A stretch of DNA of 30,743 bases from the IMG/VR virus record IMGVR_UViG_3300047352_000036, positions 1-30,743 of that record. One strand, written 5' to 3'. This DNA is from a virus. The notes below the pieces were generated by a model. That model did no database searches. It was not told where the DNA came from and saw nothing but the letters and a program-made list of their open reading frames with translations. Made by a program: the position numbers and the translations under genes. Shown piece after piece: positions 1 through 30,743 of this stretch. How positions within the stretch are numbered: the stretch's first letter is position 1; every line of letters starts with the position of its first letter.

Positions 1-191
1 ACATGGTCGGGGTAGGGGGGGGGTAGCAGATGGAAGGTTCGGGGGCGGTCGACTATCACGGTTCCATGGGGGACTAGCCAGTCTCTACAACGAGATTTTG
101 ACGCCCCCCATAGGGCAGGGGGGGAGCAACTTTAGAGGGGGGGGGCGGTCTTTCTGAGAGTACCCACCCGAAAAACATAGGGACATTGCAA
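1..191. other. Non-coding G-tract-rich leader
   Basis: No convincing gene lies here. The stretch has G runs of nine bases at 15-23, seven at 118-124 and nine at 137-145, and one C run at 104-109. The 10-mer gggggcggtc occurs twice, at 41-50 and 141-150, exactly 100 bases apart. The segment 102-109 (cgcccccc) can pair with 140-147 or, with one base less, with 41-47, so two alternative hairpins are possible. It lies upstream of the packaging genes. A pac/cos-type or G-quadruplex role is conceivable but unsupported, and long G runs are also where sequencing and assembly errors collect. Confidence 0.5.
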
Positions 192-446
192 ATGACAAAG
201 CCAAGAAAGGGAAAAGCCAAGGTAAAAGTCACTTCCAGCGGCAAAAAGGTCTCCTACGGGCAGGCTGGGAAGGCAAAAGACGGCGGCTCACGGGTACGGG
301 CGGGCACAAAGAAGGGAGATAGCTACTGCGCTCGCAGTCTTGGGATCAAAAAGCGCCTATCCAAGAAGAAACAGAACGATCCGAACACCCCAAATAACCT
401 GTCGCGGAAGCGGTGGAAGTGTAAGGGGGCCAAATCTACGAAATGA
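192..446 (+). CDS. Small basic DUF6321-like phage protein
   Basis: An 84-residue, strongly basic protein. The N-terminal half is a lysine-rich tail that looks disordered. The C-terminal half carries the motif GDSYCARSLGIKKR followed by DPNTPNNLSRKRWKC. This pairing is common in small proteins of marine phages and resembles what databases call DUF6321; I give that name from memory. The charge suggests nucleic-acid binding, but no function is established. I chose ATG 192 over the in-frame TTG at 186 because aggga at 179-183 sits about eight bases before 192. The stop overlaps the next start (ATGA at 443-446), so the two are probably translationally coupled. No terminase small subunit is recognisable in the window; this protein is a weak candidate only by position and charge. 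Confidence 0.8.
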   Translation: MTKPRKGKAKVKVTSSGKKVSYGQAGKAKDGGSRVRAGTKKGDSYCARSLGIKKRLSKKKQNDPNTPNNLSRKRWKCKGAKSTK

Positions 447-574
447 AGCCGGTAGAGGACATCATCGTGAAGATCGTGATCGCTACGTTGCTACTACCGT
501 GCTTTGCGGTGTTCGTTCTGCTGGGTTGCGCTGACTTCCCAAACTTCTGCATGAGGTTTCTGATAGGAATATGA
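443..574 (+). CDS. 43-residue membrane-anchored mini-protein
   Basis: A short frame of 43 residues that overlaps the previous stop as ATGA. It starts MKPVEDIIVKIVIATLLLPC, continues through a hydrophobic stretch to about residue 28, and ends FPNFCMRFLIGI. One transmembrane helix or signal anchor is likely. LLGC at residues 26-29 loosely resembles a lipobox but lies far from the start. There is an aaggggg tract about 14 bases upstream, so translation would mostly depend on coupling. Small membrane proteins in phage late regions are often lysis or exclusion factors; nothing here decides between them. It could also be a chance frame, hence the modest confidence. Confidence 0.5.
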   Translation: MKPVEDIIVKIVIATLLLPCFAVFVLLGCADFPNFCMRFLIGI

Positions 575-751
575 CCTTTCAGATGCCAATTCACTATACA
601 AAACGCCAATCAGTGGTTAGGTTGGATTCATATTGCCCCCTAGAAGGCTCCAGAGACGACGATAAGGCCCTCCCCTTGGGCTTCCCTCTCCCCGAAACAT
701 CGTTTGTCCTGCGCCTTTCTAGGGGGCTTCTATAGAAACTAGGGGAAAACC
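575..751. other. Intergenic region with structured element
   Basis: This 177-base gap separates the first two small genes from the lipoprotein gene. No coding frame is credible. It holds the nested stem-loop at 635-727, described separately, and ends with the ribosome binding site agggg (741-745) of the lipoprotein gene. A TATACA sequence at 595-600 resembles a -10 box, but no acceptable -35 box lies 16-18 bases upstream, so I do not call a promoter. Confidence 0.6.
635..727 (+). promoter_or_regulatory. Long nested stem-loop (candidate structured RNA)
   Basis: Read by eye, 635-648 (gccccctagaaggc) pairs with 713-727 over 14 base pairs with one bulged T at 716. Inside it, 651-653 (cag) pairs with 709-711 (ctg). 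Then 655-663 (gacgacgat) pairs with 699-708 over nine pairs including one G-U and one bulge. A small hairpin, 664-670 with 678-683, caps part of the loop. The result is an almost continuous stem of about 26 pairs plus the apical hairpin. No T run follows, so it is not a standard intrinsic terminator. Long interrupted hairpins like this recall RNase III processing sites of T7-like phages; a leader element or small RNA is also possible. Function is inference. Confidence 0.55.
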
Positions 752-1555
752 ATGAAAAAACTAGGGTTATTTTTAGCGGTATTGGCGGTAACTGGGTGCG
801 CTTCCACGAATACGGAGTATTACGCGGCGGTGCAGAAGACGGCTGAAGCAAATGCCATGGCGAACAAGGCCAAGTTTGATGCCTTGTCAGCTATCGCGTC
901 ATCCGGAGATGGGCAGGCGGCAAGCGCGGCGGTGATGGCTTTGGCCCTGACTCAAACCCAGAATGTCGCGCCAATGCCCCAGCAGTCTCAGGCATTGCAG
1001 TGGGCATCCATTCTCGCCACTCCGGTGACCAGCTTGGGCATGATGTGGATGCAGGCTGACTCCGCGAAAACCATGGCTCGGTACAACTCACAGGTTGATC
1101 TGGCTCGCATCGATGCTGACGCCACGACTCAGCAGGCGCTCTACGGGTCATTCGTTGATTCTGCGGCGGCTGGTTATGAGGCGATGGGCAACATTGACTA
1201 CACCCCGTTCGTAGATGGCATGGTCAGTCTCGGCACTACAGGCATGGATAACCTCACGACCCTCGGCACCGCTGGGTTCGATGCTAATACGACAATTGCC
1301 ACTAACGGCATGAATAACCTTTACGGCCTTGGCACTAACGGCTTTACAAACCTTGTCACGCTTGGCAACAACGGCATCGACTCCGTTGAGAACATGGGCA
1401 TCCAAGGTCTGATTGGAATTCGAGCCAACACCGCTGATTGGCTCACCTACTCAACAGCTAGAGATGGCATTTGGAAAGACATCTTAGCCACAGAGCAAAG
1501 CGGCTGTGTAGTGACAACCAACGCCAGCGACCAAATCATTGTGACCTGCAACTAA
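752..1555 (+). CDS. Lipoprotein with six hendecapeptide repeats
   Basis: A 267-residue predicted lipoprotein. It begins MKKLGLFLAVLAVTGCAS, a charged start, hydrophobic core and lipobox VTGC with the acylated cysteine at 16. Residues 30-140 are Ala/Gln-rich and probably helical. Residues 158-223 are six consecutive 11-residue units, such as VSLGTTGMDNL, TTLGTAGFDAN and YGLGTNGFTNL, with a conserved Gly at unit position 7 and hydrophobic residues at positions 3, 8 and 11. The C-terminus carries two cysteines (SGCVV and VTC) that could form a disulfide. The ribosome binding site is agggg at 741-745. Phage lipoproteins can block superinfection or act in lysis, but I recognise no family. It could be a virion or host-envelope protein. 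A structured element lies immediately upstream. Confidence 0.85.
   Translation: MKKLGLFLAVLAVTGCASTNTEYYAAVQKTAEANAMANKAKFDALSAIASSGDGQAASAAVMALALTQTQNVAPMPQQSQALQWASILATPVTSLGMMWMQADSAKTMARYNSQVDLARIDADATTQQALYGSFVDSAAAGYEAMGNIDYTPFVDGMVSLGTTGMDNLTTLGTAGFDANTTIATNGMNNLYGLGTNGFTNLVTLGNNGIDSVENMGIQGLIGIRANTADWLTYSTARDGIWKDILATEQSGCVVTTNASDQIIVTCN
1223..1420 (+). repeat. Six 33-bp in-frame coding repeats
   Basis: These bases encode residues 158-223 of the lipoprotein as six units of 11 residues. The DNA keeps recurring words such as ctcggca/cttggca and actaacggc, but the units have diverged. Selection therefore appears to hold the protein pattern, with old duplication as the likely origin. The regular period suggests a repetitive fold such as a beta-solenoid or an amphipathic helix; which one cannot be told by eye. 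Confidence 0.75.
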
Positions 1556-1564
1556 GGGCTGTAC

Positions 1565-1978
1565 ATGATTACGCTGAAGCGTTTTGCGTACCACCCCGAG
1601 GGTACGTTGGGACTCATGCAAGTTCCGAATCACAAACTGAGCTTGTTCTATACGGTGGAGCGCCCATGGTTGGGTAACGCTCCATTCTTATCCTGCATCC
1701 CTGAAGGGGAGTATTCCATGGTCTGGAAGCGCTCCCCCAAGTTTGACTGGTGTTACGAGATAGAAAACGTAAAGGGCCGGTCACACATTCTCTTCCATGT
1801 CGCGAACTTCCCTGAAGAAATCGAAGGATGCATAGGGGTAGGCATGTCGCTAATGGGAGATCGAATCGCCGTAGCAGAATCCCGAAAAGGGATCGAGGCG
1901 TTCCATGAAGCCACTGGGGGGAACCAATGGCGGCTAAAAATCGTCAATGCGCCACTTGCGGCGTTACAAAGCCTCTAG
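1565..1978 (+). CDS. DUF5675-like protein
   Basis: A 137-residue protein with no signal peptide or membrane segment. The N-terminus (ITLKRFAYHPEGTLGLM), the motif FYTVERPWLGN near residues 28-38, CIPEGEY at 44-50, and the stretch ILFHVANFPEEIEGCIGVG at about 75-93 match my memory of the DUF5675 family of phage proteins. The His followed by a Gly-Cys-Ile motif recalls L,D-transpeptidase-type sites, so a cell-wall-related job is possible, but that is inference and no enzyme activity is established. The start follows an aaggg tract ten bases after the lipoprotein stop. The last 52 bases are also the start of the HNH gene in another frame, an unusually long overlap. No other endolysin candidate appears in the window. 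Confidence 0.75.
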   Translation: MITLKRFAYHPEGTLGLMQVPNHKLSLFYTVERPWLGNAPFLSCIPEGEYSMVWKRSPKFDWCYEIENVKGRSHILFHVANFPEEIEGCIGVGMSLMGDRIAVAESRKGIEAFHEATGGNQWRLKIVNAPLAALQSL

Positions 1979-2394
1979 ATGAATTTCCGCTTCACGGAAG
2001 AGGGGATTACAGAAAGCGTGTTTGCAGTCCCTGTCACAGAGCGAAGCAGGAGACTTACAAGTCTGCGAGTCCAGAGGCTTATCTATTTAGTCGGCTAAAC
2101 AACAAGGCCCGCAAGGTATCGGTAAGCATCACCAAGGAAGACATTCGGGTGATGTGGGATTCGCAACAGGGAAAGTGCGCCGTTACGGGGATGCACATGA
2201 CTTACTACCCCCGCCGGATGAGGGATTCCACGGGGCTAAACGCATCGATAGACAGGCTCGACCAGAGCAAAGGCTACGAAAAGGGCAACGTCAGGCTGGT
2301 CTGCTACAGGGTAAATCTTATGCGTCACTCGGGGGAGGACGCTGACTTGCTGTGGTGGTGCAAGCAAATCATTGAGGGGATAGAGGGTGAATGA
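1927..2394 (+). CDS. HNH-type zinc-binding endonuclease
   Basis: A 155-residue protein. The N-terminus has two CxxC pairs, CATC (residues 8-11) and CSPC (33-36), typical of a small zinc ribbon. The C-terminal half reads GKCAVTGMHM and then ASIDRLDQSKGYEKGNVRLV with a final CYRVNLMRH, the HNH-like pattern seen in phage endonucleases. Start 1927 is preferred because the first cysteine pair comes right after it and gggggg precedes it. Its position just upstream of the terminase matches phages where an HNH nuclease stimulates terminase cutting, as known for HK97 gp74; a homing endonuclease is the alternative. Its start overlaps the previous gene by 52 bases and its stop overlaps the terminase start by eight. 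Confidence 0.85.
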   Translation: MAAKNRQCATCGVTKPLDEFPLHGRGDYRKRVCSPCHRAKQETYKSASPEAYLFSRLNNKARKVSVSITKEDIRVMWDSQQGKCAVTGMHMTYYPRRMRDSTGLNASIDRLDQSKGYEKGNVRLVCYRVNLMRHSGEDADLLWWCKQIIEGIEGE

Positions 2395-3976
2395 CGATCA
2401 GTTAATGGAGGCCGCGAAAGTCTTCAAGAAAGATTTTCCGGTCTACGCCAAGAACGTCTTGAAGGTCGTGAACAAGGAGGGCGAGCAGGTTCCGTTCCGC
2501 CTCAACGACGGTCAGAAGATGGTTCACCAGCAACTGGAACAGCAACTCAAGGAGCAGGGAAAGATACGCGCTCTGATCCTGAAAGCACGACAGGTAGGGA
2601 TCTCAACGTATGTGGAAGGTCGATTCTTCTGGAAAATTACACAGACACGCAACGCCAATGCGTTCGTTCTTTCGCACCTTGCGGAGTCTACTAACGCGAT
2701 TTTTAACATGGTGCGTTCGTTCTACGACGGCGTTCCTCACGAAGCTTTCAAGCCGAAGCTCAGTAGTCAGAGTGCCGCCACCCTTGTCTTCGACGAGATC
2801 AACTCGCGCTACCGAGTGGGTACGGCACGATCAACTCAGACAGGGCGAGGACAGACTAACCGCTTTGTCCATGGCTCGGAGGTCGCCTTCTACCCGCAGG
2901 GCGCGGACATCGTAGCCGGTTTGCTCCAGACGGTAGGCGGTAACGGTAGCGAGGTGATCCTCGAATCTACTGCGAACGGTGCTGGTGGCTGGTTCTATGA
3001 CCAAGTCATGAAGTCCCTGCGCGGGGAAACCGACTGGATTACCTGCTTTGTTCCTTGGTTTGCCATGTCTGAGTACCGCGCCAAGGTGCGTCCGTACTTC
3101 GAGCGCACCAAGGATGAGGAGCAACTGGCGGCTAAATACGGGTTAGATGATGAGCAACTCCAGTTCCGCCGCAACAAAATGGACGAGCTAGGCGGTCATG
3201 ACCTGTTTAAGCAGGAGTATCCGACCACTGCGGTAGAGGCTTTCCTCACTTCGGGCCGCTGTTTCGTAGAGGACGATGTCCTCGCAGACGCCGAAAGGGA
3301 GTGTTACTCCGCCGATTTCATTGGGGAGTTCCGCAGTGATGGCATGTCAGAGCGCAGTTCTGGCCCATATCGGGAGTGGTATGCGCCCAACCCAGACGAT
3401 TCCTACGTCATTGGGGTGGATGTGGCAGAGGGCTTGGCCTACGGGGACTACTCTGTAGCGCAAGTGCTCGACTCACGCGGCAGGCAAGTTGCTTGCTATC
3501 ACGGGCACATCGACCCGTGGGAGTGGGGCAACACCGTGGCCATGATCGCGAAGCGGTACAACACGGCCTATGTCATTGTCGAAAGAAACAACCACGGGCT
3601 GACAACGCTCCGCCGCCTACAAGAATTGAACTACCCGTCGCTGTTTGTTGAAAGCTCAGTTGACGGTGCTTATGGAGACCGCATGACGAAGCGCGGCGGT
3701 TTCCTGACAACGAGTAAGACCAAGCCATTAATCATCGACAACCTTGCCGCACTACTTCGGCAACGTGATTCAGGCATTGCTGACCTTGAGTTAATCAAGG
3801 AACTTCGCACCTATGTCATTGATGAAAAAGGGGCTACCAATGCGCAAAACGGCTGTTATGATGATCGTGTGATGGCGTTTGCCATTGCCCTCCATGGATT
3901 GGCTTCTATGCCGCGACCCAAGAGTTTTCCGGTCGCAAGGCGCTTCAAAACTGTTGATACCGTGGCGGGCTGGTAA
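2387..3976 (+). CDS. terL: Terminase large subunit
   Basis: A 529-residue DNA packaging motor. The ATPase domain has the Walker A-type motif KARQVGIST at residues 66-74 and the Walker B/catalytic acid in VILEST (E193). The RNase H-like nuclease domain shows the expected acids: VIGVDVAEG (D345), VIVERNN (E399) and YDDRVMA (D492/D493). Length is usual for the family. The start is GTG at 2387, placed seven bases after gagggg; the nearby ATG at 2391 is out of frame. ATG 2405 is an in-frame alternative. The protein cuts concatemeric DNA and pumps it into the prohead through the portal, which is the next gene (TAATG overlap). No small subunit is recognised nearby. Confidence 0.97.
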   Translation: MNDDQLMEAAKVFKKDFPVYAKNVLKVVNKEGEQVPFRLNDGQKMVHQQLEQQLKEQGKIRALILKARQVGISTYVEGRFFWKITQTRNANAFVLSHLAESTNAIFNMVRSFYDGVPHEAFKPKLSSQSAATLVFDEINSRYRVGTARSTQTGRGQTNRFVHGSEVAFYPQGADIVAGLLQTVGGNGSEVILESTANGAGGWFYDQVMKSLRGETDWITCFVPWFAMSEYRAKVRPYFERTKDEEQLAAKYGLDDEQLQFRRNKMDELGGHDLFKQEYPTTAVEAFLTSGRCFVEDDVLADAERECYSADFIGEFRSDGMSERSSGPYREWYAPNPDDSYVIGVDVAEGLAYGDYSVAQVLDSRGRQVACYHGHIDPWEWGNTVAMIAKRYNTAYVIVERNNHGLTTLRRLQELNYPSLFVESSVDGAYGDRMTKRGGFLTTSKTKPLIIDNLAALLRQRDSGIADLELIKELRTYVIDEKGATNAQNGCYDDRVMAFAIALHGLASMPRPKSFPVARRFKTVDTVAGW

Positions 3977-5961
3977 TGGACGAACTCTCACAAGAGGGCG
4001 TCGGGTTTGACGTTGAAAACCCTGACGGCACTCAAGATATCGAACTTCAATCGCTTGGTGCAAGGCTTATGTCCTTGTTCACTGAGTACAAAGACGCTCG
4101 CAGAGAAACTGAAGATGAGTGGATCAAAGATCTGCGTCAGTTCTCTGGGCAATACGACCCTGACACTCTTGCCCGCTTGAGCGAAGCTTCTGGCTCGCGA
4201 AGCAAGGTCTTTGTTGGTCTCACCCGAACGAAAGTTATGGCCGCATACAGCAGGCTTGTTGACCTGTTGTTTCAGAGTAGTGACGCATTTTTTGGCATAA
4301 AGCCTACGCCTCGCCCCAGCATCAACCCGCTGAAGCGGCAAGAGATGCAACAGATGTTGGTTCAAAACATCATACAGCTTGGGCAGGGACAGCCAGAGGA
4401 GGTCATCCGTCAGGTTCTCGCTGAGAACGAACAGCGGATTGAGGAAGGACTCAAAGAGCAAGAAGAGCGTCTTGCAATGATGGCTTCTGAGGAGATGCAG
4501 AAGGACATCGAAGACCAGCTTATCGAAGAGAATACCGAGCAGAAAATGAAGGAGGCCATCCTTGAGGCCTGCATTTTTGGCTCCGGCGCTATTAAGTCTG
4601 GAACAGTAAAGATTGACCGCACTCAAGCGTATCAGCGCATGGAAGATGAGATGGGGCGCTCTAGCTACGCAATGGTTATGGCGGAGAAAGCGGTTCCCGA
4701 GATTGAGTCAGTATCAATCTTTGACCTGTACCCAGACCCATTCTGTACCAGCTTAGAAGATTGCTCCGGAATGTTCCGCCGCCACATCTTGACGCGCCGC
4801 CAGTTCCGAGAGTTGGCAGATACGCCTAACTTCGACTCAGAAATCATTCTTGCCACCTTGCGCGATAGGCGAAATGGAAACCATGAAGAGGAAGATCACG
4901 AACGGACTCGCCGCGAAATTGCTGGCATTGTGGATCATGGTGATTCCCATCGGTTCGAGCTACTGGAGTTCTGGGGGTCTATTGACGGATATGATCTTCA
5001 GGACGTGGGAGTCGAGCTACCGGAGGGTGCAGACCCCAGTCAGGATTTCGACGCGAACGTATGGATTGTCTCGGGTAAGGTTATTAAGGCGTCTTTGAAC
5101 CCAATCAAAGGCTACCGAATCCCGTACAACATCTTCCCCTATGAGCGCACACCCCACCAATTCTGGGGTGTAGGGGTGCCCCGCATGATGCGCGACTCAC
5201 AGCAGACCATGAACGCGGCTACCCGCATCTGGCTGGACAATATGGCTCTGTCCTCGGGGCCAATGGTCGAGGTAAACACTGACCTTCTCGCGGCGGGTGA
5301 GGATCCAACCGATCTTCATCCGTGGCGAGTTTTTTTACGGTCGGGCGGAGACGGTTCAATGCCGGCGGTCAGGTACTACCAGCCTGTCGCCAACGCTAAT
5401 GGCCTGAACCAGATCATCGAAATTTTTCGGCGCTTCGCGGATGAAACAACATCGCTCCCGTCGTATACGCACGGTGAGCAAACGAAGAGCCTGAATAAGA
5501 CGGCGACAGGTATTTCAATGTTGATGGGGGCGGCTAATGTCGCGCTTAAAAGCACCATCAAAAACATTGACGATTTCCTTATTCGCCCTATGATTGAATC
5601 ATTGTTCCACTTCAATATGGAGTTCGGAACAAATGAGCGAGCCAAAGGCGATCTCAAGATCGTCGCTCGCGGTAGCACCGCACTTGTGCAGAAAGAAGTG
5701 CAGAGCCAGAGACTCCTTCAATTCCTCTCTCTGGTTTCAAATCCAATGGACTCTCAGCTAGTTGATCGAGGCAAGCTCCTGCGTGACATCGCGCAGAGCA
5801 TGGACATCGATCCTAGTGACGTTATCAAGTCTGAGGAACAGTTAATTGCCGAACAACAAGCGTTACTACAGCAAGAACAAATGCTCGCCGCGTCAGGCGC
5901 GGGCGATCAAGGTGCTGTCCCTGACGGAGGAATGGCCCCTCCTAATGGAGTTGTTGGCTGA
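3976..5961 (+). CDS. Portal protein
   Basis: A 661-residue protein that should form the dodecameric ring at the packaging vertex, through which DNA enters and to which the adaptors bind. Between about residues 120 and 200 there is a long charged helical insert rich in Glu and Gln. The segment around residue 505 (SLNKTATGISMLMGAA) and the preceding SLPSYTHGEQ are typical of large portals in marine podoviruses. The C-terminus is Gln-rich then Gly/Pro-rich (PDGGMAPPNGVVG), a common portal tail. It is large, comparable with T7-like and P22-like portals. The start overlaps the terminase stop (TAATG). The end overlaps the next small gene by 17 bases. Confidence 0.93.
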   Translation: MDELSQEGVGFDVENPDGTQDIELQSLGARLMSLFTEYKDARRETEDEWIKDLRQFSGQYDPDTLARLSEASGSRSKVFVGLTRTKVMAAYSRLVDLLFQSSDAFFGIKPTPRPSINPLKRQEMQQMLVQNIIQLGQGQPEEVIRQVLAENEQRIEEGLKEQEERLAMMASEEMQKDIEDQLIEENTEQKMKEAILEACIFGSGAIKSGTVKIDRTQAYQRMEDEMGRSSYAMVMAEKAVPEIESVSIFDLYPDPFCTSLEDCSGMFRRHILTRRQFRELADTPNFDSEIILATLRDRRNGNHEEEDHERTRREIAGIVDHGDSHRFELLEFWGSIDGYDLQDVGVELPEGADPSQDFDANVWIVSGKVIKASLNPIKGYRIPYNIFPYERTPHQFWGVGVPRMMRDSQQTMNAATRIWLDNMALSSGPMVEVNTDLLAAGEDPTDLHPWRVFLRSGGDGSMPAVRYYQPVANANGLNQIIEIFRRFADETTSLPSYTHGEQTKSLNKTATGISMLMGAANVALKSTIKNIDDFLIRPMIESLFHFNMEFGTNERAKGDLKIVARGSTALVQKEVQSQRLLQFLSLVSNPMDSQLVDRGKLLRDIAQSMDIDPSDVIKSEEQLIAEQQALLQQEQMLAASGAGDQGAVPDGGMAPPNGVVG

Positions 5962-6130
5962 GCGATTGGCTGATTCCCAGACAAAATTAGAGTCTGCGGA
6001 TAAAGATAATTTTAGGTTCGAGCAGGGTCGGGTGGCAGAGCTACGCGATGCGCTTGAGCTAGAACAGGCCGCAGAAGCGGTTATCGAAGCTGAGCGGGCG
6101 CTACGAGTGCGACCACCCAGCATTGACTGA
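5945..6130 (+). CDS. Small helical protein after portal
   Basis: A 61-residue acidic protein, MELLAERLADSQTKLESADK onward, then EQGRVAELRDALELEQAAEA, ending VRPPSID. Heptad-like spacing suggests a coiled coil. I chose ATG 5945, with ggagg 14 bases upstream (5926-5930). An in-frame GTG at 5912 would add 11 residues, and a TTG at 5846 would make a 94-residue form deeply overlapping the portal; both look less likely. It sits between portal and scaffold, where podoviruses often encode a short uncharacterised head protein. No family is recognised. Confidence 0.65.
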   Translation: MELLAERLADSQTKLESADKDNFRFEQGRVAELRDALELEQAAEAVIEAERALRVRPPSID

Positions 6131-6156
6131 CGGACACCCCTAACAGGAACCGGAAG

Positions 6157-7056
6157 ATGAAAGTAGATCCAGCGAAACTTGAAGCGGAAGCACAGGAGTT
6201 AATGGCCCAACTGAAAGGTGAAGTTCCGGCCCCTCAAGAAGAGGAAACGCCAGAGGAAGTTCAGCTAGAGGTTGACCTAGAGGCACCCGAAGAGCCATCG
6301 GAAACTGCCCAAGAAACTGTGGAGGCTCCCGTTGAGGACGAGCGCGGCGAATTGTCCGATACGGAGTTAGCGATTAAGAAGGCTGACGAACGCTACAAGA
6401 ACGCACAAAGGAAGATGACTCAGGCGACCACTGAGGCTAAAGAACTGCGACGTGCTAACGAGCAGGTAATGGCCGAGTTAGGTGAACTGAAGCGTCAGCT
6501 TGCAGAGAAAGACGTCGATCTGGAGAAGTTGAAGCAAGTCAGGGAAGAGTACCCAGACTTAGCGGCACCAATTTTGGATCAGATGGAAAGGACGCAAGCA
6601 CAAGTTGCCGAAACCAATGCCGAGCTTGAAGAACTCCGGCAGATGCGGAAGCAGGAACAGATTGATCTTGCTCAAGCCGAACACATGGCCCGCATTAGGG
6701 AAGCGCACCCTGATTTGGACGACATCGTTCAATCAGGAGACTGGGCTGACTGGCTGGAGATACAGGACGCAAATGTTCAGAACTGGCTTGAAGCCGGTTC
6801 ATCGAACGATGTAAACGCGGCTCTGTATAAGTTCAAGAGCGACATGGGATTCGGACAACCGACGCCGCAAGAGCGGGTACTGGAGAAGGCGAAAGCGGCG
6901 GCAGAGCCAAAGCTCCCTAAATCCAGAAAGCCCGATACTGGTGCTGGACAAACTGTCTGGTCTGCGGCGGACATCAAGCGGATGTCGCTTCGAGATTTTG
7001 AGGCGAACCAAGATGCACTGATGGATGCGTGGAGGCAGGGCAAGATCCAGCGTTAA
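6157..7056 (+). CDS. Capsid scaffolding protein
   Basis: A 299-residue, very acidic and highly helical protein immediately before the major capsid protein, the usual place for the scaffold. Residues 1-70 are rich in Glu and Pro and likely disordered. Residues 70-185 form a long coiled coil (for example RKMTQATTEAKELRRANEQV). Residues 185-225 contain a compact segment with several Trp residues (GDWADWLEIQDANVQNWLEA). The C-terminus is basic and short (DAWRQGKIQR), as expected of the part that contacts coat subunits. It would direct prohead assembly and then leave. A ggaac/ggaag site lies just before ATG 6157. Called by composition and context, since scaffolds diverge strongly. Confidence 0.88.
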   Translation: MKVDPAKLEAEAQELMAQLKGEVPAPQEEETPEEVQLEVDLEAPEEPSETAQETVEAPVEDERGELSDTELAIKKADERYKNAQRKMTQATTEAKELRRANEQVMAELGELKRQLAEKDVDLEKLKQVREEYPDLAAPILDQMERTQAQVAETNAELEELRQMRKQEQIDLAQAEHMARIREAHPDLDDIVQSGDWADWLEIQDANVQNWLEAGSSNDVNAALYKFKSDMGFGQPTPQERVLEKAKAAAEPKLPKSRKPDTGAGQTVWSAADIKRMSLRDFEANQDALMDAWRQGKIQR

Positions 7057-7084
7057 TACAACTCTTGCATAGAGGTATTTAACA

Positions 7085-7960
7085 ATGGCTATTGGTGCTA
7101 ATGGCTCTGGAGCGGCGTTTACTTACGCGGCTAATCAGGGCGGCTTCATCCCAGAAGTCTTTTCAAAACTGTTGCAGGCTAAGTTCTACAGTTCTTCTGT
7201 ACTTCCTGCTATTTCTAACACTGACTACGAAGGCGAGATCTCTGGTCAGGGCGACAAGGTACACATCCGTACCGTGCCCGCAGTATCCGTTGCCGACTAC
7301 ACTGGTTCAATCAGCTACGCTGATCTGACCACCAGCACTGTCGAGCTTCTGATCGATCAGGCTAAGTCGTATGCGTTCAAGATGGATGATGTTCTGTCTG
7401 CGCAGGGCGACATCGATATGCTGGCAGAGGCTTCTCAGGACGCCGCTGAGTCTATGCGTATCGCAGTCGAGACTGACGTTCTGGCTAACGTCGTAACTGG
7501 CGCAACCACTATTGGTTCTCAGACTACGATTACTGCCAGCAACATCCTTACCAGCATCCTTGACATCGCTAAGGACTTGGACGAGTTGAACATCCCTGAA
7601 GAGGGTCGTTACATCGTTCTGCCTCCCAGCATGATCTCTCTGCTCAAGCAGAGCGAACTGCGTCAAGCGTACCTGACTGGTGATGCGACTTCGCCTCTCC
7701 GTAACGGTCAGGTGGGTCAGGTAGATCGCTTCACGGTTTACCAGAGCAATCTGCTCTACACCCCATCGTCTGGTGCTGATGCTACTTACACCCACGTTCT
7801 CGCGGGTCACCCGAAGGCAATCACGTTCGCTTCTCAGTTCACTAACACTGAGACCGTTCGTCTTGAGAGCACCTTCGGCGACGGCGTTCGTGGTCTGAAG
7901 GTATATGGCCGAAAGGTCGTAACTCCAGACTGCCTCGTTGTAGGTAAGTGGAAGGTCTAA
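7085..7960 (+). CDS. Major capsid protein (HK97 fold)
   Basis: A 291-residue coat protein. The opening MAIGANGSGAAFTYAANQGG, then FIPEVFSKLLQAKFYSSSVL and the central ELLIDQAKSYAFKMDDV fit the P22/marine-podovirus group of HK97-fold capsid proteins. LPPSMISLLKQSELRQAYL and the late VRGLKVYGRKVVTPDCLVVG also fit. Length is right for that group, with no obvious decoration insert. Codons are heavily biased to C- and T-ending forms compared with neighbours, as expected for the most abundant virion protein. agagg lies ten bases before the start. A strong intrinsic terminator follows within 11 bases of the stop, so transcription probably drops after this gene. Confidence 0.95.
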   Translation: MAIGANGSGAAFTYAANQGGFIPEVFSKLLQAKFYSSSVLPAISNTDYEGEISGQGDKVHIRTVPAVSVADYTGSISYADLTTSTVELLIDQAKSYAFKMDDVLSAQGDIDMLAEASQDAAESMRIAVETDVLANVVTGATTIGSQTTITASNILTSILDIAKDLDELNIPEEGRYIVLPPSMISLLKQSELRQAYLTGDATSPLRNGQVGQVDRFTVYQSNLLYTPSSGADATYTHVLAGHPKAITFASQFTNTETVRLESTFGDGVRGLKVYGRKVVTPDCLVVGKWKV

Positions 7961-7970
7961 GGACTGAGCA

Positions 7971-7994
7971 GGGGGAGGTCTTCCTCCCCCTTTT
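7971..7994 (+). terminator. Intrinsic terminator after major capsid gene
   Basis: A perfect eight-pair stem, gggggagg (7971-7978) with cctccccc (7983-7990), has a four-base loop tctt and is followed directly by tttt. It lies 10 bases after the capsid stop. This is the clearest rho-independent terminator in the window. Because structural genes continue on the same strand with no obvious new promoter, it is probably partial and sets a step down in transcript level after the capsid gene. Confidence 0.92.
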
Positions 7995-8012
7995 CACTTT
8001 AAGGAGAGGGAA

Positions 8013-8288
8013 GTGGAAGAAGGGAAGACAGAGAAGGACGACCTGTACATTGAGGCCAAGGAAGATTTCAACGTCACGCTCGACAGGAGAGCGACGTTAG
8101 CAGATCTCCAAGACCAAGTTGACAGGCTCCGCAAGAATGGGAAACAGCCGGAAAAGGTTTTGCCTGCAAGGATGCCGAAGAAGCTTCGCAACGTCGTTAC
8201 TGGAAATGTATTCGAGTACGACCCGATCTTTGCAAAGAATCCCGATCTGGAAGTAATTGAATGGGAGACAGTGGATGGCGACGACTAA
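8013..8288 (+). CDS. Small conserved-looking head-region protein
   Basis: A 91-residue protein starting at GTG 8013 behind aaggaga (8001-8007). It is charged, with a predicted helix around residues 25-45 (LADLQDQVDRLRKNGKQ), then LPARMPKKLRNVVTGNVFEY and an acidic C-terminus (WETVDGDD). I recognise no named domain. Short genes in this place, between coat protein and head-tail adaptor, are common in podoviruses. It is the first gene after the terminator. Its last 14 bases overlap the next start. Confidence 0.8.
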   Translation: MEEGKTEKDDLYIEAKEDFNVTLDRRATLADLQDQVDRLRKNGKQPEKVLPARMPKKLRNVVTGNVFEYDPIFAKNPDLEVIEWETVDGDD

Positions 8289-8934
8289 AGTAAATGACAT
8301 ACTTGATCGTGCCAGCATAATCCTTCAGGACACTTCAAATACTAGGTTTGCTAACGCAGACCTTTTGAAGTTTTTTAATGACGGTCAGCGCGAGGTCGTT
8401 ATTTATCGTCCTGACGCTAATGTTACCAACACAAATTTCACATGCGCCGCCGGAAGCAAGCAGGCCTTGCCTTCTGACGCGCTTCGTCTTATCGACATTA
8501 CGAGAAACGTAAGCGGTAGGGCTATCTGTCAGATCAATAGAAAGATGCTGGACGAGTCGTTACCCGACTGGCACAACTCTACGGCTGATGCTACTCGCAA
8601 GATTGAGAACTTCATTTACGACTCATCTGACCCCAAGAATTTTTATGTTTATCCGGCGGCGGAAGCTTCGTTTCAAATAGAGGTTATCTACAGCGTATCT
8701 CCAGCAGACGTAACTCTTTCCAACTACACGTCGGATACAACCACGATCTCGCTGGATGACACCTACGCGAACTGCCTACTGGATTACATCTTGTACCGCG
8801 CATATCAGATTGATTCTGAGTTCTCCGGAAACGCAGAGAAGTCTCTTATGCACTATCGATCCTTTACGAATGGTCTGGGCGCTAAGACGCAAGGTGACTC
8901 TGCCGCCGACCCTAGAGCGGGAGCCATGCAGTGA
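8275..8934 (+). CDS. Head-tail adaptor (DUF6682-like)
   Basis: A 219-residue protein from ATG 8275, preceded by gggaga. The opening MATTKVNDILDRASIILQDT and then RFANADLLKFFNDGQREVVI are typical of phage adaptor proteins that form the ring under the portal; I recall this family as DUF6682. The middle part is beta-rich (FYVYPAAEASFQIEVIYSVS) and a later helix (YANCLLDYILYRAYQID) completes the usual adaptor layout. An in-frame TTG at 8257 would add six residues but has no better site. The stop overlaps the next gene as GTGA, so this and the following protein are probably made together. Confidence 0.85.
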   Translation: MATTKVNDILDRASIILQDTSNTRFANADLLKFFNDGQREVVIYRPDANVTNTNFTCAAGSKQALPSDALRLIDITRNVSGRAICQINRKMLDESLPDWHNSTADATRKIENFIYDSSDPKNFYVYPAAEASFQIEVIYSVSPADVTLSNYTSDTTTISLDDTYANCLLDYILYRAYQIDSEFSGNAEKSLMHYRSFTNGLGAKTQGDSAADPRAGAMQ

Positions 8935-9554
8935 AGTATTTAGATATTTCAGAGTTTGTACGAACGGAGGCGCAAGGCGCTCCGGAGTTTCTCATTGAGC
9001 GGGCCGTCAGAGAAGCGGCGATTGATTTCTGCGTTAAGACTGACGTGTATCGGCTGGAGCCGGAAACGATTCAGATTATTGCTGGGATCGAAGAATACGA
9101 CCTGACCATTCCTTCTGGCACTGAGCTAAATCACATTATCGATGTGTATCGTGGCAGTCGGACTTTACAGCCGGTCTCATATTCTCGACTGCTCGAAGTC
9201 AGGGGTGATGGAACCAGCACGGGCCAGCCTCGGTGTTACTCACAAAGGGACAACACAGTTTTTTACTTGGCTCCCATTCCGTCTGCGGCAGAGACTCTTA
9301 GCGTCCTTTATTCGGTAAAGCCAACCCCTACGTCTACCAGCATCCCCGACACGATTGGCAAGGAATACAGAGAGCCAATCGTTCACGGCGCACTTTATAG
9401 GTTGCAGATGATGCCTAACCAGCCTTGGTCAGATCAGGGTAGTGCGCAGGCTAACAAATCTCTTTGCGACCAAAGGGTAGGTCAGGTAGTCCGCGAGGTT
9501 AGGTACGGGTATGGCGGCGGCTCTTTAACAGTTAAATCGAGGGCGTTTATCTAA
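8931..9554 (+). CDS. Second adaptor/tail-tubular-type protein
   Basis: A 207-residue protein starting at GTG 8931 inside a GTGA overlap. It has an N-terminal helical part (EFLIERAVREAAIDFCVKTD), a beta-sandwich middle (PETIQIIAGIEEYDLTIPSG; VFYLAPIPSAAETLSVLYSV) and a helical end (REPIVHGALYRLQMMPNQPW). This mirrors the preceding protein and resembles T7 gp11-like gatekeepers and related adaptors, so the pair probably stacks below the portal. Which of the two faces the nozzle cannot be told from sequence. The stop overlaps the next start as TAATG. Confidence 0.8.
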   Translation: MKYLDISEFVRTEAQGAPEFLIERAVREAAIDFCVKTDVYRLEPETIQIIAGIEEYDLTIPSGTELNHIIDVYRGSRTLQPVSYSRLLEVRGDGTSTGQPRCYSQRDNTVFYLAPIPSAAETLSVLYSVKPTPTSTSIPDTIGKEYREPIVHGALYRLQMMPNQPWSDQGSAQANKSLCDQRVGQVVREVRYGYGGGSLTVKSRAFI

Positions 9555-9931
9555 TGGCTTATTCAGACACGATCAACTTGGTCGTTGGTGACACGCTCCC
9601 AGAAGTGACGGTCACCCTCAGAGATTCCAATAAGGCGGCATCCGGACAGACTCTTGATCCGGAAAACTCAGAGACTTGGGATCCGATTGATCTTACTGGC
9701 GCGACTGTGCGCATGAGAATCCGAAAGGTTGGGTCAACGACTGTATCCAGCACTCTCACCATGACGGTTGTAAGTCCTGCAACAAACGGCAAGGCCACTA
9801 CTAACTTCCCCGATGGAACCCTGTCTGAAGCTGGCGTTTTCGAGGCGGAGGTAGAGGTCACTTACACGGGTGGTGCAAAGCAGACGGTAAACGATTTGCT
9901 GAAACTGAAGATCAGGGATGACTTCGACTAA
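9554..9931 (+). CDS. Baseplate BppU-N-like beta protein
   Basis: A 125-residue, almost entirely beta protein. The pattern INLVVGDTLPEVTVTLRDSN, then DLTGATVRMRIRKVGS and FEAEVEVTYTGGAKQTVND resembles the N-terminal domain of BppU-type baseplate/tail proteins, an Ig-like attachment module. It contains no receptor-binding extension, so it may serve as a small adaptor that anchors fibers. Its stop overlaps the start of the 18-residue-repeat protein (TAATG). Function is inferred from fold resemblance and place. Confidence 0.7.
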   Translation: MAYSDTINLVVGDTLPEVTVTLRDSNKAASGQTLDPENSETWDPIDLTGATVRMRIRKVGSTTVSSTLTMTVVSPATNGKATTNFPDGTLSEAGVFEAEVEVTYTGGAKQTVNDLLKLKIRDDFD

Positions 9932-10827
9932 TGTTAAGAGCCGCCTATTCATATCAACTGATTAAGGCGTCCTCTGAGCGGACGGCGATTTCGTTCGCCT
10001 CCGATTCTGTTAATACATCTCTTCGTGTTTCGTTTGCTGATCTAACTGCAAGCCTTGACTACATCAGCATGGCCGCGAGTTATCTGGTTATTGCTGAGTC
10101 TCTTAACAGATTTTTTGAGGACTCTTTTGCATTCAGCGATCTGGCGAGCCTGTCGGTCAGCAAGTCTGCGTCCGATTCTTTAGGCATCACGGAGCTTTCT
10201 GTTCTTTCTGTGCAGAAGTCATTGGCCGAATCGGTCGCGATGTCGGATCAGTTCACGAAAATTCTGATCATCAACCGCGACTTTACCGACTCTCTGGCCG
10301 TTACGGAATCGGTTGCTCTAACAGTCTCGTTCGGTCAGTCAGAATCTATAACGGTCTCTGATCTTGCATCGCTCGGCACGTCGAAGGGCGAATCTGATTC
10401 GGTAGCTGTGAGCGAGACAAGCACACTGCTGGTGGGCAAGTCGCAGAGTGACTCATTCTCAATATCCGAGCAGATATCGAAAGCCTTTAGCACTTCGCTA
10501 AGTGACGCCTTCACGATTGACGATCTGTTTGATTCAGAGCTTACCCAGCTTCTGGATAAGGCCAACGTGTTTGGGGTGTCAGATGTTCTGGCGCTCTCTC
10601 ACACAAAGCCGTTATCGGACTCCGCATCGATAGCTGAATCTATTGCGATCAGTGCGGCACGGTCAGTAGCAGACACTCTCGCCATGCAAGAGGCTCTGAC
10701 CGCCCAATTTACCAAGTCTCTGTCTGACTCCGCATCAGTATCGGAATCAATCTCCGTAACGCTGGTTTCCGGCGCTGGCAGTGTCTTTAACCAAGGCGCG
10801 TTTAACGCGTTTGCTTTTAACGAGTAG
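9931..10827 (+). CDS. 18-residue-repeat tail protein
   Basis: A 298-residue protein made largely of repeats. From about residue 63 to 280 there are 12 units in which an Asp/Glu (often Asp-Ser) is followed four to six residues later by Ser/Thr-Glu/Asp. Examples are SDSLGITE, SDSVAVSE, SDSFSISE and SDSASVSE. Spacing is 18 residues, with two exceptions of 20. Lys-Ser pairs often close a unit. The C-terminus SVFNQGAFNAFAFNE is not repetitive and may be a conserved tip. Similar acidic repeats occur in marine phage tail proteins. A fibrous, beta-solenoid or coiled shape is likely; Asp-rich turns could bind calcium, which is inference. Confidence 0.8.
   Translation: MLRAAYSYQLIKASSERTAISFASDSVNTSLRVSFADLTASLDYISMAASYLVIAESLNRFFEDSFAFSDLASLSVSKSASDSLGITELSVLSVQKSLAESVAMSDQFTKILIINRDFTDSLAVTESVALTVSFGQSESITVSDLASLGTSKGESDSVAVSETSTLLVGKSQSDSFSISEQISKAFSTSLSDAFTIDDLFDSELTQLLDKANVFGVSDVLALSHTKPLSDSASIAESIAISAARSVADTLAMQEALTAQFTKSLSDSASVSESISVTLVSGAGSVFNQGAFNAFAFNE
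10120..10773 (+). repeat. Twelve 54-bp in-frame coding repeats
   Basis: These bases encode the repeated part of the preceding protein. Aligning the Asp/Glu of each unit gives residues 64, 82, 100, 120, 138, 156, 174, 192, 212, 230, 248 and 266. The period is therefore 18 residues (54 bp), with two steps of 20. Nucleotide identity between units is only moderate (words such as gactc, tctgat, gaatc recur), so this is an old array rather than a recent slippage product. Confidence 0.75.
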
Positions 10828-10838
10828 GGAGAAACGAA

Positions 10839-11261
10839 ATGTTTCAAGATGGAATGAAGATGAGCGGCAAGCTCACGATCTCACTGAACGACGAAGTCGT
10901 GCGAGAGATCGATAACCTTGTAGTGACGGCAGGCAAGGGGTTTGTTGCCTCTCGAATGACCGGCACAAGCGCCAACGTCATGAGCCACATGGCTGTGGGT
11001 AGCGGGTCTACTGCCGCCGCCGCAGGTGATACGGCTCTTGGTTCTGAGTTGGGTAGAACCACCACCAGCGCGAGCGTTTCAGGTGCGGTTGTGACCTATT
11101 CATCAACCTTCGCCGCCGGTACGGGAACGGGCGCGGTTACTGAGGCAGGAATCTTCAACGCCTCAAGTTCGGGAACCATGCTTTGCCGCACTGTGTTTTC
11201 TGTTGTGAACAAAGGCGCGTCTGACTCCATGACCGTTAGCTGGACAGTCACTGTTAGCTGA
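10839..11261 (+). CDS. Conserved-looking virion protein, beta-rich
   Basis: A 140-residue protein rich in Ser, Thr, Ala and Gly. It begins MFQDGMKMSGKLTISLNDEV and holds a recognisable pattern, VTAGKGFVASRM, then MSHMAVGSGSTAAAAGDTAL, TEAGIFNASSSGTMLCRTVF and MTVSWTVTVS at the end. I have seen this pattern in many phage tail-region proteins, generally unnamed. A beta-sandwich fold is likely. agggaga lies before ATG 10839. By place it is a tail or fiber-attachment component. Confidence 0.75.
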   Translation: MFQDGMKMSGKLTISLNDEVVREIDNLVVTAGKGFVASRMTGTSANVMSHMAVGSGSTAAAAGDTALGSELGRTTTSASVSGAVVTYSSTFAAGTGTGAVTEAGIFNASSSGTMLCRTVFSVVNKGASDSMTVSWTVTVS

Positions 11262-11276
11262 TAAAGGAGCTTTCTG

Positions 11277-11630
11277 ATGGCGGTTAAGTTCAGCAACAAC
11301 GCCAAGACGACAATTACAGGTTCGCTAAATACGTCTGCGACGAGCGTCACAGTAGCCGACGCCTCGAACTTCCCTACTCTCGGAGCGGGGGACTACACCT
11401 ATGCGACTCTCGCAGAGGCATCAACGCCCGCGAATCTAGAGATTGTCAAAGTCACCGCCATCAACAGCAATACTTTAACTGTTGTTCGGGCGCAACAGAG
11501 CACATCAGCGCGTTCATTTTCGGCAAGCGACTTGTGTGAACTGCGCGTAACGGCTGGCCTCATGGAAGAGGCCATTGACGAAAAAACGACTGCTGATGAA
11601 GCGACCGCACTAGCTATCGCACTGGGATAA
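11277..11630 (+). CDS. Small virion-associated protein
   Basis: A 117-residue protein, beta-rich for its first 90 residues (SATSVTVADASNFPTLGAGD; LEIVKVTAINSNTLTVVRAQ) and helical at the end (MEEAIDEKTTADEATALAIA). The first part matches a motif common in phage tail-region proteins, in which a short domain reports value and position along a repeated virion surface; no function is established. aaaggag lies ten bases before ATG 11277. Context suggests a structural role. Confidence 0.75.
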   Translation: MAVKFSNNAKTTITGSLNTSATSVTVADASNFPTLGAGDYTYATLAEASTPANLEIVKVTAINSNTLTVVRAQQSTSARSFSASDLCELRVTAGLMEEAIDEKTTADEATALAIALG

Positions 11631-11633
11631 ATT

Positions 11634-11966
11634 ATGGCTAATACATTCAAAAATGCGGCTCTGGCTAACGCCAATCACTCCGCTTACAGCACTCTTTATA
11701 CGGCCCCGTCTAGCACGACAACGGTTGTTCTGGGGCTGGCTATTGCCAACAAAACGACGCAGGCAGTAAACGTGCAGGTGCAGTTCACTGATTCTTCTGC
11801 ATCGTCTACGCATCAGCTTTTAGAGAACGTAGAGATTCCGGCCAAGACCACACTCGAAACGCTGGCTGGTCAGAAGTACATCTTGGAAACGGGCGACATT
11901 CTCAAAGTTAAGTCAGGCACGGCGTCCGCGTTGGATGTTGTTCTCGGTGTGATGGAGATCACCTAA
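11634..11966 (+). CDS. Small beta-sandwich virion protein
   Basis: A 110-residue protein with alternating hydrophobic strands: YTAPSSTTTVVLGLAIANKT, then VNVQVQFTDSSASSTHQLLE and LKVKSGTASALDVVLGVMEI. Similar short proteins occur in the tail regions of many marine podoviruses and siphoviruses, usually annotated as structural or hypothetical. It begins three bases after the previous stop and ends in a TAATG overlap with the first mosaic fiber, so it may be its partner or anchor. Confidence 0.75.
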   Translation: MANTFKNAALANANHSAYSTLYTAPSSTTTVVLGLAIANKTTQAVNVQVQFTDSSASSTHQLLENVEIPAKTTLETLAGQKYILETGDILKVKSGTASALDVVLGVMEIT

Positions 11967-12727
11967 TGACTCGCTCTAGGGTAAAGAATGATTTTTCTGT
12001 CGGCATCAATGATGGTGCTGATGCCAATGCGATTGCGATTGATAACTCCAATAACGTAGGCATCGGCATTGCAACACCTTCCGACAAGCTACACGTTTAT
12101 GGTGGCTCATCTGGCGGTACTGCCGCTCACTCTTATACTCAACTTCATGTAGAGCATAGCACACACGCGGCTATTCAACTCTCCACGCCGAACAACGCTG
12201 AATCAACCATTTTTTTCGGTGATCCCCAAGACAATGATATAGGGGCGGTTGGCTATTACCACGCACAAGACTTTTTATATCTGCGCTCCTACGGGGCTAT
12301 CAGATTACGAGTTGACGCTGATGGAATTAAGTTTGGCTCAGACTCAGCCGCCGCTAACGCCCTCGACGATTACGAAGAAGGCACTTGGACGCCAACCGCT
12401 TCTTCAAATGTTTCTTCAATATCAAGCGCAAACGGTCACTACACAAAAGTAGGGAATTTAGTCACTGTAAGTTTTTTCGCCACCATTACGCCCTCGTCTA
12501 CTTCAACTCAAATTAGGATTGGCGGACTTCCATATGCTGTCGCAGATAAAATAACTGGCACAAATTTTGAAGGAACATCAGTATGTTTTGAAGATCAAGC
12601 TCTGTACTTTTTTGCCGCTTTTGGAAACACCAGTGACTTGTGGATTGAGTTTGACAGGCCAATTCAAGGTTCGTCTGACACTCAGAACAGGAGCTATCGC
12701 GGCTCTGTAACTTATTACGCCGCTTAA
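11966..12727 (+). CDS. Tail fiber, mosaic type A
   Basis: A 253-residue fiber-like protein. The N-terminal module (VGINDGADANAIAIDNSNNV; TPSDKLHVYGG) recurs in the S74 fiber at 14499. The C-terminal module starting ALDDYEEGTWTPT at about residue 131, with GHYTKVGNLVTVSFF and IGGLPYAV, recurs in the fiber at 15800. This tip domain is probably a trimeric beta structure that meets the host surface. No S74 chaperone is present. The start overlaps the previous stop (TAATG). Sequence after the stop also resembles that after the 15800 gene. Confidence 0.78.
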   Translation: MTRSRVKNDFSVGINDGADANAIAIDNSNNVGIGIATPSDKLHVYGGSSGGTAAHSYTQLHVEHSTHAAIQLSTPNNAESTIFFGDPQDNDIGAVGYYHAQDFLYLRSYGAIRLRVDADGIKFGSDSAAANALDDYEEGTWTPTASSNVSSISSANGHYTKVGNLVTVSFFATITPSSTSTQIRIGGLPYAVADKITGTNFEGTSVCFEDQALYFFAAFGNTSDLWIEFDRPIQGSSDTQNRSYRGSVTYYAA

Positions 12728-12778
12728 TTACCCCTCTCGGAGATTGGGGCAGACAGTCCATAGCCAAAGGAGATAAAT

Positions 12779-13039
12779 ATGGCACTCACAGAAACAGTAG
12801 AAGTAGACAAGGTAGAAATCGCAGGCCCGTTTAAGGCAGTGCAAGTACGCACGGCTACGGTTATCTACAAAGATGACGTAGAAATCTCTCGCGGGTTCCA
12901 TCGTCACGTTATCAGTGCAGGCGATGATTACAGCAACGAGACAGAAGAAGTGCAGGCGATCTGCGCGGCTGTCCACACGCAGGAAGTCATTGACGCCAAG
13001 CAAGAGCATGAAGCGGCAAATATGCCGCCGCAGGAGTAA
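12779..13039 (+). CDS. Small hypothetical protein between fibers
   Basis: An 86-residue protein with a strand-rich N-terminal half (ETVEVDKVEIAGPFKAVQVR; TATVIYKDDVEISRGFHRHV) and a helical acidic C-terminus (VQAICAAVHTQEVIDAKQEH). aaaggaga precedes ATG 12779. Small genes of this kind are often found among marine phage fiber genes without known function. It might be an assembly factor or a minor virion protein. Confidence 0.72.
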   Translation: MALTETVEVDKVEIAGPFKAVQVRTATVIYKDDVEISRGFHRHVISAGDDYSNETEEVQAICAAVHTQEVIDAKQEHEAANMPPQE

Positions 13040-13043
13040 GTAA

Positions 13044-13523
13044 ATGCCGTTTATCGGAAAACAGCCAAAAGTAGGCGCGTATCAGCTAATTGACAGTATC
13101 ACCACGTCAGCTACCGCTACTTATGCGCTGACGGTAGGCGGCACTACTTTTAACCCAGAGTCATCCAGAAACTTAATCGTTTCGCTGAACGGTATAACGC
13201 AGGCTCCTGAGTCTGCCTATACCGTATCTGGGTCTAACATTGTGTTTGACTCTGCGCTGACCAGTAGCGATGTGATCGATTACATCCTAGTGATCGGTGA
13301 CGCCGTGGACATTGGCACACCTTCTGATGGCACGGTTGGCACGGCGCAGATGAACTATCCGCTGGCTAACGTACACGTCAGCGGCTTTTACGAAAACGAT
13401 CAGACGCTCAATTCAAACGTAACGATTGCCAGCACCAAAAATGCGATGGCGACCGGCCCTGTAGCGATTGCCTCTGGCGTAAGTGTCACGGTTTCAAACG
13501 GCGCTAGAGTCGTCATCCTTTGA
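13044..13523 (+). CDS. Short fiber/anchor protein
   Basis: A 159-residue protein whose first 110 residues match the N-terminal domain of the fiber at 15800: MPFIGKQP against MPFLGVQP, NLIVSLNGITQAPESAYTVS against DLAVFVNNVRQEPTTAYSAS, and QMNYPLANV against QISYPLTNF. This shared module is probably the virion-attachment domain. The last 45 residues (NSNVTIASTKNAMATGPVAI; VTVSNGARVVIL) form a short repetitive beta cap seen at the end of many marine phage tail proteins. The product may be a truncated fiber or a capped peg competing for the same anchoring sites. Confidence 0.75.
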   Translation: MPFIGKQPKVGAYQLIDSITTSATATYALTVGGTTFNPESSRNLIVSLNGITQAPESAYTVSGSNIVFDSALTSSDVIDYILVIGDAVDIGTPSDGTVGTAQMNYPLANVHVSGFYENDQTLNSNVTIASTKNAMATGPVAIASGVSVTVSNGARVVIL

Positions 13524-13533
13524 GGGGTAAGTA

Positions 13534-14499
13534 ATGTCGAAGATTAAGTTAGACGCGAACGCGAGCGGCACAGGGGTTTTTACCATTGCCTCTCCGAACA
13601 GCGATACTGACCGGACGCTAACTCTTCCTGAAAAAGCTGGCACGGTTCAGGTCGGTGAGGGTATTGACGACAACGCTACGTCTACTGCAATCACGATTGA
13701 TAGCAGTGAGCGAGTTGGCATTAATTCCTCGTCGCTTAGCTATAGATTTGAAGTAGCTGGTGCAGGAGAAGGTGTCTTAGGCCACATCAAAGCAACAGAC
13801 AGTACTCAGGCTTACATGATGTTCAGCAACTCTACTACTGGTAGTACTAAGTTTGCTCAAGGAATTATTGCTGGCCTAGACTCAGATGAAAGTGCTGTGT
13901 TTTTTAACTTTGAATCAACGCCAATGCGTTTTGGTACTGGCGGCGCAGAGCGTATGCGTATAGATAGCTCTGGTAACTTGCTGGTTGGTACTACATCCCA
14001 GCTAACTAATGAGATGTTAGGCATCAATCAACCTACTTTTGGACAAGTCGCTGTTAATGCAAGGGCTGTTACGGATGTTTACCGAGCAGAAACAACACGA
14101 ACAAGTGGGACTGTATATTTCCATTATTTTATTTACAACGGCTCAGCAGTAGGCTCTATAACTTCCACGGGCGGCGGTACTTCATATAATCCATCTTCAG
14201 ACGCTCGTCTCAAAGAAAACATCAGAGGTTATGACAATGCTCTTTCTGATGTGATGAAACTAAAGCCTCGCAAGTTTTCATGGATAAGTAATGGAGAAGA
14301 AGACAGCGGATTTATTGCTCAAGAGTTGTTAGAGGTTCCTGAATTTTCAAATCGTGTAAATCCCATTACTCGCGATGATGATCCACTGTATGGCGTTGAT
14401 TACATGAAGTTTGTAGCCGTTTTAACAGGAGCCATCCAAGAACAACAAGCAATCATCGAAGACCTACAGACCCGACTATCTGCGTTGGAGGCTGACTAA
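13534..14499 (+). CDS. Tail fiber with C-terminal S74 chaperone
   Basis: A 321-residue fiber. Residues 1-55 are an anchor-like module (IKLDANASGTGVFTIASPNS). Residues 56-215 are beta-rich and include ERMRIDSSGNLLVG at 139-152, a unit shared with the next gene. The C-terminus is an intramolecular chaperone of the endosialidase/peptidase S74 type: SSDARLKENI at 221-230, KPRKFSW at 244-250, GFIAQEL at 259-265, and the final helix MKFVAVLTGAIQEQQAIIED. In this family the domain folds the trimer and then cuts itself off at a Ser-Asp bond, here most likely S222-D223. gagggg precedes the start. Confidence 0.9.
   Translation: MSKIKLDANASGTGVFTIASPNSDTDRTLTLPEKAGTVQVGEGIDDNATSTAITIDSSERVGINSSSLSYRFEVAGAGEGVLGHIKATDSTQAYMMFSNSTTGSTKFAQGIIAGLDSDESAVFFNFESTPMRFGTGGAERMRIDSSGNLLVGTTSQLTNEMLGINQPTFGQVAVNARAVTDVYRAETTRTSGTVYFHYFIYNGSAVGSITSTGGGTSYNPSSDARLKENIRGYDNALSDVMKLKPRKFSWISNGEEDSGFIAQELLEVPEFSNRVNPITRDDDPLYGVDYMKFVAVLTGAIQEQQAIIEDLQTRLSALEAD
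13946..13987 (+). repeat. Fiber recombination repeat, copy 1
   Basis: This 42-base segment matches 15088-15129 at 40 of 42 positions. Its first 16 bases (cagagcgtatgcgtat) also occur at 14830-14845. All three encode the fiber unit ERMRIDS. It is the longest near-identical DNA match between the fiber genes that I found by eye. Confidence 0.85.
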
Positions 14500-15785
14500 T
14501 GGCACTGACTAAAGCACAAGGCCCGTTCTCCCAAGGCATCAATGATGGCGCTGACGCTACTGCAATCACGATTGATAGTTCAGAGAACGTAGGCATTGGT
14601 ACTACGAGTCCGTCTGACAAGCTACACGTTTATCAAAATTCCGTTGATAATGTTGTTGCCAAGGTAGAAAACGCCTCTTCAAATCACGGCTCGCTTCTTC
14701 AGTTTTCTCAAGTTACAAGCGGCTCGGTTGCCGCCCCCGTTGCCTATGTTGGTCATGGAGGCGACAACACGGGCGACTTTATGATTAATAACGCATCTGC
14801 AACAAATACTAAGTTTTACACAAACAGCACAGAGCGTATGCGTATCGACTCCAACGGCAACGTTGGTATTGATGACGAAACACCAGATTCTAATTTGGTG
14901 GGAGGGATTTCTTCTTCTGGGATATTGCTTGGTCGCTACGACACTACTTCCGGCGCGCCTTCGCCTGCTGGACGCGCATTTTACTGTGCATCGGCAAGTA
15001 ACGCAGGAGGGTATACGTCAGGAAGTCTTTTATTAGGCGCTAGACCAGACGCCAATAACCGTCATATACACTTCTTTACTTCTGACACAGAGCGTATGCG
15101 TATTGATAGCTCTGGTAGCTTGCTGGTTGCACAAACTTCTGGGTCGTCTGCTGACACCGGACATATTTTCAATACTAATGGCACTGCGTTTCATATAAGA
15201 GATGGCGGCGTATCTCTTGTTGTAGACCGACAGACAGATGACGGTCCCATTGCACTGTTCCGCAGAGACGGCGTTACTATTGGAGCTATCAAGTCAAACG
15301 GTAGCGACAATTTAGTTATAGAAGGAACGGTGTCCGGTCATTGTGGATTGCAGTTCGCCTCTCAATTCGTTTATCCAAGACTTAATGAAGCAGATGCAGA
15401 TGGCACTGTTAGCATTGGTCAAAGTGGCGCACGTTTTGACGACATCTACGCCACCAATGGCACTATCCAGACTTCTGACGCTAACGAGAAACAAGACATT
15501 GAAGAGCTAACGGAAGCAGAGACTCGCGTAGCTGTAGCGGCTAAGGCACTTTTGAGAAAGTACCGATGGAAGTCTGCGGTTAAAACTAAAAGCCACGATG
15601 CCCGTATTCATTTTGGAATTATCGCGCAAGACTTGCAAGCGGCATTTGAGGCTGAAGGCTTAGACGCCGGACGTTACGGCATGTTTATCCACACCATTTG
15701 GACAGACGAAGAAACTGGCGAAGAGCGTGATCGCATGGGTATACGTTACTCAGAACTACTTGCTTTTATTATTGCGGCGATTTGA
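14499..15785 (+). CDS. Second tail fiber with S74-type chaperone
   Basis: A 428-residue fiber. The N-terminal module (QGINDGADATAITIDSSENV; TSPSDKLHVYQNS) is shared with the fiber at 11966. The shaft has two ERMRIDS units, at about residues 112 and 198. The C-terminus looks like a divergent S74 chaperone: QTSDANEKQDI at 324-334, HFGIIAQDLQAAFEAEGLDA at 371-390 and MGIRYSELLAFIIAAI at the end. Compared with the previous gene, the S74 core is of a different subtype and lacks the long terminal coiled coil. Expected cleavage would lie at S326-D327. The gene overlaps the previous stop (TAATG). Confidence 0.88.
   Translation: MALTKAQGPFSQGINDGADATAITIDSSENVGIGTTSPSDKLHVYQNSVDNVVAKVENASSNHGSLLQFSQVTSGSVAAPVAYVGHGGDNTGDFMINNASATNTKFYTNSTERMRIDSNGNVGIDDETPDSNLVGGISSSGILLGRYDTTSGAPSPAGRAFYCASASNAGGYTSGSLLLGARPDANNRHIHFFTSDTERMRIDSSGSLLVAQTSGSSADTGHIFNTNGTAFHIRDGGVSLVVDRQTDDGPIALFRRDGVTIGAIKSNGSDNLVIEGTVSGHCGLQFASQFVYPRLNEADADGTVSIGQSGARFDDIYATNGTIQTSDANEKQDIEELTEAETRVAVAAKALLRKYRWKSAVKTKSHDARIHFGIIAQDLQAAFEAEGLDAGRYGMFIHTIWTDEETGEERDRMGIRYSELLAFIIAAI
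15088..15129 (+). repeat. Fiber recombination repeat, copy 2
   Basis: Second copy of the 42-base segment at 13946-13987, with two substitutions. It lies inside the second S74 fiber gene, in the same reading phase, so recombination between the copies would keep the frame and swap the fiber ends. Confidence 0.85.
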
Positions 15786-15799
15786 TTGGAGGCTAACTA

Positions 15800-16684
15800 A
15801 TGCCATTCTTAGGAGTACAGCCAACCGACACGTTTGCCGCAGTAGCGAAGCAGACGATTACAGGTGACGGCTCAACTACTTATACGCTGACGCACTCTGT
15901 AGCCAGCGCGAATGATCTTGCCGTGTTTGTAAATAACGTGCGGCAGGAGCCAACGACTGCTTACTCAGCCTCTGGTACGTCCATTACGTTTACCGAAGCC
16001 ATTGCGTCAACTGACTCTTGCTACGTTGTTTATATCGCTAGGACATTCCAGACGCTTTCGCCGCCTGATAACTCTGTCAACGCGGATCAAATTTCATACC
16101 CGCTGACTAACTTTAGCTCGACGGGTATTGACGATAATGCTACGTCTACTGCACTCAACATTGAAGCCAACGGCGACATCAAAGCCCTTAGCGGCAATAT
16201 AGTAATAGGCACTAGCGGAAAAGGAATTGACTTTAGTGCAACTTCTGATGGCTCTGGCAGTAAAAGTAGCGAGCTTCTAGACGATTACGAGGAAGGCTCG
16301 TTCTCACCAACATTTGTCGCTAGTGGCACTAACTTTTCATCAATTTCTTACTCTATACAGTCTGGGCATTACACGAAAATTGGTAACTTAGTAAGCCTTG
16401 GGGTAAGAATTTCTGTTTCGGCGCTAACCACAGGCTCGGCGTCTGGGTATCTCATGGTTGGTGGATTGCCTTTTTCGTCTGCTGGAAATCCGTATTGTTC
16501 TGTTTATGTAGGTTATTCCTCAAATTTCAGCACTTTGTATCCCACTGGTGGTGAAGTCGGCAGGGGTCAAGTTCGCGCTTACTTATATGCACCCGACAAG
16601 TCGAGTTATACAGAATCAGTAGTGCCAAGTAATTTAACGAGTTCGTCACACCTATATATGGGGTTGATCTACTACACCGCTTAA
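15800..16684 (+). CDS. Tail fiber, mosaic type B
   Basis: A 294-residue fiber built of modules seen elsewhere in the window. Residues 1-110 match the anchor domain of the 13044 protein (MPFLGVQP). The linker GIDDNATSTA matches the one in the first S74 fiber. From about residue 160 (LDDYEEGSFSPT; SGHYTKIGNLVSLGVR; MVGGLPFSS) it matches the C-terminal tip of the 11966 fiber. It has no S74 domain. Similarity continues past the stop codon into the non-coding sequence, which points to a duplication of tip plus downstream DNA. It is probably a receptor-binding fiber. Confidence 0.8.
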   Translation: MPFLGVQPTDTFAAVAKQTITGDGSTTYTLTHSVASANDLAVFVNNVRQEPTTAYSASGTSITFTEAIASTDSCYVVYIARTFQTLSPPDNSVNADQISYPLTNFSSTGIDDNATSTALNIEANGDIKALSGNIVIGTSGKGIDFSATSDGSGSKSSELLDDYEEGSFSPTFVASGTNFSSISYSIQSGHYTKIGNLVSLGVRISVSALTTGSASGYLMVGGLPFSSAGNPYCSVYVGYSSNFSTLYPTGGEVGRGQVRAYLYAPDKSSYTESVVPSNLTSSSHLYMGLIYYTA

Positions 16685-16761
16685 TTACCTCTCTTGGAGA
16701 TGAAGGCAAAGATACCTTTACAGCAGTTGTACTCACAAAACGCCATAACTGGAGAAGATAG
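16678..16761. repeat. Duplicated post-fiber spacer
   Basis: The sequence around the stop of the 15800 gene (ccgcttaattacctctcttggagat) closely resembles that around the stop of the 11966 gene (12720-12745, ccgcttaattacccctctcggagat). The similarity decays after about 25 bases. The rest of this spacer is unremarkable and ends in the ggagaaga ribosome site of the next gene. No terminator is visible in it. Confidence 0.65.
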
Positions 16762-17175
16762 ATGTCCAGCATCGAAGTAGAAAACTTAAAGAGCAAGACA
16801 GGCAACGCTGGTTTTACCATTGCCGACGCTGGCACTGTCTCTATCAGCAAAAGCGCAACGGCGGCGACTCAGACGGCAAATGCTACTGGCTCGGTGACTC
16901 TTGATTTTGCTACCTATCAAAACTTTGTACTGACGCTGACGGGTAACGTGACCTTGGCTAATCCAAGTACAGAAGCTGTAGGCCAGTCTGGGTTTATCGT
17001 GGTCATTCAAGATGGCACGGGTAGCCGGACGGTGTCTTTGGGAACTGATTACGAGACTGCTAATGGAGCAGGGCTTACTGTGTCCTCTGCCGCATCCACT
17101 ACAGACATTGTGCCTTACGTTGTAGCCGCTTCAGGCCGCATCTTGCTTGGCGCTCCACAACTCGCGTTTGGTTGA
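16762..17175 (+). CDS. Beta-rich tail-region protein
   Basis: A 137-residue protein starting MSSIEVENLKSKTGNAGFTI. The middle carries a pattern frequent in phage fiber-region proteins: TANATGSVTLDFATYQNFVL, LTGNVTLANPSTEAVGQSGF, GTGSRTVSLG. It is strand-rich throughout with no membrane segment. ggagaaga lies before ATG 16762. Likely a structural or fiber-base component; no function is known to me. Confidence 0.75.
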   Translation: MSSIEVENLKSKTGNAGFTIADAGTVSISKSATAATQTANATGSVTLDFATYQNFVLTLTGNVTLANPSTEAVGQSGFIVVIQDGTGSRTVSLGTDYETANGAGLTVSSAASTTDIVPYVVAASGRILLGAPQLAFG

Positions 17176-17184
17176 GGATAAGCT

Positions 17185-19557
17185 ATGTCAGGGCCAGTAG
17201 GTTCACAACAATGGATGTACTCATCGGGTGGTTTTTATCCGCATGAGATAGGTAACTCTGCGCGTTTAGATAGCAACTCGTACTACACAAGAACCCCCTC
17301 GTCTGCTGGCAACCGTAAGACTTGGACTTGGAGTGGCTGGGTTAAAAGATCATCAAGCGGAACTCGTCAATGTATTTTTGGGTCTGTTCCAACGTCAGGA
17401 AACACAAATTCAAACACGTTTCAGTTCGGTTTTTTGAGTGATGATAAGTTTCAGCTAGGGCTACAAACTAATTATGTATTTAATAGCACTCAAGTATTTA
17501 GAGATTTTTCTGCTTGGTATCACATTGTCGTTCGTGTAGATACAACTCAATCATCAGCAAGCAACAGGATTAGGATTTATGTAAACGGCGATCAAATTAC
17601 AGATTGGGCCGTAAACAGGATGAATGACACGTTTATTCCTCAGAATAGCGATTTAGCGATAAACAACAATCAAAATCACGATATTGGGCAATTTTTGTCG
17701 AGCAACTATTTTAACGGTTACATAGCTGAAGTTAATCATGTTGATGGTAGTTCATTAGCTCCTACTAGCTTTGGCGAAACCAAGGCAGACACATGGATTC
17801 CTAAAGCGTACACAGGTAGCTATGGCACTAACGGTTTTTATCTAGACTTTGCTACTAGGGCTACTGATCCTATTGATGCTTCTGGCAACGGAAACAACTG
17901 GAGCAGTACAAACGTAGCGTCTTATGATTGGATGCTGGACAGCCCGACGAATAACTTTCCTACTTTTAGTCCTGCCGCTTTAGACAATGATAGAGACTAC
18001 CTAACTTTGTTAGCGGAGGGTAATTTAAGAATAAATAGAGGGATTGTTAGCGGGGAAGGAGGATCAATAGGAGTGCCTTTCGCTGTATCTAGCGGCAAGT
18101 GGTACTTTGAAGCGGAGCTTTCAGAATACTCTGGATCAAGTAGTTTACGGTTTGGATTTAATACTGACACTAACTTTAACGGCAGTGGTAACGCCAACAA
18201 GCAAGTATCCGCAAACGGCTTGTATATGATCGCTATTGATATAGACAATAAATTATATTGGACGGGAACAAACGGAACTTGGGATGCTGGCGATCCGGAC
18301 GCAGGAACTGGGGGTACATCGTACACTTCTAGTACTGACAGTATGGTTCCTTTTGTCAGAGACAACTCAGGATCAACAGGAAACGGAGGCACTTGGACGG
18401 TCAACTTTGGTCAAGACTCTAGCTTTGCAGGCAACCAGACTGCACAAGGCAACACAGACGCTAACGGAATCGGTGACTTTTACTACAGCGTACCTACAGG
18501 CCACCTAGCTATATGTAGTTCTAACCTGCCTGATCCTGCTATTGATCCAGCCTTGGATGATGTGCCAGAGGATTACTTTAATGCTGTGCTGTATACGGGT
18601 AACGGTAGTACAGACAGAGATATTACTGGAGTAGGTTTTCAGCCTGATTGGGTTTGGATTAAAAAAAGAAACGCCACTAAAAGTCACAATGTGTTTGATG
18701 TTCTTAGGGGCGCTGGGAAAATGCTTGAAACAAATTCGACTATTGGCGACTTTACCGACACAGACAGGCTTAATGGATTTATTAGTGACGGCTTTAACTT
18801 AGGTAATGATAATGCCGTTAATAACTCTGGTGATACCTATGTCGCATGGAACTGGAAAGCTGGCGGTTCAGGCGTAAGCAACACTGACGGCACTATTACA
18901 TCTACCGTGTCTGCTAATACTGATGCTGGATTTAGTGTTGTTGCCTACACGGGAAATGGCAGTAACAACCAATCGGTTGGACATGGCTTGGACAAAAAAC
19001 TCGACCTTTTGATTCTCAAGAAAAGAAGCGCAACTAGCGATTGGATTGTCCATACTGATTTAATTGATGGATCGAAAGATTACATGAAGCTTAACGCTAC
19101 TGATTCTGCGCTAACGGCTTCAGGCAATCTTCCTAGTGCAACTGTCTTCTATACGGCGTTTTCTGGTACGGACAACATGCTGGCCTACTGCTTCCACAGC
19201 GTCGAAGGTTTCAGCAAGTTCGGTAAATACACAGGCAATGGAGACGCTGACGGCCCGTTTATCTACACAGGGTTTAGGCCAGCGTTTGTGATGATTAAGA
19301 ATGCTTCAAGTGGAACACAACCTTGGGGTATGTACGACAATCGTAGAGCTGGATACAACGAGGTAGTAAATTATCTTATGGCAGACAGCTCAGGCGCAGA
19401 AGTCACCTCTATAGGTGGGGTCTTTTATGGTCAACTCGATTTTGTAAGTAACGGATTCAAAATAAGAGAGTCAGACACCTTTTTAAACGGGAGTGGGAAC
19501 ACCCTAATTTACATGGCATTTGCAGAGATGCCCTTCAAATACGCCAACGCGAGGTAA
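17185..19557 (+). CDS. Large adhesin: LamG + SPRY-like + DUF7483-like
   Basis: At 790 residues the largest complete fiber-region protein. Residues 25-225 form a LamG/concanavalin-type lectin domain (YYTRTPSSAGNRKTWTWSGW; AWYHIVVRVDTTQ; IRIYVNGDQITDW). Residues 297-450 look like a SPRY domain (SSGKWYFEAELSEYSGSSSL). Residues 465-790 contain three related repeats beginning YTGNG at 470, 588 and 682, with GFQPDWVWIKKRNATKSHNV in the first and GFRPAFVMIKN in the third. This matches what I recall as DUF7483. Both front domains belong to carbohydrate-binding folds, so this is probably the main glycan-recognising tail protein. An assembly-type gene follows. Confidence 0.85.
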   Translation: MSGPVGSQQWMYSSGGFYPHEIGNSARLDSNSYYTRTPSSAGNRKTWTWSGWVKRSSSGTRQCIFGSVPTSGNTNSNTFQFGFLSDDKFQLGLQTNYVFNSTQVFRDFSAWYHIVVRVDTTQSSASNRIRIYVNGDQITDWAVNRMNDTFIPQNSDLAINNNQNHDIGQFLSSNYFNGYIAEVNHVDGSSLAPTSFGETKADTWIPKAYTGSYGTNGFYLDFATRATDPIDASGNGNNWSSTNVASYDWMLDSPTNNFPTFSPAALDNDRDYLTLLAEGNLRINRGIVSGEGGSIGVPFAVSSGKWYFEAELSEYSGSSSLRFGFNTDTNFNGSGNANKQVSANGLYMIAIDIDNKLYWTGTNGTWDAGDPDAGTGGTSYTSSTDSMVPFVRDNSGSTGNGGTWTVNFGQDSSFAGNQTAQGNTDANGIGDFYYSVPTGHLAICSSNLPDPAIDPALDDVPEDYFNAVLYTGNGSTDRDITGVGFQPDWVWIKKRNATKSHNVFDVLRGAGKMLETNSTIGDFTDTDRLNGFISDGFNLGNDNAVNNSGDTYVAWNWKAGGSGVSNTDGTITSTVSANTDAGFSVVAYTGNGSNNQSVGHGLDKKLDLLILKKRSATSDWIVHTDLIDGSKDYMKLNATDSALTASGNLPSATVFYTAFSGTDNMLAYCFHSVEGFSKFGKYTGNGDADGPFIYTGFRPAFVMIKNASSGTQPWGMYDNRRAGYNEVVNYLMADSSGAEVTSIGGVFYGQLDFVSNGFKIRESDTFLNGSGNTLIYMAFAEMPFKYANAR

Positions 19558-19562
19558 CAACA

Positions 19563-20087
19563 ATGGCATGGACATATAACACGACAGTCATTCGCGAAGG
19601 CAGAAGCTGGACGAATGATGATGGAATTAAGCATCCCTCTAATTGGGGGTCATGGTCAGAGGAAGAGAAGACTGAAGCTGGTCTTGTGTGGGTAGATGAC
19701 CCCGCTCCGTTTGACTCACGGTTCTACTGGGCGGCAGACATACCGAAAGCGCTTGATGACGTACACGAAGTAGACGAAGACGGTGAGCCACTGCTAGATG
19801 AAGACGGTGATCAGGTTGTGACTCTGGGTCTAAAGTCTCAAGAGTGCGCCAAGGTTAAAGCACAGGCAGGCGGCTTGTTGGCCTCTACGGATTGGTACGT
19901 TGTACGCAAGTCTGAAACTGACGCCGCAATTCCTGCTGACGTTACGACATACAGGGCGGCAGTGCGAGACGCTTCAAACTCCAAGGAAGATCAGATTAAT
20001 GCTGTGACTACCCATGAAGAGTTTGTGGAGTTAATAGCTGGCACACCGGATAACCCGCCGACTCTTGGTGATTGGCCGAAGCCTTAA
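19563..20087 (+). CDS. Tail fiber assembly-type protein
   Basis: A 174-residue protein. The N-terminal part carries Trp-rich strands (MAWTYNTTVIREGRSWTNDD; SNWGSWSEEEK) and an acidic loop (VDEDGEPLLDEDGDQV). The C-terminal part, CAKVKAQAGGLLASTDWYVV, RKSETDAAIP and TTYRAAVRDA, is the helical pattern typical of tail-fiber assembly/XkdW-type proteins. It lies five bases after the large adhesin and probably helps it fold or attach. A virion role cannot be excluded. Confidence 0.75.
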   Translation: MAWTYNTTVIREGRSWTNDDGIKHPSNWGSWSEEEKTEAGLVWVDDPAPFDSRFYWAADIPKALDDVHEVDEDGEPLLDEDGDQVVTLGLKSQECAKVKAQAGGLLASTDWYVVRKSETDAAIPADVTTYRAAVRDASNSKEDQINAVTTHEEFVELIAGTPDNPPTLGDWPKP

Positions 20088-20120
20088 TTAAATAAAAGCC
20101 ATTTTTACAGGGAGCGAATT

Positions 20121-20330
20121 ATGAGCGAAAACACGATTGAAATTGATGGCGTGACGCATGATCTGAATTCGATGACAGACGAACAGAACTATTTCATCAA
20201 GCAAATTCAGGATCTGCAACAGCGAGCGGCACAGCTTCGATTTTCTATGGATCAGTTGACGGTAGCGCAGGACGTGTTCACTCAGAACCTTATGTCCTCG
20301 CTTAAAAAGGAGACAGAGGAGGCGGCATGA
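20121..20330 (+). CDS. DUF6447-like small protein
   Basis: A 69-residue protein: a short beta part with IEIDGVTHDLNSMTDEQ, followed by a long amphipathic helix (NYFIKQIQDLQQRAAQLRFS) to the end. This layout, with a target-like 'IDG...D.NSM/L' opening, matches the DUF6447 family found near fibers and holins in phages; the name is from memory. ggga precedes ATG 20121. The stop overlaps the next start as ATGA. Function unknown. Confidence 0.75.
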   Translation: MSENTIEIDGVTHDLNSMTDEQNYFIKQIQDLQQRAAQLRFSMDQLTVAQDVFTQNLMSSLKKETEEAA

Positions 20331-20569
20331 ACTGGGTAAAGGACTACCTGCTAGGAGTATGCGCGGCGATTAGCCAGCTTTTCAACGCCCTAATCGGGGG
20401 CGACCCAAACCTTACATTAAGCGCTAGGTGCTATATCAACCGAGCGCATTGGTTTTGGGGGGCGTTGCGAAAGGTCATCAATTGGGTTTTTTGGAGGGAG
20501 GAAGACCATTGTTATAAGTCGTGGAGGGCCGATATCGCCTTCTGCGACCTTGTCAGCGAGATCAAGTAA
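20327..20569 (+). CDS. Small membrane-associated lysis-region protein
   Basis: An 80-residue protein with an N-terminal hydrophobic helix (VKDYLLGVCAAISQLFNALI) followed by GGDPNLTLSARCYINRAHWF. The GGDP-x-x-T-L-S-x-R motif is shared by a widespread group of small phage proteins encoded beside holins. Several Trp and Cys residues follow. It is coupled by ATGA upstream and TAATG downstream, placing it firmly in the lysis cluster. Its role is unknown; a holin partner or envelope-associated factor is plausible. Confidence 0.75.
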   Translation: MNWVKDYLLGVCAAISQLFNALIGGDPNLTLSARCYINRAHWFWGALRKVINWVFWREEDHCYKSWRADIAFCDLVSEIK

Positions 20570-20949
20570 TGAACTTGCTTGGTCTCTTAGTTGGCCCAAT
20601 AACCGACTTGATAGGCGGCTTTCTCAAAAACAAGCGTGAGGAAGGTCAGGCCAAGCACGAAGCAAGGATGGAGGTCATCAGGAATGATGCCAACTGGGAA
20701 ACCCTTATGGCAGGGGCTTCAGCGTCTAGCTGGAAAGATGAGTGGTTCACCATTTTGCTCTCTACTCCAATCCTTGCTGTTATATGGGGCGTTGCTATCG
20801 ATGATGGCAGTGTCATGGATCGCGTACATGACGCTCTTGGTGCTCTGGCTACTCTTCCTGAGTGGTATCAATACCTTCTCTTCGTTGCAGTGACGGCGAG
20901 CTTTGGCATCCGTGGTGCTGACAAAATTATGGAGTTGCGGAAAAAATGA
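20569..20949 (+). CDS. Holin, three-TM type
   Basis: A 126-residue protein from ATG 20569 (TAATG overlap). It has an N-terminal hydrophobic segment (NLLGLLVGPITDLIGGFLKN), a charged helix (REEGQAKHEARMEV), then SWKDEWFTILLSTPILAVIW and a last segment (EWYQYLLFVAVTASFGIRGA). The SWKDEWFT and PEWYQYLL-FGIRG motifs are characteristic of the 3-TM holin family described for gene transfer agents and many marine phages. It would open the inner membrane at lysis. A GTG at 20521 lies in frame upstream but overlaps the previous gene. The stop overlaps the next small membrane gene as ATGA. Confidence 0.85.
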   Translation: MNLLGLLVGPITDLIGGFLKNKREEGQAKHEARMEVIRNDANWETLMAGASASSWKDEWFTILLSTPILAVIWGVAIDDGSVMDRVHDALGALATLPEWYQYLLFVAVTASFGIRGADKIMELRKK

Positions 20950-21146
20950 ATCCCGAAGTCTTTGACCAGTGGCGGGTTATCCCGAGGCTGTTGATGATTA
21001 CGATGCTCATCAGCACCTACCGCGTGGTGGAGTGGTACATGCAGTTGCCTGATCCTTCTACCCAGCAGACCACTTTGGTTTCAATTATGACTGGGATGCT
21101 TAGCGGCTCGTTTGGATTGTTCCTTGGAAGCGGGAGGAAAGAGTAA
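20946..21146 (+). CDS. Second small holin-like membrane protein
   Basis: A 66-residue protein with two likely transmembrane segments: IPRLLMITMLISTYRVVEWY and VSIMTGMLSGSFGLFLGSG. The pattern FDQWRVIPRLL, VVEWYMQLPDPSTQQ, then SGSFGLFLGSGRKE is common beside 3-TM holins in phages. It could be an antiholin, pinholin or accessory. It is coupled to the holin by ATGA and to the nozzle gene by TAATG. Confidence 0.78.
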   Translation: MNPEVFDQWRVIPRLLMITMLISTYRVVEWYMQLPDPSTQQTTLVSIMTGMLSGSFGLFLGSGRKE

Positions 21147-22780
21147 TGGTTGCTATTAATATAAATGCTTTCGGCGGCATGTCGGAAAAGCTTTCTCCGC
21201 GATTGCTTCCCGACACTATGAGCCAGTATGCGGAGAACGTGGACTTTAGTCACGGTACGCTTAGGCCTTTGCAGAGCGATGGCTCTGTGACGATATCACC
21301 TGCGTTAGGATCTATCTCCGGAGCCACTAAGACTATATTCCGCACCAAGGCAGGAACATGGCTGGCATTTAATGATGACGTAGATGTCGTCGAAAGCCCT
21401 GTTGCTGGAGACATATATGACCGCGTGTATTTAACTGGATACGGGTCATACCCTCAAATAACATCATCTCCTTACAACAACGTGTATAAGCTGGGCCTGC
21501 CACGGCCTACTGCGCCTACCGTTACTTTGTCACCTAGCACATCTGCAAATGTTAGCTCCGAAAATCCTGTGAGCAGGGCATATCTGCTTACGTTCGTCAC
21601 TGCCTTTGGCGAAGAAGGCCCGCCGTCATTGGTGACGACCAGTCAAATTTTAGACGTATACACAGATCAAACAGTCACCGTAACAGTGGGTTCCGCGCCC
21701 TCCGGCAGAAACTACGCATACATTCGAGTCTATCGAACAGATGAGGATGGCACATTTAGGTTCCTTGATGATGTCTCCATAAGCGGCGTGAGTTTCAATG
21801 ATACGGCCAACGACAGCGCCCTTGGAGAAGAGGTTCCTAGCACAGACTGGGTAGGCCCAAGCGACAGCATGATCGGCCTCACAGCCATGCCTAACGGAAT
21901 CACGGCAGGATTCTTTGGGCAGACGCTATGCTTCTCTGAGGCGTTTCTGCCTCACGCATGGCCGGAGGCGTATCAGCTTACGACGGCTTATCCCATTGTG
22001 GGACTGAGCCGTACAGACACAGGCTTGGTTGTCCTGACAGAAGGCAAGCCATACATGGTTCAGGGCGCAGATCCCGCAGGCATGGTTATGACAGAGTTAG
22101 ATATAGCGCAGTCCTGTCTGTCGAAAAGATCAATTGTCGATATGGGTAACGCCGTTATCTATGCCTCACCAGATGGTCTGGTCGGAATATCCGGATCAGG
22201 ATCTGCCGTTGTCACCGAATCGATTTTCACCAAAGACCAGTGGTCTACTTATGCTCCTTCTAGCTTGGTCGGGTTCAGATGGGAAGATCGTTACGTTGGG
22301 TTCTCTGATCGCAGTGGCAGTTACCCAGAAGGATTTGTGCTCGACCCGAGGGGAGGGCAAAACGCTTTCTCAATAATAGATAGGGACAATGACATTGTTG
22401 CTGGGTTCAATGATCTTGGCTCAGATGAGCTTTACCTAGTCACCGCCGCCGGTTCCGATTTGATATTTAATGGAGGTTCTGGCTACTACTCCGTGGATTT
22501 CCACTCAAAGCACTTCTTTACGAGAAGGCCGATAAACTTTGGCGTTTGCCAAGTCGCGTTCGGAGAGAATCTAGGCAACGGCAATACATCTGTAAAAATA
22601 TACGCGGGAGAAAAGTCTCCCTCGACCCTTGTCCACACCGAGGTTATCGGCAACACGCAGTCTATCGCTACATTTAGATTGCCCAGTGGATTCCGCAACA
22701 GCGTATTCCAAGTTCGCGTAGAAGCTAATAGAGAAGTGGCAGGAATCACCCTTGCTGAATCTCCGAGAGAAATTACTTGA
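21146..22780 (+). CDS. Tail nozzle-like protein
   Basis: A 544-residue protein. It begins ININAFGGMSEKLSPRLLPD, the usual opening of podovirus tail-tube/stabilisation proteins. Residues 150-235 hold an FN3-like insert (SRAYLLTFVTAFGEEGPPSL; YIRVYRTDEDGTFRFLDD). The motif GQTLCFSEAFLPHAWPEAYQ near residue 255, followed by propeller-like strands (GLVVLTEGKPYMVQG), is typical of P22 gp10 / T7 gp12-like nozzles. It would close the tail below the adaptor and hold DNA until ejection. Its place after the holin genes rather than next to the adaptors is not unusual in this group of phages. Confidence 0.83.
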   Translation: MVAININAFGGMSEKLSPRLLPDTMSQYAENVDFSHGTLRPLQSDGSVTISPALGSISGATKTIFRTKAGTWLAFNDDVDVVESPVAGDIYDRVYLTGYGSYPQITSSPYNNVYKLGLPRPTAPTVTLSPSTSANVSSENPVSRAYLLTFVTAFGEEGPPSLVTTSQILDVYTDQTVTVTVGSAPSGRNYAYIRVYRTDEDGTFRFLDDVSISGVSFNDTANDSALGEEVPSTDWVGPSDSMIGLTAMPNGITAGFFGQTLCFSEAFLPHAWPEAYQLTTAYPIVGLSRTDTGLVVLTEGKPYMVQGADPAGMVMTELDIAQSCLSKRSIVDMGNAVIYASPDGLVGISGSGSAVVTESIFTKDQWSTYAPSSLVGFRWEDRYVGFSDRSGSYPEGFVLDPRGGQNAFSIIDRDNDIVAGFNDLGSDELYLVTAAGSDLIFNGGSGYYSVDFHSKHFFTRRPINFGVCQVAFGENLGNGNTSVKIYAGEKSPSTLVHTEVIGNTQSIATFRLPSGFRNSVFQVRVEANREVAGITLAESPREIT

Positions 22781-24597
22781 AGCTAAAGTCCTCACAGCGG
22801 AAAAGCATCGCAACCGTTCCTAGCAGTTTTACTGGACAGGAGCGTCGTTATGCGCAGTCGGTTTCAGAGGCTGTAGACATCTTGTCTGGACGTCGCGGGA
22901 ACATCCTTGACCGCGCAGTTACTTTTAGAGATTTAATCTCTACCAACGTCCTGAAGACGTCTGGGGGCATTATCGGGGGCGGTGATGTTGACGTTATTAA
23001 CCCGAACGATCCTAACGGATCTGATTCTGGGCCGGTAGAACTACCAACTCGGCCAACTAATTTAGTGACGACCGGCGGCTTTAATATTGTCTTTTTGGAC
23101 TGGGATTTGACCCCATATAACGGGCACGACTTTATTGAGATTTTCCGATACGCCAGCGACAACGTTGTGGCGGCTCAAGCGGCAGGTGCTTATACAAGAT
23201 ATTACGGGGACACTTATTTCTATACCGACACAAACGTCGGAAGTTCTGAGACTTGGTATTACTGGGTAAGGGCGGTCAACATAGACGGTATAAAAGGGCC
23301 GTTCAACTCTTCTAACGGAACCCCTGCCAGCACAGCGCTAGACTATGAATTTATTTCAGGGCTGATAGACGAATCATTAAGTGCTGATGGGCAGGCTCTT
23401 GGCTTAAATGAAACAATCAATGCGATAGAAAACGACATCACAACAGTCGAAACGAATGTTTCTGGCTTAACTAGCACCGTCACCACGCTTAACACTACGG
23501 TCAATGGTCAAAGCACATCGATCCAAACGAACACCTCCACCATCAACGGCATTCAGGGAAAGTTTGCTGTAAAGATTGATAACAACGGGCATGTCTCTGG
23601 ATTTGGCCTCATTTCTCAAGCCAACAACCATAGCGCTGGTTTTGTTGTACAGCCCACATCATCGTTCATTATTAACGCTGACAGGTTTGCTATTGCCGCG
23701 CCATACAACTCCAACTCAACCGTCAACAACGCTGTGGGAACTAACACCCCGTTCAAGGTTTTAACGACTGCCACAATAATCAATGGCGTATCAGTTCCTG
23801 CTGGTGTTTACATTGATGATGCGTTTATTCACGACGCTCAAATCACGAACGCTCTTATCAAAGACGCGACGATCACATCGGCAAAGATAACTGGCCTTGA
23901 GGCGGGCAAGATTGGGGCAGGCGAAATAGTTTTAGATGCGTATAACAACAATGCTATCAGGCAAGGAAAGACCAGTTACGCCTCAACAAATGACGGTTTC
24001 TGGCTGGGAAACCTTAACGGAGCCGGTGCGTTTAACCTTGGTGACAGTACCAACTACGTTAGATTTAATGGATCTACTCTTGAGATAACTGGCGCGTCAA
24101 TAAACACAGCTAGTATCGGCACACTCCAGCTTGCAGGTAATTCTGTAACCGTCCCAGAGGGAGACTCAGCAACGATAAGTGTGAATTGCGGTAACAGTTA
24201 CGTCTTTTTAGATAGCCAGCTAAATACTCTAGATACTTGGGACGCTAGCTCAGTTCCAACGGGCCTAATAATCGGCGCTATGGTTCAGTATGTAGGCACT
24301 AATACTTCTAATCAGGCCAGCGGAAACGCCACTGCATACGTCAAGATGACTATTGAGTATAGAAATTCTAGCGGCAGTTATATTCTTAGCACCGCCGATG
24401 GCAATAAGACAATTGGAGTAACTTCTCTACGCTCCACCTTTGGTGGAGCGGCAGTCAGCACTGCATATATTACGCCTCCAAGCTGGAGCAGGGGATTGCG
24501 AGTTAGAATACAGGGAAGAAACGAGCATTTCAGTAACGGCGCTACGACTAGAAAGGCATCGAAGTATGGATACTTTGTATTGGCGGCGAAACGATGA
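22777..24597 (+). CDS. Lambda-J-like tip protein (FN3 + DUF1983)
   Basis: A 606-residue protein with a TTG start at 22777, overlapping the previous stop. Residues 40-70 contain TFRDLISTNVLKTSGGIIGG. Residues 90-185 are an FN3 domain (PTRPTNLVTTGGFNIVFLDW; ETWYYWVRAVNIDGIKGPF). Residues 205-260 are a Thr/Asn-rich coiled coil. Residues 260-385 match DUF1983 of lambda host-specificity protein J (GKFAVKIDNNGHVSGFGLIS; FIINADRFAI; VPAGVYIDDAFIHDAQI). The remainder is beta-rich. J proteins belong to siphophage tail tips; here the module is used in a short-tailed gene order, probably as a central receptor-binding spike. A DUF4376-type gene follows. Confidence 0.83.
   Translation: MKLKSSQRKSIATVPSSFTGQERRYAQSVSEAVDILSGRRGNILDRAVTFRDLISTNVLKTSGGIIGGGDVDVINPNDPNGSDSGPVELPTRPTNLVTTGGFNIVFLDWDLTPYNGHDFIEIFRYASDNVVAAQAAGAYTRYYGDTYFYTDTNVGSSETWYYWVRAVNIDGIKGPFNSSNGTPASTALDYEFISGLIDESLSADGQALGLNETINAIENDITTVETNVSGLTSTVTTLNTTVNGQSTSIQTNTSTINGIQGKFAVKIDNNGHVSGFGLISQANNHSAGFVVQPTSSFIINADRFAIAAPYNSNSTVNNAVGTNTPFKVLTTATIINGVSVPAGVYIDDAFIHDAQITNALIKDATITSAKITGLEAGKIGAGEIVLDAYNNNAIRQGKTSYASTNDGFWLGNLNGAGAFNLGDSTNYVRFNGSTLEITGASINTASIGTLQLAGNSVTVPEGDSATISVNCGNSYVFLDSQLNTLDTWDASSVPTGLIIGAMVQYVGTNTSNQASGNATAYVKMTIEYRNSSGSYILSTADGNKTIGVTSLRSTFGGAAVSTAYITPPSWSRGLRVRIQGRNEHFSNGATTRKASKYGYFVLAAKR
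24431..24449 (+). other. Perfect 8-bp inverted repeat inside J-like gene
   Basis: gctccacc (24431-24438) and ggtggagc (24442-24449) form a perfect stem around a three-base loop ttt. No T run follows, so it is not a terminator of this reading direction. It may be chance, or a binding or pausing site. Confidence 0.4.
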
Positions 24598-25166
24598 TTA
24601 GAGCGGCTGTTTTTTACGACGACTCTGGGAAGATTGTTTCCTGCAAAACAGGGAGCGAAAAAGGGATTTACCTCACGGCAGAGTCATCTGCATTTAGCCA
24701 CATTTTATTTGAAGATGCTCCAGACGTTGATAACAAGTATGTTGAAAATGAGCAGTTGGTTGATATGCCAACTCAGCCAAGCGAATTTTATGAGTTCAAT
24801 TACTCTACAAAATCTTGGGAGTTGGATTTTTCTTTTGCCCAGCAAGGCAAGTGGAGTGATATTAAGCAAGCCAGAGATTCTGAAGAGTTTGGCACATTCG
24901 TCTGGAATGACCACACATTTGACTGCGATGAAGTAAGTCAGCGCCGTATACAGGGGGCAGTTCAGTTAGCCGCGCTCGACACCAGTACCGTTATGGATTG
25001 GACGCTGGCTGACAACACGATTCAGACGTTCAACGCGACAGAATTACAGCAGATTGGACAGGCTCTGGGGGCGCATGTAAACGCCTGTCACGTCAAAGCT
25101 AGAGGCCTCAGAGACCAGATAAATGCGGCTGAAAGCGAGGCAGAGCTTAGCGTTATAAGTTGGTAG
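24594..25166 (+). CDS. DUF4376-type tail assembly protein
   Basis: A 190-residue protein. The N-terminal domain (MIRAAVFYDDSGKIVSCKTG; MPTQPSEFYEFNYSTKSWEL) is strand-rich. From about residue 84 the pattern QGKWSDIKQARDSEEFGTFV, then FDCDEVSQRRIQGAVQLAAL and NATELQQIGQALGAHVNACH matches DUF4376, a family found next to phage tail fibers. The start overlaps the J-like stop (ATGATTA), so it is probably that protein's assembly chaperone. It is the last gene before a promoter-bearing gap. Confidence 0.83.
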   Translation: MIRAAVFYDDSGKIVSCKTGSEKGIYLTAESSAFSHILFEDAPDVDNKYVENEQLVDMPTQPSEFYEFNYSTKSWELDFSFAQQGKWSDIKQARDSEEFGTFVWNDHTFDCDEVSQRRIQGAVQLAALDTSTVMDWTLADNTIQTFNATELQQIGQALGAHVNACHVKARGLRDQINAAESEAELSVISW

Positions 25167-25304
25167 CGTTGTTGAGTTTTAGCTCCTAAACGCTATGATG
25201 ATGTAAGCAGTACCCCGCCCGTGGGGTAGATCGGGAAAACCTATATATATCAATGGATTGCTTGCGACCCTGTCGCAGGTATTTCTGTGCGTGGGAGAAA
25301 AAGC
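25167..25304. other. Leader region of the internal-virion operon
   Basis: A 138-base gap with a promoter at 25172-25199 and two short hairpins. The first is 25211-25228 (stem taccc c / ggggta, loop gcccgt) close to the expected transcript start. The second is 25263-25277 (tgcgac / gtcgca, loop cct). Neither is followed by a T run. Stabilising 5' hairpins or a protein-binding leader are possible. No coding frame here is convincing. Confidence 0.6.
25172..25199 (+). promoter_or_regulatory. Sigma70-like promoter
   Basis: TTGAGT (25172-25177) and TATGAT (25194-25199) are separated by 16 bases. Each matches the bacterial consensus at four and five of six positions. Transcription would begin near 25206, giving a leader of about 100 bases before the GNAT-like gene. 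It sits at the only sizeable gap in the second half of the window, and separates the tail genes from the internal virion genes. Confidence 0.6.
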
Positions 25305-25709
25305 GTGGCAATGGAGCCGGTGGACATAAGAGGGGTATGGCCAACCGTCCGAGAAGGCCTAGTTGCGGTGAAGGAGAAGACCTCGCCGCCGTGGATTCCA
25401 GAGGACATATACGCGGCCTGTGTAGGACAGAAAGCGTTTCTCTACATGGATCCGGAGCGCACCGAGAAAGGGTTCGCTGTCGTTCAGTCTCAATGGTGTG
25501 AGTTTGAGCGGATCAGCAAGTTTCTACTTTGGGTTGTTTACGACCCTGAGTACGGCACTGCCAACCACTACGTCGATCAGTGGGAGGAGATTGCCATGAA
25601 AACGGGACACCACTGCGTTGAATTTGTGACCCCGATAGAAGCGATTGGAAGGCTTACCAAGAGGATTGGGTACACCAAGGTATCCAGCCTTTATAGAAAG
25701 GATCTATAG
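25305..25709 (+). CDS. GNAT-like protein ahead of internal virion genes
   Basis: A 134-residue protein from GTG 25305, six bases after gggaga; ATG 25311 is almost equally possible and an in-frame GTG at 25287 less so. It contains MEPVDIRGVWPTVREGLVAV, WIPEDIYAACVGQKAFLYM, a central strand pair (GFAVVQSQ; LLWVVYDPEYG) and the end LTKRIGYTKVSSLYRKDL. The order suggests an acetyltransferase (GNAT) fold, but I do not see the usual acetyl-CoA-binding loop, so it may be structural rather than catalytic. Similar genes precede internal virion proteins in several podoviruses. Confidence 0.7.
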   Translation: MAMEPVDIRGVWPTVREGLVAVKEKTSPPWIPEDIYAACVGQKAFLYMDPERTEKGFAVVQSQWCEFERISKFLLWVVYDPEYGTANHYVDQWEEIAMKTGHHCVEFVTPIEAIGRLTKRIGYTKVSSLYRKDL

Positions 25710-25718
25710 GAGACAGTC

Positions 25719-26294
25719 ATGGGTGGTGGCGGATCAGCCGAAAGACCAGACGAAACCGAAGCGTACAAAGCGCTCGCCAATCAGACAGCTACCTTCTTCA
25801 ACCGATACAAAGAAGTCTTTGTGCCGCTTGAGAATATGTACATCGAATCTGTATTTGAAGCAGGTGAGGGTGCGGCATATCAGAAGGCTGAAGACATTGG
25901 CGCACTCACCGCACAGCGGGCTTTTGAAAACAACATCGGCGAGGCGAGTCAGGAGCTACTGGCAAGAGGCATCGACCCGTCATCTGGAGCATTTAAAGCT
26001 CGCACAGAAGATATGTACTCAACGCTTGGCGCGGCCCGTGGCCTGAACGCCGCAGATGCCCAGATCGGCAACACCGACAGATTCCTTGGGGGAATCAACG
26101 AAGTGATGAAGATGGGGCAAGGCGTCAACAGTGAGGCGGCGCAGGGCCAAATCGCACTTGCTCAAACCGCAGAAGATAAAGCCAGATCCCTTGCCGCGAC
26201 TGAATTTTCCAAGGGCCAGCAAGGTTTGCAGGCGCTCGGCGCAGGCGCTGGCATGTTTGGAGCCGGCGTTTATAACAACTTTGGGAGGGGCTGA
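25719..26294 (+). CDS. Internal virion protein, helical
   Basis: A 191-residue protein, mostly helical. It starts MGGGGSAERPDETEAYKALA and continues with long amphipathic stretches (FFNRYKEVFVPLENMYIESV; GLNAADAQIGNTDRFLGGIN). The Gly-rich end GAGAGMFGAGVYNNFGRG could insert in a membrane. Position and character resemble T7 gp14-like proteins that are ejected ahead of the DNA and form the outer-membrane part of the channel. aggaga precedes ATG 25719. Assigned by context and composition. Confidence 0.75.
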   Translation: MGGGGSAERPDETEAYKALANQTATFFNRYKEVFVPLENMYIESVFEAGEGAAYQKAEDIGALTAQRAFENNIGEASQELLARGIDPSSGAFKARTEDMYSTLGAARGLNAADAQIGNTDRFLGGINEVMKMGQGVNSEAAQGQIALAQTAEDKARSLAATEFSKGQQGLQALGAGAGMFGAGVYNNFGRG

Positions 26295-26296
26295 TA

Positions 26297-26875
26297 ATGC
26301 TGGGAGCATACTTCAATAGCCTACCTCCAGAAGTACAGCAACAGTTGGCTGACTTTTACGGTCAAGGAGGCGGTTCTGGCGGGCCATCTGCGCAGGCGAT
26401 TGAGAATACTGGCACAGCCGCTAGTCCAGTCTACGACTACAACCCATCCAACCCGTACTCCGGCGTAAATCCAAATTCTTATGCGGGAGATGACAAAGAG
26501 GGCGCTTCTCGCCTTTTCGCAGACATCATTCGCGCACAGACCGACGACTACCTCAACAGGTTTGCGCCGATAGAAGATTTTCTGGCGGGAACAATCACAG
26601 CTACCGGAACCACTTTCTTGGAAGGCGATATGGCTCGCACCCGAGAGTCAGTTCTGGGCGGAGCGCAGTCGGCTAGGGGCCAGTACAGCAGGAATCTCAG
26701 CAGATACGGCGTACAGGGCAATGCTCTGGACAACAGTATGGACACAGTAGGCGCGATGGTGGGCGGATTGAACGACACCAGAGATCGCGACGCTGATCGA
26801 AAGATCGCAATCCTCGGCGGCGGGCTTGGCTCTATCGCACCCAAGATCAGATCCCAACAGGGAGCAAACGGATGA
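26297..26875 (+). CDS. Internal virion protein, second
   Basis: A 192-residue protein. Residues 1-60 are Gly/Pro/Asn-rich and likely flexible (QQLADFYGQGGGSGGPSAQA). From residue 70 it is helical (ASRLFADIIRAQTDDYLNRF; SVLGGAQSARGQYSRNLSRY). It follows the first internal protein after two bases and overlaps the next as ATGA. The similar helical content and repeated Ala/Arg/Gln pattern suggest it is a partner or diverged relative of the preceding protein. No family recognised. Confidence 0.75.
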   Translation: MLGAYFNSLPPEVQQQLADFYGQGGGSGGPSAQAIENTGTAASPVYDYNPSNPYSGVNPNSYAGDDKEGASRLFADIIRAQTDDYLNRFAPIEDFLAGTITATGTTFLEGDMARTRESVLGGAQSARGQYSRNLSRYGVQGNALDNSMDTVGAMVGGLNDTRDRDADRKIAILGGGLGSIAPKIRSQQGANG

Positions 26876-27390
26876 CCCTTATTGCTACTGGCGACAACCT
26901 TCGCAACAGATCATTACTTGGTCTGCAAGCCATGTCTCGCGAAGAGGCAGAACGCGAAGCTCTTTATCAGCAAATGGTTCAGCAGAAAGAAGCGCAGGCC
27001 GCTCAGTTGGCGGGCACAGGCGCAGGTCTTGCAGGATCTTATGCCGTAATGAATCCCGAAGCAGTCAAGGGCGCGGCCACTGCTGTTGGTCAAAAGCTTG
27101 GCCTTGTTCAGGCCGCTCCAGCGGCGCAATCAGCAGGCGGGTTTTTCTCTACGACTGGAGGCGGAGCGGCTTTGGCTCAAGGCGCTAATGCGGCGGCAGG
27201 CGCAGGTGCAGGTGCGGCAGGTGCAAGCGCGGCAGGCGCAGGGGCGGCAGGTGCAGGGGCGGCAGGTGCAGGGGCGGCAGGTGCAGGAGGGGCCGGCGCA
27301 ATGGGTTCTCTTGCGGGACTAGCATCTTTTGCGGCCCCCCTAGCAATCGGCGTGGGCGCTTTCTACTTACTCAACAAACTTTTTGACTAG
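26872..27390 (+). CDS. Internal virion protein with Ala/Gly repeats
   Basis: A 172-residue protein. The N-terminal 60 residues are charged helix (MSREEAEREALYQQMVQQKE). Residues about 100-140 are a low-complexity Ala-Gly tract built from AAGAG units, encoded by 15-bp tandem repeats. A hydrophobic end (LAGLASFAAPLAIGVGAFYL) followed by LNKLFD looks like a membrane segment. It could insert in the host envelope during ejection. The following gene's ribosome site begins in the last codons. Confidence 0.75.
   Translation: MTLIATGDNLRNRSLLGLQAMSREEAEREALYQQMVQQKEAQAAQLAGTGAGLAGSYAVMNPEAVKGAATAVGQKLGLVQAAPAAQSAGGFFSTTGGGAALAQGANAAAGAGAGAAGASAAGAGAAGAGAAGAGAAGAGGAGAMGSLAGLASFAAPLAIGVGAFYLLNKLFD
27214..27288 (+). 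repeat. Five tandem 15-bp repeats
   Basis: Five consecutive copies of gcggcaggtgcaggg or one to two base variants occur at 27214, 27229, 27244, 27259 and 27274. Each encodes Ala-Ala-Gly-Ala-Gly/Ser. Near identity means the array is recent or kept uniform by slippage. Gain or loss of a copy keeps the reading frame. Related degenerate units flank it on both sides. Confidence 0.9.
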
Positions 27391-27398
27391 GGGGTCAC

Positions 27399-28847
27399 AT
27401 GGCTCGTAGTTACCTAAGCAGAACTGGCGGATTCGCAGACGGATTTGCGCAGGGCTTTGGCCTCATGAATAGCGCTTTCGCGAATAAGGCCAAGCAGGAT
27501 CTCGCCGAAGAAGAGTTGCAATATCGACGCGGATTGCAAGACTCGAAGATTGCCGCAGAGAACCGTGAGTTCGAGGAGTCAGTGAGGCAGTTCGGCATCA
27601 CTGAAAGGCGAGAGCGAGATGAGTCTGAACGTCGGGCAGGGATTCAAGAAAGCCAAGTAGAGGTTCAGAGAGAGGCCAATGCTCTTCGAGCAGAGGCTAA
27701 TGCCCTGACCAGAGAGACTGAGCTTTTAAGACAGCAAAGCCTTGCAGACGCCAGTGCGCGTGAAGCGGCAGAAGCCGAAAAAGCAGAAAGACTTAACTCT
27801 GCAACGGTAGCGCTCAGTGACCTTCAGATCATGATGAACGCGCCCGTCGGCACTTACACGACTGAGGACATCCTGCGGGCAGTAAATGACACTGAGGGCA
27901 CTGCTCTCGACGTTAAAAAATATCTGGGGGCAGATGTACAGGGCCGAGTTGCGGGTCTTTCAGAGACAATTCGCAGAGGCCTTGAAAACGGTGATCTCAA
28001 CCTGCAAGACCGCGCCATCCTCGACGGCATGTCAACTCTGTTTGATAACCAGCGTGGCGCTTTGGTCGGCAGAACGGTAGACGAGTCATTCCCTAACGCT
28101 CCAGAAGCCTACAAAGACGGTAACTGGGAGGTTGTTGACCGCCGAGTTATTAACGCATCAGCAGACCCTCAGACAGGGACTCTGGGTGCCGACGTAACGG
28201 TTGTGATTCGGGACAAAAACACGGGCGACGTCGCTTACTACGACGCACCTCTCACCGCGAATCGAACTCCAGACGGAGACAGGGCGTCAGTATCAATTGA
28301 AGACGCAATATCTGGCGTTGCTGGCGTTTCAATGATGGTGCAGGAGCTTGAGAAAAATCGCCCCATGATTGAGCAGGCCTTGATTCGCTCTAACTTCGAG
28401 TCAGAGCAGGCTTTTAATGGCTTAGTTGAGGCTGAGTTGCAAAACCTAAAAGCCGGCAAGCTGGATCGTCCTAACGGTAGGGACATCCTTTCAAGCAAAG
28501 ACAACTCAATGATTCCTGACACTCAGCTTCGCGCTATCGCCAGATCGCGTGTGCTTGGTTTGGGACAGCAGTCGCCTGATTTCTATACTGACCGCCAGCG
28601 CACTGTTACGGAGTTGAGACGCCTGCTCGCGCCATCACTGCAAAGAGCCTCTAACGCTGACGGGACTCCATTTGAGTTCACTGACGGGCAGATCCTCAAG
28701 ATTGGCTCAGTCCAAGACAGCAGGTCAGTTATCTCTCCGAAGGCCACTTCTATGATTCGAGACATGGTCGGTGCAGAGGGAATTTTTGCTGAAGGCAGAA
28801 CCCCCCGAAGACGAACAAACCAAAGACTTAGCCCTCTGAATCCCTAA
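27399..28847 (+). CDS. Coiled-coil internal virion protein
   Basis: A 482-residue protein. Residues 1-25 (SRTGGFADGFAQGFGLMNSA) are Gly/Phe-rich. Residues 30-135 form a very long charged coiled coil (for example REANALRAEANALTRETELL). The middle and C-terminal parts are mixed alpha/beta, with VDRRVINASADPQTGTLGAD and MMVQELEKNRPMIEQALIRS, and end in the basic RTPRRRTNQRLSPLNP. By position and length it resembles T7 gp15-like ejection proteins. Its ribosome site aggggg (27389-27394) can pair with ccccct 50 bases upstream. Confidence 0.78.
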   Translation: MARSYLSRTGGFADGFAQGFGLMNSAFANKAKQDLAEEELQYRRGLQDSKIAAENREFEESVRQFGITERRERDESERRAGIQESQVEVQREANALRAEANALTRETELLRQQSLADASAREAAEAEKAERLNSATVALSDLQIMMNAPVGTYTTEDILRAVNDTEGTALDVKKYLGADVQGRVAGLSETIRRGLENGDLNLQDRAILDGMSTLFDNQRGALVGRTVDESFPNAPEAYKDGNWEVVDRRVINASADPQTGTLGADVTVVIRDKNTGDVAYYDAPLTANRTPDGDRASVSIEDAISGVAGVSMMVQELEKNRPMIEQALIRSNFESEQAFNGLVEAELQNLKAGKLDRPNGRDILSSKDNSMIPDTQLRAIARSRVLGLGQQSPDFYTDRQRTVTELRRLLAPSLQRASNADGTPFEFTDGQILKIGSVQDSRSVISPKATSMIRDMVGAEGIFAEGRTPRRRTNQRLSPLNP

Positions 28848-28858
28848 AGGAGCTATAA

Positions 28859-30743
28859 ATGCCGTTTACGAGCAGGATCCTGTTTGACGACAACGAGGAC
28901 AGGAGCAGGGATCAAGATAGTGAAGGTCTCAATCAGTTCGGAGCAGGGTTACAGGCCGGCGTAAAGCAGACTCAAGCACTGCTTGGCGGCGGTTTGCCCG
29001 CACTTATCCAGAGCGCAATAGGCGACGAAGAGGACGCCTACGAATACCTGCAATACTACAACCAGAAGATGCAGGAGGCCGCTGAGATTGGCGGTGATTT
29101 CCAGCGCATCGAGGACATTGATGGCGCTGAAGACGCCGTTCAATGGCTGTCCTACACAATCGGACAGGCTCTGCCCAGTATCGGTACGTCAATCATCGGC
29201 GGTGGTGTCGGTGGTGCGGCTGTTCAGTACGGCGCGAAAAAATTAATCGCGGAAACCGTCGAAAGCCAAGTCAAAAAGAAAGCAGGAAAGGCCTTTGAAA
29301 AGGCCATGGTCAAGCGCGAGCTAAACCGGCGCACCCAGAAGGCCAGAAGAATAGGTCAGACTCTGGGGGCAGTCGCCACCTCTACGGGAATGAACGCGGG
29401 TGAGACATTTGCCAACGTATACGAGGAAAGTGGCGGCATACAGGATCCTGCGGTAGCACTTGCTACTGGACTTGCGGCGGGTTCTCTCGACGCGCTTGCT
29501 CCTCTGTCTATCTTGAAGAAAGTTCTGCCTGACAATATGTCAGAGCCATTCAAAGAGCTTATGGCTGACCGCCTGCTTCGCAACAAAGGCATGGTCAACC
29601 GCGCATTTATTGAAGGCGTCCGCACAGGCGGCATCGAAGGGGCCACAGAAGCCGCACAGGAGCTTCTGCAAGCCGCCGCAGTGGGCATGTTCAACGATCC
29701 GCAGGGTGGATATAAGAGCTACTCAGAGTCTTTCTTTGAGGCTTTCAACAACCCCACAGAGCAACAGAAATCACAGTATTTAAATGCGTTCGCGGCAGGC
29801 TTTGTCGGCGGCGGATCCATGGGCGGAGCCAGCGGCGCTTTCTACAAGCCCAGATCAGCGCCCGAAGTACAGGAAACTGACCCCCAGCAAAGCCCGAAGC
29901 CTGACTCTCAGGGCAGGGCGGCAGTTGATACGCCACAGTCAGAGGAGCTTGAGGCTCAGCAGGCTGGTTTCGACTCCTATGTTGATTATCTGGACGCCTA
30001 TGAAAACGGCCCAGCCGCAGTCAACAGGACGGCGTCGATTGAAGCTGTCCAGAACGTCATCCCAGACGAGTTTTACATGGGCCAAGACCTGTCGCCCGAG
30101 CAAGAGGCGGCATACGAGGCAGAAGCCCAGCGTCTTAGGGAGGAGTTCAACCCCAACCTAGAGGATCTGGAAGGTCAGGTTGTCAGCCAAGGCGAATCCG
30201 AGGGCGTTCTGCGCCGGAAGGAAGATGGCACGTTCTTCGTCCGCGACTTCAGCACTGGTGAAGAGGTCACGATCAAGACTCGCAAAGGTGATGCTGACGG
30301 AGACCAGCCTGCGGCGGACATCGGTGTTGAGCGTCAGGACGGCGAAGTCCAGATGGAGCGTGATTCCAGAGTCAGGTTCAATGCAGAGGACTCTACGTTT
30401 ACCTCTCCTGACCGTGGTGACAGGCCGTTTAAGTACATCCGAACAAACTACGATCAGAACGGCGACGTTGAGTCAGTAGTCGCAGAGGTCGTTGAAGGTT
30501 CAACCGCTGGCGAAGAGCGCGTATTCAAAAAACGCATGGCCCAGCAAATTGAAGATGCTCGTATGCAAGCAGAGGGCGCTACAGCCCTGCAAGAAACTCA
30601 GCAAACGCTGTCACAGTCTCCCACTCAGCAGGAAATCGAAGGCAACCTTGCAGACAGAGCGCAGGAAGGCCAGCCAGAAACGATAGATCCACAGCCAGTT
30701 GCCCCCAGACAAGAGGCAGAGCCAGCCCCAGCGCCGGCTGTCA
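28859..30743 (+). CDS. Large internal virion/ejection protein, 3' end missing
   Basis: An open frame from ATG 28859 (aaagga upstream) runs without a stop for 628 codons to the window end, so the protein is larger. It begins MPFTSRILFDDNEDRSRDQD. Residues 95-125 hold a Gly-rich hydrophobic stretch (LPSIGTSIIGGGVGGAAVQY), and around 180-205 GAVATSTGMNAGETFANVYE and later LATGLAAGSLDALAPLSIL suggest further membrane-active helices. From about residue 345 it is acidic, Gln/Pro-rich and probably unstructured. This matches giant ejection proteins of the T7 gp16 type or polyvalent proteins that carry enzymes further on. Any enzymatic domain lies beyond the window. Confidence 0.8.
   Translation, partial: MPFTSRILFDDNEDRSRDQDSEGLNQFGAGLQAGVKQTQALLGGGLPALIQSAIGDEEDAYEYLQYYNQKMQEAAEIGGDFQRIEDIDGAEDAVQWLSYTIGQALPSIGTSIIGGGVGGAAVQYGAKKLIAETVESQVKKKAGKAFEKAMVKRELNRRTQKARRIGQTLGAVATSTGMNAGETFANVYEESGGIQDPAVALATGLAAGSLDALAPLSILKKVLPDNMSEPFKELMADRLLRNKGMVNRAFIEGVRTGGIEGATEAAQELLQAAAVGMFNDPQGGYKSYSESFFEAFNNPTEQQKSQYLNAFAAGFVGGGSMGGASGAFYKPRSAPEVQETDPQQSPKPDSQGRAAVDTPQSEELEAQQAGFDSYVDYLDAYENGPAAVNRTASIEAVQNVIPDEFYMGQDLSPEQEAAYEAEAQRLREEFNPNLEDLEGQVVSQGESEGVLRRKEDGTFFVRDFSTGEEVTIKTRKGDADGDQPAADIGVERQDGEVQMERDSRVRFNAEDSTFTSPDRGDRPFKYIRTNYDQNGDVESVVAEVVEGSTAGEERVFKKRMAQQIEDARMQAEGATALQETQQTLSQSPTQQEIEGNLADRAQEGQPETIDPQPVAPRQEAEPAPAPAV

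Follow-up and report, generated by a model that had tools for sequence, protein, structure and literature searches.

The 30,743-base IMG/VR record analysed here in full (hereafter the window) comes from a tailed phage that encodes a terminase large subunit (TerL), a portal, a capsid and internal virion proteins. By protein similarity, its closest isolate matches are distant: the capsid reaches 44% with phages of Rhizobium and 38% with those of Pelagibacter, and the best isolate match of TerL is Roseobacter phage CRP-7 with 35.6% identity. A long hairpin sits between a small gene ending at position 574 and the lipoprotein gene starting at 752 (Table 1). In relatives with longer flanks, minus-strand genes are followed by a divergent gap, a small plus-strand gene and TerS; next come a conserved G-rich block, the gene for a basic protein, in some relatives one for a small membrane protein, and the hairpin. 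The lipoprotein, DUF5675, an endonuclease VII-like gene and TerL come after it, and in every inspected case the hairpin lies upstream of the large-terminase gene. In addition, the window carries a small lysine-rich protein at 189–446, which adjoins the terminase genes, weakly matches phrog_4689 and is related to proteins from at least 590 viral stretches.

Table 1. Coordinates of the hairpin, its parts and the neighbouring features in the window
Feature	Position	Strand	Basis or remark
TATACAAA, possible −10-like motif	595–602	+	5' edge of conserved block
Small leader hairpin CCAATC/GGTTGG	606–625	+	Mechanical scan
Conserved single-stranded leader, TTAG(A/G)TTGGATTCATATT type	616–634	+	Nearly invariant in 12 versions
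Structured RNA hairpin	635–727	+	Fold z = −5.2, covariance-model score, covariation
Lower stem, 5' strand	635–648	+	Pairs with 713–715/717–727 (MFE)
Middle stem	651–653 with 709–711	+	MFE structure
Upper stem	655–663	+	Pairs with 699–702/704–708; ACGAT at 659–663 near-invariant
Apical hairpin	665–683	+	C-rich loop; CTCCCCTT / TTCCCCTT type in relatives
3' tail of apical region, C-rich TTCCCTCTCCCCGAA	684–698	+	Unpaired in MFE
AGGGG ribosome-binding site of next gene	741–745	+	GGGG association counts
Lipoprotein gene	752–1555	+	Lipobox VTGC, no family match
DUF5675 gene	1565–1978	+	Pfam PF18925, 3.1e-28
Terminase large subunit gene	2387–3976	+	PHROG 2, 4.3e-32

A sequence-only reading of this DNA had drawn three nested stems at 635–727, and the predicted MFE structure matched them to the base, adding an apical hairpin (665–670/678–683). 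The MFE of 633–729 was −46.4 kcal/mol on the plus strand, with z = −5.2 and none of 200 shuffles as good, so the comparison with shuffled controls proposed in that reading came out in its favour. A wider fold (620–740) gave z = −3.4 on the plus strand versus −2.1 on the minus strand, and the hairpins of seven homologues folded with z from −4.9 to −8.5. The hairpin is not an intrinsic terminator because no T run follows the stem, as had been noted before; the sequence 3' of position 727 is CTTCTATAGAAACTAGG. A coding role of 635–727 was also rejected on account of single-base loop indels between homologues (alignment A2), and the mechanically called 54-aa ORF at 571–735 is not conserved.

Pattern and covariance-model searches located the hairpin in 29 IMG/VR contigs besides the window, in one copy per phage and with covariance-model scores of 69.8 to 112.2 bits. 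A loop-derived pattern returned 17 viral contigs and a looser pattern one more (L267), while the covariance model, built from 12 versions, was run over the collected loci; among the 29 contigs, those of L011 and L015 were recognised by sequence. Seventy loci with lipoprotein homologues and no sequence-detected hairpin gave no covariance-model match either, and among 80 loci that contain the adjacent gene for the basic protein the model matched solely the contig already known, indicating that the hairpin is limited to one phage group. An unfiltered search for diverged copies in L174/L116 gave none above noise, and no similar sequence was found in isolate phages and plasmids. The pattern scan of bacterial genomes for a host yielded, among the matches listed, one weak 25-bit match in 80 loci, which was taken as chance.

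When 16 distinct versions were aligned to the model, 95.9% of the pair positions paired and 11 of the 26 pairs had changed on both sides, figures to be read with the caveat that a model-fitted alignment leans towards its model; a MAFFT alignment predating the model likewise contained compensatory change in 11 pairs. None of 500 shuffles reached any of the five measures, and sliding of the pair partners abolished the signal. The search for covarying pairs in related phages, suggested at the outset, was strongly positive. Changes on both sides occurred in 8 of the 15 consensus pairs of the lower stem, and the apical stem covaried among homologues as GCCC/GGGC, GACC/GGTC and GCCT/AGGC; four of the six upper-stem pairs lacked any variation. 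Conservation is highest in ACGAT/ATCGT, in the apical stem-loop and in the C-rich tail. The tail (684–698) is C/U-rich in all homologues, as are the unpaired apical segments in every member. Among non-Watson–Crick cells of the plus strand, 49 were G–U and 3 were A–C, and the window hairpin scored 81.7 bits on the plus strand versus 19.7 on the minus strand; by strand, plus scores were about four times the minus scores (about 112 versus 27 bits). The excess of G–U over A–C together with this asymmetry argues for selection on the plus-strand transcript. The hairpin at 635–727 is a genuine RNA structure that evolution has conserved, and the earlier suspicion of a structured RNA is strongly supported by its conserved position, its compensatory changes and the G–U bias of the plus strand. 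Judged by these substitution patterns, it acts as plus-strand RNA and not as DNA.

The association with a lipoprotein gene made in the sequence-only reading holds for the window, where the hairpin precedes that gene, but is not essential: L171/L117, L118, L173 and L267 have no lipoprotein gene and carry the hairpin directly before DUF5675. Most of the 102 viral relatives of the lipoprotein are without the hairpin. Since its place is kept before either gene, the hairpin is not tied to the lipoprotein, and such a tie was rejected on these cases and on the 70 lipoprotein loci without a covariance-model match. The distance from the model end to the ATG was 20–27 nt in 15 members, and thus a conserved plus-strand structure stands at a fixed distance from a start codon, as in a cis-acting structured leader. 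The hairpin is a single-copy structured RNA of the plus strand with a fixed place before the adjoining gene, whichever gene that is. As no terminator follows it, it would belong to the same transcript as this gene if transcribed through.

The ribosome-binding site of the adjoining gene follows the same rule. A GGGG site preceded 13 of 13 distinct lipoprotein genes behind the hairpin versus 4 of 30 homologues without it, and 3 of 4 DUF5675 genes behind the hairpin versus 1 of 24 without it, counts that were drawn from related sequences and hence are not independent; the site therefore goes with the hairpin and not with the gene. In 14 of 15 members, the C-rich interior contained a stretch of 5–7 nt exactly complementary to the leader; in L089 it is only 4 nt, and L169 lost CCCC from the loop and has it in the tail. 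A specific energy signal between loop and ribosome-binding site was tried and was weak: the pairing of the hairpin with its own site ranked 12th among 37 window genes, which is nothing special, and single-sequence shuffles gave p from 0.03 to 0.8. The GGGG and CCCC runs vary too little between sequences to be able to show covariation. Direct pairing of the C-rich loop with the GGGG site may occur and is, on these sequence comparisons, weakly supported. The window's best complement to the C-rich segments of the hairpin lies in the TerL start region (2365–2387, GAGGGGATAGAGGGTG, −18.1 kcal/mol), probably by chance, since the coding sequence there is G-rich.

Upstream of the stem, TATACAAA was retained 40 nt before it in most homologues and occurs once in the window against 0.58 expected. 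It was absent from L267, L171, L118, L167 and L169, and no −35 motif was recognised with it; a promoter role as a −10-like motif is conceivable. A search for a T7-type RNA polymerase returned no match, and its controls returned none either. The small leader hairpin was seen as CCAATC/GATTGG in L010, L029, L083 and L267, and not in L061 or L065, and the single-stranded leader at 616–634 has diverged in L109, L173, L171, L167 and L169.

Our preferred, though tentative, interpretation is a conserved cis-acting leader RNA of the late transcript in uncultivated tailed phages, which would control the translation initiation of the adjoining gene. As one option, the C-rich apical loop and tail would pair with the G-rich (GGGG) ribosome-binding site; alternatively, a protein or RNA gating the GGGG site would bind to the C-rich segments. 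Besides this, the long stem would shield the 5' end of the mRNA downstream of it, or fix where that end lies. Long intercistronic RNase III processing hairpins are found in the late/early mRNA of T7-type phages, and the hairpin described here shares their intercistronic position and their long, near-continuous double strand. A function in mRNA processing or stability, in which the stem is cut by a nuclease (RNase III or another) or blocks decay and the lysis/packaging part of the transcript is matured separately, is an unlikely explanation that keeps some weight. For a processing stem the sequence itself would matter little, yet here ACGAT/ATCGT is among the best-kept parts, together with the apical stem-loop and the C-rich tail, and, unlike in T7-type hairpins, inner helix, loop and tail are more conserved in sequence than pairing would demand. 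RNase III cleavage is possible, and on its own it would leave the near-invariant internal helix and the C-rich loops unexplained.

A protein-binding RNA with a use other than translation, for example antitermination or anti-Rho activity on a long late operon, is rather unlikely. It would suit a place near the start of an all-plus late operon after a divergent minus-strand region and independent of the next gene, and the C/U-rich unpaired segments may resemble Rho-type ligands. However, the hairpin is placed roughly 1.5 kb into the operon, away from the divergent promoter region, and such a function explains neither the short, fixed spacing to the start codon nor the association with a GGGG site. 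As an extension of the leader interpretation, the hairpin might found a new leader-RNA class whose C-rich loops touch either the GGGG site or G-tracts in the neighbouring conserved block and so act as a switch, setting the timing of the lysis/packaging genes relative to the other late genes; we regard this as quite unlikely.

A separate trans-acting small RNA, such as a motor RNA like the pRNA of phi29 or an sRNA that targets G-rich sites by pairing, is improbable. The position between the terminase genes, the promoter-like TATACAAA upstream in most members and the pairing of the C-rich loop with several ribosome-binding sites of the window, best with that of TerL, would fit it, whereas the lack of a terminator after the hairpin and the constant distance to the ATG speak against it, as do the TerS/TerL type of the phage and the lack of an Rfam match. 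The comparison with phi29 pRNA raised in the sequence-only reading thus found no support: both are structured RNAs encoded near packaging genes, and the hairpin differs in the TerS/TerL motor of its phage (a TerS-like gene in L030, TerL in the window), where a phi29-type packaging ATPase without TerS would be expected, in its lack of an Rfam match, in its presumed place within the transcript of the adjoining gene and in its cis-like fixed 20–27 nt to the start codon. Finally, a DNA-level element (a packaging or cos/pac site, a cruciform or a recombination site), to which the adjacency of TerS and of the second conserved non-coding block would be congenial, is highly improbable and was rejected, being largely refuted by the 49 to 3 strand bias of the wobble cells and the strong covariance-model asymmetry.

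Rfam 15 returned no family above the gathering threshold in the window and none in L030, the best sub-threshold match being P1 sRNA with 13.7 bits versus the 100 needed, and no description of the hairpin was found in the open-access literature. The translational operators of T4 genes 32 and 43 are phage mRNA leader structures (PMC3014915). They are alike in being structured phage mRNA leaders near a start codon with conserved loop bases, and they differ in serving the autoregulation of replication proteins and in being much shorter than the hairpin, whose next gene varies (lipoprotein or DUF5675). The rpsO/S15 operator is a ribosomal-protein leader pseudoknot that hides the ribosome-binding site (PMC3014915). 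The hairpin would be comparable with such pseudoknots if its C-rich segments pair with the GGGG site, which is weakly supported, and there is no homology between them. Considering that Rfam, isolate and literature searches gave no match and that the T4 gene 32 and 43 leaders are known, the hairpin is ranked as a new RNA family of an already known general kind, the structured phage mRNA leader.

To our knowledge, leader RNAs with covariation support are rarely reported in phage late operons. The hairpin adds a well-supported structured RNA family outside Rfam, in uncultivated phages only distantly related to isolates, and it is a short, defined and testable element with its own covariance model and conserved contacts.

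The second conserved non-coding block, at 12–93 and 134–170 of the window, lies directly after TerS and has homologues in L155–L175. It contains G7–G9 tracts, ATGGAA...TTCCAT arms and GGGGGGGCGGTCTTTCTGAGAGTACCC, and is also present in the more distant phages L174 and L175, both without the hairpin. Because its sequence is conserved with almost no covariation (1 of 12 pairs), this block may function as DNA, for example as a packaging signal. Near the first G-tract lie window positions 1–30 and the contig ends in L008, L016, L088 and L172; as these ends do not exactly coincide, they more likely reflect assembly breaks at poly-G than a physical end of the genome. In L159, L162, L164 and L170, the two parts of the G-rich block are separated by an insertion, either a further small ORF resembling a lipoprotein gene or a TTAGGAAAAAAAATTCCTAA palindrome.
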